In this document: positions 1 through 63,377 of the stretch, in pieces
Layout of the letters: the number at the start of each line of letters is the position of its first letter
Position numbering within the stretch: position 1 is the first letter of the stretch
Source of the DNA: Bacteroidales bacterium
GTDB lineage: Bacteria; Bacteroidota; Bacteroidia; Bacteroidales; F082
Reading direction: 5' to 3'
Length of the DNA stretch: 63,377 nucleotides
NCBI GenBank assembly: GCA_017630195.1
Contig: JAGBVS010000209.1
Location: 1-63,377 of the forward strand
The notes under the pieces: model-generated
Database searches by the model: none
Seen by the model: the letters and a program-made list of their open reading frames with translations, nothing else
What the model was told of the DNA's origin: nothing
Made by a program: the position numbers and the translations under genes

Positions 1-1778
1 ACATTCATTTCTTCTACCATCATTCCTAAACAAGTATAAATTCTAACAGCTGACAGATGATGGTTGGCAGCAGACAGTTTGACAATGTCTTTTGCCGGAT
101 TAGGATATACAGAAATCATATCAACTTCATTTTCTGCATATTCTCTGACTGTTGTAGTATCAACTGGTATAGGCCTCAATATTGGAAAACCACCATTAAG
201 GTTTTCTGTATCTTCAATCCAGACAGAACCGTCCATTGCTCCGGCATTCAATGCTTCAAGCAAATCGGCTGTGTTATATTGAGGATTTTCAAGAATCCAT
301 GATGTTGCTGTCGAGCCTTCGTTAAAGCGACTTGATTCTGGAATTTCAGCATAAGCCTGCACTCCTAAATCATAAATCTTATCATCTATTTCATCATTAC
401 CGAACCAATAACAGTTACTAATTTCTGTATCTTCTAAAAGAGCAATCAAGATATGCGTATAAATTTCATTGCTCTGTGGTGTAGGCGATTTTGTAATATT
501 TCCGGCGTTATACACATTATGTATGAAACCTCCTGATGTAGGAGAGCCTGTTATACCTCCAATCTGAATATGTGATACTTTATAGTCATAGTCATAGTTA
601 TTGATTTCAACGATAATCTCTCCTGTATTGTATGAATCTGAAATTTTACCGTCGCTACCACATATTCCTCCAGCCAATATCATGTTGAAATGGTAACCTG
701 TAATTTTTCCTCTATTGCCACATCTTCTTATCACAGTTTTGAGAGCGGCACCTGTCATACCGCCGGCATTACCTGCTGTTATAGCTCCTAAGTTTATGCA
801 ATCTTCTATGATAATGTTAACACCACCTTGACCAATCATTCCACCTGCAGTCGTTGATGGTAAAGATCCCTTAATGCCAACTTGACCATAATTTCTGCAA
901 TTTATTATCATAAATCCTTCACCATCGCCCATAATGCCACCTATAAAATCGCCGTCAATATTACCGTGATTTTCACAGTTCTCTATATTAAAATTATAGA
1001 CAGAACCTTCAGAAAAGCCAACAATTCCTCCGTTATTAAGCACTCCAGCGACATCAGCGCGATTGATACAGTCTTTAATTAAAACAAGATCATGAAAATC
1101 GGTTGTAGCAAGTGAACTACCAATAATTCCGCCGCAACACCATGCAGAAGTTTTAACTTTACCTTCAACATCACAATTATAAATACTTGTGTTTATAGCA
1201 TGAGCTGCCACTATTCCTGCCATTGCATTTGTAAGGTCACTAAAATCTGGGCTCGCAGAAACTTGTGCATCAGTAAAATTAATATTTTTAATAACAGCAC
1301 CTTTTGTGCCACCAAAGAATCCGGATTTTAACTTGTCATTACTATACATATTCTTGATAGTATGATTGTTTCCATCAAAGACTCCTGTAAAATAATATGG
1401 ATCTTTTCCTATCGGTGTCCACAGAAAACCGATGTTACCCTCAAGGTCGATGTCGTTAGTTAAAATATAGCAGGCATCGCCTCCGGTACCGTTATTTGTC
1501 TGTTGTGCAAGAAGCACTAATTGTTCCGGAGTAGCTATCTGATATGGATTTTCAGAAGTGCCGTCACCGCCAGCATAATCGTCAGCGGCGGCTCTGCTTT
1601 TAATTTCTGTATTTGAAATATTTCTTGAGTCGATATATTCTTTCAGTTGTGCATATCTCATCTCATAGATTGAAGCATCATAGTTGTCTGATGAATACTC
1701 GACATAGTGTCTCAACTCTTGTGCAGAGACATTTGTTACGCATAAAAGCAAAAGGAAAAGTAAATTCAATTTTTTCAT
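1..1778 (-). CDS. GLUG-repeat beta-helix secreted protein with T9SS C-terminal domain (3' end outside window)
   Basis: The gene enters from the left edge; 592 residues are visible without a stop. The N-terminus is a classic signal peptide with cleavage expected at VSA/QE (about residue 19). Residues about 75-420 hold GLUG-type repeats (recurring GG-I/M-x-G followed by a rung ending in N/D-C-x-N), the pattern of extracellular parallel beta-helix proteins. From residue 554 the text reads ISVYPNPAKD, the start of a type A T9SS sorting domain, so the protein is probably exported by the Por/Gld system and anchored at the surface; roughly 30-50 residues of that domain are missing. The cargo role is inferred and the ligand is unknown. 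Start chosen at 1778 because it gives the signal peptide. Confidence 0.85.
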   Translation of the reverse strand, partial: MKKLNLLFLLLLCVTNVSAQELRHYVEYSSDNYDASIYEMRYAQLKEYIDSRNISNTEIKSRAAADDYAGGDGTSENPYQIATPEQLVLLAQQTNNGTGGDACYILTNDIDLEGNIGFLWTPIGKDPYYFTGVFDGNNHTIKNMYSNDKLKSGFFGGTKGAVIKNINFTDAQVSASPDFSDLTNAMAGIVAAHAINTSIYNCDVEGKVKTSAWCCGGIIGSSLATTDFHDLVLIKDCINRADVAGVLNNGGIVGFSEGSVYNFNIENCENHGNIDGDFIGGIMGDGEGFMIINCRNYGQVGIKGSLPSTTAGGMIGQGGVNIIIEDCINLGAITAGNAGGMTGAALKTVIRRCGNRGKITGYHFNMILAGGICGSDGKISDSYNTGEIIVEINNYDYDYKVSHIQIGGITGSPTSGGFIHNVYNAGNITKSPTPQSNEIYTHILIALLEDTEISNCYWFGNDEIDDKIYDLGVQAYAEIPESSRFNEGSTATSWILENPQYNTADLLEALNAGAMDGSVWIEDTENLNGGFPILRPIPVDTTTVREYAENEVDMISVYPNPAKDIVKLSAANHHLSAVRIYTCLGMMVEEMN

Positions 1779-2092
1779 AATGACAGATATTTAATTGGGT
1801 TCTATTTATTGCTAATTTTCTCTACTTCTGTAGTTTTATTTGTTTATAATTCACTTCTGCAAAGTTTATAATTTAATTTCAAAAATCCAAACTTTTTTTA
1901 ATATTTTTTATAAAAAATCGGGGGGGGTAACTTGTTGATATACATTTTATTAAAGGAAAAGAAATAAAAGTGACAATGGAGACGGAGAACAGATTTTGTA
2001 TCCGTCTCTGTCTCCATTATCCGAAATATGTTGTCCGTTGAGATAGCTATAGAATTATGAAGAATATGATACGTCTCATAACATTTTCAATT
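1779..2092. other. Intergenic region with G8 tract and hairpin
   Basis: This 314-bp gap between two leftward genes holds the GLUG promoter, an AT-rich stretch, eight consecutive G at 1920-1927, and a 14-bp stem (1975-1988 with 2005-2018, one mismatch or wobble, 16-nt loop). The hairpin lies 75 nt beyond the rfaE2 stop and lacks a U-tract, so it is at best a weak terminator. No ORF of interest is seen. Confidence 0.5.
1860..1891 (-). promoter_or_regulatory. Candidate Bacteroidota promoter of the GLUG gene
   Basis: On the minus strand TTTG (1891-1888) is followed after 19 nt by TAAACTTTG (1868-1860), close to TTTG-N19-TAnnTTTG but with one extra base inside the -7 box. The leader to the start codon would be about 75 nt. 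A G8/C8 homopolymer lies 28 nt further upstream. Confidence 0.45.
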
Positions 2093-2575
2093 CTACATTC
2101 TTTCAATTGTCTTTGTCGTAGAAAATCCTTCGACTAATTCTATCGTCTCTACTTTTCCACCTTTATTAATAACGATGTCGTAGCCGACGATGTCTTCTGC
2201 TTTGTAATCTTTGCCTTTTACAAGTACGTCAGGCTGAACGCGTTTGATTAAATTATAAGGAGTGTCTTCGTCAAAGAACATTATCGCATCGACGAATTCC
2301 AACGCTGCCAACACCACAGCGCGTGCCTTTTCATCATTGACTGGTCGCGATGGACCTTTCAATCTTTTTACAGAAGCATCAGTGTTCAAACCGATTATCA
2401 ATACATCGCCAAGGTCGGCGGCTTTTGAAAGATATTCAACATGTCCACGATGCAAGATGTCGAAACAACCATTCGAAAAAACTATCGTCTTTCCCTCCTC
2501 ACGCCATAAGTTCAACATCTCTTCAAGAGATTTGTCATCTAAAATCTTATCGTAAATCTTTTTTAAATGCTTCAT
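2093..2575 (-). CDS. rfaE2: D-glycero-beta-D-manno-heptose 1-phosphate adenylyltransferase (RfaE2)
   Basis: A 160-residue cytidylyltransferase-fold protein. [11 protein letters not shown] at residues 35-45 is the nucleotide-binding HxGH motif of RfaE/HldE C-terminal domains, and the conserved tail GFSTTKTI is near the end. It adenylates heptose-1-phosphate on the way to ADP-heptose for LPS inner core. E. coli HldE fuses kinase and adenylyltransferase; here only the transferase is present, as is usual in Bacteroidota. It is the last gene of a leftward run panC-panD-flippase-rfaE2; an AGGAGG just upstream could be a ribosome-binding site but is part of a dispersed repeat. Confidence 0.9.
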
Positions 2576-2581
2576 GTTAAT

Positions 2582-2607
2582 CCTCCTTTAGCCTTTTGTC
2601 TTTAGCC
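2582..2607 (-). repeat. GGCTAAAGAC-type degenerate repeat
   Basis: Read on the minus strand this is GGCTAAAGACAAAAG followed by GCTAAAGGAGG. The first TAA is the stop codon of the flippase gene. Near-identical words occur at 4928-4953 and 55909-55934, and a variant at 5821-5850. Confidence 0.7.
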
Positions 2608-3615
2608 ATTAATCGGTTTCCTTCTGTCCATAAAGAACATAATGACATAAGAAATAACGCCTGTGATGAGATAGAATATCATCTGACTTGTGTGATTTAT
2701 CGTGACGAACGAAACCGCTGCTGCTTCTGAGATGCCGTAAAATCCGTTTAATAAAAGTATTCCGATGAAGTGATAGACTCCCATTCCACCTGGAACTGGT
2801 GCTACAACTCCGAGTGTTGCTAATCCTAATAAAGTGATGGCTTCTGTCAGACCGAGATGCGAGGTCTCTGGAAGCATATAGAATGGCAGCCACGTCATTA
2901 CGACATAAAATCCCCATATTAATAATGTATAAAGTATAAACAGACCTTTCTTCTCCATTGTGAAAATAGTCTTGATGCCGTCGAGGAAACCGTTGCATAT
3001 CGAGGCGATTTTCTTGTAGATTTTGTTTTCTGTTATTATGCTTTTTTTCTTTTTGAAAATAAATACTATAACAACGAGAAGTAATATTAATGCAGATATT
3101 GAAATCACACCTAAAACGACGTTATTTTTTAATGATTCTATCAATGGGTTAAGCCATGACGTTATCAGACTTCCGAGCAGATTCCATTGAAAAAGAACGA
3201 CTAATATCGCCATTGCGAAAAGAACAGCAAGGTCGAGGACGCGTTCTGAGATAACGGTTCCGAATGATTTGTCGAAAGGAATATTTTCTTTTTTGGTGAG
3301 AGTTCCGCAGCGTGTCACTTCGCCGAGTCGAGGGAAGACCGTATTGGCGAAATAAGCTATCAGGACAGATTCGTAAGTCGATGAGACTCTGGTTTTATAG
3401 CCGAGAGACTCTATCAAGATATTCCAGCGTAAGGCTCTGAAAAACAAAGATATTCCTAAACATGCTAAACTTAGCAACATCCAGGAATATTTTGCAGTCT
3501 TGACATAATCCAAGACTTCTGTGAAATTTATTTTTCTAAAGCAAAGCCAAAGAAGAAGAACTCCCAATAAAAGGAAAATGATATACGTTAATGTATTGGA
3601 AATCTTCTTTTTCAA
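2602..3615 (-). CDS. Lysylphosphatidylglycerol synthase TM region/UPF0104-type flippase-like membrane protein
   Basis: A 337-residue integral membrane protein with about eight hydrophobic segments. Features include RALRWNILIESLGY near residue 63, a polar VFPRLGEVTRCGTL stretch near residue 95 and VVAPVPGGMGVYHF near residue 271, all typical of the AglD/YbhN/UPF0104 family (the flippase-like half of MprF without the catalytic half). Substrate unknown; a polyprenyl- or phospholipid-linked envelope precursor is a reasonable inference given the rfaE2 neighbour. It begins 4 nt after panD and ends 26 nt before rfaE2, so it is probably cotranscribed. Confidence 0.8.
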   Translation of the reverse strand: MKKKISNTLTYIIFLLLGVLLLWLCFRKINFTEVLDYVKTAKYSWMLLSLACLGISLFFRALRWNILIESLGYKTRVSSTYESVLIAYFANTVFPRLGEVTRCGTLTKKENIPFDKSFGTVISERVLDLAVLFAMAILVVLFQWNLLGSLITSWLNPLIESLKNNVVLGVISISALILLLVVIVFIFKKKKSIITENKIYKKIASICNGFLDGIKTIFTMEKKGLFILYTLLIWGFYVVMTWLPFYMLPETSHLGLTEAITLLGLATLGVVAPVPGGMGVYHFIGILLLNGFYGISEAAAVSFVTINHTSQMIFYLITGVISYVIMFFMDRRKPING

Positions 3616-3619
3616 TGCT

Positions 3620-3964
3620 TTATATTTTATTGTTTTCGTTAGGGAATACGATAGAAGGCTTGTGTTTTTTTGCTTCTTCGAAATCCATTGAGCAGTAAGA
3701 AACGATGATGACGAGGTCGCCGACGTTTACTTTATGAGCTGCTGCGCCGTTGATTCCTATCACGCCAGAACCGCGTTCGCCTTTGATAGCGTAAGTGCAA
3801 AGACGTTCGCCATTTGTGATATTATAAATATCAACACGTTCATTTTCAATAATATTAGCTGCATCTAATAAATCTTCGTCTATAGTTATGCTGCCAATGT
3901 AATTAAGGTCGGCTTGTGTTACAGTAGCACGATGGATTTTTGATTTAAGAACTTCAATATTCAT
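3620..3964 (-). CDS. panD: Aspartate 1-decarboxylase
   Basis: A 114-residue pyruvoyl enzyme that makes beta-alanine from L-aspartate for pantothenate. The self-cleavage dipeptide is G24-S25 in YIGSI, exactly where the family has it, and the INGAAAH block and [11 protein letters not shown] end are conserved. Length matches the zymogen. It lies 1 nt after panC, whose product consumes beta-alanine, so the pathway logic and operon agree. Confidence 0.96.
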
Positions 3965-3965
3965 A

Positions 3966-4808
3966 TTAAAAAATTCTAACGTTATCGATTAAGCGGACTG
4001 GACCGAGTTGAAGAGCTACGAAGATACGAGCGTGTTCACATTCGTTCCAGTTATTTATAGATTGTAAATTTATTTCGTCTGTTATTTCAACGTATTCAAC
4101 GTCAAACTCTTTTATCTCAGCATATTTAGCGAGAGCGTATTCTCTCATCTCTGCAGGTGACATTGAATCTTTTTTTGAAACGGCATCGTTGAGAGTTGCG
4201 AATATTTTAGGAGCTATTGCGCGTTCTGCCTCGTTGAGACGTACGTTACGAGAGCTCATTGCGAGTCCGTCGTTTTCTCTTATGATAGGACAAGGAACTA
4301 TTTCCAAACCCATATTAAGGTTGGCAACCATTTTCTTGATGATTGCGAGTTGTTGGAAGTCTTTCTCTCCGAAATAAGCCCTGTCAGGATTTACTATCTC
4401 GAACAATTTACGAACTACGATAGCCACGCCGTTGAAGTGACCAGGACGGCAAGCGCCTTCCATTACACGTTCCAAATCGCCGAAATCGTAGTGGTCTTCA
4501 ACTTTTTCCGGATACATTTCTTCTACAGAAGGCATGAAGACAGCGTCGCAGCCAGCATTCTTGAGTTTCTCTATATCGAGTTCCGGAGTGCGAGGATATT
4601 TTTCCAAATCTGTAGGATTATTGAACTGAATTGGGTTGACAAACACGCTGCTGACAACAATATCGTTATCATTTTTAGCACGATTTATCAATGAAAGATG
4701 GCCTTCGTGAAGCGCTCCCATAGTAGGAACGAAACCCACTTTAAGACCTAAATTATGTTTTTCTTCTACAAAACGTTGAATATCAACGATAAAATTAAAA
4801 ACCTTCAT
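3966..4808 (-). CDS. panC: Pantothenate synthetase
   Basis: A 280-residue ligase that joins pantoate and beta-alanine with [13 protein letters not shown] at residues 28-37 is the HIGH-like nucleotide motif; [19 protein letters not shown] and the MSSRN (KMSKS-like) loop follow in order. Length is normal. First gene of panC-panD-flippase-rfaE2. Start at 4808 gives the usual MKV N-terminus; the promoter and a palindrome lie 39-65 nt upstream. Confidence 0.96.
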
Positions 4809-4846
4809 CTTGTGAAAATTCTTTATTGTGAAATATTAAAATCCCA

Positions 4847-4873
4847 CAAAGGTAATTATTTTGGCAAAATAAT
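4847..4873 (-). promoter_or_regulatory. panC -7 box with adjoining perfect 19-bp palindrome
   Basis: Minus-strand TACCTTTG (4854-4847) fits TAnnTTTG. Directly upstream, ATTATTTTG (4855-4863), G, CAAAATAAT (4865-4873) form a perfect inverted repeat in the spacer between -7 and -33, a position where a repressor would block RNA polymerase. The -7 box is well supported; the operator role is inference. Confidence 0.5.
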
Positions 4874-4912
4874 AAATGTAAAATGAAAAATTAATTATTG
4901 ACAAAAAATCAC

Positions 4913-4920
4913 TATTTTTG
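4913..4920 (+). promoter_or_regulatory. -7 box upstream of tRNA-Arg
   Basis: TATTTTTG fits TAnnTTTG. It would start a transcript near 4926 that reads through the repeats at 4928-5006 into tRNA-Arg and the deacetylase. No clear TTTG at -33. Confidence 0.5.
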
Positions 4921-4927
4921 CAGACGG

Positions 4928-5006
4928 AATTGGCTAAAGACAAAAGTCTAAAGTCTAAAGGAAATTATTCATTTCAATTATGCATTATGCATTATGAATT
5001 ATGAAT
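4928..5006. repeat. Word-like degenerate repeats (CTAAAG and ATTATGCATTATG families)
   Basis: Two repeat types lie back to back: GGCTAAAGACAAAAG with two further TCTAAAG copies (to about 4953), then ATTATGCATTATGCATTATG and GAATTATGAAT (about 4978-5006). Both types recur elsewhere in the window between genes. Confidence 0.65.
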
Positions 5007-5012
5007 CAAAAA

Positions 5013-5084
5013 GCCCCTATAGTTCAACGGATAGAACGAAAGTTTCCTAAACTTTAAATCTGGGTTCGATTCCCGGTGGGGGTA
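5013..5084 (+). tRNA. tRNA-Arg (anticodon CCT)
   Basis: A complete cloverleaf is readable: acceptor 5013-5019 with 5077-5083 (G-U wobbles at pairs 1:72 and 6:67), D-stem GTTC/GAAC, anticodon stem AAAGT/ACTTT with loop TTCCTAA (anticodon CCT at 5046-5048), and T-arm with loop TTCGATT. Discriminator A at 5084; CCA is not encoded. It reads the AGG arginine codon. The deacetylase ATG follows after only 3 nt. Confidence 0.95.
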
Positions 5085-5087
5085 CAA

Positions 5088-5747
5088 ATGCGCTTCATCA
5101 CAACTCCGAAAATATTAAGAATGTTTTACCCTTCATTTCTCTGGGAAATGCCTAAGGGCGAAAAAAAACTTTACATAACCTTCGATGATGGTCCGCATCC
5201 TACAATAACTCCGCAAGTACTTGAAATCTTAAAAAAATTTAACGCTAAAGCGACCTTCTTCTGCGTCGGCAGTAATGTTAAAAAATATAAAGAAACATTC
5301 GAACTCATTAAGAAAGAAGGTCATTCCGTTGGAAGTCACACCTTTAATCACGAAAGAGGATGGAAAACAAAAACAAAAGATTACGTCAATTCCGTTAAAG
5401 AAGCTTGCAACTTGATACAATCGCCTTTGTTCCGTCCGCCTCATGGAAGGATTAAGTTTTCGCAGATAAGAGAACTTAAAAAGGATTTCATGAATTCAGG
5501 GGTTAATGATAACTCTAAAATTCTAAATCTCAGAATCGTGGCTTGGACTGTTATTTCTTACGATTGGGATAAGTCGTTAACTCCTGATGATTGTTTTAAT
5601 AACGTGATAAAAAACGCCGACGACGGAAGTATCATCGTTTTCCACGATAGCGAAAAAGCCTTCAATAATATGATTCCAGCACTGACTAAAGTACTTGAAT
5701 ATTATACTGATAAAGGATACACTTTTGAAAAATTAGGAATGAAGTAG
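5088..5747 (+). CDS. Polysaccharide deacetylase (NodB/CE4 family)
   Basis: A 219-residue metal-dependent deacetylase. TFDDGPHP (31-38) carries the catalytic and metal Asp, GHSVGSHTFNH the metal-binding His pair, RPPHGR the third CE4 motif, and IIVFHDSEKA the final motif. There is no signal peptide, as in the short family members with a FYPSFLWEMP-like lead-in. A GTG at 5076 would lie inside the tRNA, so the ATG at 5088 is preferred. Substrate (peptidoglycan or another N-acetylated glycan) cannot be told. Probably cotranscribed with the tRNA and released by RNase P/Z processing. Confidence 0.88.
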   Translation: MRFITTPKILRMFYPSFLWEMPKGEKKLYITFDDGPHPTITPQVLEILKKFNAKATFFCVGSNVKKYKETFELIKKEGHSVGSHTFNHERGWKTKTKDYVNSVKEACNLIQSPLFRPPHGRIKFSQIRELKKDFMNSGVNDNSKILNLRIVAWTVISYDWDKSLTPDDCFNNVIKNADDGSIIVFHDSEKAFNNMIPALTKVLEYYTDKGYTFEKLGMK

Positions 5748-5793
5748 AGACGTTTCAATGTTTCCATAAAAATTAACACACATTGAAGCGTCT
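5748..5793 (+). terminator. Hairpin after the deacetylase
   Basis: Arms 5748-5761 and 5780-5793 pair over 14 bp with a single G-U, starting immediately after the stop codon, with an 18-nt loop. No long U-tract follows, so this is a moderate-strength terminator or an mRNA 3' end. Confidence 0.5.
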
Positions 5794-5818
5794 TATCAAT
5801 TAGAAATTATCAAAAAAT

Positions 5819-5862
5819 TCTTTTGCCTTTTGCCTTTTGTCTTTTGCCTTTTCCTATCTTTG
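5819..5862 (+). promoter_or_regulatory. TTTTGCC repeat tract and -7 box of the Ig-like lipoprotein gene
   Basis: The tract 5821-5850 is four near-copies of an 8-nt word (TTTTGCCT and variants), complementary in type to the GGCTAAAG repeats. It supplies several TTTG tetramers ahead of the -7 box TATCTTTG (5855-5862). The box ends 5 nt before the ATG at 5868, which implies a leaderless or nearly leaderless mRNA. Confidence 0.5.
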
Positions 5863-5867
5863 CATTT

Positions 5868-7595
5868 ATGAAAAAAATATCTCAAAATATACTGAAATGT
5901 CTCTCATTATTTTTAATGTTGAGTTTTATACGTTGCGCTAATGTGGTTTCTCCAACAGGCGGTCCTAAAGATGTTACTCCTCCTGTTGTTCTTCAAGCAC
6001 TTCCCGAGAATCAATCGACAATGTTTGAAGGAAAGGAGATTCTTATCACTTTTGATGAATATGTAACTCTTAATAATCCGAATAGTAATATCATGATTTC
6101 ACCTCCTTTGGAAAATAATCCTGAATATAAACTTAGTGGTAAGTCGTTGATAATTAAATTTAAAGACCCGTTGAGAAGTGAATCAACATATTCAATAAGC
6201 TTTGGCGAGTCGATAAAAGATCTTCATGAAGGTAATATTTTCAAGAATTATTCTTACGTTTTCTCTACAGGTGATATAATCGATACTCTTACTTTAGAAG
6301 GAAAGTTGATTCAAGCTGATAATTATAAACCTTCACCTGATTATTTTGTAATGCTTTATTATTCTGAAAATGATACAATTAGCCTCGATTCTCTTCCTTA
6401 TCTCGTGAAACCTCATTATATCACAAAAACTGATAAAGAAGGTAATTTTAAATTCTCAGGCTTGAAAGAAAAAGATTATCTTATTTTTGCTCTGAAGGAT
6501 GAAAACTCTAATCTTAAATTCGATTTGCCGAATGAAAGTATCGCATTTTTGGATAGCCTTGTAAAACCAATTTATAATTCACAATCTGTGATTCTCAATG
6601 ATTCCTTGCAAAATGACTCTGTAAAACAAGAAGTTAAAAAACAAGAATCATTTACTTTATATACATTTTTGCAAGAAGATACTATCCAAAAATTGCTTAA
6701 AAAAGAAGTTCCAGAAGAAGGATTGCTTCGTTTTGTTTTTAATCGTCCAGCTCAAAATGTTAAAATAGAACCATTAGAGTCGTTGCCAGATACTTTTAAC
6801 ATATTTAAAACATATTCAGCAAATTACGACTCTATTTTATGGTATTTTACTCCGAATAAGGATAGTCTTTTATTAACAATTAATTACGATACATTAATTA
6901 ATGATACAACACTTTTAAGTTTGAAGCCTCGCAAAACGAGTGGGAAAAAAACTAAACGGGAATCTGTTTCTAAATCTTTGGAAATTAAAACAAATATCAG
7001 TGCAGGAATTATAAATCCTGAACAAAATCTGATTTTGACTTTCAATGAACCTGTGACTAATATTGCAATGCGTGACACTTCTTGGTATATTGTAGGTAAA
7101 GATACTATTATCAATGATTTACATTTTACTAAAATTGATTCATTTGGATTAAAATATAAACTTGACAAGACTTTAGTTCCTGAGAAATCGTATAAAATCG
7201 TAGTCCCTGATTCTGTGTTTTATAGTTTCAAAGGCGTTACTAACGACACAACGGAATTTTCTTTCAAAGTCCCGGAAATTGCTCAATATGGAAATATTTT
7301 TGTTAAGGTAGAAGTTCCAGAAAATGTGCCTCAAATCATTGTGGAACTTCTTGATAATAATGATAAATTCGTTGCAAGACAAATAGTTGATGAATCTAAA
7401 AAGATAGAGTTTAAATATCTTGTCCCAAAAAAATATAAGTTGAAGGCCATTATCGATAATGATGGCAACGGCAAATGGTCAACTGGAAATTATGGCAAGA
7501 AGTTATTGCCGGAAAGTATCATTTTACATAAGGATATTTTCGATGTTAAAGCTAATTGGGACATCGATTTGGAAGAGACTTGGAGATTTAATTAA
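5868..7595 (+). CDS. Ig-like (Big_5) domain lipoprotein
   Basis: A 575-residue lipoprotein. The hydrophobic leader ends at Cys23 (FIRC, an atypical lipobox with Arg at -1), then NVVSPTGGPKDVTPP, the lead-in of a Bacteroidota family in which a Big_5 Ig-like domain (about residues 40-125, ending YSYVFSTGD) is followed by carboxypeptidase-regulatory-like beta domains (for example YKLKAIIDNDGNGKW near residue 530). Exported and membrane-anchored; function unknown. Start chosen at 5868: the upstream in-frame ATG at 5823 lies within a repeat and before the promoter. Confidence 0.8.
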   Translation: MKKISQNILKCLSLFLMLSFIRCANVVSPTGGPKDVTPPVVLQALPENQSTMFEGKEILITFDEYVTLNNPNSNIMISPPLENNPEYKLSGKSLIIKFKDPLRSESTYSISFGESIKDLHEGNIFKNYSYVFSTGDIIDTLTLEGKLIQADNYKPSPDYFVMLYYSENDTISLDSLPYLVKPHYITKTDKEGNFKFSGLKEKDYLIFALKDENSNLKFDLPNESIAFLDSLVKPIYNSQSVILNDSLQNDSVKQEVKKQESFTLYTFLQEDTIQKLLKKEVPEEGLLRFVFNRPAQNVKIEPLESLPDTFNIFKTYSANYDSILWYFTPNKDSLLLTINYDTLINDTTLLSLKPRKTSGKKTKRESVSKSLEIKTNISAGIINPEQNLILTFNEPVTNIAMRDTSWYIVGKDTIINDLHFTKIDSFGLKYKLDKTLVPEKSYKIVVPDSVFYSFKGVTNDTTEFSFKVPEIAQYGNIFVKVEVPENVPQIIVELLDNNDKFVARQIVDESKKIEFKYLVPKKYKLKAIIDNDGNGKWSTGNYGKKLLPESIILHKDIFDVKANWDIDLEETWRFN

Positions 7596-7600
7596 TATAA

Positions 7601-7655
7601 GAAACTCAAAAACTCAGAACTTCAGAATTTTAAGATTTCTGAGACTTTGAGTTTC
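7601..7655. terminator. Bidirectional hairpin between convergent genes
   Basis: Arms 7601-7619 and 7637-7655 pair over 19 positions with two mismatches; the right arm overlaps the stop codon of the adenine deaminase gene. Placed between convergent genes, it probably ends both transcripts. The sequence is built from ACTCAGAA/CTTCAGAA-like words, resembling the other word-like repeats in the window. Confidence 0.6.
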
Positions 7656-9288
7656 ATTCATAAAGTGTAGTAAGTTCAAATTTCTCGCAGTCGAAGAGAC
7701 CTTTGTCGCTGAGTTTCAATTTTGGTATCACGAGCAACGACATAAATCCCATAGTCATGAATGGGTCGTTTAATTTTGAACCGAATTCTTTGGATAAAGT
7801 CACGAGTGCTTGGTAATCAGCAGCTATTTTCTTTCCATCCTTATTTGTCATAAGACCAGCTATAGGAAGCGGAACGCAAATGTTTTTGTCTCGACTCCAG
7901 GCCGCCAATCCACCTTTTGTGTTGATAATCATATTAGCAGCATGTGCCATTTCCTCATCGCTGCATCCAATCACAACGATATTATGACTGTCGTGAGCCA
8001 CACTCGAAGCAATAGCTCCTTTTTTCAAACCGAAATTTTTTATGAAACCTAAAGAGATTTTCTTTTTCTCATAACGATTTATGACTGCAATTTTCAAAAT
8101 GTCATTATCAATATCGCTAACTAAATAATTATCAATACTCTTTGGCCTGCCAATGATTTTCTCGGTGAGAATTTCACCGCTTATAGCATTGATAATCTTT
8201 ATATTCTTGCCTTTGTCAAATATCTTAAAATCATCAATATTAACATTTTCAGTTTTGAAATTATTGATAGCATCGATTTCAGTTTCAGGAATCAGCGATT
8301 TATTGTTTTCAGCTACCAATTTTCCGTCAATGTAAGTCTTTAACACATTGAAATCGTTAAAATTGTCTATTATGATAAAATCTGCTGGGTCGTTTTTTTG
8401 TAACAATCCGACTTCAAGGTCATAATGTTTCACTGGAGTTAGCGTTGCAGCTTTTATAATGTCTAATATGTTGTAGCCCAATGATATAGATTTTTTTACA
8501 AGACTATTGATGTGACCGTTTATAAGTTCATGAGGGTGCATGTCGTCGGAACAGAACATTATCTTTTCCGGAGCTTCTTCAATGAGTGGAATAAGAGCCT
8601 CGAAGTTGTTGGCAGCGCTTCCTTTGCGAATCTGTATTGTCATTCCTAAAGCTACCTTTTCACGAGCTTCTTGGAGATTAGAACATTCGTGGTCTGTTGT
8701 AATTCCTGATTTGCAATATTTTATCAAATCATCGCCACTCAAAAGTGGAGCGTGACCGTCTATGGGCTTATTGTGTCGTTTCGCCGATTCTATTTTTTTA
8801 ACGACTTCATTATCATTGAATATGACACCTGGATAATTCATCATTTCGCCAAGATATTTTATGTCATTCATTGAAAGAAGTTCGTCAACAGCCTTCGAGT
8901 CTAAGATCGCTCCTGAAGTTTCAAAAGATGTAGCAGGTACGCAACTTGGAGCACCGAAATAAAATTTCATCGGTGATTTTTTACTGGTTTCAATCATATA
9001 TTTCACACCGTCAATACCTAAGACGTTGGCAATTTCATGCGGGTCGCTGACTGTCGCAACGGTGCCATGAGTTACGGCAAGACGTGCAAATTCAGTAGGA
9101 ACAAGCAAGGAACTTTCTATATGAATATGGGAATCTACAAGTCCAGGCATAATTATTTGCTCATTATTGTTGTCATCTTCTATGATATTGATAATCTTGC
9201 CATTTTCTACAAAAACAGTTCCTTTGAAAATGCGAGAATTAACAATGTCAACGATTTGTCCGCTTATTTGAAATACTGAGTTTTCCAT
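7654..9288 (-). CDS. ade: Adenine deaminase
   Basis: A 544-residue amidohydrolase that converts adenine to hypoxanthine. MPGLVDSHIHIESS has the HxH metal ligands, followed by SDPHEIANV, DGHAPLL, TTDHECS and FCSDDMHPHEL, all diagnostic of the Ade family, plus the C-terminal SVAHDSHNIVVIG block. An ATG at 9309 would add seven residues, but the -7 box TAAATTTG (9314-9307) overlaps it, so 9288 is the better start. Alone as a transcription unit. Confidence 0.93.
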   Translation of the reverse strand: MENSVFQISGQIVDIVNSRIFKGTVFVENGKIINIIEDDNNNEQIIMPGLVDSHIHIESSLLVPTEFARLAVTHGTVATVSDPHEIANVLGIDGVKYMIETSKKSPMKFYFGAPSCVPATSFETSGAILDSKAVDELLSMNDIKYLGEMMNYPGVIFNDNEVVKKIESAKRHNKPIDGHAPLLSGDDLIKYCKSGITTDHECSNLQEAREKVALGMTIQIRKGSAANNFEALIPLIEEAPEKIMFCSDDMHPHELINGHINSLVKKSISLGYNILDIIKAATLTPVKHYDLEVGLLQKNDPADFIIIDNFNDFNVLKTYIDGKLVAENNKSLIPETEIDAINNFKTENVNIDDFKIFDKGKNIKIINAISGEILTEKIIGRPKSIDNYLVSDIDNDILKIAVINRYEKKKISLGFIKNFGLKKGAIASSVAHDSHNIVVIGCSDEEMAHAANMIINTKGGLAAWSRDKNICVPLPIAGLMTNKDGKKIAADYQALVTLSKEFGSKLNDPFMTMGFMSLLVIPKLKLSDKGLFDCEKFELTTLYE

Positions 9289-9306
9289 GTAAAAATTTTT
9301 TATGAG

Positions 9307-9314
9307 CAAATTTA
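9307..9314 (-). promoter_or_regulatory. -7 box of ade
   Basis: TAAATTTG fits TAnnTTTG and would place the transcript start near 9302, 13 nt before the chosen ATG and downstream of the alternative one. No convincing -33 box. Confidence 0.5.
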
Positions 9315-9377
9315 CTATTTATAACTGAACAATTTAACGAATTGTTGTTTTATTATAAAAAATAAATATTAGGAATT

Positions 9378-9866
9378 ATGAATACGATTTATGATTTTAA
9401 AGCAGTGGCTTCTAATGGTAAAGAAGTGGATTTCAGGCAATTTAAAGGGAAAGTGCTGTTGATTGTCAATACTGCAAGCAAATGTGGCTTCACTCCGCAA
9501 TTTGCTGGTCTCGAGGAACTAAACCAAAAATATAAAGATAAAGGTCTGGTAATAATAGGATTTCCATGTAATCAATTTGGACATCAGGACCCAGGTTCTG
9601 ATGATGAAATTTTAGATTTCTGTCAAGTCAATTATGGCGTTTCTTTCTTGATGATGAAAAAGATAGAAGTTAATGGAGAAAATGCTTCGCCGATTTATAC
9701 TTTCCTGAAAGAAAAAACCAAAAACATTTTAGGTGAAGATATAAAATGGAACTTCACGAAATTCCTTATCTCTCCTGATGGCAGGAAAATAAAACGTTAC
9801 GCACCTACTGTCAAACCGAGCAGACTTGAAAAAGATATTGAAGAGATGATGATGGTAACGGTTTGA
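9378..9866 (+). CDS. Glutathione-peroxidase-family thiol peroxidase
   Basis: A 162-residue thioredoxin-fold peroxidase. Peroxidatic Cys36 sits in NTASKCGFTPQ; FPCNQFG supplies the second Cys and the catalytic Gln, and KWNFTKFL the Trp/Asn of the tetrad. Cys rather than selenocysteine and a second Cys suggest reduction by thioredoxin rather than glutathione. Removes H2O2 and organic hydroperoxides in the cytosol. Convergent with the patatin gene, 19 nt apart. Fits with SodB in the same window as oxidative defence. Confidence 0.92.
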   Translation: MNTIYDFKAVASNGKEVDFRQFKGKVLLIVNTASKCGFTPQFAGLEELNQKYKDKGLVIIGFPCNQFGHQDPGSDDEILDFCQVNYGVSFLMMKKIEVNGENASPIYTFLKEKTKNILGEDIKWNFTKFLISPDGRKIKRYAPTVKPSRLEKDIEEMMMVTV

Positions 9867-9885
9867 TATAATTAGTAGTTAGTCA

Positions 9886-10719
9886 TTAAAACAATGACTC
9901 TGCTAATTGGTATCCTTCTTCATACAATGCAAGTAATTTCTTGGTGTTGCGTTCCATTCTGCCGACTTCAATAGGTTTCTGCGGACGAATTACTACTATT
10001 TCTCCAGCATTTTCTAACTCTTCTATCATGTTGATTTGTTCGTTGTAAATCTTGTTGCGTTGACGGATGGCCTCTTGCATGGCAGGATATTCCTTGTAAA
10101 ATAATGAAGCTAATTTAATTTCTTTTTCAGATTTTCTATATCCTTTGTTACGGGTCAAGACAACGACATTGTTATCATAACCGAGTTCTCTTGCTCGTAA
10201 TATTGGAATGGAATCGGCAATGCCACCGTCTAACATAGGCTCGCCGTCAACATAAGTTATAGGACATACGAAAGGCAGACTGCTTGATGCTTTTACTATG
10301 TCAATCACTCTGTTGGCATCTTTTTTCTCTTCATAATAACATGCTTTTCCTGTGCGGCAACTTGTTGTGACCATCTCATAATGTTCTTTGCAATTTGCCA
10401 ACTTTTCATAATCGTAAGGTATTATTTCGTTAGGAAAAGTATGAAACAACAAATCGAAATCCATGATGTTGCCTTTTTTCAAAAGGTATTTTATTCCGAT
10501 GTAATTATATTTTTCAAGTAAATTTATATTGCTGAATTTAGCTCGGCCTCTTTGATTTGATATGTAGGAGAGTCCGTTGCAAGCACCGGCACTTACGCCA
10601 ATAGTATAAGGAAAACGTATTCCTTTATCCATGAAACAATCCAAAACTCCGCATGTGAAAACACCTCGCATACCGCCACCTTCAAGAATCAACCCGGATT
10701 TTTCTGTGATATTCATCAT
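9886..10719 (-). CDS. Patatin-like phospholipase (RssA/YjjU-like)
   Basis: A 277-residue acyl hydrolase of the patatin family. The oxyanion-hole loop EGGGMRG (13-19), nucleophile elbow GVSAG with Ser43, and catalytic Asp in MLDGGIADSIP (about residue 165) form the Ser-Asp dyad. Lacks a signal peptide, so likely cytosolic or membrane-peripheral. The C-terminal half (VIRPQKPIEVGRMERN) resembles the YjjU-type extension. Substrate unknown; lysophospholipid or acyl-glycerol is likely by family. Start could also be the second Met. Confidence 0.88.
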   Translation of the reverse strand: MMNITEKSGLILEGGGMRGVFTCGVLDCFMDKGIRFPYTIGVSAGACNGLSYISNQRGRAKFSNINLLEKYNYIGIKYLLKKGNIMDFDLLFHTFPNEIIPYDYEKLANCKEHYEMVTTSCRTGKACYYEEKKDANRVIDIVKASSSLPFVCPITYVDGEPMLDGGIADSIPILRARELGYDNNVVVLTRNKGYRKSEKEIKLASLFYKEYPAMQEAIRQRNKIYNEQINMIEELENAGEIVVIRPQKPIEVGRMERNTKKLLALYEEGYQLAESLF

Positions 10720-10732
10720 CTTATTTTTTTTA

Positions 10733-10770
10733 CAAAGGTATCATTTTTTGTTGAAAAAAAATTATCTTTG
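10733..10770. promoter_or_regulatory. Divergent -7 boxes for patatin and the GDPD-like lipoprotein
   Basis: TACCTTTG on the minus strand (10740-10733) and TATCTTTG on the plus strand (10763-10770) both fit TAnnTTTG and lie 22 bp apart, so the two polymerase sites overlap and probably compete. Confidence 0.55.
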
Positions 10771-10793
10771 CAACATATAAGTCAATTTTTTAA

Positions 10794-11531
10794 ATGAAAA
10801 ATATCATACTCTCAATTTTTGTATTATTGTTGTTGTTTTCATGTGATAATGAAAATAATATAAAAAATAAATCATTTGATTATCCCGAGTCCAAGATTTG
10901 GAAACATGGCGTTTATTCCAAATATGACGCTCAGAAATATGAAGGTGTTTTTGACGGTTTAGAAGTGGATGTCATATATTCACCTGAGAAAAATGATATT
11001 TACGTTGGTAGGGTAGTGGCTGATACATCAAAAAAACAGACTCTTGATGATTGGCTCGCCATATTGAAAAAGCCTAACAGTATGTCATATTGGATTGATT
11101 TTAAAAATCTTTCAGCTGATAATGCTAAGCTTGCATTTGATGTTTTGGACAGCATAGTGGAAAAATATAATTTGGAACATAAATTTTTTGTGGAAAGCCA
11201 AGATGTCAAGGCTTTAAAAATTGCCAAAAAAAGAGATTATCATGTTATGCTGTGGGTTGAGAATCTTTATTGGAAGAAAAAAACTTACGAAGACACGGTT
11301 GCCGTGATGAAAAAGATAAGAAATCAGATAGCAGATCTTCAGCCTGATGCAATAAGCTGCGAATATAGAATGTTCCCTATTTTGTGCGACAGTTTCCCTG
11401 AACAGAATATCCATTTTTGGGATACTCCCAAAAAATATACCCCTGAAAACGTTGAGTTTACAAAGAAACTCTGCGAAAATGAAAGCGTAAAAGTGGTACT
11501 CGTCGATTATCCTAATCCTATAGAATATTAA
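10794..11531 (+). CDS. GDPD/PLC-like phosphodiesterase-superfamily lipoprotein
   Basis: A 245-residue lipoprotein (LLLFSC, lipid on Cys17). KHGVYSKYDAQKYEG, FDGLEVDVIY and SYWIDFKNLS followed by KFFVESQDVKAL match, in order, the first strands of glycerophosphodiester-phosphodiesterase-like TIM barrels (also FAM151-type). The Glu and Asp of GLEVDV and the first His are kept, but the usual HRG and the later HD are changed (HGV; VGR), so activity is uncertain. Its tail meets the LTA-synthase-like gene convergently, 11 nt away. A role on glycerophosphate polymers or lipids is inference. Confidence 0.6.
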   Translation: MKNIILSIFVLLLLFSCDNENNIKNKSFDYPESKIWKHGVYSKYDAQKYEGVFDGLEVDVIYSPEKNDIYVGRVVADTSKKQTLDDWLAILKKPNSMSYWIDFKNLSADNAKLAFDVLDSIVEKYNLEHKFFVESQDVKALKIAKKRDYHVMLWVENLYWKKKTYEDTVAVMKKIRNQIADLQPDAISCEYRMFPILCDSFPEQNIHFWDTPKKYTPENVEFTKKLCENESVKVVLVDYPNPIEY

Positions 11532-11542
11532 CAAGAACCTTA

Positions 11543-13942
11543 TCAATCTTTGGAACCTAATACTGAAATGTTAATATTTTTTAACGTTACAGTATGATTA
11601 GGATTCCATAAGGAATTTTTTTCCGTTGCTCTAAGATATATATCGAATTTATTTTTATCAAAGTCTTCTGTATAAAATATCTTGACAAATTCTAATTTCA
11701 ACCATTTGTTAGGACGATATTTTCCTACGATATTTTTGCTGATGTTATCGTATTGCGTGATTTTGCTGTTCCTATCATAGAAATAGTCGATGCCGAGATT
11801 TATAAATTGATCTTGCCATACGGAATCTGTATATAAAATATCAGCAGTGATTATGATTTTCACTTCTTTATGTTGGCTCTTTATATTGTCGGAGAGTATT
11901 TCTACCTGTTTTGGTTTCTTGCCTCCAGGTTTTTCTTGTGGAGAAGAACAATATACAGAATCAATGGTATAGCTTTCAATAATTTCAAATTGGCTATGTG
12001 GGAATAATGGATTCTTAGTAATTTTATTATTTGAATATGAATAGTTATCCACATATATCATAGCTTGGAATTTCTCGTTTATTTCATTGATTAGTTCTTT
12101 GTCATCAATTTTTTCAAGTTCAAGATTATCCTTAATCAAGAATAATCTCTTGTTGTTATTTCCGAATGTATAATAATAGTTTTCATAAATGCCGTCAAAA
12201 ATCTTTCTGGTATATCTGAAGAAACAAGTCTTTAAATCGCAATGGAAATCTGTGATGGTGTCGAGGGCTTGTCCCATCCAATGAATATTCTTAGGAGTAT
12301 TCATGTTAAAGTTGTCTCTTAACAATGCATTGATGGAAGGAACGATGTCGTTGTGAGAGACCACCGACTTGAAATGTTGAGTTTTTTCAAGCATTGGTGA
12401 CCATATAATTAAAGGTACATGAAAAGCGTCGAGGGCTTTCTCCGGTTTCTGATTTAGGCTGTGGTCGCCGGTGATGATAAATATAGTGTTGCCGTCTTTG
12501 TCGTATTCGGTGTAACGATTGATAAAATGTTTTATAGATTCGTCACCGTAAAGCGCGGCTGCGTGGTAACCAATATTTTCATTTTTTTTGGCTTGTTCGC
12601 TCTCCGGATATCTTGCAATTATTTTAGATACTCTGTCGTAGTAAACGTCAGTTCTTTCTTTATCATTGAGTCTTAGTCTGTTGTCGTGTTGTGATACTGT
12701 TATGAATAAATCGAAATACGATTTTGTTTTATTACGTTGTTCTATGATGTCCATGCTTTTGTCGAACATCACTTTATCTTGATATCCCCAGTATGTAAAG
12801 TCGTATTTTTTGTTTTTCTTTTTCTTTTGGTCTTCGAAAAATGGAGATAGAAAATCGGTTTGTTGAGAGACGAGATAATCGTAAACTTTATCGAAAGAAA
12901 ACTCTCCGGCATAGAATGCGCTTGTCATGTAATCGTTGTCTTTCAATACACTGATGAGAGAATTATATTCCGGTATGTTGCCAAATTGGAATCCCATGGT
13001 TCCATGAGGTACGGAGCCGGTAGTGGCAGGGACGGCACCGAAACTGCGAGGTGTTGTCGATAAACAGTTGCTCCAATAAAGTGAATGTTTTGATAATGAA
13101 TCTAAAAATGGTGTGAAACTGATGCCGTATTCGTTTTCTCCGAAAATATTGGCACCCAACGATTCTACAATGATTAGGACGATATTAGGTTTTTTGTGTG
13201 ATTTCTTGAAATATGGTCCTAAGACATTAGGAATGTCGTCTCTTCTTTCAAGAGGATATTCGTTGTCTATAATATTTCTGTCAGGGAATATCTGATTGAA
13301 TGTCTCTATTTTATCTTTATCGAGTTCTATTTTTGAGAAAGTCTGGTCATTTTTTTCTTTTTCTAAACAGGCTTTTACGCAATATGAAATTTTGTTAACT
13401 ATGTATTTGTCTTGGTTTGCTTTTGCTTTAAAAAACAATATTGACGATGCACATATTACCAACAAGGAAATTAAGGCTATTGTATTGTTGAGTTCTATCT
13501 TAGATAATTTTATGGAAATCAATACGTATGTGCATATTGTTGCAATAACCGCGAGAATAATCCAGATGTTAAGGAAACTTTTAATTGTAAACCATGTCTC
13601 CCATAAAGGTCGGTTAATCAATTCGTTACCCATGAGAGTGCCGGTGGAATTGTGATAGACGACGAGACCGGCTTCAAATATGAACATTATTCCGAATAGT
13701 ATCGATGTTGTGAATGTGGCAGTTTTTTTTGAAAATAATGAAATGATAAAATATATCACAAAGACTAACAAACTGACGAAGCAAGTACACACCAAATTAT
13801 TGTAAATCAATCCGGAAAAGCTGCTGATTTCTGAAATGCCTCCAATAAAAAGCATCTCAATAAATCTGATTGCAAATGTGAATAAAATATAACATAATGT
13901 TAATGTTATAAATGTCTTTATGTTTTTAACAGTGTCTTTCAT
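11543..13942 (-). CDS. LTA synthase-family sulfatase-fold membrane phosphotransferase
   Basis: A 799-residue protein with about five N-terminal transmembrane segments (residues 1-190), then an alkaline-phosphatase/sulfatase-fold domain starting KKPNIVLIIVESLGANIF. TTPRSFGAVPATTGSVPHGTMG holds candidate nucleophile Thr, TVSQHDNRL and IFIITGDHSLNQ the metal ligands, and HVPLIIWSP a family block. About 180 residues of an extra C-terminal beta-rich domain follow. Family enzymes transfer phosphoglycerol or phosphoethanolamine from phospholipid to an envelope glycan. Gram-negative Bacteroidota do not make classical LTA, so the acceptor is open. A short ORF overlaps its start by ATGA. Confidence 0.85.
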   Translation of the reverse strand: MKDTVKNIKTFITLTLCYILFTFAIRFIEMLFIGGISEISSFSGLIYNNLVCTCFVSLLVFVIYFIISLFSKKTATFTTSILFGIMFIFEAGLVVYHNSTGTLMGNELINRPLWETWFTIKSFLNIWIILAVIATICTYVLISIKLSKIELNNTIALISLLVICASSILFFKAKANQDKYIVNKISYCVKACLEKEKNDQTFSKIELDKDKIETFNQIFPDRNIIDNEYPLERRDDIPNVLGPYFKKSHKKPNIVLIIVESLGANIFGENEYGISFTPFLDSLSKHSLYWSNCLSTTPRSFGAVPATTGSVPHGTMGFQFGNIPEYNSLISVLKDNDYMTSAFYAGEFSFDKVYDYLVSQQTDFLSPFFEDQKKKKNKKYDFTYWGYQDKVMFDKSMDIIEQRNKTKSYFDLFITVSQHDNRLRLNDKERTDVYYDRVSKIIARYPESEQAKKNENIGYHAAALYGDESIKHFINRYTEYDKDGNTIFIITGDHSLNQKPEKALDAFHVPLIIWSPMLEKTQHFKSVVSHNDIVPSINALLRDNFNMNTPKNIHWMGQALDTITDFHCDLKTCFFRYTRKIFDGIYENYYYTFGNNNKRLFLIKDNLELEKIDDKELINEINEKFQAMIYVDNYSYSNNKITKNPLFPHSQFEIIESYTIDSVYCSSPQEKPGGKKPKQVEILSDNIKSQHKEVKIIITADILYTDSVWQDQFINLGIDYFYDRNSKITQYDNISKNIVGKYRPNKWLKLEFVKIFYTEDFDKNKFDIYLRATEKNSLWNPNHTVTLKNINISVLGSKD

Positions 13943-14019
13943 TCTTGTTTATTAGCTTTAATTATGATGTCAATGTTATCTAACGTCATTTCGTTGAATC
14001 TACCCGTCAAGAATTTCAC
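13939..14019 (-). CDS. Candidate 26-residue upstream ORF coupled to the LTA-synthase-like gene
   Basis: Starting at a GTG (14019), 26 codons end in a TGA that overlaps the downstream ATG as ATGA (13942-13939), the usual arrangement for translational coupling. The peptide is basic at the start and rich in Ile/Asn/Asp at the end (NIDIIIKANKQE). It starts about 20 nt after the predicted transcript start. It could be a regulatory leader, the remnant of a lost upstream gene, or chance; codons look ordinary for this genome. Confidence 0.3.
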   Translation of the reverse strand: MKFLTGRFNEMTLDNIDIIIKANKQE

Positions 14020-14045
14020 ATCATTATATGCTTTTTTGTAATATG

Positions 14046-14053
14046 CAAAGATA
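14046..14053 (-). promoter_or_regulatory. -7 box of the LTA-synthase-like gene
   Basis: TATCTTTG (14053-14046) is the commonest form of the -7 box in this window and gives a leader of about 95 nt that contains the 26-codon ORF. Confidence 0.55.
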
Positions 14054-14112
14054 ACTTATTATTTTAAAATATAATAAGGTGATGTGATGAATTATGTTGT
14101 TAATAAAATAAA

Positions 14113-14141
14113 AAAGAGCAACCTCATTAAGGTCGCCCTTT
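14113..14141 (-). terminator. Rho-independent terminator of the T9SS cargo gene
   Basis: On the minus-strand RNA, AAAGGGCGACCU pairs with AGGUUGCUCUUU (12 bp, two G-U) around a 5-nt loop and is followed by a U-rich run. The plus-strand version has mismatches, so it is oriented for the leftward gene ending at 14167. Confidence 0.85.
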
Positions 14142-14166
14142 ACCATTGTTTTAAGCCTTTGACTTA

Positions 14167-16167
14167 TTATTTAGCAACAACAACTTTTTTAACAGTTGTC
14201 TTAGCGTCTGAAGTAAGAACTCTTACGAAGTAGATGCCGTTGTCGTATTTAGCTGTGCTGATTTGAACGTCGTCGTTGTTTACGTTGATAACATCAACTG
14301 TTTGGCCAACAGCGTTATAGATTTCAACATTAACGATGTTTTCACCTTCGATGTTGAAATAGTTTTTAGCTGGGTTAGGCATGATGTCGATATTGTTTTC
14401 TGTAGCGACTTCGTCAATATTAGCTTCGCAATTAACTTCGTAATTTAAGAAGTTTAATTCGAAAGTATCTGTGATGCCAGCCATATCAACTTTATAAATT
14501 TCTTCGCCTTCCAAAGCGATTGAGAAACCGATTTCTGCATCCCATTCACCTTTAACCCATGTGAATGTATATGTATCGTGACATAATGGGAGTACTAAAA
14601 CTTCAGGTTCTTCGATGTAACCACCTTGTTTAAGTTCTACTTTATAAACCATATCGCTCAAAGTGCCGACTATTTCGATGTAAGCATTGTTCCAGCCGTC
14701 GCCGTATTCGTCAATCATGGTGAAAGTAAGTTCGCACATATTTGCTGCTGCACAAGGGTAGATTGTAGGTTTTACTGTGTTGGAACCGCCTGACAAGCAT
14801 TCGCCGCCCCAATTAGCTCTGACCAAGAATGTATATTGACCTGGTTCCAAGTCTTCAATTTCGAATGATGTTTCTGTGATGCCTGAGTAGATAGGTTCTG
14901 TTGCTGAATATCCAGTATAGATTTCGTAAGTTACGTTAACAGGGTCAGCTGGAGCATCCCAAGAGAGAGCAACATTGTTAAAATCGTTTTCAGGGATTGA
15001 ATATGTTAAATTTGTTGGGCCGTCGCACAATGATTCTTCGAGAGTGATGATGAATGTGCAGTCTTGACCGTCAATGTTAGCAGCGCCGATGAAAGTTCTG
15101 CCGTCAGCTGTTACGTTGTTGATGCTGTATATAATCCATGATTCTGTTTCGCCAACGCCATTAGCTAATAAGTAATCACTGAAGTACATTACTTCGCCGC
15201 CTACGTAAGCGAAAGCTCTTCTCATATCAGGCATTGGAGGAAATCCGCCAGCCATATAACCGAAGGCATCGCCATTGTCTGTTACACAAGTTGCTGATAA
15301 TGATGAACCTGCTTCGAGTGTATTAGCGATTTGTGTTAATTCTTCGCCAACGATGTCGTAAACGAAAGCATTACCTTCCATGCCATCAACATAACCGCAG
15401 ATATATCTGCCGCTTGGAGATGCATTCATAGCTTCACCGTAGATGCCGTCAATATTATAAATTTGGCCGTCTTTCCAGTAACATACTGTCCAATAACCTA
15501 TTTCGTCAGTGCCGTGACCAACTACAACGCTACCGTCGCTGCTGATGCCGTTAGGTCTTGTTTGTGTTGATGCTCCGTTAGGAAGTTTTGTGTAGCCATC
15601 GTTAGGATTCCAGATGTAAGTTGATGTTTCCCAATCTGCTGTAAATTGCATAACACCTACATTAAGTCCGTCGTTTGACATAGCCCAAGCGCCGTTGTAA
15701 TCAGGGTTGTCCATATCCAAGAAGAATTCTGGATAGTCAGGATTCATGCCTAAGAATTGCCATTCTTTTGTGTCTGAATGCCATAAGCCGCCAACTGAAG
15801 CGCCTTGGTCGTTTGTGTAGTAACCAGCTACGATACCATCGTCAGACACAGCGAAAACTGTACCTTCAATGTAAATCATACCTGTTGCTTCTGACCAATA
15901 ATAGCTCTCGGATTCGCCAAATGCTTGGATAGCAACGTGTTGTTTGTTGTCTGAAATGTCGTATGGGAAGTGATAATCGCTATCAATAATTGTGATAGCA
16001 GCACCTCTAACATCCATTACTCTTACTTCAGGAGCTCTGTTTTCTTTCTTAACATCTTGTTTTTCAACTGATGTCATGGCATTGTAAGTCGCTTTTTTTT
16101 GAGCGTTTACGCTGAAACCGCATACAAAAAGAGCTAATGCCAACATTAAATGTAAAGCTTTCTTCAT
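14167..16167 (-). CDS. Large secreted HAF-repeat/Fn3-like protein with T9SS type A sorting domain
   Basis: A 666-residue secreted protein. Signal peptide (LALFVCGFSVNAQ), then residues about 50-370 with HAF-like repeats (AVSDDGIVAGYY, AMSNDGLNVGV, GISSDGSVVVGHG, NASPSGRYICGY), which suggest a beta-propeller. A fibronectin type III-like domain covers about 385-470, then a CELTFTMIDEYGDGWNNAY domain also seen in Bacteroidales surface adhesins, and finally MPNPAKNYFNIEG...VKKVVVAK, a complete T9SS type A sorting domain. Probably surface-exposed or released by the Por/Gld system; ligand and activity are unknown. It has its own promoter and terminator. Confidence 0.85.
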   Translation of the reverse strand: MKKALHLMLALALFVCGFSVNAQKKATYNAMTSVEKQDVKKENRAPEVRVMDVRGAAITIIDSDYHFPYDISDNKQHVAIQAFGESESYYWSEATGMIYIEGTVFAVSDDGIVAGYYTNDQGASVGGLWHSDTKEWQFLGMNPDYPEFFLDMDNPDYNGAWAMSNDGLNVGVMQFTADWETSTYIWNPNDGYTKLPNGASTQTRPNGISSDGSVVVGHGTDEIGYWTVCYWKDGQIYNIDGIYGEAMNASPSGRYICGYVDGMEGNAFVYDIVGEELTQIANTLEAGSSLSATCVTDNGDAFGYMAGGFPPMPDMRRAFAYVGGEVMYFSDYLLANGVGETESWIIYSINNVTADGRTFIGAANIDGQDCTFIITLEESLCDGPTNLTYSIPENDFNNVALSWDAPADPVNVTYEIYTGYSATEPIYSGITETSFEIEDLEPGQYTFLVRANWGGECLSGGSNTVKPTIYPCAAANMCELTFTMIDEYGDGWNNAYIEIVGTLSDMVYKVELKQGGYIEEPEVLVLPLCHDTYTFTWVKGEWDAEIGFSIALEGEEIYKVDMAGITDTFELNFLNYEVNCEANIDEVATENNIDIMPNPAKNYFNIEGENIVNVEIYNAVGQTVDVINVNNDDVQISTAKYDNGIYFVRVLTSDAKTTVKKVVVAK

Positions 16168-16266
16168 ATTTTCTGATTTATAATTTATAATAATTTTAAT
16201 AAAAGTCTAAATAGAGTTTTTAAGGTTTCAAAAACAAATAGTTATTATCTGCTCTAAAATCGTATG

Positions 16267-16274
16267 CAAATATA
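16267..16274 (-). promoter_or_regulatory. -7 box of the T9SS cargo gene
   Basis: TATATTTG (16274-16267) fits TAnnTTTG, with an ATTG 20 nt upstream as a weak -33 element. Leader about 95 nt. Confidence 0.5.
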
Positions 16275-16393
16275 CAAATACTTTTAAAAAAAATCAATAT
16301 AAAAATCATTTTTATATGTTAAAAATATTTAACATACAAAAACTTAGGTTGAAAAGACAAAATGCTGATTTAAAATGGAAATATTGATAAATA

Positions 16394-16423
16394 ACAAGAC
16401 ACCTATTGTAGTAAGTGTCTTGT
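16394..16423. terminator. Hairpin terminator of sodB
   Basis: ACAAGACAC (16394-16402) and GTGTCTTGT (16415-16423) pair perfectly over 9 bp around a 12-nt loop, 7 nt past the sodB stop codon. Confidence 0.7.
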
Positions 16424-16430
16424 TTTGTTC

Positions 16431-17015
16431 TTAAAATTCTTCGAGTCTCTTTTCTACGAATTTCCAGTTGATGATTTGCCAGAATTCGTTGAGATATGCA
16501 AGTCTAAGATTTTGTTGATCAAGGTAATATGCGTGTTCCCAGACGTCACATGTTAGTAAAGGTCGTAGTTCTTTATTAGTTAAAGGCGTTTCTGCATTGC
16601 TTGTCTGCATCAGTAATAGTTTGCCGCTTTTGTCGCAAACTAACCAAAGCCAGCCTGAACCGAATAATGTTGCAGCTTGTTTGATGAATATTTGCTTGAA
16701 ATTGTCGAAACTTCCGAAGTCGCGTTCTATTGTTTTGAGCAAAACGGCTTGCGGTAAATCGCCTTTTTCCGGAGTCATGCAATGCCAGTAAAAAGTGTGA
16801 TTCCAGACTTGTGCGGCATTGTTGAAAATTGCGCCTTCGCTATTCTTGATAATATCTTCAAGACTCATTTTCTCGTAATGAGTATTCTCTATTAAGTTGT
16901 TGAGATTCTTGACATATGAGGCATGATGCTGACCATAATGAAAATCAATGGTTTTTTGAGAAATATGCGGCTCTAACGCATCTCTCTTGTAGGGTAATTT
17001 AGGTAATTCTATCAT
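16431..17015 (-). CDS. sodB: Superoxide dismutase (Fe/cambialistic type)
   Basis: A 194-residue SodA/B-family enzyme. Metal ligands are His26 (FHYGQHH), the His of WNHTFYWHC, and Asp and His in CDVWEHAYYLD. Gln in NNAAQVWNHTFYW is the FeSOD signature position, so iron or dual metal use is likely. Dismutates superoxide in the cytosol. The interface block reads QQNLRLAYLNEFW where most relatives have YQNRRPDY, a mild divergence. An in-frame ATG at 17039 would add eight residues; family alignments begin at MIELPKLPY, so 17015 is chosen. Confidence 0.93.
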   Translation of the reverse strand: MIELPKLPYKRDALEPHISQKTIDFHYGQHHASYVKNLNNLIENTHYEKMSLEDIIKNSEGAIFNNAAQVWNHTFYWHCMTPEKGDLPQAVLLKTIERDFGSFDNFKQIFIKQAATLFGSGWLWLVCDKSGKLLLMQTSNAETPLTNKELRPLLTCDVWEHAYYLDQQNLRLAYLNEFWQIINWKFVEKRLEEF

Positions 17016-17088
17016 AACTGTTGTTTTCTCATTTAACAAAAATCTGATATTAATGTTCGAGATTGTTTTCCTGCATTGACAAAAAACT

Positions 17089-17096
17089 TATTTTTG
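17089..17096 (+). promoter_or_regulatory. -7 box immediately before the phosphopantetheinyl transferase
   Basis: TATTTTTG ends 4 nt before the ATG at 17101, so transcription would begin at about the start codon (leaderless). Confidence 0.45.
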
Positions 17097-17100
17097 TGAA

Positions 17101-17667
17101 ATGAAAATATATTATGTAACCGACATTGACCTTTTTGATGAAAAATTCATCGATGAATGCGCTTCCTTTTTCCCAGAATGGAGAAAGGATAAGATGTTGC
17201 GTTATAAGAATTTAAAAGGTAGGGTACAGAATGGATTGGCATATCTTTTATTAATAAAGGCTTTGCAAGAAGAAGGCGTCTTTTATGAAATGCCTGAATT
17301 TTTTTATAATGAGCACGGTAAGCCTTTTTTAAAAAATTATCCCGATTGGTATTTTAGTTTAAGTCATTGTAAAACAGCTGTTTGTTGTGTGCTGTCAAAA
17401 AAAGAAGTAGGTGTTGATATTGAGGAAATCGCTACTTATAAAGAAAATTTGGCAAATTATGTCTGTAATGAAAATGAATTGGCTATGTTGTGTGATTCTG
17501 ATAAAAAAGCTGATGATTTTTATGAATTATGGACTAAAAAAGAGGCTGTTTTTAAACTGCTCGGAACAGGAATAACAAAAGAAATTAAAAATATTCTTGA
17601 TATACCTTATATTAATATAGAAACACAAAAAATCCATAATCTAATAATTTCTGTCTCATATATATAA
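17101..17667 (+). CDS. 4'-phosphopantetheinyl transferase (Sfp/AcpT type)
   Basis: A 188-residue enzyme that transfers phosphopantetheine from CoA to carrier proteins. WYFSLSHCKTAVCCVLS, KKEVGVDIEEI (the Mg-binding D-x-E) and YELWTKKEAVFKLLG (the second Glu and the Lys) are the family's three motifs in order and spacing. Slightly shorter than Sfp (about 220). It may be the cell's holo-ACP synthase for fatty acid synthesis or serve a secondary pathway; no carrier protein gene is adjacent. Monocistronic. Confidence 0.9.
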   Translation: MKIYYVTDIDLFDEKFIDECASFFPEWRKDKMLRYKNLKGRVQNGLAYLLLIKALQEEGVFYEMPEFFYNEHGKPFLKNYPDWYFSLSHCKTAVCCVLSKKEVGVDIEEIATYKENLANYVCNENELAMLCDSDKKADDFYELWTKKEAVFKLLGTGITKEIKNILDIPYINIETQKIHNLIISVSYI

Positions 17668-17986
17668 ATTGATGATTATATGAATTATAATTGTAGAAAT
17701 TATCTGGTTTTTTCTCGGTTTTATTGTAAGTTGTTGATTACCAATTGTAAAATCATTAATATTTAATAACTTAATTGTATTTGTGTCAAATTGTTGAATA
17801 TCATATATTCTATACAATTGTTAATTTTTAATAACTTTTAAAGAGACGGTTCTGTATAGAAAAATTGCTTTTGTATTATTGATTATCATAATTTTATGTT
17901 TATATAGAATATTATTCGTTTTTTATACGGTTATTTTTTAAAGCTGACCATATCTTTGCAATGTGAAATCAAAAAATTAAATAGAT
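17668..17986. other. AT-rich intergenic region with ssb promoter
   Basis: 319 bp of very AT-rich sequence. Two imperfect copies of CAATTGTnAA...TTTAATAACTT lie near 17742-17771 and 17815-17839. The ssb -7 box is at 17951-17958. No ORF or convincing RNA fold is seen. Confidence 0.4.
17951..17958 (+). promoter_or_regulatory. -7 box of ssb
   Basis: TATCTTTG fits TAnnTTTG; transcript start would be near 17963, leader about 24 nt. Confidence 0.55.
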
Positions 17987-18343
17987 ATGGGAACCTTAGA
18001 AAATTCAGTTCAACTTATTGGACGTCCCGGTTTTGATCCGGAGGTTAGGACAATAGCAAATCGTAAGAATGTAAGATTTAGTCTTGCAACAAAAGATTAT
18101 TCATATAATGAAAATCATGAGTTGGAAACTACAACATCATGGCATAATATTGTCGCATGGGGAAAGATTGCTGAACAAGCTGAGAAATTAATAAAGAAAG
18201 GTAAAAGAATAGCTTTGGAAGGTAGATTGAGAACGAGGGTTTATGAGAAAGATGGAAGAAAGAATTATTTTACTGAAATAATTATGAACGAATTCGTGAT
18301 AATAGATCGCACAAGTAATGATGAGCAGTCAGCTGATTCATGA
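17987..18343 (+). CDS. ssb: Single-stranded DNA-binding protein (short form)
   Basis: A 118-residue OB-fold protein: NSVQLIGRPGFDPEVR, VRFSLATKD, TTSWHNIVAWGKIAEQAEKLIKKG and VEGRL-like ALEGRLRTRVYEKDG follow the SSB core. After the OB fold only about 15 residues remain, ending DEQSADS, so the flexible linker and the acidic DDDIPF-type tip that recruits partner proteins are missing. This fits the short auxiliary SSBs common in Bacteroidota rather than the main replicative one. Confidence 0.9.
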   Translation: MGTLENSVQLIGRPGFDPEVRTIANRKNVRFSLATKDYSYNENHELETTTSWHNIVAWGKIAEQAEKLIKKGKRIALEGRLRTRVYEKDGRKNYFTEIIMNEFVIIDRTSNDEQSADS

Positions 18344-18358
18344 TATGTTCTGCTAAGT

Positions 18359-18447
18359 AAATCCCGACGGGTGTCTCCTTTGGCATAAATTAAGGTTTTG
18401 GTTCAAGAGGTAAGGTGTAGATTTCTGGAGGCACCTTGTTTGGGATT
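18359..18447 (+). other. Structured intergenic element (candidate RNA fold or MITE-like inverted repeat)
   Basis: AATCCC (18360-18365) pairs with GGGATT (18442-18447), and inside it GGTGTCTCC (18370-18378) pairs with GGAGGCACC (18427-18435) with one G-U, enclosing 48 nt. A competing stem AAGGTG (18412-18417) with CACCTT (18432-18437) shares CACC, so the two folds exclude each other. It lies after ssb and before the -7 box at 18554. No U-tract follows. It could be a 3'-UTR element, a switch or a small mobile inverted-repeat element. Confidence 0.4.
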
Positions 18448-18553
18448 GTGTTTAAGAATGCTGATGAAATGATTTTATGATAGGAAAACTTGATAAAGGT
18501 ATTAATTTAATGAAAAAACTTATGGTTATTATGACTCATAGGCTTATTTGACT

Positions 18554-18561
18554 TATATTTG
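18554..18561 (+). promoter_or_regulatory. -7 box of the 2-hydroxyacid dehydrogenase gene
   Basis: TATATTTG fits TAnnTTTG; the transcript would start near 18566, about 20 nt before the ATG, so the structured element upstream is not part of this mRNA unless read from ssb. Confidence 0.45.
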
Positions 18562-18586
18562 TACGGATATTAAAAAATGAAATGCA

Positions 18587-19507
18587 ATGAAAATAGTGTT
18601 TTTAGAACCATTGGGACTTTCTGTTGAAAGAATTGAAAATGAATGTAATGTGTTGAAAACTTTAGGTCATGAAGTGATTGTATATTCTGACAGATGTCCG
18701 GATAAAAATATTGAGAGAGCTTCAGATGCCGATATAGTTGTGGAAAGTAATATGCCGTTACGTAAAGATTTTTTTGATGCTTGCCCTAATTTGAAAATGT
18801 TGTCAATTGCATTTACCGGCTTAGATCATATTGATTTGCAAGAATGTGAAAAAAGAGGAATTGTGGTTAACAATGCAGCTGGATATTCAACGGAGGCTGT
18901 GGCTGAAGAAACTATCTGCATGATGATAGGATTGTATCGTAATATTATAGAAAATGATAAGATAACAAGAAGCTGTTCTGGTATGGCAATCGCTCCAGGT
19001 AGAGAAATAGCAAATAAAATAATAGGAATTGTCGGTCTTGGTGCAATAGGACAAAGAACTGCAAAATTGGCGCAAGCATTTGGTTGTAAAGTGATAGCAT
19101 GGAATAGAACTCCAAAGATTGTCGATGGTGTTACTTTGGTTGATAAGGAAACTTTGCTAAAAGAATCAGACATCATAACTCTTCATATAGCTCTTAATGA
19201 TGAGACTCGTAATTTTATTTCAGCCAAAGAAATTGAACTTATGAAACCGTCAGCCGTAATCATTAATGCGGCAAGAGGGCCAATCATCAATACAAAAGAT
19301 CTTGCTAATGCATTGAAAAATGGACAAATTTCTGGTGCAGCTCTTGATGTATTTGATACGGAACCACCACTTGACAAAAACAATCCATTGTTGAATCTGC
19401 CAAACACTATATTGATGCCTCATGTAGGTTTCGCAACAAAAGAAGCTTTTGAACAAAGATTAGAGATTGTAATAAAAAATGTAGAACGTTTTGTTAATAA
19501 AGCGTGA
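18587..19507 (+). CDS. D-isomer-specific 2-hydroxyacid dehydrogenase
   Basis: A 306-residue NAD-dependent dehydrogenase. The Rossmann motif GIVGLGAIGQRTAKLA, INAARGPIINTKDL (substrate-binding Arg), DVFDTEPPL (Glu) and MPHVGFAT (catalytic His) are all in place. Reduces a 2-oxoacid to a D-2-hydroxyacid. It resembles the phosphoglycerate/glycerate dehydrogenase branch but lacks the ACT domain of SerA; the true substrate cannot be told from sequence. No pathway neighbours. Confidence 0.88.
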   Translation: MKIVFLEPLGLSVERIENECNVLKTLGHEVIVYSDRCPDKNIERASDADIVVESNMPLRKDFFDACPNLKMLSIAFTGLDHIDLQECEKRGIVVNNAAGYSTEAVAEETICMMIGLYRNIIENDKITRSCSGMAIAPGREIANKIIGIVGLGAIGQRTAKLAQAFGCKVIAWNRTPKIVDGVTLVDKETLLKESDIITLHIALNDETRNFISAKEIELMKPSAVIINAARGPIINTKDLANALKNGQISGAALDVFDTEPPLDKNNPLLNLPNTILMPHVGFATKEAFEQRLEIVIKNVERFVNKA

Positions 19508-19647
19508 TTTTTAAGTCGTACAATTAAAATATTTGCATATTGAACAGTCAAATGATATAATAAAGTATGATATTTTGTTCTTTATGTAATTGATATACAT
19601 GTTTTTAATAAATGATATGAATAAAAATAATAATTTTAATTTTTTTA

Positions 19648-19678
19648 TTTGATTATCAAAATAGTAATTGTATTTTTG
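19648..19678 (+). promoter_or_regulatory. Perfect Bacteroidota promoter for the candidate small RNA
   Basis: TTTG (19648-19651), 19-nt spacer, TATTTTTG (19671-19678): an exact match to TTTG-N19-TAnnTTTG, the best in the window. No ORF starts downstream within 380 nt. Confidence 0.75.
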
Positions 19679-19683
19679 CACTA

Positions 19684-19826
19684 ATAAAACGCCCCTAATG
19701 ATTTTATACTGAGGCACTTCTATGATAGTAATCGAAGCCTCTTCCTTGAGCGAAAAGTGGTATTTTTAATGAAACAAGGATGTATAAAGTTTCACTTGAA
19801 TCAAGAATTCAAGTGAGGGGTTTTTT
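19684..19826 (+). ncRNA. Candidate structured small RNA with own promoter and terminator
   Basis: No ORF, but a nested fold: CCCCT (19692-19696) with AGGGG (19816-19820) closes the molecule; TTTATAC (19703-19709) with GTATAAA (19782-19788) closes a second helix containing two hairpins, GAGGC-TTC/GAAGCCTC (19711-19741) and TCCTTG/CAAGGA (19743-19780). A 9-bp perfect terminator stem, CACTTGAAT (19793-19801) with ATTCAAGTG (19807-19815), is followed by GGGGTTTTTT. About 140 nt. It lacks tmRNA, RNase P and SRP RNA signatures. It may match a Rfam family known from Bacteroidales (Bacteroidales-1 or a 6S-like RNA are candidates from memory) or be new. Confidence 0.75.
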
Positions 19827-20070
19827 ATTGGATTCTATTCAAAATTATTTAATTGAATCATGGATGAAGCAAATGCCTATAGACAAATGCTGTAGGTGCA
19901 TGTTCGACGTTTAAAGTTATTTCAAGGTTTAAATACTTATCATATTTTATTTTCTGATTTAATGATAAGAAAGTGTAAAATGTTTTATTTTTGCTGAATT
20001 GTAGAAAATTTATTTAGAAATATATAGTTATAAATTAAAGTTTAAGTTATTTTTGTTTACACGATATTTT
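19827..20070. other. Intergenic region with second small hairpin and promoter
   Basis: After the small RNA, CAAATGC is directly repeated (19870-19876, 19884-19890) and CCTATAG (19876-19882) pairs with CTGTAGG (19890-19896), a 7-bp stem with one G-U. A -7 box TATTTTTG at 20048-20055 serves the next gene. No ORF seen. Confidence 0.4.
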
Positions 20071-20658
20071 ATGAAAAAGGTAGTGCTATTACTTGTAATT
20101 TTATTGTTTGCATCAAACTTCATTCAAGCAAAAGAACCTGTGTCATATTCTGAGAAAGATTATCGCAATTCATTGAAGATAACTTTCTTATCTTGGATTA
20201 GTGGAAGTACAAAACTTTCTTATGAAAGGTCGTTTAGTAACATTCGTCAGAGCGGAGAATTTTGTACAAGTCTTATCGGAGCAGGTTTCGATAAATATAA
20301 TAATGACCCTAAAGGATATACGATGCGCTACGGCCATAAATTTTTTATGAATGATATTCAAAAGAAATCTTTGATGGGTTTTTATCTTCGTCCGGAAGTT
20401 GTTTATTCTCATTACACATATAATTCCCAAGCAGATGGTTTAAGAACTCTTTCAAAAGAGACCGCTTTGCTTGGAACTATTGGCTACCAATATGTTTACA
20501 AAAGATTCCTCGCTGATTTTTGGGTTGGTGGTGGCTATGCTTTTGGTACACCTGCCGATACATATTACCATCACGGTTTTGAATTATGGCATTTTTTCAA
20601 TAGTGTAAATCAAAACTTAGCATTGAGTTTCAGTATTCGTTTGGGAATTTGTTTTTAA
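20071..20658 (+). CDS. Small outer-membrane beta-barrel-like protein
   Basis: A 195-residue exported protein: signal peptide ending FIQA/KE, then alternating aromatic/polar strands (TKLSYERSF, GYTMRYGHKFF, GFYLRPEVVYSH, TALLGTIGYQYVYK, FLADFWVGGGYAFG) and a C-terminal SFSIRLGICF, ending in Phe like outer-membrane barrels. Resembles DUF3575-type Bacteroidales proteins. Probably an 8-strand barrel; function unknown. Start at 20071 is preferred over an in-frame ATG at 20053 that overlaps the -7 box region. Confidence 0.7.
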   Translation: MKKVVLLLVILLFASNFIQAKEPVSYSEKDYRNSLKITFLSWISGSTKLSYERSFSNIRQSGEFCTSLIGAGFDKYNNDPKGYTMRYGHKFFMNDIQKKSLMGFYLRPEVVYSHYTYNSQADGLRTLSKETALLGTIGYQYVYKRFLADFWVGGGYAFGTPADTYYHHGFELWHFFNSVNQNLALSFSIRLGICF

Positions 20659-20688
20659 TATTTAACAAATAAAATTCTTTTCTTTAGC

Positions 20689-22641
20689 ATGATACCGCAA
20701 GACACAATAATGAGTATTCTCGACAGCGTTCGTATTGAAGAGGTTGTTGGTGATTTTGTCAGTCTTAAAAAAAGAGGGGCTAATCTTATAGGAGTTTGTC
20801 CTTTTCATAAAGAGAAGACGCCTTCGTTTATTGTGTCGCCGGCAAAAGGTATTTTTAAATGTTTCGGATGTGGCAAAGCCGGCGACTCGGTGCGTTTCAT
20901 TATGGAACATGAACATTATTCTTATCCGGAAGCATTGCGATTCCTTGCACAAAAGTATGGTATTATAATAGAGGAAAAGGAACGGACTCCAGAAGAATTG
21001 ATGGCTCAGAATGAACGCGAGCGAATGTTTAATGTCAATACTTTCGCCCAGCAGTATTTCTCTGAGGTGATGAAGAAACAAGAGGAGGGAATTGCCGTTG
21101 GAATGTCATATTTTAGAGAACGTGGTTTCCGTGATGCTATCATAGATAAATTTCAGTTGGGTTACTGCCTTAACCAGAGGGATACCTTCATTCAACATGC
21201 CATCAAAAATGGTTATTCGAAAGAGCTTCTTCTGAAAATAGGTTTGGCTTCAGGTAATGAAGAAAGACTTTATGATAAATATCAAGGACGTGTGATATTC
21301 CCGATCCATAATCTGACGGGTAAGGTCGTTGGTTTTGGAGCACGAATATTAAGTGGTGATAAAACCAAAGCTAAATATCTTAATTCGCCGGAATCTGAAA
21401 TTTATAATAAAAGCCAGACTCTTTATGGTATCTTCTTTGCTAAGAATGAGATAAGCCGTCTTGATAATTGTATTCTCGTGGAAGGTTATGCCGATGTTCT
21501 GAGTATGCATCAGGCAGGTATCGAAAATACAGTGGCAAGTTCTGGTACATCACTGACAACAGAACAGATTCGCCTAATTAGTCGCTACACTAAGAATGTC
21601 ACTATTTTGTACGATGGTGACAGCGCTGGTATTCATGCGGCTTTGCGCGGGACGGACATGATTCTCGAAGAGGGAATGAATGTTAGAATCGTTGTTTTGC
21701 CTCCCGACGAAGATCCAGACTCTTTCGTACAACATAATCCTATTGAAGTAGTTAGAGATTATATATCAAATAATGCAAAAGATTTTATCAGTTTTAAAAC
21801 GCAGCTCCTTCTCAAAGATGCTCATAACGACCCTATAAAAAGAGCAGAAGTTCTGAAGGATATTGTTGGCTCTATAGCTGTGATTCCTGATGCTATTTAT
21901 CGTGCTACATATATTAAAGAATGTAGCCGATTGATGGAAATGCCGGAGCAGTCGTTGATGAACGAGCTTAACAAGATACTTCGTGCTAAGGCGAAAAAGA
22001 CAGGGTTAGAGCCGCAACAAGATTTTGGCGTTGAAGATGTTAAAGTTGAACAGCAGTTACAAAACCCTAATGTCGTTGATAGTGCTCCTGTAGGTTTTTA
22101 TCAAGAACAAGAGCTGGTGAAATTGCTTCTTATGTATGGCGATAGAGAAATAGATATTGATGGAGTTGATGAAAATAATAATCCAACAATATATAAAATA
22201 AGTGTCGCTTCATTTATCATTGATGACTTGAAAAATGACGACCTTCTTTTCAAAGACGAAATACATCAGATAATATTCAATGTTTATGATAGAGCGCTTG
22301 ATGAAGGGCAACTTCCTAAGGAACAATATTTTATATCAAATGAAAATCCACGTATAGTAGAATTGGCGGCTAATCTCCTGTCGTCACGATATAAGCTTGA
22401 TAATTGGGGTAAACACGATATAAAAGTCAAAACAGAAGAAGATGTATTGTCAAAAATGGTGATAACAACATTGTTAAGATATAAGGATATGGTCATTGAT
22501 GATAAACGTAATGAGATTACAAAACAATTGATGGAAACGGAAAACGTCGATGACCAAATGATATTGCTTCATAAAAAAAAGAAATTAGATGATATTCGCA
22601 TAAGAATTAATAAAGAACTTGGTATCGTGGTGGCGAAATAG
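20689..22641 (+). CDS. dnaG: DNA primase
   Basis: A 650-residue primase. The N-terminal CHC2 zinc finger is CPFH...CFGC (residues about 38-65), followed by the RNA-polymerase core with the Toprim acidic motif LVEGYADVLSMHQ and YDGDSAGIHAALRG/DEDPDSFV. The C-terminal region is the helicase-binding domain. Makes RNA primers for replication forks. Length is typical. No rpoD or rpsU next to it, unlike the classical macromolecular synthesis operon. Confidence 0.97.
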   Translation: MIPQDTIMSILDSVRIEEVVGDFVSLKKRGANLIGVCPFHKEKTPSFIVSPAKGIFKCFGCGKAGDSVRFIMEHEHYSYPEALRFLAQKYGIIIEEKERTPEELMAQNERERMFNVNTFAQQYFSEVMKKQEEGIAVGMSYFRERGFRDAIIDKFQLGYCLNQRDTFIQHAIKNGYSKELLLKIGLASGNEERLYDKYQGRVIFPIHNLTGKVVGFGARILSGDKTKAKYLNSPESEIYNKSQTLYGIFFAKNEISRLDNCILVEGYADVLSMHQAGIENTVASSGTSLTTEQIRLISRYTKNVTILYDGDSAGIHAALRGTDMILEEGMNVRIVVLPPDEDPDSFVQHNPIEVVRDYISNNAKDFISFKTQLLLKDAHNDPIKRAEVLKDIVGSIAVIPDAIYRATYIKECSRLMEMPEQSLMNELNKILRAKAKKTGLEPQQDFGVEDVKVEQQLQNPNVVDSAPVGFYQEQELVKLLLMYGDREIDIDGVDENNNPTIYKISVASFIIDDLKNDDLLFKDEIHQIIFNVYDRALDEGQLPKEQYFISNENPRIVELAANLLSSRYKLDNWGKHDIKVKTEEDVLSKMVITTLLRYKDMVIDDKRNEITKQLMETENVDDQMILLHKKKKLDDIRIRINKELGIVVAK

Positions 22642-22742
22642 ATTTTTTATATTGTTATTGAAAATTTTCTGCCATTATTTTATAATGTTATTAATGTTAA
22701 AAAAATTATAAGATTTTGATTTTTTCGAGTTTAAAAAAATCG

Positions 22743-22750
22743 TATCTTTG
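22743..22750 (+). promoter_or_regulatory. -7 box of the pseudouridine synthase gene
   Basis: TATCTTTG fits TAnnTTTG. GATTTTTT (22718-22725) and AAAAAATC (22734-22741) form an 8-bp inverted repeat touching it, although A/T tracts this rich pair easily by chance. Confidence 0.55.
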
Positions 22751-22779
22751 CAACCCTAAAATGTAATTTCCACATTGAC

Positions 22780-24015
22780 ATGAACAACGAAGGTAACAAG
22801 GGCAAACGTCAACGTATTGCCACAAGAAAGACTGCAGGTGTACGTAGATTTAGTGAAGAAAGATTAGAGCAGTTTGAAAGAGAACAGGCTTTTCGCCGCG
22901 ATGGCGATGAAGAAAGACCAAGAAAAAGCTTCAGACCAAGAAGAGACGACGACAGAAGAGAGCCATTCGGTGGCAGAAAAGAGTCAGGTTTCGGCGGTGG
23001 CAGAAGCAGAAGCTTTGGCGACAGACCTGTAAGAGAAAGAAGAGATGAACGCGATGAGAATCGCAGTTTCAAAGGTTCCGATGAACGCCGTCCTAAAAGA
23101 AGTTTCGGCGAAAATCGTGACGATGACAGACCATACGGCAACCGCCGTAATGCAAGAGGCGCTGCTCGTAACGAGAGAGAATTTGATAAAACTCGCTCTA
23201 ACGACAGACAAGAACGTAAAGGTAACAGCGAACGTCGTGGCGGCGGTGGCGGCTTCAAAAGAAGAGAAAAAGACCCACTCTACGACAGACCAAGAGCAAC
23301 TGGACAAATCCGTCTTAACAAATATCTCGCAGACTCCGGTATTTGTTCACGACGCGAAGCCGACGACCTTATCCTCGCTGGCGCAGTGACAGTAAATGGT
23401 GTCGTTGTGACTGAACTCGGTACTAAAGTCAACACAACAGACAAAGTGGTTTATGGCGGTGAAACTCTTAACAGAGAAAAACTTCGCTATGTGCTTCTTA
23501 ACAAACCTAAAGGCGTTATCACAACATCAGACGACCCTTACGAACGTCATACAGTAATGGAACTCGTACAAGATGCTTGCAGCGAACGTATCTACCCAGT
23601 AGGAAGACTCGATAGAAATACTATCGGTTTACTTCTCCTTACTAACGACGGCGATCTCGCTAAAACATTGACACATCCAAGTCATGAAGTGAAAAAACTT
23701 TATCATGCTACATTGGATAAACCTCTTACTAAGAACGATTTGATGAAGATAAAAGAAGGTCTCATCCTTGAAGATGGTCCAATTGAAGTTGACGGTATCG
23801 ACTGGGTTGTTGACGATCCAACAAAACGTGAAGTAGGAATAGAAATCCATTCAGGACGTAACCATATCGTAAGACGTATATTCGAAAGCCTTGGCTACGA
23901 AGTAGTTAAACTCGATAGAGTTATGTTTGCAGGCCTTACAAAACACATGCTCCCACGTGGTCATTGGAGATTCCTTACACCATCAGAAATCAGTATTCTT
24001 AAAAGAATCAAATAA
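22780..24015 (+). CDS. rluB: RluB/RsuA-type pseudouridine synthase with Arg/Asp/Gly-rich N-terminal tail
   Basis: A 411-residue protein. Residues 1-170 are a disordered, highly charged RGG/RRDD-type tail. From about 175 an S4 RNA-binding domain (IRLNKYLADSGICSRREADDLI) precedes the catalytic domain with PVGRLDRNTIGLLLLTNDG (catalytic Asp) and GRNHIVRRIFESLGY. Makes pseudouridine in rRNA, 23S (RluB) being more likely than 16S. The tail is typical of Bacteroidota homologues and may bind RNA nonspecifically, like other RGG regions; that role is inference. Confidence 0.88.
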   Translation: MNNEGNKGKRQRIATRKTAGVRRFSEERLEQFEREQAFRRDGDEERPRKSFRPRRDDDRREPFGGRKESGFGGGRSRSFGDRPVRERRDERDENRSFKGSDERRPKRSFGENRDDDRPYGNRRNARGAARNEREFDKTRSNDRQERKGNSERRGGGGGFKRREKDPLYDRPRATGQIRLNKYLADSGICSRREADDLILAGAVTVNGVVVTELGTKVNTTDKVVYGGETLNREKLRYVLLNKPKGVITTSDDPYERHTVMELVQDACSERIYPVGRLDRNTIGLLLLTNDGDLAKTLTHPSHEVKKLYHATLDKPLTKNDLMKIKEGLILEDGPIEVDGIDWVVDDPTKREVGIEIHSGRNHIVRRIFESLGYEVVKLDRVMFAGLTKHMLPRGHWRFLTPSEISILKRIK

Positions 24016-24026
24016 AAAAACTATAA

Positions 24027-24061
24027 AAAACCCCGAAATTTGACAAAAACTTCGGGGTTTT
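24027..24061. terminator. Strong rho-independent terminator
   Basis: AAAACCCCGAA (24027-24037) and TTCGGGGTTTT (24051-24061) pair over 11 bp around a 13-nt loop, with A- and T-runs on both sides, so it works in both directions between rluB and the convergent recO. Confidence 0.92.
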
Positions 24062-24096
24062 TAATTAGATTAATGTGGCAGATTTTTTTATTATGC

Positions 24097-24816
24097 CTAA
24101 AAAATCGTCCTGAGTACTTCAACTGATTTTATTTCTCTAATGTTTTCAGTATGGAGTTTATAATATGTGATTATGGCATCAAGTAGTAATCGTCGTTCTT
24201 TGTTGTTTAAGGAAATTTCGCTGAAATTTTTCTGCGTTCCTAATAAATAAAATTTCTTGCTCAGTTCTTGATCTATTTGATATATATCGCTTTGGCTTTT
24301 CTTGAAATTGCCGTCTAAAAGATTAAAGCAACTTCCTTCACTATAAGTGTCAAAATTTGGATAGAAGCCTAAATATTTGCTTAAATTCAATGCAAATTCT
24401 ATAGGAAAATTAACATAATCAGAAATAGCCTCATCTAACCTTATCATTGATTGGTAAATATATTCAAATAAGAGTGTATCTGTTTCACTTTCTGTAATGC
24501 TTTTTGATAGTAATTCGCTGATAAATAATATAATCGTTATTTTTTTTATGTCGGTTGAATTACTTTTATAATAATGTGATAATGTAATCTCTTTGATAAA
24601 TCCAAGGCTATTGTTGCCAATTTCTGCCACAACGTCTAACAAAGTCATGTTTTGAAAAAGTGCAGCTTTCATCTTTGATTTTTTACCAAAGACGCCTTTC
24701 ACCATAAATGACTGTATTCCTTCTTCTTTAGTGAGCATTTTTACTACAAGACTACTATCGCCGTATTTGATAGCCTGAAGTACAATGGCCTGTGTTTTTA
24801 TTGTGATTTTTGCCAT
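24097..24816 (-). CDS. recO: DNA repair protein RecO
   Basis: A 239-residue recombination mediator. The OB-fold N-terminus (TIKTQAIVLQAIKYGDSSLVVKMLTKEEG, FMVKGVFGKKSK) is family-typical, followed by a helical domain without the Cys4 zinc site of many homologues. Loads RecA onto SSB-coated DNA with RecR/RecF. The ATG at 24816 overlaps the porZ stop as TAATG, implying coupling. A longer reading from 24921 would only add a stretch that is porZ read in another frame, so it was not used. Confidence 0.88.
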   Translation of the reverse strand: MAKITIKTQAIVLQAIKYGDSSLVVKMLTKEEGIQSFMVKGVFGKKSKMKAALFQNMTLLDVVAEIGNNSLGFIKEITLSHYYKSNSTDIKKITIILFISELLSKSITESETDTLLFEYIYQSMIRLDEAISDYVNFPIEFALNLSKYLGFYPNFDTYSEGSCFNLLDGNFKKSQSDIYQIDQELSKKFYLLGTQKNFSEISLNNKERRLLLDAIITYYKLHTENIREIKSVEVLRTIF

Positions 24817-27107
24817 TATTTTATAAGTATTTTTGTAGCAAAAGTTTCCTTGCCAGTTTTGTCGCTTACGAATATCAAATAAACGCCAGGAGCTACTTTG
24901 TTGCCATCTATACTTGTGCAATCCCAGACAGCTTGTCCGCCTTCTGAATATAAATGTGTTACAAAAGATCCGTCAACGGTTGTTATCTTTACTAAAGAAT
25001 TAGGGACTAAATTTTTAATTCCGACAACTCCTGAGTAGTCATGATGAACCGGATTTGGATAAACTACAACGTCAGAATTTTTTTTCATTCCTTTTGTCGC
25101 TACAGCTTTGTATGATATTATGCCTTTATCTGTTGCAAAAAATACATTGCCTTCATCATCGATGGCAATGCCTTGTATGGTATTCGACAACAGAGGACTA
25201 TTTTCTTCTGTAAAGTGATGATATTCTGTCAGACCGTTGTTTGAAATATAAAAAACACCGTTTTTTGTTCCAACCCATAAATTATTGGCTTCATCGATGG
25301 CTATTGCCATAACAGATTCTCCCGAAAGAAGATAGTCGGCTTGTTCGGAGCCGTCGTTACGAGGGACTAAGATTCTTGAAGCGTCGTAATTAGATCCATT
25401 TTGGAAAATCTTTGAGGTTGAATAAAATAGAGCAAGTCCATCGTTTGTTCCAACCCACATGGTGCCATTTTTATCAACAGCCATGCAATTAGCAGATTCT
25501 GGAAGTCCGCCTTGTCCTGCTGTTTTGCTAATTATTTTTTGTCTGTCGTCGGCTGGATTGGAAGGCGTGTTGTTATCATTATACACAATAAAGTTACCGT
25601 CGCGATTCAAAATCCATACGTAGTTGTTTTTGTCAACGACCAACTTGCTGATGTCGCTGCTTCCTATATTAAATGCACACCATTTGTTGTCTGAAGTCTT
25701 GACAGATAGACGTTTGTCGGTTCCGCTATTTGCAATCCATAAGTTGTTTTTGCTGTCAAAATCGAGACCTGTAATATATACATATCCATATCCGGCAAGT
25801 TCGCCGAGACTGCTGTTAGTAGTGTTGTAAATATTTTTTAACTCGAAGTTTTCAAATTCAAGAAGGCCTTTATGGAAAGAACCGACATATACTTTTGAAT
25901 TGTTTATTGGATCGAAGGCTATACTCACGAAATCAGATATAGTGTCGCAAGCTTCTGTATTTGTTTTGTTTATAAATGACCATTCATAATTGTCATAATA
26001 GAATACGCCATCATTAAGCCAGCGTTTTGCCCATGTTGAAGAGTAACCGCCAGAAGCAACCCAAATTTGATTTCCATTTGATTTGATGTCAAAACTTGAA
26101 TTACTGTAAGGCCCGTTGTATTTTATATATTCGTATGTTTTATCGTGATAAGCCTTGATAAGACTATTTGTTTTGTCGCCAATCCAATATATGTTATTTA
26201 TTTGGTCATAAATGGCGCAGAATGGTTCTATTTGCTTGAAATTGTATATGTTATCGTAGTTTTTGTTGATAACGGATAGACTATATTGTTCAACAAACAC
26301 AAGTCTGTCGTCGTATGCTTTGATTTCTCTTTTTACAGTATTGTTGTCTTTGCTGAAATAATCCCACGATTCGCCATTATATATAAATAATGTGTCGGTT
26401 TTGTACTTGTTTTCAGAATAGTTTACAAGTAGCTCGCCATTGAAAGTTTCAATTTCTGAATAATTTAAATCGCTGTGAATTAATGTGGTGTCGTGAGTCC
26501 ATTGTGAAAAGTCAGCAAGGTTATTGTTATTATAATCAGCATAATAAACGCCCTTGCTTGTTGCTGCGTAAAACTTGTCGTTATGCAAAACAATATCGTT
26601 TATTGCGAGATATGTGCCATTTTCTCCGATAACATAGGTGTCTTTTATTTCTAATTTTGTCAAATCAATAATAACGATGCCTAATCCGCAGCAAACGTAT
26701 GCCATATCTTCTATGAAATATATGTCGTTGATTGTTTTATCTACTAAGATATTTTTGTTTTTAACGTCGTTGATGTTTATTATCTTTCCGTTCTTGTCAA
26801 TTATATCAATATTGGCGTTTGAGTATCCGATGAGAATCATACCTGTTTTTTGGTTGTATCTCATAACGCTTATTCCAAAGTCGGACAATCCGTTTACTTT
26901 GGATAACTTATTGATGGAATTGTCTTTAGTGTTGTAATAGTAAACTTCGTAAGGTGTAGCGGTATATATTTTATCATTTACCTTTTCGACATTTATAACT
27001 TTCATTCCCGGAGTGTGAGTTGTCCAATGATGAATTGGAGTTTGAGCGTTACATGTGATGAAACATGTGAGAATCATTATGATAGCGGAGATGTGTTTAT
27101 TAAGCAT
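24816..27107 (-). CDS. porZ: T9SS-associated beta-propeller protein PorZ
   Basis: A 763-residue exported protein. After a signal peptide (ILTCFITCNAQ) come PIHHWTTHTPG and KIYTATPYEVYYYN, then two seven-bladed-propeller-like halves with LWIANS, MWVGTNDGLALF and LWVGTKNGVFYISN signature strands (two-component-regulator propeller type). The tail, VVVYPNPVHHDY...GKETFATKILIK, is a T9SS sorting domain. P. gingivalis PorZ is of the same size and layout and sits on the surface with the PorU sortase. The recO neighbour is, from memory, common for porZ. Start could be 27128. Confidence 0.8.
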   Translation of the reverse strand: MLNKHISAIIMILTCFITCNAQTPIHHWTTHTPGMKVINVEKVNDKIYTATPYEVYYYNTKDNSINKLSKVNGLSDFGISVMRYNQKTGMILIGYSNANIDIIDKNGKIININDVKNKNILVDKTINDIYFIEDMAYVCCGLGIVIIDLTKLEIKDTYVIGENGTYLAINDIVLHNDKFYAATSKGVYYADYNNNNLADFSQWTHDTTLIHSDLNYSEIETFNGELLVNYSENKYKTDTLFIYNGESWDYFSKDNNTVKREIKAYDDRLVFVEQYSLSVINKNYDNIYNFKQIEPFCAIYDQINNIYWIGDKTNSLIKAYHDKTYEYIKYNGPYSNSSFDIKSNGNQIWVASGGYSSTWAKRWLNDGVFYYDNYEWSFINKTNTEACDTISDFVSIAFDPINNSKVYVGSFHKGLLEFENFELKNIYNTTNSSLGELAGYGYVYITGLDFDSKNNLWIANSGTDKRLSVKTSDNKWCAFNIGSSDISKLVVDKNNYVWILNRDGNFIVYNDNNTPSNPADDRQKIISKTAGQGGLPESANCMAVDKNGTMWVGTNDGLALFYSTSKIFQNGSNYDASRILVPRNDGSEQADYLLSGESVMAIAIDEANNLWVGTKNGVFYISNNGLTEYHHFTEENSPLLSNTIQGIAIDDEGNVFFATDKGIISYKAVATKGMKKNSDVVVYPNPVHHDYSGVVGIKNLVPNSLVKITTVDGSFVTHLYSEGGQAVWDCTSIDGNKVAPGVYLIFVSDKTGKETFATKILIK

Positions 27108-27152
27108 ATTTGATGATTTATATTGCATATTTATAACAAAATAAAGTTGTTT

Positions 27153-27923
27153 TTATTGTTTTTTTATTGTCCATTTTGAGAAATCGACATGATCTTCTGC
27201 CTTTCTTTCAATATTGTCGGGCAGGTTAGGGAAGAAGTCTATATTTGTTATTTTTTCAACTTCGTCAATGCTCATTGCGTAAGTTGACATCGGGAGTCGG
27301 CCGCTTTTATTCTCATAAATGAAGCCTATAGTATGAATTTTGCCATTTTCTTCTTGCAATAGTACTTTGAAGAATGCCTGAGGCACAACGACTTTGTTTT
27401 CACCTATTGTATTTGAAGCATCGTTGACGATAGGACCGCATGCCACGAGAATCTTGCCTTTTTGCGATGCGAGTTCTCTTACTTGCTCTTCTAAATCTTT
27501 CCAGACGCCTCCGTTCAGATTAGGATTTTGAGGGCAGATATTGGAAAGGTAAAAAGATTCCTTCATGGCTTGTTCGTCCCATTTCATGTCGGCAGCCGGA
27601 GCCATGTGGCCTCTGTCCCATCCGGAATATTTGTAATCGTCGGTAGTTGCCGTGGCGTTTTTCGGCACCATAGGGTCTGGCTTGAAACGGTCGGAACGAG
27701 GAACTTCGCCTTCAACTTCCCAATCGGTCAGTTCATATGCAACCCAATTCGGTATTTTCCAATCGTAATTGTATGATACAGTGTAGCCTTTATGTGTTAT
27801 TATTCTATCGCTTCTTTTGTCTAAAATATTGGGAATCTCAACATTCGACAAATTGATATTCTGTGCAAAAGTTGTTGTAATGCAGAAAAATAATAATAAC
27901 AAAAAAGATGTTAATTTTTTCAT
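27153..27923 (-). CDS. Secreted DNA/RNA non-specific endonuclease (NUC1 family)
   Basis: A 256-residue exported nuclease: signal peptide ending TTTFAQ, then the beta-beta-alpha metal site WDRGHMAPAADMKWDEQAMKESF with the catalytic His of DRGH, and SNICPQNPNLNGGVWKDLE with the Mg-binding Asn. Degrades DNA and RNA outside the cytoplasm, perhaps for nucleotide scavenging. First gene of a leftward run with porZ and recO (45 nt before the porZ start). Confidence 0.92.
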   Translation of the reverse strand: MKKLTSFLLLLFFCITTTFAQNINLSNVEIPNILDKRSDRIITHKGYTVSYNYDWKIPNWVAYELTDWEVEGEVPRSDRFKPDPMVPKNATATTDDYKYSGWDRGHMAPAADMKWDEQAMKESFYLSNICPQNPNLNGGVWKDLEEQVRELASQKGKILVACGPIVNDASNTIGENKVVVPQAFFKVLLQEENGKIHTIGFIYENKSGRLPMSTYAMSIDEVEKITNIDFFPNLPDNIERKAEDHVDFSKWTIKKQ

Positions 27924-27936
27924 GAGATATTTTTTA

Positions 27937-27944
27937 CAAAAATA
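27937..27944 (-). promoter_or_regulatory. -7 box of the nuclease-porZ-recO unit
   Basis: TATTTTTG (27944-27937) fits TAnnTTTG and lies 13 nt before the ATG. Confidence 0.45.
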
Positions 27945-28019
27945 AAAATAAAATGTTAAAAATTGTTAAAAATAGCTATTCTATGAAATAAAAAATCAAG
28001 AATATTATGATTAAATTTT

Positions 28020-28027
28020 TATCTTTG
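28020..28027 (+). promoter_or_regulatory. -7 box of gpmA operon
   Basis: TATCTTTG fits TAnnTTTG; leader about 40 nt. Confidence 0.55.
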
Positions 28028-28070
28028 CAGAAAGAAAAAAGAATCACAAAAACTTAAAAAAATACAAACA

Positions 28071-28817
28071 ATGAAGAAACTTATTTTAATTCGTCACGGT
28101 GAAAGTGAATGGAATAAACTGAATCTTTTTACAGGTTGGACAGATGTTGATTTGAGCCCAAAAGGTTTGGAAGAAGCCTTTGAAGCAGGCAAACTTTTAA
28201 AACAAGAAAACTACAAGCCAGAATTATGTTTCACATCATATTTGAAAAGAGCTGTCAAAACTTTAAATAATGTTCTCGATGCAATGAATATGGATTGGCT
28301 TCCTGTTCAAAAAAGCTGGAGATTGAACGAAAAAAGCTACGGCGCAATCCAAGGTTTGAACAAAGCTGACACAGCTGCTAAATATGGCGACGAACAAGTT
28401 TTAGTATGGCGTCGTTCTTTCGACGTTCAACCACCTGCATTGGAAATGAACGATCCAAAGAGCCCAAGAATGGACGCTCGTTACGCTGAACTTACTGACG
28501 AACAAATTCCTTTGACAGAATCATTGAAAGATACTATAGAACGTCTTATGCCTTATTATAACGACGTGATTTTGAAAGCTTTCGAAAATCATGATCAAGT
28601 TATGGTCGTAGCTCATGGTAACTCATTGAGAGGTATCGTAAAAGAACTTCGTGGCATGACTAATGAAGAAATTATTAAGTTCAATATTCCTACTGCTGTT
28701 CCTTACGTATTTGAATTTGATGATAATATGAATCTTCAAAATCATTTCTTCCTCGGCGACCAAGAAGAAATCAAACGTAAAATGGAAAGCGTTGCTAACC
28801 AAGGAAAAGCTAAATAA
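28071..28817 (+). CDS. gpmA: 2,3-bisphosphoglycerate-dependent phosphoglycerate mutase
   Basis: A 248-residue glycolytic enzyme interconverting 3- and 2-phosphoglycerate. LIRHGESEWN has the phosphorylated His9, TSYLKRAVKT, then RLNEKSYGAIQGLNKADTA (usually NERHYGALQGLNKAET, so a K-S replaces R-H), VWRRSFDVQPP and VVAHGNSLRGIVK with the second catalytic His. First gene of gpmA-phosphatase-TatD-tcdA. Confidence 0.95.
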   Translation: MKKLILIRHGESEWNKLNLFTGWTDVDLSPKGLEEAFEAGKLLKQENYKPELCFTSYLKRAVKTLNNVLDAMNMDWLPVQKSWRLNEKSYGAIQGLNKADTAAKYGDEQVLVWRRSFDVQPPALEMNDPKSPRMDARYAELTDEQIPLTESLKDTIERLMPYYNDVILKAFENHDQVMVVAHGNSLRGIVKELRGMTNEEIIKFNIPTAVPYVFEFDDNMNLQNHFFLGDQEEIKRKMESVANQGKAK

Positions 28818-28832
28818 AATAGTCTGTTTGCA

Positions 28833-29531
28833 ATGAAGAATCGGTGGGTTATTCCAGATGTTCATGGTTGTCTCAATACCTTAAAATTATTGATAGAAAG
28901 TAGATTGAATCTGACAAAGTCTGATGTGATCTATTTCCTCGGTGATTATATCGACCGCGGCCCTGATAGTAAAGGCGTTATCGATTTTATCATGAATCTG
29001 CAAAACGCAGGTTACGAAATTCATTGTATAAGAGGTAATCACGAGGATTATTGTATCAGAGCTTGGGAAGAAGACCAAAAAAGAATATTCTTCAAAAGTA
29101 AAATAGAGAAAGATTGGAGAAAAAACGGAGGAACAAAAGCGTTGTTGAGTTTCGGCGCCAATCGCCCTCGTGATATCAATAAGTTTTATATCGACTGGAT
29201 GAAAAAAACAAAATATTATATAGAACTTGAAGATTATATTTTGGTTCATGCAGGCTTTAACTTTAAAATTAATAATCCGTTAGACGACGTATTCAGCATG
29301 ATGTGGATAAGAGATTTTAAAGTCGATAAAGACAAAGTGAAAGGCAAGAAGGTTATTCATGGACATGTGCCGGTTGAAATGACTCTCATAGATTTGTTTA
29401 ACAATAACAACTATGATTTCCTGCCACTTGATAATGGTATTTATTACTCTAACAAAGAAGGATTTGGAAACTTGCTGGCTTTCAATTTGGACACTAAGGA
29501 AATAATAATACAACCTAATTTCGATTCTTAA
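28833..29531 (+). CDS. PPP-family serine/threonine-type metallophosphatase
   Basis: A 232-residue phosphoesterase. Motifs in order: PDVHGCLNT (usually GDxHG), GDYIDRGPDS, RGNHED, LVHAGFN and IHGHVPV, giving the two-metal centre of the bacterial PrpA/ApaH-like branch. Could dephosphorylate proteins or dinucleoside polyphosphates. 15 nt after gpmA and 3 nt before the TatD gene, so cotranscribed. Confidence 0.88.
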   Translation: MKNRWVIPDVHGCLNTLKLLIESRLNLTKSDVIYFLGDYIDRGPDSKGVIDFIMNLQNAGYEIHCIRGNHEDYCIRAWEEDQKRIFFKSKIEKDWRKNGGTKALLSFGANRPRDINKFYIDWMKKTKYYIELEDYILVHAGFNFKINNPLDDVFSMMWIRDFKVDKDKVKGKKVIHGHVPVEMTLIDLFNNNNYDFLPLDNGIYYSNKEGFGNLLAFNLDTKEIIIQPNFDS

Positions 29532-29534
29532 ATC

Positions 29535-30191
29535 ATGAATCCTTTTGTTAATATTCATACTCATAATAGTCGTGTTGATAACAAAGAATTCATTGAAATA
29601 ATTAACATCGATGTTGACAATCTTGTCAATGTCGATGTTAATTTTTTGTATAGCATAGGAATACATCCGTGGAATTCAGGAATTCAGGAATTCGGGGGCT
29701 TGGAAGCTTGGTGGTTAGGTGACATAAACCTAAAAGCAATAGGCGAATGCGGTATCGATAGAGCTTGCGGTATTGACTTTAAGATTCAGAAAGATGTATT
29801 CATAAAGCAGATAGAAGTGTCTGAACAATATAACAAACCTATGATAATTCATGCGGTGCGTTCTCATTCAGACATCTTGTCGATAAGAAAAGAAACAAAA
29901 GCCAAGATGCCTTGGATAATACACGGATTTCAAGGTAATGAACAAATCGTTTCACAATATCTTCGTCATAATATTTACCTGTCAATAGGTGATGTCTTGT
30001 TCAAAAACGAGCTTCGCGCTACGGAACTTCTGAAATTCATTCCGTCCGAAAGATTGTTTTTAGAAACGGATGACAGTGACAGAAATATCGTTGAAGTTTA
30101 TGAGAAAACCTCAGTTTTATCAGGACGTAGTTTAGATGATTTGAGGAACGTTATTTTTAATAACTTTGTAAAAATTTTTGGAAAGATATGA
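29535..30191 (+). CDS. TatD-family metal-dependent hydrolase
   Basis: A 218-residue TIM-barrel hydrolase: NIHTHN supplies HxH, IGECGIDRACG the Glu, PMIIHAVR and WIIHGFQG two His, and FLETDDSD the final Asp. Shorter than E. coli TatD (260) and trimmed in the middle. Family members are 3'-5' DNases or RNA-processing enzymes. GGAATTCA is repeated in tandem at 29673-29695 within the coding sequence. Overlaps tcdA by ATGA. Confidence 0.82.
   Translation: MNPFVNIHTHNSRVDNKEFIEIINIDVDNLVNVDVNFLYSIGIHPWNSGIQEFGGLEAWWLGDINLKAIGECGIDRACGIDFKIQKDVFIKQIEVSEQYNKPMIIHAVRSHSDILSIRKETKAKMPWIIHGFQGNEQIVSQYLRHNIYLSIGDVLFKNELRATELLKFIPSERLFLETDDSDRNIVEVYEKTSVLSGRSLDDLRNVIFNNFVKIFGKI
29673..29697 (+). repeat. 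Short tandem GGAATTCA repeat inside the TatD gene
   Basis: Three copies of GGAATTC with a 1-nt spacer encode WNSGIQEFGG. Short word duplications like this resemble the intergenic word-like repeats of this genome. Confidence 0.6.
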
Positions 30192-30901
30192 ATTGGAATT
30201 CAAGGACACAGTTGTTAGTTGGGGAAGAAGGTGTTAAGAAGTTGGCATCGAGTCATGTTCTCGTTGTAGGATTAGGTGGTGTTGGAGCATACGCTGCTGA
30301 GCAGTTGGCGCGTGCAGGAATAGGAAAGATGACGATTATAGATTGCGATACTGTTAATGTCACCAACAAAAACAGACAGCTTCTCGCTTTAGACAGCACC
30401 ATCGATCGTCCTAAAGTCGAAGTGATGGCTGAGCGTATCCGTGACATCAATCCTGATATTGAGGTGATTCCGATAAATCAATATCTCAAGGACCAGCCTA
30501 TCATCGACCTGATGGAACAGCCTTTCGATTTCGTGGTGGATGCCATCGATACTTTAGCTCCTAAGGTTTTCCTTCTTTATTATGCGGTACAGAACAAACA
30601 AAACATCATCAGCTGTATGGGCGCCGGCGGTAAGTTCGACCCTACAAAGATAGAAATAGACGACATCTCGAAATCGCATAACTGCCGTTTGGCGTTTTAT
30701 ATAAGAAAGAGATTGCATCGTCTCGGAATACGTGAAGGGATAACAGTGGTGTTCTCGCCTGAGAAAGTGGCAGAAAGCGCAGTGTCGATAGAGGAACAGA
30801 CTCAGAATAAGATAGCTACAGTGGGAACGATATCATATATGCCTGCTATATTCGGATGCTTCTGCGCATCTCATGTCATTAGAAAAATTTTAGAGTCTTA
30901 G
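30188..30901 (+). CDS. tcdA: tRNA threonylcarbamoyladenosine dehydratase
   Basis: A 237-residue E1-like (ThiF-fold) enzyme: GLGGVGAYAAEQLARAGIG binds ATP, DCDTVNVTNKNRQ and VDAIDTLAPKVFL complete the adenylation site, and SCMGAGGKFDPTKI and RLHRLGIREGITVVFSPEK are specific to TcdA/YgdL. Converts t6A37 to cyclic ct6A in tRNAs. Last gene of the gpmA unit, convergent with the next gene by 9 nt. Confidence 0.92.
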   Translation: MNWNSRTQLLVGEEGVKKLASSHVLVVGLGGVGAYAAEQLARAGIGKMTIIDCDTVNVTNKNRQLLALDSTIDRPKVEVMAERIRDINPDIEVIPINQYLKDQPIIDLMEQPFDFVVDAIDTLAPKVFLLYYAVQNKQNIISCMGAGGKFDPTKIEIDDISKSHNCRLAFYIRKRLHRLGIREGITVVFSPEKVAESAVSIEEQTQNKIATVGTISYMPAIFGCFCASHVIRKILES

Positions 30902-30910
30902 CATTCTTAA

Positions 30911-31669
30911 TCATCCTGTTACAAGGAAAACAAAATCATCTTTTTCTTCAACCTTTTCCTCTATTGTAGAGATGAAATAGGTGCGTCGTGATGTGCCGTT
31001 TAATAATTTTTTTGCACTATTGAAATCACCGAGCTGACGATACATTTCTATGATGTCGAGGTTTGTTGATTCAAATTCTTCATCGTCGGGAGTGTAACGG
31101 CTTTTTAATAAATCGACTAATCTGCTGAGATTTTCTATATATTCGTCATGATGTACGAGGAATAAATCAATTCCTTGTAATATTTTTTTTCTGTTTCTAT
31201 ACCAGACCTTAAAACTCATCTCTTTCGAGGTGTAACGTTCTATATTAATTTGATATTTGTTTCTTACCAAATCGTTATAAGCCCACCACATCATGCGGCG
31301 GAAATAAATTTCCTGGTCTCTGTTGTAATCAGATTTGGCAAGGAAATTCTTATAATGATTGACGAGAGCCATTCGACCTTCGTTGCTTCCGAAGTGTACT
31401 CCATAGAAACGCCAGCTGTTCCAAGTGTAGAAATTGTCTGCCGGTTTCTTTTTGGTGATGTGTGGTTCTTCATACTTTTCGACCCATGACCAGTGATTGC
31501 AAGCCGGGCATACTATCATCTTCTGATGTTCGGTGATATATCCGTCGTTCAGTATCTTGCCGTCTGAATATAAGATAGACTGATTGACCATAGAGGATAT
31601 AAGAATATGGCCTTCCATCCAACATTTACATCTTGGGCATTGATAATAAAATGTTTCGAATTTAATCAT
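30911..31669 (-). CDS. Zinc-ribbon protein of unknown function
   Basis: A 252-residue protein I do not recognise. The N-terminus has a CPRC (11-14) and CPAC (about 54-57) pair, a likely treble-clef or ribbon zinc site, the middle is rich in Trp/Tyr/Arg (FRRMMWWAYNDL), and the end LDIIEMYRQLGDFNSAKKLLN looks like a single TPR-type hairpin. No signal peptide. It has its own -7 box within the end of rnhA. Role unknown. Confidence 0.7.
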   Translation of the reverse strand: MIKFETFYYQCPRCKCWMEGHILISSMVNQSILYSDGKILNDGYITEHQKMIVCPACNHWSWVEKYEEPHITKKKPADNFYTWNSWRFYGVHFGSNEGRMALVNHYKNFLAKSDYNRDQEIYFRRMMWWAYNDLVRNKYQINIERYTSKEMSFKVWYRNRKKILQGIDLFLVHHDEYIENLSRLVDLLKSRYTPDDEEFESTNLDIIEMYRQLGDFNSAKKLLNGTSRRTYFISTIEEKVEEKDDFVFLVTG

Positions 31670-31688
31670 GAGTCAGTTTTTATTTTTG

Positions 31689-31696
31689 CAAATATA
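31689..31696 (-). promoter_or_regulatory. -7 box of the zinc-ribbon gene
   Basis: TATATTTG (31696-31689) fits TAnnTTTG, 19 nt upstream of the ATG. Confidence 0.45.
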
Positions 31697-31698
31697 AA

Positions 31699-32343
31699 TT
31701 ATTTTCTTCCAAAGTCGGCAGGTATTTCACCCCATATTTCTGTTCTCCATTTATATATAGGTACACGAAAACTATTCTCGTGAAGCCATTTCTCTGCCCA
31801 TCGTATCACCTCAAAGAGAGGTTTGTTTTTGTCGTTTTCAGCAATCTTTGTCTTGCATACGCCTTCTCTTACCCATTTCTGAGCGTTGACGGAATCGGAA
31901 TAAATAGGATAACTGAGTTTGTTTTTCTTTTGCCATGCAAGGCAATATACTATTGCGAGAAACTCTCCTATGTTATTGGAACCGTGTTCATATACCGGGC
32001 TTTTGAAAAGGTGAGTGTTGGTTTCTACAAAAACACCTTGAAATTCCATCTTGCCGGGATTGCCTGAACAGGCAGCGTCAACAGCTATGCTTTGACCTAT
32101 AGGCCTTTGATTTTCTGACAAGTTTTCGTATTGCTTGAATGATTCCTGCTGACCCTTGCCTGTCGTCTGCTGACATGAAGCTTCATAGCCGGCTCTAAAT
32201 GCATTTTCTGCACTCGCTCTGTCGGGAAACGATTTGTATTGCGCTCCTTTAAAACCTTCTATTTGCATTTTGCAGGATTCCCATGTGCTAAAGACACCTA
32301 TTTCTCTGCCTTTCCAAACTACGTAATATTTATTTTTTGCCAT
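31699..32343 (-). CDS. rnhA: Ribonuclease HI with N-terminal viroplasmin-like domain
   Basis: A 214-residue protein. Residues 5-50 (YYVVWKGREIGVFSTWESCKMQIEGFKGAQYKSF) form the caulimovirus viroplasmin/RNase H1 N-terminal hybrid-binding domain. The RNase H core follows: VDAACSGNPG (first Asp), GSNNIGEFLAIV (Glu), YSDSVNAQKWV (Asp) and ADFGRK (last Asp). Degrades RNA in RNA-DNA hybrids. The layout is eukaryote-like but widespread in Bacteroidota. Confidence 0.92.
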   Translation of the reverse strand: MAKNKYYVVWKGREIGVFSTWESCKMQIEGFKGAQYKSFPDRASAENAFRAGYEASCQQTTGKGQQESFKQYENLSENQRPIGQSIAVDAACSGNPGKMEFQGVFVETNTHLFKSPVYEHGSNNIGEFLAIVYCLAWQKKNKLSYPIYSDSVNAQKWVREGVCKTKIAENDKNKPLFEVIRWAEKWLHENSFRVPIYKWRTEIWGEIPADFGRK

Positions 32344-32347
32344 AATG

Positions 32348-32355
32348 CAAAGTTA
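32348..32355 (-). promoter_or_regulatory. -7 box of rnhA
   Basis: TAACTTTG (32355-32348) ends 4 nt before the ATG, implying a leaderless mRNA. Confidence 0.45.
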
Positions 32356-32470
32356 ACAAAGATTTCAATAATAAAATCTTAATTTTTTTAGAAAAAAACT
32401 AAAAATAAATGATTTCGTGTTGTTTTTTTTTGTAAAATTGCGTTTTATTAAAAAGAAGTATATAAATGAA

Positions 32471-33631
32471 ATGAAAAATATAGTTCTATTTGGTAAAAGT
32501 ATTCATAAATGTATTGTAATAGCTTTATTTATAATATGTTTTGTGTTAAAATTACCAAATCTCGTTCTTGCCAATAATGAAAATCATAATCATGATGCTG
32601 AGTGTCTTACTGAAGAAATTGAGACGGAAAAAGGTAAATTTAATGCTGGAGATTTGATTTTCGACCATATTTTGGATTCGTATGATTGGCATATCTGTAC
32701 TTGGAAAGGGAAACACATATCCGTTAATCTTCCAATTATAGTTTTTGACGAAGGCGAATTGTATTCATTTTCATCGAAACATCTGCATCACGGGCATGAA
32801 TATGTTACACAAAACAAGCACGGTGATGATGTAATATTTAAAATTCCCAATCATGGGAAATTCGAAGGGAAAGTGGTAAGAGTGGGTAGCGATGGCGCTC
32901 TTACCCGTCCTTTCGATATCTCTATCACAAAAACAGTCTGCGGTTTATTTATCTCATGTACTCTTCTCGTCGTGATATTTTTGCTTGTCGCAAAAGGCTA
33001 TCGTCAACGTGGAGAAAAAGCGCCAAAAGGAATTCAGGCTCTGATAGAACCTCTTGTTATTTATGTCAGAGATGAAATAGCCAAACCTAACATAGGCAAA
33101 GATTATGAAAAATATCTGCCTTATCTTCTGACAGTATTCTTCTTTATTATCTTCAATAACATCTTAGGTCTTATACCATTTTTTCCGTTCGGAGCAAATA
33201 TAACAGGTAATATAGCCGTGACAGCGACACTCGCTTTGTTCACGTTTTTTATCACACACTTGACAGGAAAGAGACATTATTACAAAGACATATTCAATAC
33301 TCCGGGTGTCCCTTGGTGGTTGAAATTCCCATTGCCGCTGATGCCAATAGTGGAAGTAGTGGGATGTTTCGTAAAACCTGTAGTGCTGGCAATACGTCTT
33401 TTTGCTAATATCACAGCAGGTCATATTGTGATATTAGGCTTCGTATGTCTGATTTTCATTCTTGGCGAGATGAGCGCTGCAGCAGGTGGAGCGGTGTCGG
33501 TGGTTTCGTTATTGCTCGCCATTTTTGTCGATTGCCTTGAGTTGTTGGTCGCATATATTCAAGCATACGTGTTTACACTATTGTCGTCGCTCTATTTTGG
33601 CGCAGCAGCAAAAGAAGAACACGAACATTAA
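32471..33631 (+). CDS. atpB: ATP synthase F0 subunit a
   Basis: A 386-residue membrane subunit. A signal-like segment and a His-rich NENHNHDAE precede a periplasmic domain of about 140 residues, typical of Bacteroidota, then five to six membrane helices. LAIRLFANITAGHIVILGF carries the essential proton-channel Arg. Start at 32471 is preferred over an in-frame upstream ATG at 32417, which would add a run of Phe and Lys from AT-rich leader. First gene of atpBEFHAG; no atpI, atpD or atpC adjoins. Confidence 0.95.
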   Translation: MKNIVLFGKSIHKCIVIALFIICFVLKLPNLVLANNENHNHDAECLTEEIETEKGKFNAGDLIFDHILDSYDWHICTWKGKHISVNLPIIVFDEGELYSFSSKHLHHGHEYVTQNKHGDDVIFKIPNHGKFEGKVVRVGSDGALTRPFDISITKTVCGLFISCTLLVVIFLLVAKGYRQRGEKAPKGIQALIEPLVIYVRDEIAKPNIGKDYEKYLPYLLTVFFFIIFNNILGLIPFFPFGANITGNIAVTATLALFTFFITHLTGKRHYYKDIFNTPGVPWWLKFPLPLMPIVEVVGCFVKPVVLAIRLFANITAGHIVILGFVCLIFILGEMSAAAGGAVSVVSLLLAIFVDCLELLVAYIQAYVFTLLSSLYFGAAAKEEHEH

Positions 33632-33699
33632 TTAATATGTATGTCCATTGGCGCATAAGAAAAATAAATATTAAGTAAAACCTTATAAATTTATAAGTT

Positions 33700-33969
33700 A
33701 TGTCATTATTAGTTTTATTACAAGATGTAGTTCAGGCCGCTGTTGACTTGGCTCCATTAGCAAAATTGGGCGCTGCATTGGCAGCAGGTATTGTAACAAT
33801 TGGCGCTGGTTTAGGTATCAGCAGAATTGCAAGCTCAGCATTGGAATCATCAGCACGTCAACCTGAAATAGCAGACAAAGCTCAAACAAGCATGCTCATC
33901 TCAGCTGCATTTGTTGAAGGTGTTTCATTGTTCGCTTTGGTTGTATGCTTGCTGATTGGTATTGCTTGA
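33700..33969 (+). CDS. atpE: ATP synthase F0 subunit c
   Basis: An 89-residue hairpin of two helices with the polar loop ARQPE (52-56) and ion-binding Glu73 in AAFVEGVSLFALV. The Glu is followed by Gly rather than Ser/Thr, and the Gln of sodium-type rings is Ile here, so proton coupling is expected. A strong hairpin follows before atpF. Confidence 0.95.
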   Translation: MSLLVLLQDVVQAAVDLAPLAKLGAALAAGIVTIGAGLGISRIASSALESSARQPEIADKAQTSMLISAAFVEGVSLFALVVCLLIGIA

Positions 33970-33977
33970 TCAGTACG

Positions 33978-34019
33978 AAATTATCGTCGTTGTAGCGGTT
34001 GGCTGCAACGACGAAATTT
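33978..34019 (+). promoter_or_regulatory. Strong hairpin between atpE and atpF
   Basis: TCGTCGTTGTAG (33984-33995) pairs with CTGCAACGACGA (34003-34014) over 12 bp with one G-U around a 7-nt loop; AAATT/AATTT extends the stem past one bulged A. Five T follow. In the middle of an operon it likely acts as a 3' stabiliser or partial attenuator that sets c-subunit excess. Confidence 0.75.
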
Positions 34020-34063
34020 TTAAGATTAAAAAATAACTAATTGAACATCGTAAATTGTAAGTT

Positions 34064-34567
34064 ATGGAATTGATTACTCCCGATTTTGGTCTGTTGTTCT
34101 GGATGACATTGGCATTCGGAATCGTATTTTTTATCTTGGCTAAATTCGCATTTCCTGTCATTAATGATATGCTGAAAAAACGCGAGGAAGAAATAAACAA
34201 CGCTCTTGAGAAAGCCGAACGTACTCATCAGGAAATGGAAAAATTGCAGGCCGACAATGAGTTGCTGCTCGCCCAAGCTCGAGAAGAAAGAGATAAAATC
34301 CTTAATGAAGCTCGCCAAATTCATGATAAATTTATAGAAACGGCAAAAAACAAAGCAAACGAGGAAAAAGAACGCATTATTGAAAGCGCTAAGGAAACAA
34401 TAGAAAATGAAAAAATGGCTGCTACAACAGAAATAAAAAATCAGATAGCAGGAATATCGATAAAAGTAGCAGAAAAAATTATTAAAAAACAACTCGAATC
34501 GGATAAAGAACAACTCGATTATATCAATAGAATATTAGAAGATATTGAAAATCAAAACCAAAAATAA
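34064..34567 (+). CDS. atpF: ATP synthase F0 subunit b
   Basis: A 167-residue stator subunit: one N-terminal membrane helix (LLFWMTLAFGIVFFILAKFAF) then a long charged coiled coil (EEEINNALEKAERTHQEMEK and on) to the C-terminus. Links a to F1. Length typical. Separated from atpE by 94 nt with the hairpin. Confidence 0.95.
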   Translation: MELITPDFGLLFWMTLAFGIVFFILAKFAFPVINDMLKKREEEINNALEKAERTHQEMEKLQADNELLLAQAREERDKILNEARQIHDKFIETAKNKANEEKERIIESAKETIENEKMAATTEIKNQIAGISIKVAEKIIKKQLESDKEQLDYINRILEDIENQNQK

Positions 34568-34569
34568 TT

Positions 34570-35133
34570 ATGAAACCTAATATCTTGACTCATCGTTACG
34601 CTAAAGCGTTCATGGATTTGGCAATGCAAAACAATGTCGTTGACAAATGCCTCGACGACCTTTTGCTTGTTAAGACAACTATCGAAGCTAACGAAGAACT
34701 GAGAACTTTGATATATCAGCCTTTTGTCTCAAAAGAACACAAAATAAATATCTTAACAAGATTGTTTAAAGACAGAACTGAGTCTATCATTATTGATTTG
34801 CTCCGCCTTCTCATTGAGAAAAACCGCGATGAGATAATCACTGAGATATATGATGAATATCATGAATTATATCTTGAATATAAAAAGATTGCAGTCGTGA
34901 CAGTAACGTCTGCCGTTTGTCTTGATGAAAAAACCACCAACAGAATCATAAACATTATTAGAAATAAAATAGTAGGTAAAGATTCTATTGAAATTAAAAA
35001 TGTTGTCGATAAAAAAATAATCGGCGGTTTTATTGTCAAATATAAGGACTACGAATACGATGCGAGCGTCAGAAACACATTGAAACGTTTGCAATCGTCT
35101 TTTGAAGGAAACTTGTATGTTAAAAAATATTAA
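34570..35133 (+). CDS. atpH: ATP synthase F1 subunit delta
   Basis: A 187-residue OSCP/delta subunit: HRYAKAFMDLAMQNN at the start and KIIGGFIVKYKDYEYDASVRNTLKRLQ at the end are family hallmarks. Caps the alpha3beta3 head and holds the b stalk. Two nt after atpF. Confidence 0.95.
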   Translation: MKPNILTHRYAKAFMDLAMQNNVVDKCLDDLLLVKTTIEANEELRTLIYQPFVSKEHKINILTRLFKDRTESIIIDLLRLLIEKNRDEIITEIYDEYHELYLEYKKIAVVTVTSAVCLDEKTTNRIINIIRNKIVGKDSIEIKNVVDKKIIGGFIVKYKDYEYDASVRNTLKRLQSSFEGNLYVKKY

Positions 35134-35156
35134 GAAAAGAATAAAAAACACATAAA

Positions 35157-36746
35157 ATGGAAAGTATTAAACCTGCTGAGATATCAGCCATATTGCTTCA
35201 AGAACTGACAAATTTTGATTCTAAAAGCGAATTAGATACAAAAGGTTCTGTACTTCAGATTGGTGATGGCGTCGCTCGTGTTTATGGCATGAAGGATGCA
35301 GAATCTGGAGAATTGGTTGAGTTTGAGAAGACTGGCGCCATGGGTATAGTATTAAATCTTGAGCAAGATAATGTTGGTGTTGTTCTTTTGAACGATTCGT
35401 CGGATATAAAAGAAGGCGACATTGTCAGATGTACTCATCATATTGCATCTATAAATGTTGGTGAAGGTATGCTCGGCCGTGTCGTTAATACACTCGGAAT
35501 GCCTATCGACGGTAAAGGTGAGATGAAAGGTGAGACTTTCAATATGCCATTGGAACGCAAGGCTCCAGGTGTCATCTTCCGCCAGCCTGTCAATGAACCT
35601 CTTCAGACAGGTATCAAGGCCGTCGATGCCATGATTCCTATAGGTCGCGGACAACGTGAGCTTATCATCGGCGACCGTCAGACTGGTAAAACGACTATCG
35701 CTATCGATACTATTTTAAATCAAAAAGAATTTTATGACAGAGGTGAACCTGTCTATTGTATATATGTAGCCGTAGGACAAAAAGGTTCTACTATAGCTAA
35801 TATCGTTCAGACTCTTGAAGATAAGGGCGCATTGCCTTATACAGTAGTCGTTGCTGCAACAGCATCCGACACTGCTGCTATGCAATATTACGCTCCTTTT
35901 GCAGGTGCAGCTATAGGCGAATATTTCCGCGATACCGGACGTCCTGCCTTGGTGGTTTATGACGACCTCTCAAAACAAGCTGTCGCTTACCGCGAAGTTT
36001 CTTTGTTGCTCCGTCGTCCACCAGGACGTGAGGCTTATCCTGGCGACGTTTTCTATCTTCACTCAAGATTGCTTGAACGCGCAGCCAAAATTGTCAAGTC
36101 TGACGATATCGCTAAAAATATGAACGACCTTCCTGAAAGCCTTAAAGATAAGGTGAAGGGTGGAGGCTCGTTGACAGCACTTCCTATCATTGAGACACAG
36201 GCCGGCGACGTCTCGGCTTATATCCCAACCAACGTGATTTCTATTACCGATGGTCAGATATTCCTTGAGACAAACCTTTTTAACTCTGGTATTCGTCCTG
36301 CTATCAACGTCGGTATCTCAGTGTCGCGTGTGGGCGGTAATGCGCAAATAAAGTCAATGAAAAAAGTAGCAGGTACTCTTAAAATTGACCAAGCACAATT
36401 CCGTGAACTCGAAGCCTTCTCTAAATTCGGTTCAGACCTCGACGCTGCAACTCAAGCAGTCCTCGAAAAAGGACGTCGTAACGTGCAAATGCTTATCCAG
36501 CCTCAGTCGTCACCGATGAGAGTGGAAGAGGAAATAGCAATCATATATTGCGGCGTCAATAATCTGATGAGAAATATCCCTCTTAACATGGTGGCTGAGT
36601 TTGAAAAGAATTTCATAAGTCAACTCAACAACAGATACCCAGAGGTGATGAACAGAATAAAACAAGGTCAATATGACGATGAAATAACTAATGTCTTGAA
36701 ACAAGTCGCTGCTGAAATCAGTGATAGTATGTCTGAAAAACATTAA
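35157..36746 (+). CDS. atpA: ATP synthase F1 subunit alpha
   Basis: A 529-residue non-catalytic nucleotide-binding subunit. Walker A GDRQTGKT near residue 172, [24 protein letters not shown] and [24 protein letters not shown] are all canonical. Full length. Its partner beta is not encoded in this window. Confidence 0.98.
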
Positions 36747-36751
36747 TCGTT

Positions 36752-37642
36752 ATGGCAAATTTAAAGGAAGTCAGGACAAGGATTGAATCTGTCAACTCGA
36801 CTAAACAGATTACGAGTGCTATGAAAATGGTGGCAGCGTCGAAACTGCGTAAGTCGCAGAGCGCCATCATTGCATTGCGCCCGTATGCCGAAAAATTTAG
36901 CGAGATAATGAGCAAGCTGTCTGCTGTGACAGAAAAAGGCAGCAACTCTGTCTTTACCGATAACCGCCCTGTGGAAAAAGTCCTTGTCGTGCCTTTGTCA
37001 TCTAACAAAGGCCTTTGCGGTGTCTTCAATGCCAATATCATACGCTCAACGATAAATCTGATTGAAGAGGATTATAAAACACAATTAGAAAGTAATAATT
37101 TGGAAATCTTGTGTGTAGGCTCTAAGGTGGAAGACTCCCTGAAGTTTAAGAAATATCCTGTGGTGGGAAATGAAAATCATATCTTAGATGACCTGACTTA
37201 TGAAAATGCAGTTGCTTTAGCAGAAAAATTGATGAGATATTTTGAAGAGAAAAAATACGACCGTATAGTTTTCGTATATAATCAATTTAAAAATGCGGCG
37301 ACACAAGAATTGGTCTATGAACAATTCCTTCCTATTGTAAGTCATCAGTCAACAGACAACGAAAAATCGTCTAATGTAGAAATTGATTATATTTTCCAAC
37401 CTAATAAGGATGAAATATACAACGAGATGTTGCCTAAATCGTTGAAGATGCAAGTTTATAAAATATTGTTAGATAGTTTTGCATCAGAACAAGGCGCTCG
37501 TATGATTTCGATGACTCAGGCAACAGACAACGCAACAGAACTTCTTAAAGAATTGAATCTGACATATAACAAAGCTCGCCAGTCGGCTATTACTAACGAA
37601 CTTGTAGAAATAGTGAGTGGAGCGGACGCTTTGAAAGGATAA
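36752..37642 (+). CDS. atpG: ATP synthase F1 subunit gamma
   Basis: A 296-residue central shaft: KEVRTRIESVNSTKQITSAMKMVAASKLRK at the N-terminal helix, LSSNKGLCGVFNANI, and RMISMTQATDNATELLKELNLTYNKARQ at the C-terminal helix. Last gene of the unit; followed by a strong terminator. Confidence 0.97.
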   Translation: MANLKEVRTRIESVNSTKQITSAMKMVAASKLRKSQSAIIALRPYAEKFSEIMSKLSAVTEKGSNSVFTDNRPVEKVLVVPLSSNKGLCGVFNANIIRSTINLIEEDYKTQLESNNLEILCVGSKVEDSLKFKKYPVVGNENHILDDLTYENAVALAEKLMRYFEEKKYDRIVFVYNQFKNAATQELVYEQFLPIVSHQSTDNEKSSNVEIDYIFQPNKDEIYNEMLPKSLKMQVYKILLDSFASEQGARMISMTQATDNATELLKELNLTYNKARQSAITNELVEIVSGADALKG

Positions 37643-37680
37643 TAGACTTTTTGTAATCACTTCATCACTCCATTACTGAA

Positions 37681-37725
37681 AAAAAAGATTCGGTCACTGA
37701 GCTTGTCGAGTGCCGAATCTTTTTT
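37681..37725. terminator. Terminator of the atp operon built on a GAGCTTGTCGA palindrome
   Basis: AAAAAAGATTCGG (37681-37693) pairs with CCGAATCTTTTTT (37713-37725); an inner CACT/AGTG continues the stem around GAGCTTGTCG. The core TCACTGAGCTTGTCGAGTG resembles a palindrome widely dispersed in bacterial genomes. Works in both directions between convergent atpG and the S41 protease gene. Confidence 0.92.
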
Positions 37726-37769
37726 AGTATAATCAAAAATGCTGGGCAATTATAATTATAAGTGTCAAT

Positions 37770-39362
37770 TTATGGATGAAGTTCTTCTAAAGCTTTTTGT
37801 AATATCTCATCCATTGGTTCATAGAGCGGATAGAAAGCTTCATCGCCAAAGACGTTTCTTGCAACATATGCCTTGAACAATGGCTCTGAGAGTTCTCTCG
37901 CTTTAGCTTTATCTTCTTCAGTTCCTTTGATTTTCTTTTCTTCAGTACGTCGCATCAGTTCGTCGAACATAGCGTCGGTGAAAATGAATTTCTCGCTGAA
38001 CGTTTCAACATCGCCATATCTCAAAATTTCGTTACGATGTATATCTGAATAATCGAAAGCATATTGGAACAATATATTGTTGTTAGCCATCATATTGAAG
38101 AAATAGCGTGTGGTGTCGTTTTTTAATGGGACGTAAACATCAGGCATGATGCCACCGCCGCCATAGACTATTTTGCCGCCAGGAGTAACATATTTCAAAG
38201 AATCAGCGAAATGAATGCTATCGATGCTGAACATTTCCCCTGTTGTATAACGTGAATATTCCTCTAACATATATTCTTCCTTGCTTCCATCGAAAGGTTT
38301 CTGTATGCAACGTCCTGTCGGGGTGTAATAACGAGCAACGGTCAGACGTATTGCGCCATTTTTACCAAGGTCAAATTGTTCTTGAACCAAGCCTTTGCCA
38401 AAAGAACGGCGACCTATTATAGTTCCTCTATCGTTATCTTGAAGCGCTCCTGCCACAATTTCACTCGCACTTGCTGAGCCTTCGTTGATAAGCACAACGA
38501 CATCTTGATTTTCCCACAGTCCTTTGTGACGTGAGAAAATATATGAACGTTCTCGATGTTCTCCTTCGGTATAAACAATAAGTTTATTATCGGAAAGCAT
38601 TTCGTCAACAATGCCTACAGCCTCGCCAAGATAGCCTCCTGTATTATCTCTTAAATCGAGTATCAACTTTGTCATGCCTTGGGCTTTCAGTTTCTTCGTG
38701 GCATCAACAAATTCCTTATGGGTAGTTTGAGAGAATTTGGTGAGTTTAATGAAACCGATGTTTTCTTCAATCATATAAGCTGCATCAATACTATATGTCG
38801 GAATGGCATCTCTTATAATAGTAAAATCGAGCAATTCAGAGATGCCTCGTCTTTTTATCTTGACATCTACTTTGCTTTTTTTAGGGCCTTTAAGGAGTCG
38901 CATCGCATCTTTGTTGGTGACTTTGACGCCTGCCACTAACGAATCTCCGACATATACGATTCTGTCGCCGGCAAGGATGCCGACTTTTTCGGAAGGTCCG
39001 CCTTTGATAGTATTAATGATAGTGATAGTATCTTTTTCTATTCTAAAAGAAACACCAATGCCATCGAAACTGCCGTGGAGATTGTCGTTGACGTCGTCGA
39101 GTATTTCAGGCTTGATGTATTCGCTGTGTGGGTCCATCGACTCGAGGACGTGAGTGACAGCTTTTATCTGAAGTTCATTGATGTTTACGGTATCGACATA
39201 TTCTTTGTCGATGAGTGAGAAAATATCGTTTATACAAGATAAATTGTCACCGTCTTTAGAGACAGTGACAATATTATTTGTTTTTGATATATAAATGCCT
39301 AACATCACACCGACTGCCAATAAAGCAGAATAAACAATCGGCATTATAGTCTTATTATTCAT
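37770..39362 (-). CDS. S41 (CtpA/tail-specific) protease with PDZ domain
   Basis: A 530-residue protease: N-terminal membrane anchor (VYSALLAVGVMLGIYI), PDZ domain about 85-165 (SFDGIGVSFRIEKD, KVGILAGDRIVYVG), then the S41 domain with INEGSASASEIVAGALQDN (nucleophile Ser) and RRSFGKGLVQEQ (Lys base). A C-terminal tail of about 130 residues follows. Periplasmic turnover of membrane or murein-related proteins. Last gene of the seven-gene leftward run, 4 nt after fabD. Confidence 0.93.
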   Translation of the reverse strand: MNNKTIMPIVYSALLAVGVMLGIYISKTNNIVTVSKDGDNLSCINDIFSLIDKEYVDTVNINELQIKAVTHVLESMDPHSEYIKPEILDDVNDNLHGSFDGIGVSFRIEKDTITIINTIKGGPSEKVGILAGDRIVYVGDSLVAGVKVTNKDAMRLLKGPKKSKVDVKIKRRGISELLDFTIIRDAIPTYSIDAAYMIEENIGFIKLTKFSQTTHKEFVDATKKLKAQGMTKLILDLRDNTGGYLGEAVGIVDEMLSDNKLIVYTEGEHRERSYIFSRHKGLWENQDVVVLINEGSASASEIVAGALQDNDRGTIIGRRSFGKGLVQEQFDLGKNGAIRLTVARYYTPTGRCIQKPFDGSKEEYMLEEYSRYTTGEMFSIDSIHFADSLKYVTPGGKIVYGGGGIMPDVYVPLKNDTTRYFFNMMANNNILFQYAFDYSDIHRNEILRYGDVETFSEKFIFTDAMFDELMRRTEEKKIKGTEEDKAKARELSEPLFKAYVARNVFGDEAFYPLYEPMDEILQKALEELHP

Positions 39363-39366
39363 CTTG

Positions 39367-40251
39367 TTATATTTCTGCGCTTGAAAGTTTTAATTCATTG
39401 CCGGCTTTTTTGAACAAACCTTGCAGCACTGTTCCAGGGCCAACTTCAATAACTTCGGTGAGGCCAGTGGCGAGCATGTTGCCCATTGTCTGAGTCCAGC
39501 GAACTGGAGACGTTAATTGTGATATAAGATTTGCTTTGATGATATCTGGTGATGCCACCGCTTGTCCTGTCACGTTCTGATAAATTGGACAGATGCCGTT
39601 AGTGAATTTTGTGTGTTGTATTGCTTCGGCGAGTTTGACGCGTGCTGGCTCCATGAGAGGGCTGTGGAACGCACCTCCTACTTGAAGAGGAAGAGCTCTT
39701 TTGGCTCCGGCTTCTTTAAGAAGCTGACATGCCATCTCAACACCTTTGATGCTGCCGGAGATAACGACTTGTCCGTTGCAATTATAATTAGCAGGAATAA
39801 CAACTTCATCTTTTATGGAAGCGCATATTGATTCTATCTTTTCATTATCCATGCCGATAATGGCAGCCATTGTGCCTGGGTTTTCTTCGCAAGCGGCTTG
39901 CATCGCATTAGCGCGAGCTGCAACGAGACGTAAGCCGTCTTCATATTGAATAGTGCCGTTTGCTGCTAAAGCCGAAAATTCGCCTAATGAGTGACCTGCA
40001 ACCATGTCTGGCTTGAATTCTTCGCCTAACATTTTTGCTAAAATGACTGAATGAAGAAATATTGCTGGTTGCGTGACTTTAGTCTGTTTCAAGTCTTCGG
40101 CAGTGCCTTCAAACATAATGTCAGTGATAGAAAATCCGAGGATGTCGTTAGCCTTTTTAAACATATCCTTCGCTTTAGGAAATTTATCGTAAAGATCTTT
40201 TCCCATTCCAACAAACTGAGAGCCTTGTCCCGGAAATACGTATGCTTTCAT
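39367..40251 (-). CDS. fabD: Malonyl-CoA:ACP transacylase
   Basis: A 294-residue acyltransferase of fatty acid synthesis. FPGQGSQFVGMG at the start, VAGHSLGEFSALA with the catalytic Ser (about residue 91) and GGAFHSPLM with the catalytic His are complete. Loads malonyl onto ACP. The rest of the fab genes are elsewhere. Confidence 0.96.
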   Translation of the reverse strand: MKAYVFPGQGSQFVGMGKDLYDKFPKAKDMFKKANDILGFSITDIMFEGTAEDLKQTKVTQPAIFLHSVILAKMLGEEFKPDMVAGHSLGEFSALAANGTIQYEDGLRLVAARANAMQAACEENPGTMAAIIGMDNEKIESICASIKDEVVIPANYNCNGQVVISGSIKGVEMACQLLKEAGAKRALPLQVGGAFHSPLMEPARVKLAEAIQHTKFTNGICPIYQNVTGQAVASPDIIKANLISQLTSPVRWTQTMGNMLATGLTEVIEVGPGTVLQGLFKKAGNELKLSSAEI

Positions 40252-40309
40252 ATTTTTAGTATATGTGGTCTTTTTTTATTTTTATAGTTTAATTATTGTC
40301 TTGTCAAAA

Positions 40310-41047
40310 TCAATCTCTTGAATTGCCGAAAAATCTAAGTAAGTATAAGAAAAGATTCAAGAAATCGAGATATAATGTCAAGGCTGCATGTACTGTAATC
40401 TTCGCCATCATTTCGCCATCATTGATGCCGCTATCGCCAATCTGTTTTATTTTTTGAACATCAAAAGCTGTAAGGCCTGTGAATATAAGAACACCAACAA
40501 TACTAATGATGTAATCTAATCTTGCGCTGTGCATGAAGAAGTTGACTAAAGTAGCGATGATAATTCCTATCAATGCCATGAAAAGGAAAGAACCGAATTT
40601 TGTCAAATCTGTTTTTGTTGTATAACCAACAACAGCCATCACGCCGAACATGCCTGCAGAAATGACGAATGTCTTGAAAATTGATGCTGCTGTGTATGCC
40701 CAGAATATGAAACTGAGGCTTATGCCCATAAGAATGGAATAAATAACATACATCAACACTGTTTTTTGCACCGACATTTTATGCATATTTGCTGTCATGG
40801 TAAACACAATAATAAAAGGTGCAAAAGTAATGATCCAGCCGAGGATGCTCATCTTTGCGCCGCCTTGAGGAGTTACATGTATAAATGAGCTGAATAATGC
40901 TTCATTTGTTCCGAACAAGAATGCTGTTGCTGCTGTTATGCCAAGCGCTGCAAACATCCACATAAATACTGTCGATACGAAAGTTCTCGACATTGCTTGT
41001 GTCATTGTTCTGTTTGAATTGTAATTGCCATTAAATTGATTCATCAT
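40310..41047 (-). CDS. Bax inhibitor-1/YccA-family membrane protein
   Basis: A 245-residue protein with seven membrane segments and the family's C-terminal ARLDYIISIVGVLIFTGLTAFDVQKIKQIG, including the Asp pair region thought to sense pH and calcium in BI-1 homologues. The N-terminal 20 residues are Asn-rich and polar. A channel or leak role is by family only. 33 nt after folE. Confidence 0.92.
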   Translation of the reverse strand: MMNQFNGNYNSNRTMTQAMSRTFVSTVFMWMFAALGITAATAFLFGTNEALFSSFIHVTPQGGAKMSILGWIITFAPFIIVFTMTANMHKMSVQKTVLMYVIYSILMGISLSFIFWAYTAASIFKTFVISAGMFGVMAVVGYTTKTDLTKFGSFLFMALIGIIIATLVNFFMHSARLDYIISIVGVLIFTGLTAFDVQKIKQIGDSGINDGEMMAKITVHAALTLYLDFLNLFLYLLRFFGNSRD

Positions 41048-41080
41048 AATTCTTAAAATTTGATTAGTTGTTATTATTTA

Positions 41081-41692
41081 TTAATGTAAGTTTGAACCTA
41101 TGAGTTGTAAGAACTCTGCGCGTGTCTCGCTTCTTTCAAAAGCACCTATGAAATCAGATGTCGTTGTGACAGAACTTTGCTTCTGGACACCGCGCATGCT
41201 CATACACAAATGACGTGCCTCTATAACGACTGCCACTCCAAGAGGATGTAATGCATCGTTGATGGCTTCCTTGATTTGTGTCGTCAATCGTTCTTGGACT
41301 TGAAGCCTTCTTGAATATGCCTCAACAACGCGTGCTATTTTGCTCAATCCTGTTATGTAACCGTTAGGAATATAAGCAACATGTGCCTTGCCAATGAATG
41401 GAATCATGTGATGTTCGCACAATGAAAACAATTCTATGTCTTTCACTACAACCATCTGACGATAGTCTTCCTTGAAACGTGCCGACAAAAGAATGTCCTT
41501 AGGATCCATGGTGTATCCTTGTGTGAGAAACTGCATCGATTTGGCAACGCGTAAAGGTGTCTTTTCAAGGCCTTCGCGTGTGATGTCTTCTCCAAGTAAT
41601 TCTATAATAGCTGCATAATGCTCCTGCAATTTCTCTAACTTCTCAGGATTAAATTTATCAATCCTTTCGTATCCAATAATTTCGTTATTCAT
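41081..41692 (-). CDS. folE: GTP cyclohydrolase I
   Basis: A 203-residue type IA enzyme making dihydroneopterin triphosphate for folate. [21 protein letters not shown] has the zinc Cys and catalytic His, [23 protein letters not shown] and [16 protein letters not shown] carry the second zinc Cys. Its start overlaps the upstream membrane gene by 8 nt. Confidence 0.96.
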
Positions 41693-42074
41693 CTTTATTG
41701 TTATTATTTCTTACCAACATAAATGTTTCAAAAAATGAGAAACATAAATAATATGTTAAAAATGTGATGATAAATGTTATTTTATCTTCAGGATTATTTA
41801 CCACATAAACCACAATTATAGTCAGATAGACAATAAGTTTTAATATTGTTGCTATCATGTTGAAATTGATTAGTTTGTGCGCATCATTCTTTTTTCTTAT
41901 CTCTGTTGCTTTACGGTATATCACAGCGCTCACCGTGACAAAAAGCAGCAGCAGATAGTGCCAATGTGGCGTAATATATTGAGGTGCATATACGCTAAGT
42001 ATCATGCTAATACCCCATAATATTCCAAAGAGGCTCAGTAATGATATTAAGAATTTTCTCCTTGCAGATTTCAT
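41685..42074 (-). CDS. Small four-helix membrane protein, AtpI-like
   Basis: A 129-residue protein with hydrophobic segments at about 7-27, 37-55, 70-92 and 99-121 and a charged loop ([15 protein letters not shown]) between the second and third, the overall plan of ATP synthase protein I. The start overlaps the bactofilin stop by one base (TAATG) and the end overlaps folE by 8 nt. In other Bacteroidota a protein like this lies between bactofilin and atpB; that synteny, from memory, is the main reason for the name. Confidence 0.5.
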
Positions 42075-42436
42075 TATTTCTTTGTCTCAGTTTTTGATTC
42101 GCTTGTTTTTCCCATCTCACATTTACCTGTAAAGATGGCTCCTATTTCGATATACAATTGTTTTGTAGAAAGTTCGCCTTCAATGTGTGATGTCGATTTT
42201 AATGATGTAAGCTCTTCTACATTTATTTTACCTTTTACATTTCCTGACAAATCAGCTTGCTTGCAGTAAAGCTCACCTTCTATGCTGCCATTCTGTCCTA
42301 ACACTATTTTACCATCAGATTTTAATATCCCTATTACTTTTCCGTCAATACGAATATCACCGTTTGATTCTATTTCACCTTTTATAGTAGTGCCATTGCC
42401 AATAATATTTCTTGCTGGACTTTCGTGATTGCTCAT
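42074..42436 (-). CDS. Bactofilin (polymer-forming cytoskeletal protein)
   Basis: A 120-residue bactofilin: NIIGNGTTIKGEIESNGDIRIDGKVIG, KIVLGQNGSIEGEL, GNVKGKINVEELTSLK and HIEGELSTKQLYIEIGAIFTGKCEM are successive turns of the right-handed beta-helix. Polymerises without nucleotide on the inner membrane. Between porW and the AtpI-like gene. Confidence 0.92.
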   Translation of the reverse strand: MSNHESPARNIIGNGTTIKGEIESNGDIRIDGKVIGILKSDGKIVLGQNGSIEGELYCKQADLSGNVKGKINVEELTSLKSTSHIEGELSTKQLYIEIGAIFTGKCEMGKTSESKTETKK

Positions 42437-42447
42437 TTCTATAATCT

Positions 42448-45159
42448 TTATTTTACGTTTTTATTCCAAAATTCTATGTATTCGTCAACATTCTTATTTG
42501 AGTAGAATATCGGATAATTGTTTTTAGAAATTAATATAACCTTATATTGTTCCTCATTGATTCCACCGAAAAGATAATCTGTCAAGAACATCGCTGTTTT
42601 GTAATCTTCAGCTTTCGACTGATTTTCAAATTCTTCTATCGTTATGATTGTTTCTTGTTTGCTGAGCATTACATTCTTGACTTCAAGCTGCAACATTCTG
42701 AAACTTTCTTTGTTGAAGTCGCTGAGACGTACTTTCAAAGGATTGACCCTCACACTCTTAGTGTTGCATATAATCATGACATAATATGTTTCGTTAGGAT
42801 TATATGAGTATGGATATTCTTTTTCCGGTTCTTTTTCCTTTTGGCGAGCACTTTCGACAGGAAGTCCTAAGCTATACATTTCATTAGCTTTGAGCAACAC
42901 CTCCATAGCGTGCGGTTTGATGCTGCTTTCTGGATAATTTTGAACGAGGCGATAAAGCGCATACGCCATTGAATCAACAACATCAAGCTGACCTATAGAA
43001 ATTGCATCAAGAAATTCAAAACGAGGCATTAACAAAGTGTCGTCAGGACATAATTCGCGAGCTTTAGACGCATACATTCTAACACGTTGATACTGACCTT
43101 TTTTATATGCTTCAAATGTCTTGGAATATAAATTTGATGATTCCATTCCCTTTTCTTGTTCTTTGATGAAATATTCAGGGTCTAATATTATCTTTGCTTG
43201 ATTAGAATCCGGATATTTGCTGAGAATCAAGTTTTTATAATATTCGGCCTTGTCGTTTTCTTTTCTTTCATAATACATTTTGTAAAGATAATACCATGAA
43301 CTTAATTCATATTCATTTTCAGGATAACGTTCATTAAGTTCACTATATGCCTCTATCGAATTGTCATAATCCTCAAGATTATCATAATAAATATATCCGA
43401 TATTATTCAAAGCGTGAAGTATCTGTTCGTTGGCCTCTTCTTTTTGTTTTGGCGTAAATGGAAGCTGTTGTAAATAATAGCCAATATCTGTAGGTTGGTA
43501 TTGAGCGGTATCGGCTGTTATTCCTTCTTTACGTTCTTCCAAAAGTTTTTCGATCTCATCTTCCGAGAGTGTTGCTAACTCTTCTTTTGTGAAATATTCA
43601 AGAAGTTGTTGTTGCTCAGCTTCTTCCTCTGTCAACATGCTTTGTTTGTTCTTGATAAACCAATAGTCTTCTAATTTTCTGTTACCCCACTTGTTCCTAA
43701 ATTCCGTTGCTCCGCGCACCAAAGAATTCTGATTATAGAAATACCAGCTTGGTGCTCCTGACGCCATGTTATTCGACATATCCGGAGTTGCTATCTTTTC
43801 ATCGCCGCCAAGCAAAGCGAGTTGTTCTTGCAATTCTTTCTCCTTTTGAAGACGTTCTTGTTCTGCCTTATATTCTTCAATAACTTGTGATATTATCTTG
43901 TTTCTCGATACCGAATCCATGTCGGCAAGGCGTAACAAGCTGTCTTGCAATTGATAAACAACAAGACTTTCGACCAAATCCGTTAACATGACAGAAAGAT
44001 TCAAAAGGCTGTCATATTCCGGATATGTTCTATCCATTGTCATGACGACGGTGTCGTAATAAGCTTGTGATAAAATATAATCTTTATTGTCGAACAACAT
44101 TGTCGCAACTTTAAGCGACGACTTCACCTTTTGGCGAGGATTGTTGCTGCTTGTTGCTACAGAACTTCTAAGATATTTTATACCAACAGCTTCGTTGTCT
44201 TCTCTCAAAGCGACGTCAGACATCGCAAAATAGATTCTGTCTTTATATTCTTTGTTTTTGGTGTCTTTGAGCATTTTCCAGAACATCTTCATTATGGATG
44301 CGGTATCGCCTGATTCATAACATTTCGCTAAATTCATTTGAGATTCAAATGTCATTTCATAATTTGGATGTTTCTTTATTACAGCTTCAAACTGTTCGGA
44401 AGCTCTTTTGTTATCATTTTGATATTCATAAATTTGTCCTAAAATGAACATTGTCCTGACGCGAGTGTCTCTGTCGAGATTTTTCAATAATGCGCTTTTC
44501 AAATATTTGACAGCATTATCGTATTGCCCTTGTTTTATGTGAAAATCAGCAAGAACCAAATCGAGGTTGTTTCTCACATATTTAGGCATCTTTTCCAGTT
44601 TTGAAGTGGTAACAATCAAGTTTTGAAGAATGGCTTCAGCCTTAGGATATTGTTCCGTTTCGATATAAGTCTTTGCAAGCCATAAGTTTGCAGTATGAGT
44701 TATATCGTTGTACTTGTATGAATTGACTACATAATCGAATGTACGACGTGCAGGAATGTATTCTTGTTTGTAGAAATTAGCTTGAGCCATAATGAGATAT
44801 GAATCGTCGATCCATTTCACATATTCTTTCCCGTTAAAACGCATCGAGTGACGCTGAATGCTGATAGAAGCCTTTTCTATCGCTCTATCCATGTTAGAGT
44901 TAAGTGAGAGCGCATTTTCTTTTGTTCCATAATTGAAAACGGGAAGTATCGCTGTATAATCGTCTTTTACAGCTTCTTTCAACGATTTTTCACCTTCCTT
45001 GACGCTTTGGTCTCCATTCCACCAGACATTATAATGGCTCGTCATGTTGTGATAAACTCTTCTGTTCCATTTGTTTTTCTTGGTAGAACATGATGCTAAC
45101 ACTAATACTGACAATAATCCAATTAAAATATTTAATTTTTTTCTTCTGATTTTCAACAC
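42448..45159 (-). CDS. porW: T9SS lipoprotein PorW/SprE (TPR protein)
   Basis: A 903-residue TPR lipoprotein. Lipobox LASC with Cys24, then STKKNKWNRRVYHNMTSHYNVWWNG, a block shared by PorW of Porphyromonas and SprE of Flavobacterium. TPR units run from about 115 to 330 (for example ANLWLAKTYIETEQYPKAEAILQNL) and 580-680. A low-complexity Glu/Gln/Leu region (EQERLQKEKELQEQL) lies between. Required for type IX secretion, linking the motor with outer-membrane parts. First gene of a seven-gene leftward run. Confidence 0.85.
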   Translation of the reverse strand: MLKIRRKKLNILIGLLSVLVLASCSTKKNKWNRRVYHNMTSHYNVWWNGDQSVKEGEKSLKEAVKDDYTAILPVFNYGTKENALSLNSNMDRAIEKASISIQRHSMRFNGKEYVKWIDDSYLIMAQANFYKQEYIPARRTFDYVVNSYKYNDITHTANLWLAKTYIETEQYPKAEAILQNLIVTTSKLEKMPKYVRNNLDLVLADFHIKQGQYDNAVKYLKSALLKNLDRDTRVRTMFILGQIYEYQNDNKRASEQFEAVIKKHPNYEMTFESQMNLAKCYESGDTASIMKMFWKMLKDTKNKEYKDRIYFAMSDVALREDNEAVGIKYLRSSVATSSNNPRQKVKSSLKVATMLFDNKDYILSQAYYDTVVMTMDRTYPEYDSLLNLSVMLTDLVESLVVYQLQDSLLRLADMDSVSRNKIISQVIEEYKAEQERLQKEKELQEQLALLGGDEKIATPDMSNNMASGAPSWYFYNQNSLVRGATEFRNKWGNRKLEDYWFIKNKQSMLTEEEAEQQQLLEYFTKEELATLSEDEIEKLLEERKEGITADTAQYQPTDIGYYLQQLPFTPKQKEEANEQILHALNNIGYIYYDNLEDYDNSIEAYSELNERYPENEYELSSWYYLYKMYYERKENDKAEYYKNLILSKYPDSNQAKIILDPEYFIKEQEKGMESSNLYSKTFEAYKKGQYQRVRMYASKARELCPDDTLLMPRFEFLDAISIGQLDVVDSMAYALYRLVQNYPESSIKPHAMEVLLKANEMYSLGLPVESARQKEKEPEKEYPYSYNPNETYYVMIICNTKSVRVNPLKVRLSDFNKESFRMLQLEVKNVMLSKQETIITIEEFENQSKAEDYKTAMFLTDYLFGGINEEQYKVILISKNNYPIFYSNKNVDEYIEFWNKNVK

Positions 45160-45239
45160 TTTCTGATAATTTTAAAACTAATCACCGAATATAACTCATT
45201 TTTTTGCGTTTTATTTTTTGGAATTATATTCAGAATATG

Positions 45240-45247
45240 CAAAAATA
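45240..45247 (-). promoter_or_regulatory. -7 box of the porW run
   Basis: TATTTTTG (45247-45240) fits TAnnTTTG, about 80 nt before the porW ATG, and would drive porW-bactofilin-AtpI-like-folE and perhaps the rest. Confidence 0.45.
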
Positions 45248-45351
45248 AATAATTAGGCGTTATAAAAGTGTTTTTTTATAAAAAAATATAAAAAGTATTA
45301 AACTCTCGAATAAAACTTGTAATTTTACGGCTTGAAATAAAAAGTGGCATC

Positions 45352-47097
45352 ATGGATAATTTTGTTGTATCAGCGAGGAAATACAGACCTATAACATTTG
45401 ATAGCGTGGTTGGACAGAAAGCCATCACTTCAACATTGCAAAATGCGATAAGAACCAATACTTTAGCACAGGCATTTTTGTTTTGCGGACCGAGAGGAGT
45501 TGGCAAGACAACTTGTGCGAGAATCATGGCAAAAACCATCAACTGCATGAATCCTACAGCAGAAATGGAAGCCTGCGGCGAATGTGAATCATGTAGAAGC
45601 TTCGATAGTTCTAATTCGTTCAATATTTACGAGTTGGATGCGGCTTCAAACAACTCCGTCGATAACATCCGCGACCTCGTTGATCAAGTCAGAATACCAC
45701 CTCAAATTGGAAGATATAAAGTTTATATCATCGATGAGGTCCACATGCTATCCTCAAATGCCTTCAACGCTTTCCTCAAAACTTTGGAAGAGCCGCCTGC
45801 ATACGCAAAATTTATCTTGGCAACAACAGAAAAACACAAAATTATTCCTACAATCTTATCACGTTGCCAAATATATGATTTCAAGAGAATTACAATAGAT
45901 GATATTAGCAAACATCTTCAAAATGTCGCTTTAAAAGAGAATATTGTCGCAGAAGAAGAGGCTCTTAACATTATCGCTCAAAAAGCCGATGGAGCTCTTC
46001 GTGATGCGCTTTCTATCTTTGACCAAATGGTGAGCTTCTCCGGAAAAAATATTACCTACAAAGATGTCATTGCTAACCTTAATGTACTCGATTACGAATA
46101 TTATTTCAGAGCCGTGGATTATATCTTGGTAAAAGATACTAACTCCATATTGCTTTTACTTAATGAAGTGGTTGAAAATGGCTTTGATATTCATTACTTT
46201 ATACAAGGATTATCAACTCATCTTAGAAACCTTCTTCTCGGAAAAGACACAAGATTGATTGAACTGATGGAAGTTAGCCGTCAGCTTAAAATGAGATATG
46301 CAGAACAAGCTCAAAAATGTTCTCAATATTTTATTTTGAAATCTTTAGACCTTGCTAATCAATGTGACTTGAATTTCAGAAACAGCAATAACAAACGATT
46401 ACATATAGAAATCTGCTTGATGAAAATGTGCTTTGTTGAAGGTCAAATGCAAGGACAAGGACGAGTTCAACCTCAAGTCCCTCAACAACCTCAAGTCCCT
46501 CAGCAACCTCAGGTCCCTCAACAACCTCAAGTCCCTCAGCAACCTCAGGTCCCTCAACAACCTCAGGTCCCTCAACAACCTCAGGTTCCTCAACAACCTC
46601 AAGTCCCTCAACAACCTCAGGTCCCTCAACAACCTCAACCAACAGTTAGAGTGAGCAGACTTAATAGACCTGGTACAATTTCCATAAATGCTGAAGAGCC
46701 TAAAAAAGAAAAAGTTGTTGAAGAAGTATGGAATAACGATTTTTCTCAGGAACAATTGGATAAGGCATGGAACGATTTTATCGTTTCTTATCAACAAACA
46801 TCTCCGGTTTTTATTGCCGGAATAAAAAATGCTGAACCAAGAGCTAACGGCAAATCTGAAATAATTTTCAAAATAGATAATATTCTCGTCGTAAAAGACG
46901 TAAATAATATGCAGGCACTTCATGAATTTCTCAAAAAAGCATTGCATAACAATCAGTTCGTGCTCAAAGAAGAAGTCTTGGAACGACCAAGAGAAGTGGT
47001 TTTATATACTGATAAACAAAAATTTGAAAAGATGGCGAACGACAATCCAAATCTTTTCGACATAAAGGACAGTCTTAATTTAGAATTAAACGTTTGA
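45352..47097 (+). CDS. dnaX: DNA polymerase III subunit gamma/tau
   Basis: A 581-residue clamp-loader ATPase. Walker A FCGPRGVGKTTCA (44-56), four-Cys zinc module with CGECESC, Walker B IIDEVHML and sensor LATTEKHKIIPTILSRCQ. Residues 374-427 are nine exact copies of PQVPQQ, a Pro/Gln linker, followed by a tau-type C-terminal domain. No classical A-AAA-AAG frameshift site is seen in the right frame, so only one product is expected. First of dnaX-acyltransferase-M23. Confidence 0.95.
   Translation: MDNFVVSARKYRPITFDSVVGQKAITSTLQNAIRTNTLAQAFLFCGPRGVGKTTCARIMAKTINCMNPTAEMEACGECESCRSFDSSNSFNIYELDAASNNSVDNIRDLVDQVRIPPQIGRYKVYIIDEVHMLSSNAFNAFLKTLEEPPAYAKFILATTEKHKIIPTILSRCQIYDFKRITIDDISKHLQNVALKENIVAEEEALNIIAQKADGALRDALSIFDQMVSFSGKNITYKDVIANLNVLDYEYYFRAVDYILVKDTNSILLLLNEVVENGFDIHYFIQGLSTHLRNLLLGKDTRLIELMEVSRQLKMRYAEQAQKCSQYFILKSLDLANQCDLNFRNSNNKRLHIEICLMKMCFVEGQMQGQGRVQPQVPQQPQVPQQPQVPQQPQVPQQPQVPQQPQVPQQPQVPQQPQVPQQPQVPQQPQPTVRVSRLNRPGTISINAEEPKKEKVVEEVWNNDFSQEQLDKAWNDFIVSYQQTSPVFIAGIKNAEPRANGKSEIIFKIDNILVVKDVNNMQALHEFLKKALHNNQFVLKEEVLERPREVVLYTDKQKFEKMANDNPNLFDIKDSLNLELNV
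46471..46632 (+). repeat. 18-nt x 9 tandem repeat encoding (PQVPQQ)9 in dnaX
   Basis: Nine in-frame copies of an 18-nt unit; differences between copies (A/G or C/T in third positions) are all synonymous. This produces long spurious ORFs on the other frames. Confidence 0.95.
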
Positions 47098-47100
47098 TTT

Positions 47101-47655
47101 ATGGGATTTTGGAAATGGATAGGTGAGAAAACCTTAAAAATTTTAGGCTGGAAAATAGTTGGCGTAGTGCCGGTGAAAAAATGCGTCATCACTGTGGCTC
47201 CTCATACAAGTATAGCCGATTTCATTTTGGGAAGATTGGCCTATTGTTCTATCGATATGGATGTTAAATTCCTGATAAAAAAAGAATTTTTTGATATTCC
47301 AATTTTGAAATCCATGTTGTTGAAAATGGGCGGACTTCCTGTCGATAGAAGCAGAAACAACAACCTGGTAACACAAGTGGCTGCAATGTTTAAAAATCAC
47401 GACACCCTTAACATTGTAATAGCTCCTGAAGGAACGAGAAAACGCGTTAACAAATGGAAAAAAGGCTTCTATTATATGGCCGAAATGGCTGATGTTCCAA
47501 TCATACTCGGCTTCTTGGACTTCAAGAAAAAAGAATTAGGATTCGGACCTATGTTTTATCCTACAGGAAACTACGAAGAAGATTGGAAATTCATTGAAAG
47601 TTTTTATAGAGGTATAACTGCTAAACATCCGGAAAGATATAATTTATCTAATTGA
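47101..47655 (+). CDS. PlsC-like 1-acylglycerol-3-phosphate acyltransferase
   Basis: A 184-residue acyltransferase: APHTSIADF is the HX4D catalytic motif, GGLPVDRSRNNN the phosphate-binding block, and VIAPEGTRKRVNKWKKGF the EGTR motif. Short form without an N-terminal membrane helix, of the kind annotated near lipid metabolism in Bacteroidota. Acylates lysophosphatidate or a related acceptor. Starts 3 nt after dnaX. Confidence 0.87.
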   Translation: MGFWKWIGEKTLKILGWKIVGVVPVKKCVITVAPHTSIADFILGRLAYCSIDMDVKFLIKKEFFDIPILKSMLLKMGGLPVDRSRNNNLVTQVAAMFKNHDTLNIVIAPEGTRKRVNKWKKGFYYMAEMADVPIILGFLDFKKKELGFGPMFYPTGNYEEDWKFIESFYRGITAKHPERYNLSN

Positions 47656-47661
47656 TATTCT

Positions 47662-48546
47662 ATGGCTAAAGAAAAAAAAGAAACAGAAAGCAGACTAAGA
47701 AAGAAATATCGTGTAGTTGTTTATAACAACGAAAATTATGAGGAAAAAGCCCATTTTAAATTTACTCCGTTGGCTTTGTTCAACATAGTCATTTTTTCAT
47801 CTGTCCTTCTCATCGTTTTGGTAACATATCTCATAGCCTTCACTCCTCTGCGAGAATATATCCCAGGTTATACCGATGTTAGTCTCAACCGACGTGTTTA
47901 TGAAATGGAACGTCGAGCCGATTCTTTAGAATTGGTGTTCAAACAAAAAGACTTGTATATCAATAATTTGAAGAAGATAATAATGGGCGACGATTTTGTA
48001 ACTGATAGTATCAACTCTCTTCTGACAAAATCAAGTAACACTAATTTCAATAATATCACTGATAAAAAATCCAAAGAAGACAGTCTGTTCCGAATCGAGT
48101 ATGAAAATGAAACAAGAAATAATTTGTTCAAACAGGAAATCATAGATGAGATTCCTTCTGATTATAAATTAGTCTCATTCTTTAGCCCGATGACAGGAAT
48201 AGTGACAAATCATTTCAATAGAGAAGAAAAACACTACGGCATCGATATTGTTTCAGATAACAATTCTGTAATCAAAGCAACTGCCGACGGAACTGTAATC
48301 TATTCCGATTGGACCGTGGAAAATGGCTATTGTATTGGAATACAACATAATGGAAATTTGTTCTCGATATATAAACATAATGCTGTTTTGTTAAAAGAAG
48401 ACGGTGATTTTGTTAGCGCAGGAGAACCAATCGCCCTATACGGAAATAGCGGAAGTATGTCAACAGGACCTCATCTTCATTTTGAATTATGGTACAATGG
48501 AACTCCTCTAAATCCGGAAGATTATATTTCTTTTGAAAGGAACTAA
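47662..48546 (+). CDS. M23-family membrane-anchored peptidase (LytM type)
   Basis: A 294-residue envelope protein: cytoplasmic tail, one membrane helix (about 38-60, LFNIVIFSSVLLIVLVTYLIAF), a coiled region, then the M23 domain with HYGIDIV (HxxxD zinc ligands) and PHLHFELW (HxH). All ligands are kept, so it may be an active endopeptidase rather than an EnvC-like activator. Acts on peptidoglycan cross-links. Third gene after dnaX. Confidence 0.9.
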   Translation: MAKEKKETESRLRKKYRVVVYNNENYEEKAHFKFTPLALFNIVIFSSVLLIVLVTYLIAFTPLREYIPGYTDVSLNRRVYEMERRADSLELVFKQKDLYINNLKKIIMGDDFVTDSINSLLTKSSNTNFNNITDKKSKEDSLFRIEYENETRNNLFKQEIIDEIPSDYKLVSFFSPMTGIVTNHFNREEKHYGIDIVSDNNSVIKATADGTVIYSDWTVENGYCIGIQHNGNLFSIYKHNAVLLKEDGDFVSAGEPIALYGNSGSMSTGPHLHFELWYNGTPLNPEDYISFERN

Positions 48547-48564
48547 ATAAATTGGTTTTTTATT

Positions 48565-48572
48565 TATCTTTG
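48565..48572 (+). promoter_or_regulatory. -7 box of rseP
   Basis: TATCTTTG fits TAnnTTTG; leader about 18 nt. Confidence 0.5.
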
Positions 48573-48594
48573 CAGATTAAAAAATATATATTAA

Positions 48595-50067
48595 ATGGTA
48601 GTTTTAGTTAAAATAATACAACTTATATTAGCACTGTCTATCTTAGTGGTTGTCCACGAGTTCGGTCATTTTATAACAGCAAGAATATTCAAGACAAGAG
48701 TAGAGAAATTCTATATTTTTTTCAATCCTAATTTCTCCCTTTTCCGTTGTAAAAAAGTGCACGGACAATGGCGTTTCGCTTTTTTCAGTAAAAACGTGCC
48801 TGAAAAATACATCACACACGAACGCATCGACCCTATCACAAACAAAAAAGAAACAACATACGAAGAAATAGATCTAAGTACTTTGTCGCCAGACGATTGG
48901 CGTACTGATGAAGATACTACAGAATTTGGTATCGGTTGGATCCCTCTCGGTGGCTACTGTAAAATTGCAGGTATGATTGACGAGTCGATGGACTTGGAAC
49001 AAATGAAAAAACCAGCTCAGGATTGGGAATTTAGAAGCAAACCAGCATGGCAGCGCCTTATAGTGATGGTGGGCGGTGTCGTGATGAATGTGATAACAGC
49101 TTATATCATATTCACTGGATTACTCATCTCTCAAGGTTCTCAATACCTTCCAACTTCAGAAGTCAATAAATACGGTATCGTTACATCCCAGCTCGCACAG
49201 GAATTTGGCTTGAGAGATGGTGACAAAATATTGAATGTCAATGGTAATCATATTGAAAACTTCAGAAAAATCCAAATCCCAATGGAATTAATACTCGAAG
49301 ACTCTGAATATATTGAAGTCGAGAGAAATGGCGAAAAAATTAAAATTGAACTTCCAGAAGATGCTGTAGAAAAACTCATCAATAGCAATAGTCTCTTCAT
49401 TTCATATCGCTTCCCATTTGTAATCAGTGATTTCGCTCCAGGTTCTATAGCTCAGAAAGCCGGAATGCAAAAAGGCGACAAAATAATAAAAATCAATGAT
49501 ATAGATGTTCCGTTCTTCAGTGATTTCTCAAATAACATCGCTCAGTTTGCAAATCAGAAAATTAACATAGCAGCAGTTCGTGATAACGATACATTGAATT
49601 TTGACATACAACTTGCTGACGACGCTAAAATCGGAGTTTTTACGGCAGATTTAGAATATAAAACTCAAGAATATACATTCTTCCAAGCAATTCCTGCAGG
49701 CTTCAACAAAACAGGAAAAGAATTGAGCGACTATTGGAAACAATTGAAACTCATATTCAAACCAAGTACAAAAGCCTACGAAAGTCTCGGCGGCTTCATA
49801 ACAATAGGCAGTATCTTCCCATCAACTTTCGACTGGATTGCGTTCTGGAGACTAACAGCATTCTTGTCAATAGTCTTAGCTGTTATGAATATTTTGCCAA
49901 TCCCGGCTCTCGACGGAGGTCATGTTCTCTTCTTATTATACGAAATTATAACCAGAAGAAAACCTAACGACAAATTCATGGAAATTGCACAAACCGTAGG
50001 TCTGTTAATTCTTTTGGCCTTGTTGATTTTTGCAAATGGCAATGATATTTTAAGATTATTCAGATGA
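48595..50067 (+). CDS. rseP: Site-2 protease RseP (M50)
   Basis: A 490-residue intramembrane metalloprotease. VVHEFGHFITA with HEFGH at 21-25 is the zinc site and NILPIPALDGGHVLF the third ligand motif. Two PDZ domains lie between (GLRDGDKILNVNG; GMQKGDKIIKIND). An insertion of about 60 residues after the first helix is usual in Bacteroidota. Cleaves anti-sigma factors and remnant signal peptides in the membrane. Confidence 0.95.
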   Translation: MVVLVKIIQLILALSILVVVHEFGHFITARIFKTRVEKFYIFFNPNFSLFRCKKVHGQWRFAFFSKNVPEKYITHERIDPITNKKETTYEEIDLSTLSPDDWRTDEDTTEFGIGWIPLGGYCKIAGMIDESMDLEQMKKPAQDWEFRSKPAWQRLIVMVGGVVMNVITAYIIFTGLLISQGSQYLPTSEVNKYGIVTSQLAQEFGLRDGDKILNVNGNHIENFRKIQIPMELILEDSEYIEVERNGEKIKIELPEDAVEKLINSNSLFISYRFPFVISDFAPGSIAQKAGMQKGDKIIKINDIDVPFFSDFSNNIAQFANQKINIAAVRDNDTLNFDIQLADDAKIGVFTADLEYKTQEYTFFQAIPAGFNKTGKELSDYWKQLKLIFKPSTKAYESLGGFITIGSIFPSTFDWIAFWRLTAFLSIVLAVMNILPIPALDGGHVLFLLYEIITRRKPNDKFMEIAQTVGLLILLALLIFANGNDILRLFR

Positions 50068-50164
50068 CATTAATTAATAATGTATGAAAAACTTTTTTAA
50101 CAAAAAGAACATACAATAAACAAATAAAAACTAAGTTTAAAATACATAAATAAATAATCAAATA

Positions 50165-51130
50165 GTGCAAAGGCTAAGATACATACTGACCATGATAATT
50201 GTTGCGATTTCAGGAATGATGATGGCGCAACAAGCACCTATGTTTACCAACTACAGTAATTCTTATGCTAGCGTGAATCCTGGTTTCGGAGGTTTAAGCG
50301 ATGGTGTCAATGTGATGGGTATCTATAGAAATCAATGGACTGGATTTGTTGACAATTCTTACGAGAATGCAATAGTATCTCCAACAACAATGTTGTTTTC
50401 AGGTGATATGCCAGTTAAATTGCTTCATGGCGGCGCAACGTTATCTATCATGAATGATAAAATTGCATACGAAGATAATATCAATGTTAATTTAGGATAT
50501 TCTTTTCATTTGGATTTAGGCGGCGGCACTTTAGGCATTGGTATGGCATTCAATATGTTAAACCGTTCTGTGGATTTCGGGAAATTGTTTCCTAACACAA
50601 CAGTCCCAAACGACCCAATACTTCCGTCAGCAGAAGAAAGCGACATGCTCATAGATGCAAACTTCGGAGTTTATTGGCATGTCCCAGAAACATTCTACAT
50701 AGGTATGTCTGTCACTAATCTTTTTGAATCTAAAGGTAGAATGTTAGTCGAAAATGGAAGTACAACAGCGAGTTTTATAGGAGACAGAACATTTTATCTT
50801 ATGGCAGGTTACGAATACCAATTCAATAATCCTATTTATACTTTGCTGCCATCTTTGTGCATTATGACGGATATTGCATCAACGCAAATCAATGCCGGAG
50901 CTAAATTATTATATAATGAAAAATTCTGGTTTGGTCTTAATTATAGATACCAAGAATCAATAGCTGCAATGGTCGGATTGAAATTTAATGATATTCAAAT
51001 ATCGTATTCGTACGACATAAACACTATGGGAATTGCAGTTCAAGGCTCTCACGAAGTTTGCGTAAGTTATTTATTTAAAATGAATTTGGAGAAATCTCCA
51101 AGAATATATCATAGTATTAGATACTTATAA
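50165..51130 (+). CDS. porP: PorP/SprF-family type IX secretion membrane protein
   Basis: A 321-residue outer-membrane barrel. Signal peptide (SGMMMA/QQAP), then MFTNYSNSYASVNPGFGG and VNVMGIYRNQWTGF, the standard N-terminal block of the PorP/SprF family, followed by barrel strands (LSIMNDKIAYEDNINVNLGYSFH; FWFGLNYRYQESIAAMVGLKF). The start is a GTG at 50165; an ATG nine codons later is possible. Lies upstream of gldKLMN as in P. gingivalis porPKLMN. Several paralogues usually exist, each paired with certain cargo. Confidence 0.9.
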   Translation: MQRLRYILTMIIVAISGMMMAQQAPMFTNYSNSYASVNPGFGGLSDGVNVMGIYRNQWTGFVDNSYENAIVSPTTMLFSGDMPVKLLHGGATLSIMNDKIAYEDNINVNLGYSFHLDLGGGTLGIGMAFNMLNRSVDFGKLFPNTTVPNDPILPSAEESDMLIDANFGVYWHVPETFYIGMSVTNLFESKGRMLVENGSTTASFIGDRTFYLMAGYEYQFNNPIYTLLPSLCIMTDIASTQINAGAKLLYNEKFWFGLNYRYQESIAAMVGLKFNDIQISYSYDINTMGIAVQGSHEVCVSYLFKMNLEKSPRIYHSIRYL

Positions 51131-51149
51131 AATCTGATGTAAAAAAATA

Positions 51150-51167
51150 AAATAAAAGTTTTTATTT
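51150..51167. terminator. Weak A/T hairpin between porP and gldK
   Basis: AATAAAA (51151-51157) with TTTTATT (51160-51166), extended by one pair, all A-T. May mark the porP mRNA end but is of low stability. Confidence 0.3.
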
Positions 51168-51184
51168 TGTAATATTATTTTTTA

Positions 51185-51192
51185 TACTTTTG
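51185..51192 (+). promoter_or_regulatory. -7 box of gldK
   Basis: TACTTTTG fits TAnnTTTG, with a TTTG 15 nt upstream (shorter than the usual spacing). It suggests gldKLMN can be transcribed apart from porP. Confidence 0.45.
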
Positions 51193-51236
51193 TGGTTTGA
51201 ATTATTTTTAAATGATTAGTAATAAATCAAAATAAA

Positions 51237-52595
51237 ATGAAAAAGTTACTGGTATTAAGTTTAGTGGTATTTACTTTGGTGGGATGTAACCCTAATCAAG
51301 GAGAATTAGTCGGTGTTAGAAAGAAAACCAAGCAGTTCTATCATCCAGATCCATACGGAATGGCTTTTGTTCCTATGGGTAGTTTTACAATGGGTGTTGG
51401 TGGTCAAGACATTACTTCTGGACAAACAACACAACCAAAAACCATTTCTGTATCTTCATTCTTTATGGACGAAACAGAAATAACAAACAACGAATATCGC
51501 GAGTTTGTTTATTGGGTGAGAGATTCTATCGCAAGAGATATGCTTGCAGAGAATTCAATAGAAGGTTTCCGTATTACTGAAAATCCAAAAACAGGTGAGG
51601 TTTATGAGGGCGATGGCGTTCTCAATTGGGAAACTCCAATCGAATGGAATAGTGCCGACGAAAACGTCAGACAGGCTTTAGAGGGTATCTTCTTCTCTGA
51701 AGATGAACGTATTTATGGTAAAAAAGAAATCGATCCAAGAAAATTGAATTATCAATATTATTGGATTGACCTTCATGCAGCTTCAAAGAAAGAATTTAAT
51801 GAAGGTGAAACTTACGATTATAAAAACGCAAGTTTCGCTAACCGTAAAAAAGATCGTACAGCATTCGTGAAGAATGAAACCATTAATGTGTACCCAGATA
51901 CATTGGCTTGGATTCACGACTATTCATATTCTTTCAATGATCCTTTAACAGAAAAATATTTCTGGCATGTCGCATACGACAACTATCCTGTTGTTGGTGT
52001 TAACTGGCATCAAGCAAAAGCATTCTGCGTATGGCGTACTGAAAAATTAAACAGATATTTACAATCTCAAAAAGGCGAAACTATATTGTCTGAATTCCGT
52101 CTCCCAACAGAAGCAGAATGGGAATGGGCAGCTCGCGGCGGCAACAGCCTTAACCCTTATCCATGGGGTGGACCTTACACTCGTAGCGCTCAAGGTTGTT
52201 TCTTGGCTAACTTTAAACCATTACGCGGTAACTATATAGCTGACGGCGGCTTGAGAACATTAGTCGTAGGCCATTATCCTCCAAATGACTGGGGATTGTA
52301 TGACATGTCTGGTAATGTAGCAGAATGGACAAACAGCGCTTATGACCCTATTTCATATAACTACGCATGGGATATGAATCCAAACTATACTTATAATGCT
52401 AGTGAAGACGATCCTGCAATTATGAAAAGAAAAGTCATTCGTGGCGGCTCTTGGAAAGATATCGCTTACTATTTAGAAGTATCAACACGTGCTTATGAGT
52501 ACCAAGATACAGCAAAATGTTACATCGGCTTCCGTTGTATCCAACCTTATCTCGGAATTAATAAAGGCGATAATAACGCATCACATGTTTATTAA
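51237..52595 (+). CDS. gldK: T9SS lipoprotein GldK/PorK
   Basis: A 452-residue lipoprotein (TLVGCN, Cys17) with a formylglycine-generating-enzyme-like (SUMF1) domain: MAFVPMGSFTMG, FFMDETEITNNEYREF, RLPTEAEWEWAARGG, YDMSGNVAEWTNS and VIRGGSWKD. In the T9SS it forms the large periplasmic ring with GldN and is not an active FGE. Upstream of gldL by 50 nt. Confidence 0.96.
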   Translation: MKKLLVLSLVVFTLVGCNPNQGELVGVRKKTKQFYHPDPYGMAFVPMGSFTMGVGGQDITSGQTTQPKTISVSSFFMDETEITNNEYREFVYWVRDSIARDMLAENSIEGFRITENPKTGEVYEGDGVLNWETPIEWNSADENVRQALEGIFFSEDERIYGKKEIDPRKLNYQYYWIDLHAASKKEFNEGETYDYKNASFANRKKDRTAFVKNETINVYPDTLAWIHDYSYSFNDPLTEKYFWHVAYDNYPVVGVNWHQAKAFCVWRTEKLNRYLQSQKGETILSEFRLPTEAEWEWAARGGNSLNPYPWGGPYTRSAQGCFLANFKPLRGNYIADGGLRTLVVGHYPPNDWGLYDMSGNVAEWTNSAYDPISYNYAWDMNPNYTYNASEDDPAIMKRKVIRGGSWKDIAYYLEVSTRAYEYQDTAKCYIGFRCIQPYLGINKGDNNASHVY

Positions 52596-52645
52596 AAAAT
52601 TAGAAAAGTAAATAAATAATAAATTAACATTAAAAAAATAGAATT

Positions 52646-53338
52646 ATGGGTAATTTCGGTAAATTTTTGTCAAGTAGAAAATTTAAAGTTGTAATGGGTT
52701 ACGTTTATGGCTTTGGTGCAGCTATCGTTCTTGTAGGTGCTTTGTTCAAACTTACACACTGGCCAGGTGCAACACTTATGCTTACAGTTGGTCTTTTAAC
52801 TGAGGCTGTGATCTTCATTTTGTCATCATTTGAACCACCTCACATGGAACCAGACTGGAGCTTGGTATATCCAGAATTAGCATACGCATACCACGGTGAT
52901 GAAGAAGTAAAACCTGCTGCAAAAAAAGCAGAAAACAAAAAATCAACAACAGAACAACTCGATGATATGTTGGGTAAAGCTAACATCAACCAAGATGTTC
53001 TCAATAAATTAGGTGCTGGTATCAATAAACTCAGCGAAAATGCTTCAAAAATGGCTGAAATCAGCGACGCAGTTGCAGCAACAAAAGAATATGCAACAGT
53101 TATGCGTAAAGCTACTGAATCAGCTAACGCTCTTGAAGTACAACTCCAAAGCACTTTACTCGTAGCTGATACAAACAAGAAATTAAATAAAACAATGTCA
53201 GAATATATTGAAAAAGTTAACGCTTCTGCAACATCAACAGACGCTCTTAACCATCAATTAGCTGACTTGTCAAAACGTATGACAGCTCTCAATACTGTTT
53301 ACGGCAACATGCTTTCTGCAATGAACGTTAAAGCCTGA
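52646..53338 (+). CDS. gldL: T9SS motor protein GldL/PorL
   Basis: A 230-residue inner-membrane protein with two helices (about 14-34 and 42-61) and a cytoplasmic helical tail. YGFGAAIVLVGALFKLTHWPG and LLTEAVIFILSSFEPP carry the conserved Lys, His and Glu53; the equivalent Glu in Flavobacterium is proposed to be protonated during rotation of GldM. Stator of the proton-driven motor. Confidence 0.95.
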   Translation: MGNFGKFLSSRKFKVVMGYVYGFGAAIVLVGALFKLTHWPGATLMLTVGLLTEAVIFILSSFEPPHMEPDWSLVYPELAYAYHGDEEVKPAAKKAENKKSTTEQLDDMLGKANINQDVLNKLGAGINKLSENASKMAEISDAVAATKEYATVMRKATESANALEVQLQSTLLVADTNKKLNKTMSEYIEKVNASATSTDALNHQLADLSKRMTALNTVYGNMLSAMNVKA

Positions 53339-53385
53339 TAAGTTTTTTAAGCTCAATTATTATTAACAAATAAAGATTATAAAAT

Positions 53386-55065
53386 ATGGCAGGAGCAAAA
53401 GAAACCCCAAGGCAGAAGATGATCGGCATGATGTATCTTGTTTTGACTGCCTTATTAGCTTTGAACGTGTCGGTAGGTGTTATCGACTCTTTCTCAAACG
53501 TAAATAAAGGTATCGAATCATCTATATCAAGCATCGAAAAGAAAATTGACGATTACTACAATACTTTTGAGCAACAATATCAAAAAGATAAAGTCAAGAC
53601 TGCTAAGCCATGGCAAAAAGCTCAAGAGATTCGCGTAAAAACTGATGAATTAATCAACTATATTGAAGGCGTAAAACTTGAATTATTATTAGAAAATAAT
53701 GGTATTACAAGAGAACAAGCTTTCAATCAAGAAGGTGAAGAAATCTATATCTTAAATCCTGATAGAGCTGATGTAAATAAACATAGACGTATTTTCCATG
53801 AAATCAACTTCGCTGATGTAAATCCTAAAGATAAGGAAGATGCAGTTGTACGTATGATGATTGAGAATGGAAAAGCTACAGAATTACGTACTAAAATTGA
53901 AGAATATCGTCAGTATATCATAAAGACTATTGAAGACTATACTCACCATGAATATGACAGCCATATAGGTCTTAAAACTGAAGATATTACTAATGTTGCA
54001 GGTGAAGTTGTATCATGGGAACATCAAAACTTTGATAAAGTTATCCCACCAGCAGCTTTTACTATCATTAACAACATGGTTGCTGAAATTCAAACAGCTG
54101 AGTTTGACGCTATCGCTGAATTATTCAAGAGCATCGGTGCAAGCGATTATAAATTCAATAAATTGGAAGCAAAAGTATTCCCTAAATCAACTTACGTTTT
54201 AAGTGGCGGTGAATACGAAGCTCAAATTTACATCGCTGGTACAGATACAGAAAGAAAATTTGACGCTAAATTCGCAAGAGGCGTTAAAGACTTCAAAGAT
54301 GCAAAAGCAAATGCTATTCAAACTGTATCAAGTAAAGATGGTGTTGTAACAATTAAAATCCCTGCTCAACAAGAAGGTGAACAATTGTTCGCTGGTGTTG
54401 TTGAAATGGTTAACCCAGAAACTGGTAAAATTGAACCTTATCATTTCGAATCATCTTTCACTGTAGCTCCTCCAGCAGCAACAGTATCTCCAACCAAGAT
54501 GAACGTAATGTATAGAAACATTGAAAACCCTATTTCTGTTTCAGCTCCAGGTTTTAAAAACGAAGACATTAAGGTTACTGTTTCTAATGGTAATGGTACA
54601 ATCAAAGAAGTTAACAAAACTAAAGGTGAATATGTTGTTACTCCAGGTAAAGAAAACGAAACAATCATCACAGCATCAACAATGGTTGATGGTAAAGAAA
54701 TAGCTTTAGGAACACAAGTATTCCGTATCAAAGCTGTTCCAGACCCAATGCCATCATTTAATGGCAAAGAAGGTGGTACTTTCTCTAAAAACGACCTCCT
54801 TAGTCTTGGTAGTGTTGATGTTAAGTTAGTTGACTTTGATTTTGCTGATTATGAATTTAAAGTTGTCTCTTATGTTGTACAAACTACTGTTGGTAGTTTC
54901 TCAAGTAAAGAGCCTAATAATGGAAGTAAATTCAGCGATAAAATTATTAAGAATATTAATTCAGCAAAACGTGGACAAACATTTTACTTCTCAGACATTG
55001 TGGTTAGAGAACCAAATGGTGATGAACGTAGGTTGAAAGCTATCTTAAAAGCTGAAATTAAATAA
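53386..55065 (+). CDS. gldM: T9SS motor shaft protein GldM/PorM
   Basis: A 559-residue protein, slightly longer than the usual 510-520. The N-terminus ETPRQKMIGMMYLVLTALLALNV keeps Arg9, which in structures faces the GldL Glu, and a single membrane helix (about 12-34). A long periplasmic part of four beta/helical domains follows (VAPPAATVSPTKMNVMYRNIENPISVSAPG marks the third). Dimer that spans the periplasm to the GldKN ring. Confidence 0.95.
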   Translation: MAGAKETPRQKMIGMMYLVLTALLALNVSVGVIDSFSNVNKGIESSISSIEKKIDDYYNTFEQQYQKDKVKTAKPWQKAQEIRVKTDELINYIEGVKLELLLENNGITREQAFNQEGEEIYILNPDRADVNKHRRIFHEINFADVNPKDKEDAVVRMMIENGKATELRTKIEEYRQYIIKTIEDYTHHEYDSHIGLKTEDITNVAGEVVSWEHQNFDKVIPPAAFTIINNMVAEIQTAEFDAIAELFKSIGASDYKFNKLEAKVFPKSTYVLSGGEYEAQIYIAGTDTERKFDAKFARGVKDFKDAKANAIQTVSSKDGVVTIKIPAQQEGEQLFAGVVEMVNPETGKIEPYHFESSFTVAPPAATVSPTKMNVMYRNIENPISVSAPGFKNEDIKVTVSNGNGTIKEVNKTKGEYVVTPGKENETIITASTMVDGKEIALGTQVFRIKAVPDPMPSFNGKEGGTFSKNDLLSLGSVDVKLVDFDFADYEFKVVSYVVQTTVGSFSSKEPNNGSKFSDKIIKNINSAKRGQTFYFSDIVVREPNGDERRLKAILKAEIK

Positions 55066-55085
55066 CAAACTAAAATTAGTTTAGA

Positions 55086-55907
55086 ATGAAAAAGATATTA
55101 GTAATAATCGCTCTTTTAGGGTTCTTATATACACCAGAATTATCTGCACAATTCTTGGATGATGAATCATCAAAAGTGGGATTCTATGTAGAAAATTCAA
55201 CAGGTGTTAAAAAACCAATGCCTCAGCCTTCAATCAGAGAAGCCGATGTCATGTGGAAGAAAACTGTTTGGAGAGAAGTCGATTTCCGTCAAAAAATGAA
55301 TCAGGGTTTCTATTTTCCAACAAAGCCACAAGGCAATTGGAAGAACCTTTATACTATTTTGATGGATGCTCTTAAAGAAGGTATAATTACAGCATACAAA
55401 GTTAGTATTTATGATGATATTAAAGGTGATCTTCTAGAAAAAGTGACATATGATGATGTTGTTGAACAGCATAAGAGAGAATCACAATTAGGCAACGTAG
55501 AAAATGTCAATGTTGAAGATGTAATGCGTTGTATGATCAAAGAAATATGGTACTTTGATAAACAAAGATCTCAACTTATGGTTCGTATTCTTGCAATTTG
55601 CCCAATTGAAATAACGAACGATGGAACAATGGGTGAAACAAAAACCCCATTATTCTGGGTACCTTATAATGAAGAAACTCGTCAATTGTTAGTTCAATAT
55701 CCTTTCCATAATCGTAGCAATTCAGCTGCTCAATTAAACTATGATGAGGTGTTTGTTAAAAGAATGTTTGATAGCTATATCATTAGAGAGGAAAACGTTT
55801 ATGACCGCGAAATCGCTGAGTATGCAAAAGGCATCGATGCTCTTAAAGAGTCAGAACGTATCAAAAATACAATCATAGACTTCGAACAAAATCTTTGGGA
55901 ATATTAA
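55086..55907 (+). CDS. gldN: T9SS ring protein GldN/PorN
   Basis: A 273-residue periplasmic protein: signal peptide ending PELSA/QF, then EADVMWKKTVWREVDFRQKMNQGFYFP and VMRCMIKEIWYFDKQRSQLMVRILAICP, both GldN/PorN hallmarks. Binds GldK and GldM. Last gene of the operon, 20 nt after gldM, with a terminator after it. Confidence 0.95.
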   Translation: MKKILVIIALLGFLYTPELSAQFLDDESSKVGFYVENSTGVKKPMPQPSIREADVMWKKTVWREVDFRQKMNQGFYFPTKPQGNWKNLYTILMDALKEGIITAYKVSIYDDIKGDLLEKVTYDDVVEQHKRESQLGNVENVNVEDVMRCMIKEIWYFDKQRSQLMVRILAICPIEITNDGTMGETKTPLFWVPYNEETRQLLVQYPFHNRSNSAAQLNYDEVFVKRMFDSYIIREENVYDREIAEYAKGIDALKESERIKNTIIDFEQNLWEY

Positions 55908-55908
55908 T

Positions 55909-55934
55909 GGCTAAAGATTAAAGTCTAAAGGCTA
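55909..55934 (+). repeat. GGCTAAAG-type repeat after gldN
   Basis: GGCTAAAGATTAAAG then TCTAAAGGCTAA follows the gldN stop directly, the same family as 2582-2607 and 4928-4953. Confidence 0.65.
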
Positions 55935-55941
55935 ATGTTAG

Positions 55942-55975
55942 AAAAAGTGCTGCTATAAATATAGTGGCACTTTTT
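55942..55975 (+). terminator. Terminator of the por/gld operon
   Basis: AAAAAGTGC (55942-55950) pairs with GCACTTTTT (55967-55975); CTATA/TATAG (55953-55957, 55960-55964) continues the stem inside a 2x2 internal loop. A T-run follows. Confidence 0.88.
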
Positions 55976-56068
55976 TCTTATGGTATAAGAGTCAAAATTA
56001 TTCCTGATTCCTAATATCTAATTCCTAATTATTTACTATTTTTACAAACCAAAATTTATAGCATTATA

Positions 56069-58171
56069 ATGGTCGATATTCTGCAAACTAAAATAGAATT
56101 TCTAAAAGGCGTTGGCCCGAAACGAGCTGAGCTTCTGAATAAGGAACTCGGTGTTTTTACGTTTCAAGATCTTCTCGAATATTTCCCCTTCAGATATGTT
56201 GACCGTAGCAAAATACATAAAGTAAACCAAATTTACGACGATACTGTCTATTATCAACTTGTCGGAACTATCTCTAATATGAAGGCGCATGGCGAACCTC
56301 GAACAACACGCATTAGCGCAACTTTTACTGATGAGACTGGCTCTATCGAGTTGGTTTGGTTTAAAGGACTAAAATGGATTAAAAATAAATTCACTCCTGG
56401 AAAAAAATATCTTCTTTTCGGTAAGGCTAATGTCTTTAACAACAGATTTTCGTTCACCCATCCTGATATTGAAGATTACGATCCTAATGACAGAGTCGTT
56501 GGGGAAAGTCTGCAAGGCGTTTATAATACGACAGAGAAACTCCGTAACGCCGGACTTGGGACAAAGCAGTTAGCCAAAATCATCAAGACTTTGGTTTTGC
56601 AAACATGGGAGATGATACCGGAAAACCTTCCGAAATCTTTGATTTTACAAGATAAGTTGCTTTCAAGAAAAGCAGCTTTCTACAAAATTCATCTGCCAAA
56701 TAACAGTAATGATATTCATCTTGCGACAACAAGACTTAAATACGAAGAACATTTCTTTTTTCAGCTTCGACTTCTTTTAAATAAAAAAGAAAGAAAGATA
56801 AATACCAGAAGTGTCATTTTTAACAATGTAGGTGAATATTTTAACACATTCTATAATGAACATTTGCCATTTCCACTTACCAATGCGCAGAAACGTGTCA
56901 TAAAGGAAATACGCAGCGACCTGAAGACAGGATTTCAGATGAACCGACTTCTTCAAGGAGATGTGGGTAGCGGAAAGACAATTGTGGCTCTTATGGTGAT
57001 GCTGCTTGCTCTTGACAATGGTTATCAGGCAGCGCTGATGGCACCTACTGAAATTCTCGCCAATCAGCATTACGAGACAATTAAAAAAATGCTCGGCGAT
57101 ATGAAGGTTACGGTGGCTTTACTTACCGGCTCCACAAAGCAAAAAGAAAGAAAGAATATTTTGCCGGCGCTCGAAAATGGCGATATAAATATAATTATAG
57201 GCACACATGCCCTGATTGAGGAAACTGTAAAATTTAAGAAATTAGGACTCTGTATCGTTGACGAGCAACATCGTTTTGGAGTGGCTCAACGGGCTCGTTT
57301 TTGGGAGAAGACAGATTATCCGCCCCATACTCTTGTTATGACAGCTACACCAATCCCAAGAACTTTAGCTATGACACAATATGGCGACCTCGATGTGTCT
57401 AAAATTGATGAGTTGCCTCCAGGAAGAAAACCTGTCAAAACAGTTCATCTTTATCAAGAACAACGTCTGACGGTTCTTTCTTTTATGAAAAAACAAATAG
57501 CAGAAGGACGACAAATTTACGTGGTATATCCACTTATCAAAGAGTCGGAAAAGATGGATTTGATAAACCTTCAAGAAGGATATGAGTCGTTGCTTCGTGA
57601 CTTCCCTGAACCACACTACAGAATTTGCGTGGTGCACGGACAAATGAGTGCTGAGGATAAAGATTTCGAAATGCAACGTTTTGTTAAACATCAGGCTCAC
57701 ATAATGGTTGCAACCACGGTTATTGAAGTTGGTGTAAATGTACCAAACGCTTCAGTTATGGTTATTGAGAACGCTAACCGATTCGGTCTGTCGCAGCTTC
57801 ATCAGCTGAGAGGAAGAGTAGGACGCGGCGCAGATCAATCGTATTGTCTTTTGGTCACAGACCATAAAATAACTGGAGAAGGCAAGAAAAGAATGGAGAC
57901 AATGGTACGCACAAACGATGGCTTTGAAATTGCTGAAGCCGACCTTCAACTGAGAGGCCCTGGTGAAACACAGGGAACACGACAGTCGGGAATGATTGAA
58001 ATGAAAATAGGAGATTTCGTCAAAGATGAACCTATAATCAGACATACAAGAAGAATGGTTAATCTGTTATTGGATAGCGACCCAACATTATCAAATCCTG
58101 AACACCAGATAACAAAAGACTTTTTTAATAAGAATTTCGCCAACGGCTTCGACTGGGGACGGATTGGGTAA
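56069..58171 (+). CDS. recG: ATP-dependent DNA helicase RecG
   Basis: A 700-residue helicase. Wedge/OB domain about 60-150 (TVYYQLVGTISNMKAHG), Walker A QGDVGSGKTIVALM, DEQHRFGV (DExH), MTATPIPRTLA, and motif VI HQLRGRVGRGADQSYC. Reverses stalled forks and processes Holliday junctions. Monocistronic, between word-like repeats on both sides. Confidence 0.97.
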   Translation: MVDILQTKIEFLKGVGPKRAELLNKELGVFTFQDLLEYFPFRYVDRSKIHKVNQIYDDTVYYQLVGTISNMKAHGEPRTTRISATFTDETGSIELVWFKGLKWIKNKFTPGKKYLLFGKANVFNNRFSFTHPDIEDYDPNDRVVGESLQGVYNTTEKLRNAGLGTKQLAKIIKTLVLQTWEMIPENLPKSLILQDKLLSRKAAFYKIHLPNNSNDIHLATTRLKYEEHFFFQLRLLLNKKERKINTRSVIFNNVGEYFNTFYNEHLPFPLTNAQKRVIKEIRSDLKTGFQMNRLLQGDVGSGKTIVALMVMLLALDNGYQAALMAPTEILANQHYETIKKMLGDMKVTVALLTGSTKQKERKNILPALENGDINIIIGTHALIEETVKFKKLGLCIVDEQHRFGVAQRARFWEKTDYPPHTLVMTATPIPRTLAMTQYGDLDVSKIDELPPGRKPVKTVHLYQEQRLTVLSFMKKQIAEGRQIYVVYPLIKESEKMDLINLQEGYESLLRDFPEPHYRICVVHGQMSAEDKDFEMQRFVKHQAHIMVATTVIEVGVNVPNASVMVIENANRFGLSQLHQLRGRVGRGADQSYCLLVTDHKITGEGKKRMETMVRTNDGFEIAEADLQLRGPGETQGTRQSGMIEMKIGDFVKDEPIIRHTRRMVNLLLDSDPTLSNPEHQITKDFFNKNFANGFDWGRIG

Positions 58172-58175
58172 TGCT

Positions 58176-58257
58176 AATTCATAATGCATAATTCATAATT
58201 CATAATTTGGGAAGTGATAATTATGCATTATGCATTGTGAATTATGAATTTTTTTCT
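58176..58257. terminator. Large AATTATGCAT palindrome after recG
   Basis: Arms 58176-58207 and 58218-58250 are built from repeated AATTCATAAT/ATTATGCAT words and pair over about 32 positions with a few mismatches; a run of T follows. Acts as terminator by position. The same words occur at 4978-5006. Confidence 0.6.
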
Positions 58258-58271
58258 TAAAAAATCCTCTG

Positions 58272-58298
58272 ACATTTTGTCATAAAATGTTATCTTTG
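58272..58298 (+). promoter_or_regulatory. pheT -7 box with ACATTTT palindrome
   Basis: TATCTTTG (58291-58298) is the -7 box. ACATTTT (58272-58278) and AAAATGT (58284-58290) form a 7-bp inverted repeat with 5-nt spacer touching it, in operator position. No leader long enough for a T-box or attenuator. Confidence 0.5.
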
Positions 58299-58320
58299 CA
58301 TTTTAAATCATGATTTTACA

Positions 58321-60786
58321 ATGAAAGTATCTTATAATTGGCTCAGACAGTATATCAACTGCGAATTATCAGCAGAAGAAATTGGAAAGAAATTAACAGG
58401 AACAGGTCTCGAAGTTGAGGACTTAACACCTTATGAATCAATAAAAGGCGCATTAAAAGGCGTTGTTGTAGGTAAAGTTATCTACTGTGTTGATCACCCT
58501 AATTCAGATCATCTTCATATTACAAAAGTAGATGTAGGTGCAGAAGAACCTCTCAACATCGTTTGCGGTGCTCCTAACGTAGCAGAAGGACAAAAAGTTT
58601 TGGTTGCTACTATAGGCACAGAACTTTACAAAGACGGTGAGTCTTTCACTATAAAAAAAGGTAAGATTCGTGGCGAGGTTTCAGAAGGCATGATTTGCGC
58701 TGAAGATGAACTCGGCATCGGTGAGTCACACGATGGCATTATGGTTCTTCCTGAAGATTATGAAATAGGAAAACCAGCTTCTTTCTATTTCCCAGTCGAA
58801 CAAGATGTCACTTTGGAAATAGGTTTGACGGCAAACCGCTCAGACGCTACTTCTCACATAGGCGTCAACCGCGACTTGGTGGCTGCTCTCAATTATCAAG
58901 AAAAAACAGACAAATATCATCTTAATATTCCTTCAGTCGATGACTTCAAAGTTGAAAATACTGACAACGATATTGAAATCGTCGTTGAAGATACAAAGGC
59001 TTGTCCTCGCTACTCAGGCGTGACAGTAAGCGGCGTGAAAGTTGGTCCTTCTCCAAAATGGTTGAAACACAGATTAGAAGCTGTCGGACTTCGTTCTATC
59101 AACAACATCGTTGACATCTCTAACTACGTTTTGATGGAAACTGGTCAGCCTCTTCACACTTTCGACGCTGATAAAATTAAAGGTAAGAAAGTTGTTGTAA
59201 AATGTTTGGCAGAAGGCACACCATTCGTTACTTTAGATGGCGTTGAACGTAAACTTAGCAATACAAACTTGATGATTTGTAACGCAGAAGAACCAATGTG
59301 CATCGCTGGTGTTTTCGGTGGTGCAGAATCCGGAGTTACAGAAAATACAACTAATGTATTTATAGAAAGTGCTTACTTCAATCCAACATCAGTAAGAAAG
59401 ACTTCAAAATATCATGGCTTGCAAACTGATGCCAGCTTCCGTTTTGAACGTGGTTGCGACCCAAATATGACAATCTATGCTTTGAAACGTGCAGCATTAT
59501 TAATCAAGGAATTAGCAGGTGGAACAATATCTTCTGAAGTGAAAGATGTTGTCAACGGTGACTTTGCACCGGTTCGCGTAGAACTTAAATTCGCTTATCT
59601 CAACAAAATAGCAGGTCAAGAAATAGAAAAGGAAATAGCTGTCAATATCTTGAAAAACTTAGATTGCAAAGTTGTTGAACTTAATGATGAAGCTGTAATA
59701 GTTGATGTTCCTACATGCAAAGTCGATGTCTATCGTCCTGCTGATTTGGTTGAAGAAATACTTCGTATCTACGGTTACGATAACATTGCCATCCCAGAAA
59801 AAATCAATGCTACTCTTAACGTAGTGGCAAAGCCAGATCCAGAAAAATTAAAGAGAAACATTTCTATCATGTTGGCTTCTAATGGTTTCTATGAAATCAT
59901 GAACAACTCTTTGACAAAAGAGTCATACACCAAAGACATGGACAGTTTCGACGAAAATAGAAATGTTAAAATATTAAATCCATTAAGTTCAGACTTGAAC
60001 GTTCTTCGTCAATCACTTCTTTTCGGTGGTTTGAAGAGCATAGAAAATAATCATAATCATAAGATTTTCGACATTAAATTCTTCGAATTCGGCAACACAT
60101 ATTTCTATGATGCTGATAAAAAACAAGAAGGCGTTTCGTTGTCACCATATTCTGAAATATATAATCTCGACTTGTTTATCACAGGTAAAGATAAAGAAGA
60201 ATTATGGAGCAATAAACCACAAAATGTTGATTTCTATGAACTTAAAAAATATGTTTTGGGTATCTTAAACAAACTCAATATCGATGTCAATAAAATCGAG
60301 ATGAGTGAAGGTCAAGCAAAACATTATGAATATTCAATAGTTTACACTCTCAACGGAATGGAATTATGTACTCTCGGCAAGATAAATCAAAAGACATTGA
60401 AACTCTTTGATTTGAAGAGAGAGGTATATCATGCAACAATGAATTGGGATAACTTATTGAAAGCTAACAAAGAAGCTAAGGCTGTTCGTTATGAACCATT
60501 GCCAAAATTCCCAGCTGTTCGTCGTGACTTGGCATTAATTTTCGATAAGAACGTGAACTTTGAACAAGTTAAAAACGTTGCTTTTGCAGCAGAGAACAAA
60601 ATCTTGACATCTGTCAGTTTGTTCGATATCTATACCGGCGACAAGATTCCGGAAGGCAAGAAACAATATGCATTGAGTTTCATTTTACTTGATACTCAAA
60701 AGACATTGACTGATAAGGTTATTGAAAAGACAATGGCCAAGATTCAGACTGCCATAGAACAACAATTAAAAGCAACTTTAAGATAA
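58321..60786 (+). CDS. pheT: Phenylalanyl-tRNA synthetase beta subunit
   Basis: An 821-residue subunit. It has the N-terminal tRNA-binding/EMAP-like domain (VVGKVIYCVDHPNSDHLHITKVDVG), B3/B4 editing domain (about 210-400, ALDTDASFRFERG-like GLQTDASFRFERGCDPN), B5, catalytic-like core, and the C-terminal FDX-ACB anticodon-binding domain (YEPLPKFPAVRRDLALIFDKNV). pheS is not adjacent, as is usual in Bacteroidota. One nt before the next gene. Confidence 0.97.
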   Translation: MKVSYNWLRQYINCELSAEEIGKKLTGTGLEVEDLTPYESIKGALKGVVVGKVIYCVDHPNSDHLHITKVDVGAEEPLNIVCGAPNVAEGQKVLVATIGTELYKDGESFTIKKGKIRGEVSEGMICAEDELGIGESHDGIMVLPEDYEIGKPASFYFPVEQDVTLEIGLTANRSDATSHIGVNRDLVAALNYQEKTDKYHLNIPSVDDFKVENTDNDIEIVVEDTKACPRYSGVTVSGVKVGPSPKWLKHRLEAVGLRSINNIVDISNYVLMETGQPLHTFDADKIKGKKVVVKCLAEGTPFVTLDGVERKLSNTNLMICNAEEPMCIAGVFGGAESGVTENTTNVFIESAYFNPTSVRKTSKYHGLQTDASFRFERGCDPNMTIYALKRAALLIKELAGGTISSEVKDVVNGDFAPVRVELKFAYLNKIAGQEIEKEIAVNILKNLDCKVVELNDEAVIVDVPTCKVDVYRPADLVEEILRIYGYDNIAIPEKINATLNVVAKPDPEKLKRNISIMLASNGFYEIMNNSLTKESYTKDMDSFDENRNVKILNPLSSDLNVLRQSLLFGGLKSIENNHNHKIFDIKFFEFGNTYFYDADKKQEGVSLSPYSEIYNLDLFITGKDKEELWSNKPQNVDFYELKKYVLGILNKLNIDVNKIEMSEGQAKHYEYSIVYTLNGMELCTLGKINQKTLKLFDLKREVYHATMNWDNLLKANKEAKAVRYEPLPKFPAVRRDLALIFDKNVNFEQVKNVAFAAENKILTSVSLFDIYTGDKIPEGKKQYALSFILLDTQKTLTDKVIEKTMAKIQTAIEQQLKATLR

Positions 60787-60787
60787 A

Positions 60788-62017
60788 ATGGACATTCAGG
60801 ACATTCAATCAATAAAACAACGATTCAAAATAATAGGTAACGACCCGCATCTCAATCGCGCGATTGAGATTGCGGTCCAAGTTGCCGGAACCGACCTTAC
60901 GGTCCTCATCAATGGTGAAAGTGGTACAGGTAAGGACGTGTTTCCACAAATCATACATCAAAATAGTTCAAGAAAACACAAAAACTACTTCGCAATAAAC
61001 TGCGGAGCTATTCCTGAAGGAACCATCGATTCGGAATTGTTTGGCCATGAAAAGGGTTCGTTCACAGGAGCTTATGAAACAAGAAAAGGTTATTTTGAAG
61101 TAGCTGACGGAGGTACAATATTCCTCGATGAAGTCGGTGAAATGCCTTTGGCAACGCAAGCACGTCTTTTAAGAGTTTTAGAAAATGGTGAATTTATCAA
61201 AGTTGGTTCATCAAAAGTTCAAAAGACAGATGTTCGCGTTGTGGCTGCCACCAACCTCAATATTCCTTTGGCAATAGAAAAAGGAAAATTCAGGGAAGAC
61301 CTTTATTATCGTCTCAACACAGTGCCAATCCATATTCCGTCATTGCGTGAACGTAAAGATGACATAAGATTATTGTTCAGAAAATTCGCAGCAGATTGTG
61401 CGGAAAAATACAGAATGCCAGCACTTCAACTGACTCAAGAAGCTCTCTTTATGATGGAAAATTATCGCTGGGATGGTAATATTAGACAGTTGAAAAATAT
61501 CACGGAACAAATCTCAATCATTGAAAATGAGAGAATTATTACTCCTGATATTTTAAAGAACTATCTTCCTAACAATAATATGACTTCGCTGCCAACTTTA
61601 TATAAAGGCGGTCGCGATGAAGAGACAATCTCCGAACGTGACTTATTATATAAGGTGTTGTTCGATATGAAAAATGATATTATCGAACTTCGTAAAACAG
61701 TGAAAGAATTGTCAGAAAATAGAATCAATGTTCAACATATTAGTGACAATCAAAATCTTACACCTATAAATGCAACTGTTATTTCTCCTATTGAAGAGGA
61801 AGAAGAAACTTTCATTTATGTTCAGGATAATGAAGAAACTGAAAAAGTTGAACCAATAAAAGAAACGACAAGCCTTTCTTTGGAACAAACAGAAAAAGAC
61901 TTGATTTGCAAAGCATTAGAAAAACATAAAGGAAAAAGAAAAGATGCTGCAAAAGAGTTGGGAATCAGCGAGAGAACATTGTATAGAAAAATTAATGAAT
62001 ATCAAATCAATCTTTAA
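60788..62017 (+). CDS. Sigma-54-dependent transcriptional activator without receiver domain
   Basis: A 409-residue AAA+ activator. Walker A GESGTGKD (about 42-49), the sigma-54 contact loop in GHEKGSFTGAYETR (GSFTGA where E. coli has GAFTGA), GGTIFLDEVGEMPL (Walker B), and a C-terminal Fis-type HTH (GKRKDAAKELGISERTLYRKI). No N-terminal sensory domain, so control may be by level or partner. An acidic linker of about 90 residues lies between AAA+ and HTH. It begins one nt after pheT and overlaps lptE by one base (TAATG). Confidence 0.93.
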   Translation: MDIQDIQSIKQRFKIIGNDPHLNRAIEIAVQVAGTDLTVLINGESGTGKDVFPQIIHQNSSRKHKNYFAINCGAIPEGTIDSELFGHEKGSFTGAYETRKGYFEVADGGTIFLDEVGEMPLATQARLLRVLENGEFIKVGSSKVQKTDVRVVAATNLNIPLAIEKGKFREDLYYRLNTVPIHIPSLRERKDDIRLLFRKFAADCAEKYRMPALQLTQEALFMMENYRWDGNIRQLKNITEQISIIENERIITPDILKNYLPNNNMTSLPTLYKGGRDEETISERDLLYKVLFDMKNDIIELRKTVKELSENRINVQHISDNQNLTPINATVISPIEEEEETFIYVQDNEETEKVEPIKETTSLSLEQTEKDLICKALEKHKGKRKDAAKELGISERTLYRKINEYQINL

Positions 62018-62610
62018 TGAGAAGTATTAAGACACAGATACACAAAGACACAGATACGCAAAGACATTTTACTTTGCGACTATGTAACTATGCGGCTTTG
62101 CGACTTTTTAAAAAAGCTTGTTGTCTTGTCGTCTTGTTGTCTTGCTGTCTTTTAAACAGTTGTGGAATTTACACTTTTTCAGGAGCTTCCATACCTGCTG
62201 AGGCTAAGACTGTTTCTGTGCAATATTTCCCTAACAACGCACAGCTTGTCAATCCTCTGTTAAGCAATGCTTTAACCAATGCTCTTAACGATATTTTTGT
62301 AAATCAAACTACATTGTTATCTGTTGCACAAAATGGCGATCTTGCTATAGAAGGGGAGATAACTGGTTATGTCACATCTCCAATAGCAATTACTGGTAAT
62401 CAGACGGCTGCGTTAAACAGACTGACGGTTACTGTAAATGTTAGATTTACAAATAAATATGACGAATCGAAAAATTTTGAACAGAAGTTTTCACAATATC
62501 AGGATTATCCAAGCGGACAAGATTTAAACTCTGTTCAAGATGTTTTAGTTGAAACAATTATTGAAGACTTATGTCAAGATATTTTTAACAAAGCTGTAGT
62601 AAATTGGTAA
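62017..62610 (+). CDS. lptE: LptE-like outer-membrane lipoprotein with repeat-derived N-terminus
   Basis: A 197-residue lipoprotein. The body (GIYTFSGASIPAEAKTVSVQYFPN, TALNDIFVNQTTLLSVAQNGDLAIEGEITGY, SFEQKFSQYQDYPSG-like) matches the Bacteroidota LptE family, which plugs LptD for LPS insertion. Lipid site at Cys49 (LLNSC). The first 45 residues are unusual: they are encoded by short word repeats (62031-62066, 62071-62108, 62118-62150) and include five extra Cys. No closer ATG exists in frame. The gene sits between the sigma-54 activator and a TPR gene as in Bacteroides. Confidence 0.82.
   Translation: MRSIKTQIHKDTDTQRHFTLRLCNYAALRLFKKACCLVVLLSCCLLNSCGIYTFSGASIPAEAKTVSVQYFPNNAQLVNPLLSNALTNALNDIFVNQTTLLSVAQNGDLAIEGEITGYVTSPIAITGNQTAALNRLTVTVNVRFTNKYDESKNFEQKFSQYQDYPSGQDLNSVQDVLVETIIEDLCQDIFNKAVVNW
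62031..62152 (+). repeat. Three word-like repeats within the 5' end of lptE
   Basis: CACAGATACACAAAGA/CACAGATACGCAAAGA (two copies), TTTGCGACTATG/CTATGCGGC/TTTGCGACTT, and four near-copies of TTGTTGTC/TTGTCGTC/TTGCTGTC. The last encodes the hydrophobic core CCLVVLLSCCLL. Confidence 0.75.
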
Positions 62611-62612
62611 AA

Positions 62613-63359
62613 ATGGACAAGGAAAGATTCAATTATATAATCAACAACGCACAGAATATCAACGATAATGACATAGAATTATTGACTGATATTGTTGAAA
62701 CTTATCCATATTTCACCATTGCTCAGGCTCTGCTTGCTATAGGAATGGAACTTAAAGAAGACGGCAGGTCGAATCGTCAATTGAGACTTGCAGCTGCAAT
62801 GGTTCCTGACAGAAATGCATTACGTTATCTTTTGGCAGAATCGAAGGAAAAACAAAAAACATGTGATTTGCCAGATGAACTTGGTAATGAAGAAAATAGC
62901 CAACAACTGACAGACGTTTTTACTGTTCCAGAGATTGACTTGAATAAATCGCAAGAGGAATTGTCGAAAGAGATGGCTTTGTTAGAAGAGAAACGTAAAT
63001 CGTTAGATGAACTGAAGTCACTTATCGAACAAAGAATAATAGAGTTAGAGCAAGAGAAAGAGGAGAGTAAAAAAGAGGATAAAAGTTTGTCGAAAAATGA
63101 AATTATTGATAAATTTATCGCAGAAAATCCCCAAATTTCTCGACCCAAACAAGAGTTTTACGACCCATTTGTGGTCGCTCAAGCAAGTGTCGTTGATAAA
63201 GAAAATATCATAAGTGAAACATTAGCAACAATTTACCTTAATCAGGGATATGTGGAAAAAGCAATTTCAATATATCAAAAATTAAGTTTGAAAAATCCAG
63301 AAAAAAGTGTTTACTTTGCAAAATTAATTGAAAAAGCAAAAAATAAGTTTAACAATTAA
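62613..63359 (+). CDS. TPR-containing cytoplasmic protein
   Basis: A 248-residue protein without signal peptide. The N-terminal 75 residues (FNYIINNAQNINDNDIELLTDIVETYPYF) are helical, residues about 115-165 a strong coiled coil (ELSKEMALLEEKRKSLDELKSLIEQRIIELEQEKEE), and the end ETLATIYLNQGYVEKAISIYQKLSLKNPEKSVYFAKL one TPR unit. Function unknown; found between lptE and secG in Bacteroides from memory. A TTG start at 62604 would overlap lptE; the ATG at 62613 is preferred. Confidence 0.8.
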   Translation: MDKERFNYIINNAQNINDNDIELLTDIVETYPYFTIAQALLAIGMELKEDGRSNRQLRLAAAMVPDRNALRYLLAESKEKQKTCDLPDELGNEENSQQLTDVFTVPEIDLNKSQEELSKEMALLEEKRKSLDELKSLIEQRIIELEQEKEESKKEDKSLSKNEIIDKFIAENPQISRPKQEFYDPFVVAQASVVDKENIISETLATIYLNQGYVEKAISIYQKLSLKNPEKSVYFAKLIEKAKNKFNN

Positions 63360-63372
63360 ATAAATTAATAAG

Positions 63373-63377
63373 ATGTA
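63373..63377 (+). other. Possible start codon of the next gene
   Basis: An ATG 13 nt after the TPR gene lies at the window edge. By synteny secG is expected next, but only five bases are visible. Confidence 0.2.

What the first reader, a model, noticed from the sequence alone, without database searches (positions are those of the whole stretch)
19648..19826. Candidate structured small RNA with exact promoter and intrinsic terminator
Within a 563-bp gap free of ORFs, TTTG-N19-TATTTTTG is followed by about 140 nt that fold into a closed shape: CCCCT/AGGGG ends, a 7-bp TTTATAC/GTATAAA helix enclosing two hairpins, and a 9-bp perfect terminator stem before GGGGTTTTTT. Four independent perfect or near-perfect stems plus a perfect promoter are hard to explain by chance. 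It lacks tmRNA, RNase P and SRP RNA motifs. It may be a lineage-specific regulator, a 6S-like RNA, or a member of a Bacteroidales RNA family.
Basis: partly seen in the sequence, partly recalled or inferred. Interest (0 to 1): 0.78.

Follow-up and report, generated by a model that had tools for sequence, protein, structure and literature searches.

The report
Rumen-gut small RNA with partner loop
This stretch encodes a real, previously uncatalogued small structured RNA of uncultured gut bacteria, whose most conserved loop is complementary to a conserved loop of a second new RNA in sister species, which suggests an RNA-on-RNA control circuit that can now be tested.

Summary
Window 19686-19826 is a structured RNA gene (RNA-A) with a consensus-type Bacteroidetes promoter and an intrinsic terminator. 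A covariance model built only from four relatives finds it at 110 bits. RNA-A fills the same gap, between a D-2-hydroxyacid dehydrogenase gene and a small exported-protein gene, in 5 of the 10 genus genomes where these genes are neighbours, and occurs in 5 of 99 genus genomes searched. Five base pairs survive changes on both sides. No Rfam family matches.

The new part is hairpin P4, with a nearly invariant core, AGCGANAAGTGGTRTTTT. The core also lies in a second new RNA (RNA-B, upstream of a Porin_10 gene) and in some mRNA leader hairpins. RNA-B carries a conserved anti-core, ACCACACCWTCGCTC, complementary to the core in two blocks. In most but not all copies, folded separately, the complementary loops are open. 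I infer that RNA-A is a trans-acting partner or decoy of RNA-B. That RNA-A is a real RNA gene is near certain. The mechanism rests on sequence alone, and RNA-B was not found in the window's own incomplete assembly.

The parts
19648..19678 (+). promoter, TTTG-N19-TATTTTTG
   Evidence: the DNA search exact match; TTTGATTAT...TATTTTTGCA kept in G446, G444 and G435 (spacer 18-19), weaker upstream box in G027. The consensus itself is recalled.
19686..19826 (+). RNA-A, the small RNA (start inferred from promoter distance; end = T-run)
   Evidence: Model R1 built without the window finds exactly 19686-19826, 110 bits, E 3.5e-24
19692..19695 (+). P1 5' side CCCC, pairs with 19817-19820
   Evidence: three of its four pairs formed in 5 of 5 copies, the fourth in 4 of 5
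19817..19820 (+). P1 3' side GGGG
19700..19709 (+). P2 5' side GATTTTATAC, pairs with 19782-19791
   Evidence: 100% of cells paired, one pair with a double change, five pairs with one-sided changes, four invariant
19782..19791 (+). P2 3' side GTATAAAGTT
19711..19741 (+). P3, hairpin of variable sequence and length (GAGGC/GCCTC here; GAGAC/GTCTC, GAAGT/ACTTC, GGAGT/ACTTC, GAAAT/ATTTC in relatives)
   Evidence: three of its five pairs have changes on both sides; 84% of cells paired; stems read
19743..19780 (+). P4, clamp stem TCCTTG/CAAGGA enclosing the conserved core
   Evidence: 87% of cells paired, no double change; G027 fits only with a shifted register; similar clamp stems in four RNA-B copies
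19749..19766 (+). core AGCGAAAAGTGGTATTTT; AGCG 19749-19752 and loop GTGGTA 19757-19762 predicted open
   Evidence: AGCGANAAGTGGTNTTT: 10 sites, in only 5 of 99 genus genomes, reversed-pattern control 1 site; base-pair probabilities
19793..19826 (+). P5 terminator hairpin CACTTGAAT-CAAGA-ATTCAAGTG, then A, GGGG and TTTTTT
   Evidence: terminator scan 1 found against 0.1 in shuffles; 100% of cells paired
18587..19507 (+). upstream neighbour, D-2-hydroxyacid dehydrogenase
   Evidence: PF02826, PF00389
20074..20658 (+). downstream neighbour, small exported protein (ORF listing starts it at TTG 20053; ATG 20074 chosen here), with its own promoter-like box near 19985-19993
   Evidence: ORF; no Pfam family; a similar box is kept in G009, which lacks RNA-A

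Best explanation
RNA-A is an independently transcribed regulatory RNA of about 140 nt, closed end to end: its 5' CCCC pairs with the GGGG beside its terminator, and P2 encloses P3 and P4 (supported by comparison of sequences; transcription itself not shown). Its working site is the P4 core, with AGCG and the loop GUGGUA predicted open in 4 of 5 copies. Its partner is RNA-B, a second new RNA of the same clade, whose terminator-like hairpin carries the complementary UACCAC loop and CGCU beside it; the two would meet by a bipartite loop-loop contact of about 6 + 4 bp (inferred). Because RNA-B carries a copy of P4 in its own 5' half, and the same core lies in hairpins of some mRNA leaders, RNA-A most likely acts as a decoy or competitor: it occupies RNA-B's anti-core and so changes what RNA-B does to those leaders or to the porin gene next to it (inferred; direction of the effect unknown).
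For: RNA-A is real: syntenic in 5 genomes, R1 match, 5 double-changed pairs against 1.9 in shuffles, 11 of 500 shuffles as high, and 95% of cells paired against 40-54% when partners are slid. The core is clade-specific and repeats in RNA-B of G446, G027 and G487 (two copies). The anti-core ACCACACCWTCGCTC is kept in all 5 RNA-B copies found; a bipartite complement of the core arises in at most 3 of 5000 shuffles of any one RNA-B (102). Folded separately, AGCG and GUGGUA are largely open in RNA-A of G000, G446, G435 and G027; the loop with ACCAC is largely open in RNA-B of G446, G487b, G027 and G009, and CGCU clearly open in G446 and G487b. In those folds the conserved but non-complementary middles (NAA, ACC) are stem sides. 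In G009 RNA-B has no P4 but keeps the 15-base anti-core, identical to that of G487a, so it is not kept only for pairing within the same molecule. G009 and the window's genome have a leader hairpin with AGCGAGAAGTGGT (46, 47).
Against: RNA-B was not found in the window's own assembly (84% complete; exact patterns only; the one G000 hit lies in a 253-aa open frame), nor was its neighbouring porin gene; G435 and G444 likewise. Exposure is not uniform: in RNA-A of G444 GUGG is mostly paired; in RNA-B of G487a the anti-core is mostly paired, and in G027 CGCU is mostly paired. In a window-wide duplex scan the core was the best site for only 3 of 5 anti-cores. Lowest-energy folds of RNA-B show no core/anti-core pairing in the same molecule; the ensemble expects 3.3 such pairs in G027 and 0.25 or fewer in the other three. 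The contact shows only wobble-type variation, no double compensatory change. RNA-A is missing in half of the genomes with its gene pair, so it is dispensable. The leader hairpins were found through the core itself, and two of seven lack it. No expression data.
Confidence: 0.42

Rival explanations
1. The core is a protein-binding (or ligand-binding) site. RNA-A, RNA-B and the leader hairpins all bind one RNA-binding protein, and RNA-A titrates it, as CsrB-type RNAs do. The anti-core only lets RNA-B switch between two folds.
For: The core recurs in the same sense in three RNA contexts, each time in a hairpin; beyond four hits inside long open frames the anti-core is seen only in RNA-B. An RRM protein binds an sRNA family in Bacteroides (PMC11697453, abstract passage and other passages).
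Against: G009 RNA-B keeps the anti-core although it has no P4. The open bases on the two sides match each other block by block in several copies, which protein binding would not require.
Confidence: 0.29
2. RNA-A is a cis-acting 5' leader (attenuator) of the exported-protein gene at 20074.
For: RNA-A keeps its place just upstream of that gene in 5 genomes, and RNA-B also lies upstream of an outer-membrane gene.
Against: About 250 nt and a separate promoter-like box lie between the terminator and the gene; a similar box remains in G009, which has no RNA-A. The gene is kept without RNA-A in 5 of 10 genomes. The core does not pair clearly better than shuffled cores with its start region: 68, 69, 130, 348 and 217 of 500 shuffles do as well in the five genomes.
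Confidence: 0.08
3. RNA-A is a diverged member of a known class such as 6S, Bacteroidales-1 or FopS/GibS.
For: Size, free-standing gene, terminator.
Against: No Rfam match for RNA-A even at E up to 10 apart from three chance-level models (homologues in 99); 5 of 99 genomes; closed multibranch shape without the 5' single-stranded seed described for FopS.
Confidence: 0.03
4. A DNA-level element (for example a mobile hairpin or recombination site), not an RNA.
For: The core recurs at several loci, and RNA-A is present or absent between close relatives.
Against: Promoter, helix-preserving changes and terminator are conserved around the core; RNA-A keeps one syntenic place in separate lineages; no phage or plasmid match.
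Confidence: 0.04

Closest known systems
CopA/CopT- and RNAI/RNAII-type antisense RNAs (recalled; only a search listing was seen)
   Same: Complementary exposed hairpin loops meet first (here inferred).
   Different: Those are fully complementary RNAs from opposite strands of one locus; here two RNAs from separate genes share two short complementary blocks, and one of them also carries its partner's loop.
FopS/GibS sRNAs of Bacteroides (PMC11697453, abstract passage and other passages)
   Same: Free-standing Bacteroidales sRNAs; FopS use the common sigma-ABfr promoters and repress outer-membrane SusC-like transporters.
   Different: FopS are 14 paralogues with a single-stranded 5' seed plus a terminator; RNA-A is a closed multibranch RNA with a hairpin-loop core, one copy per genome in the five genomes that have it.
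Sponge or decoy sRNAs (general class, recalled)
   Same: A short RNA copies the binding site found in targets and would titrate a regulator.
   Different: Here the mimic is a structured hairpin, and the proposed regulator carries its own copy of it.
6S-flavo RF01685 and Bacteroidales-1 RF01693 (named in PMC2864571, passages)
   Same: Structured RNAs of Bacteroidetes.
   Different: No covariance-model match; RNA-A is restricted to a few species.

Membership tests
6S RNA | match to the Rfam covariance models | tested here: not met
6S RNA | broad conservation within a genus, as a housekeeping RNA | tested here: not met
   5 of 99 genus genomes (stricter filters)
6S RNA | long rod with a large central bubble (recalled) | tested here: not met
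   predicted shape is a closed multibranch RNA
6S RNA | binds RNA polymerase | not testable with these tools
   needs experiment
Bacteroidales-1 (RF01693) | match to the Rfam model | tested here: not met
tmRNA | ARAGORN or Rfam match | tested here: not met
   (one tRNA-Arg only in the window)
RNase P RNA and SRP RNA | match to the Rfam models | tested here: not met
FopS/GibS sRNAs | single-stranded 5' seed followed by a terminator, many paralogues | tested here: not met
   5' end paired in P1/P2; one RNA-A per genome
FopS/GibS sRNAs | sequence-model match | tested here: inconclusive
   no Rfam hit, but whether FopS is in this Rfam copy was not checked
loop-loop antisense RNA pair | complementary blocks in the two RNAs | tested here: met
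loop-loop antisense RNA pair | those blocks open in hairpin loops of both partners | tested here: inconclusive
   open in 4 of 5 RNA-A; ACCAC loop open in 4 of 5 RNA-B, CGCU clearly open in 2 of 5
loop-loop antisense RNA pair | transcribed from opposite strands of one locus | tested here: not met
   RNA-A and RNA-B are separate loci
loop-loop antisense RNA pair | physical binding and regulation | not testable with these tools
   needs experiment

The most novel reading that the evidence does not exclude
A three-part RNA circuit of a new design: one 'key' hairpin loop (AGCG + GUGGUA) is carried by a stand-alone sRNA, by mRNA leader hairpins at the end of a conserved short leader peptide, and by the 5' domain of RNA-B, while a single 'lock' loop in RNA-B's terminator hairpin reads all three, so that RNA-A tunes RNA-B's free lock.
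Probability: 0.26. Interest if true: 0.75.

Novelty: new variant of a known kind. Interest (0 to 1): 0.56.

Why it matters
RNA regulation in uncultured gut Bacteroidales is little explored (my judgement). This gives two RNAs with named contact bases and natural variants: genomes with both RNAs (G446, G027), one that keeps the lock without RNA-A or P4 (G009), and some with the neighbouring genes but neither RNA (G431, G439). If the contact is real, it is a compact loop-loop decoy system next to surface-protein genes that can be tested with short transcripts alone.

Tried and rejected
Rfam at gathering and lenient thresholds for RNA-A and for homologues, RNA-B and leader loci: no family other than 5S rRNA, one Flavo-1 hit outside the RNAs and weak miRNA/snoRNA models far below their thresholds. 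Phage and plasmid collections: nothing. Core pattern with 2 mismatches in 60 genomes: 39 of 60 had a match, and the reversed control also matched widely, uninformative. Core in 393 order genomes: own genome plus one hit in G107, which lies in an 879-aa open frame. Core in viral contigs: 0. Anti-core in viral contigs: 69 exact hits to a 15-base pattern, taken as chance, not read one by one. Loose anti-core (60: 43 of 99 genomes, control similar) and domain-2 pattern (75: 31 of 99 genomes, many sharing one tRNA-like string): mostly background; the known RNA-B copies of G027 and G446 and of G027, G009 and G446 (75) are among the hits, none in G000 beyond RNA-A's own complement and a coding hit. 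Extra anti-core hits in G446 C120, G459, G476 and G478 lie in long open frames and were dropped. Coding explanation: no frame is open across all five copies; a frame through the core is open in four and broken in G027, judged by eye. RNA-A acting on the neighbouring gene: not clearly better than shuffled. In one search the matches in G431 and G031 (part seen in 103) do not look like leader hairpins and were dropped. Paper search for the core string: one paper in the listing, on marine vesicles, not opened.

Failed or repeated steps: one search aligned two relatives in the wrong orientation, redone; the extraction in 52 found nothing, redone in 55; the tree script 89 stopped with an error, redone. 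RNAalifold on the MAFFT alignment (45) found only 2 pairs with a change on both sides and a covariation term near zero, because P3 and the terminator loop differ in length; the counts used are those of the model-fitted alignment (85), which lean towards the model. Notebook errors: entry 2 says '5 of 9' (it is 5 of 10) and entry 5 says CGCU is open in G027 (it is mostly paired); leader peptides in entries 1 and 2 are loosely spelt. On rechecking I lowered the main confidence from 0.45 to 0.42, the novel case from 0.27 to 0.26, and raised the protein rival from 0.27 to 0.29.

Full report
1. The observation. Window 19684-19830 folds at -40.1 kcal/mol against -26.2 in shuffles (z -3.7, 0 of 200 as good). 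The terminator is one found against 0.1 expected. The promoter pattern by itself is at chance level in the window (3 against 1.8). The opposite strand folds almost as well (z -4.0), so strand rests on the promoter, the T-run and conservation.

2. Homologues. A DNA search in 60 related genomes gave one clear relative, G027, with a 70% match in the same gene neighbourhood. Searching both neighbouring proteins in 99 genomes of the genus gave 11 genomes with a close downstream gene (E below 1e-90); in 10 of them the two genes are neighbours (in G429 they are about 6 kb apart). RNA-A fills the gap in 5 of these 10: the window's genome G000, G446, G444, G435 and G027. In the other 5 (G009, G439, G430, G431, G440) the gap is only 103-248 bp and holds no RNA-A. 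A covariance model built from the four other copies, the window left out, finds window 19686-19826 at 110 bits, E 3.5e-24. Genus-wide it finds full-length RNA-A in 5 of 99 genomes (stricter filters and a capped first look of 29 candidates per genome, so diverged copies could be missed).

3. Structure. The five copies fold to one overall shape: P1 joins the two ends, P2 encloses P3 and P4, then comes the terminator hairpin P5. G444 has an extra hairpin beside P3. On the model-fitted alignment 95% of 200 cells are standard pairs (40-54% when partners are slid by 1-3 columns), and 5 pairs change on both sides against 1.9 in shuffles (11 of 500 as high). P3 is the clearest: GAGGC/GCCTC, GAGAC/GTCTC, GAAGT/ACTTC, GGAGT/ACTTC, GAAAT/ATTTC. 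Five sequences are few and that alignment leans to the model; on the plain MAFFT alignment RNAalifold saw only 2 such pairs. So this is good but not overwhelming support. No reading frame is open across all five copies (by eye).

4. The core. P4 holds AGCGANAAGTGGTRTTTT, nearly invariant. In 99 genus genomes AGCGANAAGTGGTNTTT occurs 10 times, only in the five genomes that have RNA-A; the reversed control occurs once. A scan of 84,980 genomes with the core plus its AAAC flank found 7 stretches from 5 assemblies, titled Bacteroidales, Lentimicrobiaceae or just 'Bacterium'; four titles name water-buffalo rectum or colon, dairy-cattle colon or yak colon, the fifth (SIG105) names no source. RNA-A of G446, G444, G435 and G027, and RNA-B of G446, G027 and one G487 locus, are letter-identical to these.

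5. A second RNA. The extra core sites led to RNA-B, upstream of a Porin_10 gene (PF14121, tested on the G487 protein). It occurs in G446, G027 and twice in G487. A 5S rRNA gene lies upstream in G027 and at both G487 loci (cmscan); in G446 the contig ends within a 5S-like stretch that cmscan did not report; in G009 the stretch held shows no 5S. RNA-B has a promoter-like box, P4 with the core near its 5' end and, downstream, AGTGTGG...ACCACACCWTCGCTC...CCACACTTTT (aligned differently in G027). The anti-core is complementary to the core in two blocks (AGCGA/TCGCT and GTGGT/ACCAC) around a middle that is conserved but not complementary. In shuffled RNA-B such a bipartite complement appears in at most 3 of 5000. 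G009, the closest relative of the window's genome in both protein trees, has neither RNA-A nor P4 in its RNA-B, yet keeps the 15-base anti-core, identical to that of G487a. Porin orthologues in G431 and G439 have no RNA-B in the stretch upstream; no such porin was found in G000, G435, G444, G440, G430 or G429 (6 of 12 genomes searched had one).

6. Why loop-loop contact. Pair probabilities were computed for each RNA alone. RNA-A: AGCG and GUGGUA are largely open in G000, G446, G435 and G027; in G444 GUGG is mostly paired and AAA open. RNA-B: the loop with ACCAC is largely open in G446, G487b, G027 and G009; CGCU is clearly open in G446 and G487b, partly in G009, mostly paired in G027; in G487a the anti-core is mostly paired. 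So in the majority of copies the open blocks are the complementary ones, and the non-complementary middles are stem sides, which would explain why those are conserved too. Duplex energies of core and anti-core are -17.8 to -22.7 kcal/mol for 25 pairings. In a scan of the window in 3-base steps the core was the best site for 3 of 5 anti-cores; other sites beat it for G487a and G009.

7. Leader hairpins. In G027 (3 sites), G000 (C168) and G009 (C8) AGCGAGAAGTGGT lies in a hairpin at or just after the stop of a short conserved frame, e.g. MNTNIFILGKNKYIKCCSL, MNTNIFILGKNRYIKRRSL, MMINIFILGKNKFIKWLSL; in one G027 copy the frame stops earlier (MNTSIHILGKNKYI). Downstream lie various putative exported proteins, one with a Peptidase_S74 domain. 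Two sister hairpins (G027 C52, G009 C29) have other loops. These are possible targets, but the G027 ones were found with the core pattern and the rest by similarity to them, so they are weaker evidence.

8. Evolution. Trees of the two neighbouring proteins place RNA-A in separate lineages: the dehydrogenase tree (14 rows) needs 5 changes, at least 3 forced by well-supported branches; the other tree (10 rows) needs 4, at least 2 forced. With one syntenic site, the simplest reading is one origin and several losses, but many branches are weak.

9. Mechanism and scores. Supported by comparison: RNA-A is a conserved structured RNA with a nearly invariant hairpin core, and RNA-B carries the complement. 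Inferred: transcription, binding, decoy action, targets. I put about 0.95 on RNA-A being a genuine RNA gene, 0.42 on RNA-A acting through RNA-B's anti-core, 0.29 on a protein-binding core. Main weaknesses: RNA-B is unseen in the window's own incomplete assembly, exposure of the contact bases is not uniform, there are no double compensatory changes at the contact, and there are no expression data.

10. Known relatives. No Rfam family fits. It differs from FopS/GibS in architecture (PMC11697453, abstract passage and other passages) and from 6S and Bacteroidales-1 by lack of model match (families named in PMC2864571, passages). In the full-text library a search for the core string listed one paper on another subject, and a search for sponge RNA, kissing, small RNA and Bacteroidetes listed eight papers, none by title or abstract start on these RNAs. 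These searches and Rfam are the only basis for calling it unreported.

Noticed in passing
L177:551-760, L179:3463-3675 (-), L182:3511-3700 (-), L183:434-621, L178:3471-3632 (-): RNA-B, a second uncatalogued structured RNA upstream of a Porin_10 gene, in three of five copies shown to follow 5S rRNA; its terminator-like hairpin holds the conserved anti-core.
   Followed up: yes
L061:1760-1870 and 3760-3865, L062:2120-2220 (-), L122:1500-1590, L123 (-): Repeated cassette: a short conserved leader peptide (ILGKNK/R-FIK/YIK) whose stop codon usually lies inside a hairpin (CTCTCTGTAA/TTACAGAGAG) with a variable loop, upstream of different putative exported proteins; looks like a leader-peptide regulated family.
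   Followed up: partly
L171:4135-4221 (-): Flavo-1 RNA (RF01705) match at 42.2 bits, just above its threshold of 42, on the G446 contig that carries RNA-B.
   Followed up: no
L183 and L177 (G487): The G487 genome holds two diverged 5S/RNA-B/porin loci (porins 68% identical), so it may be a mixed bin or have a duplicated locus.
   Followed up: no
L061:3600-3690, L062:2310-2400: GCCATTGCCATAGCCATC-type hexamer arrays upstream of two of the leader cassettes.
   Followed up: no
window 5013-5085: tRNA-Arg (CCT), the only tRNA found in the window.
   Followed up: no
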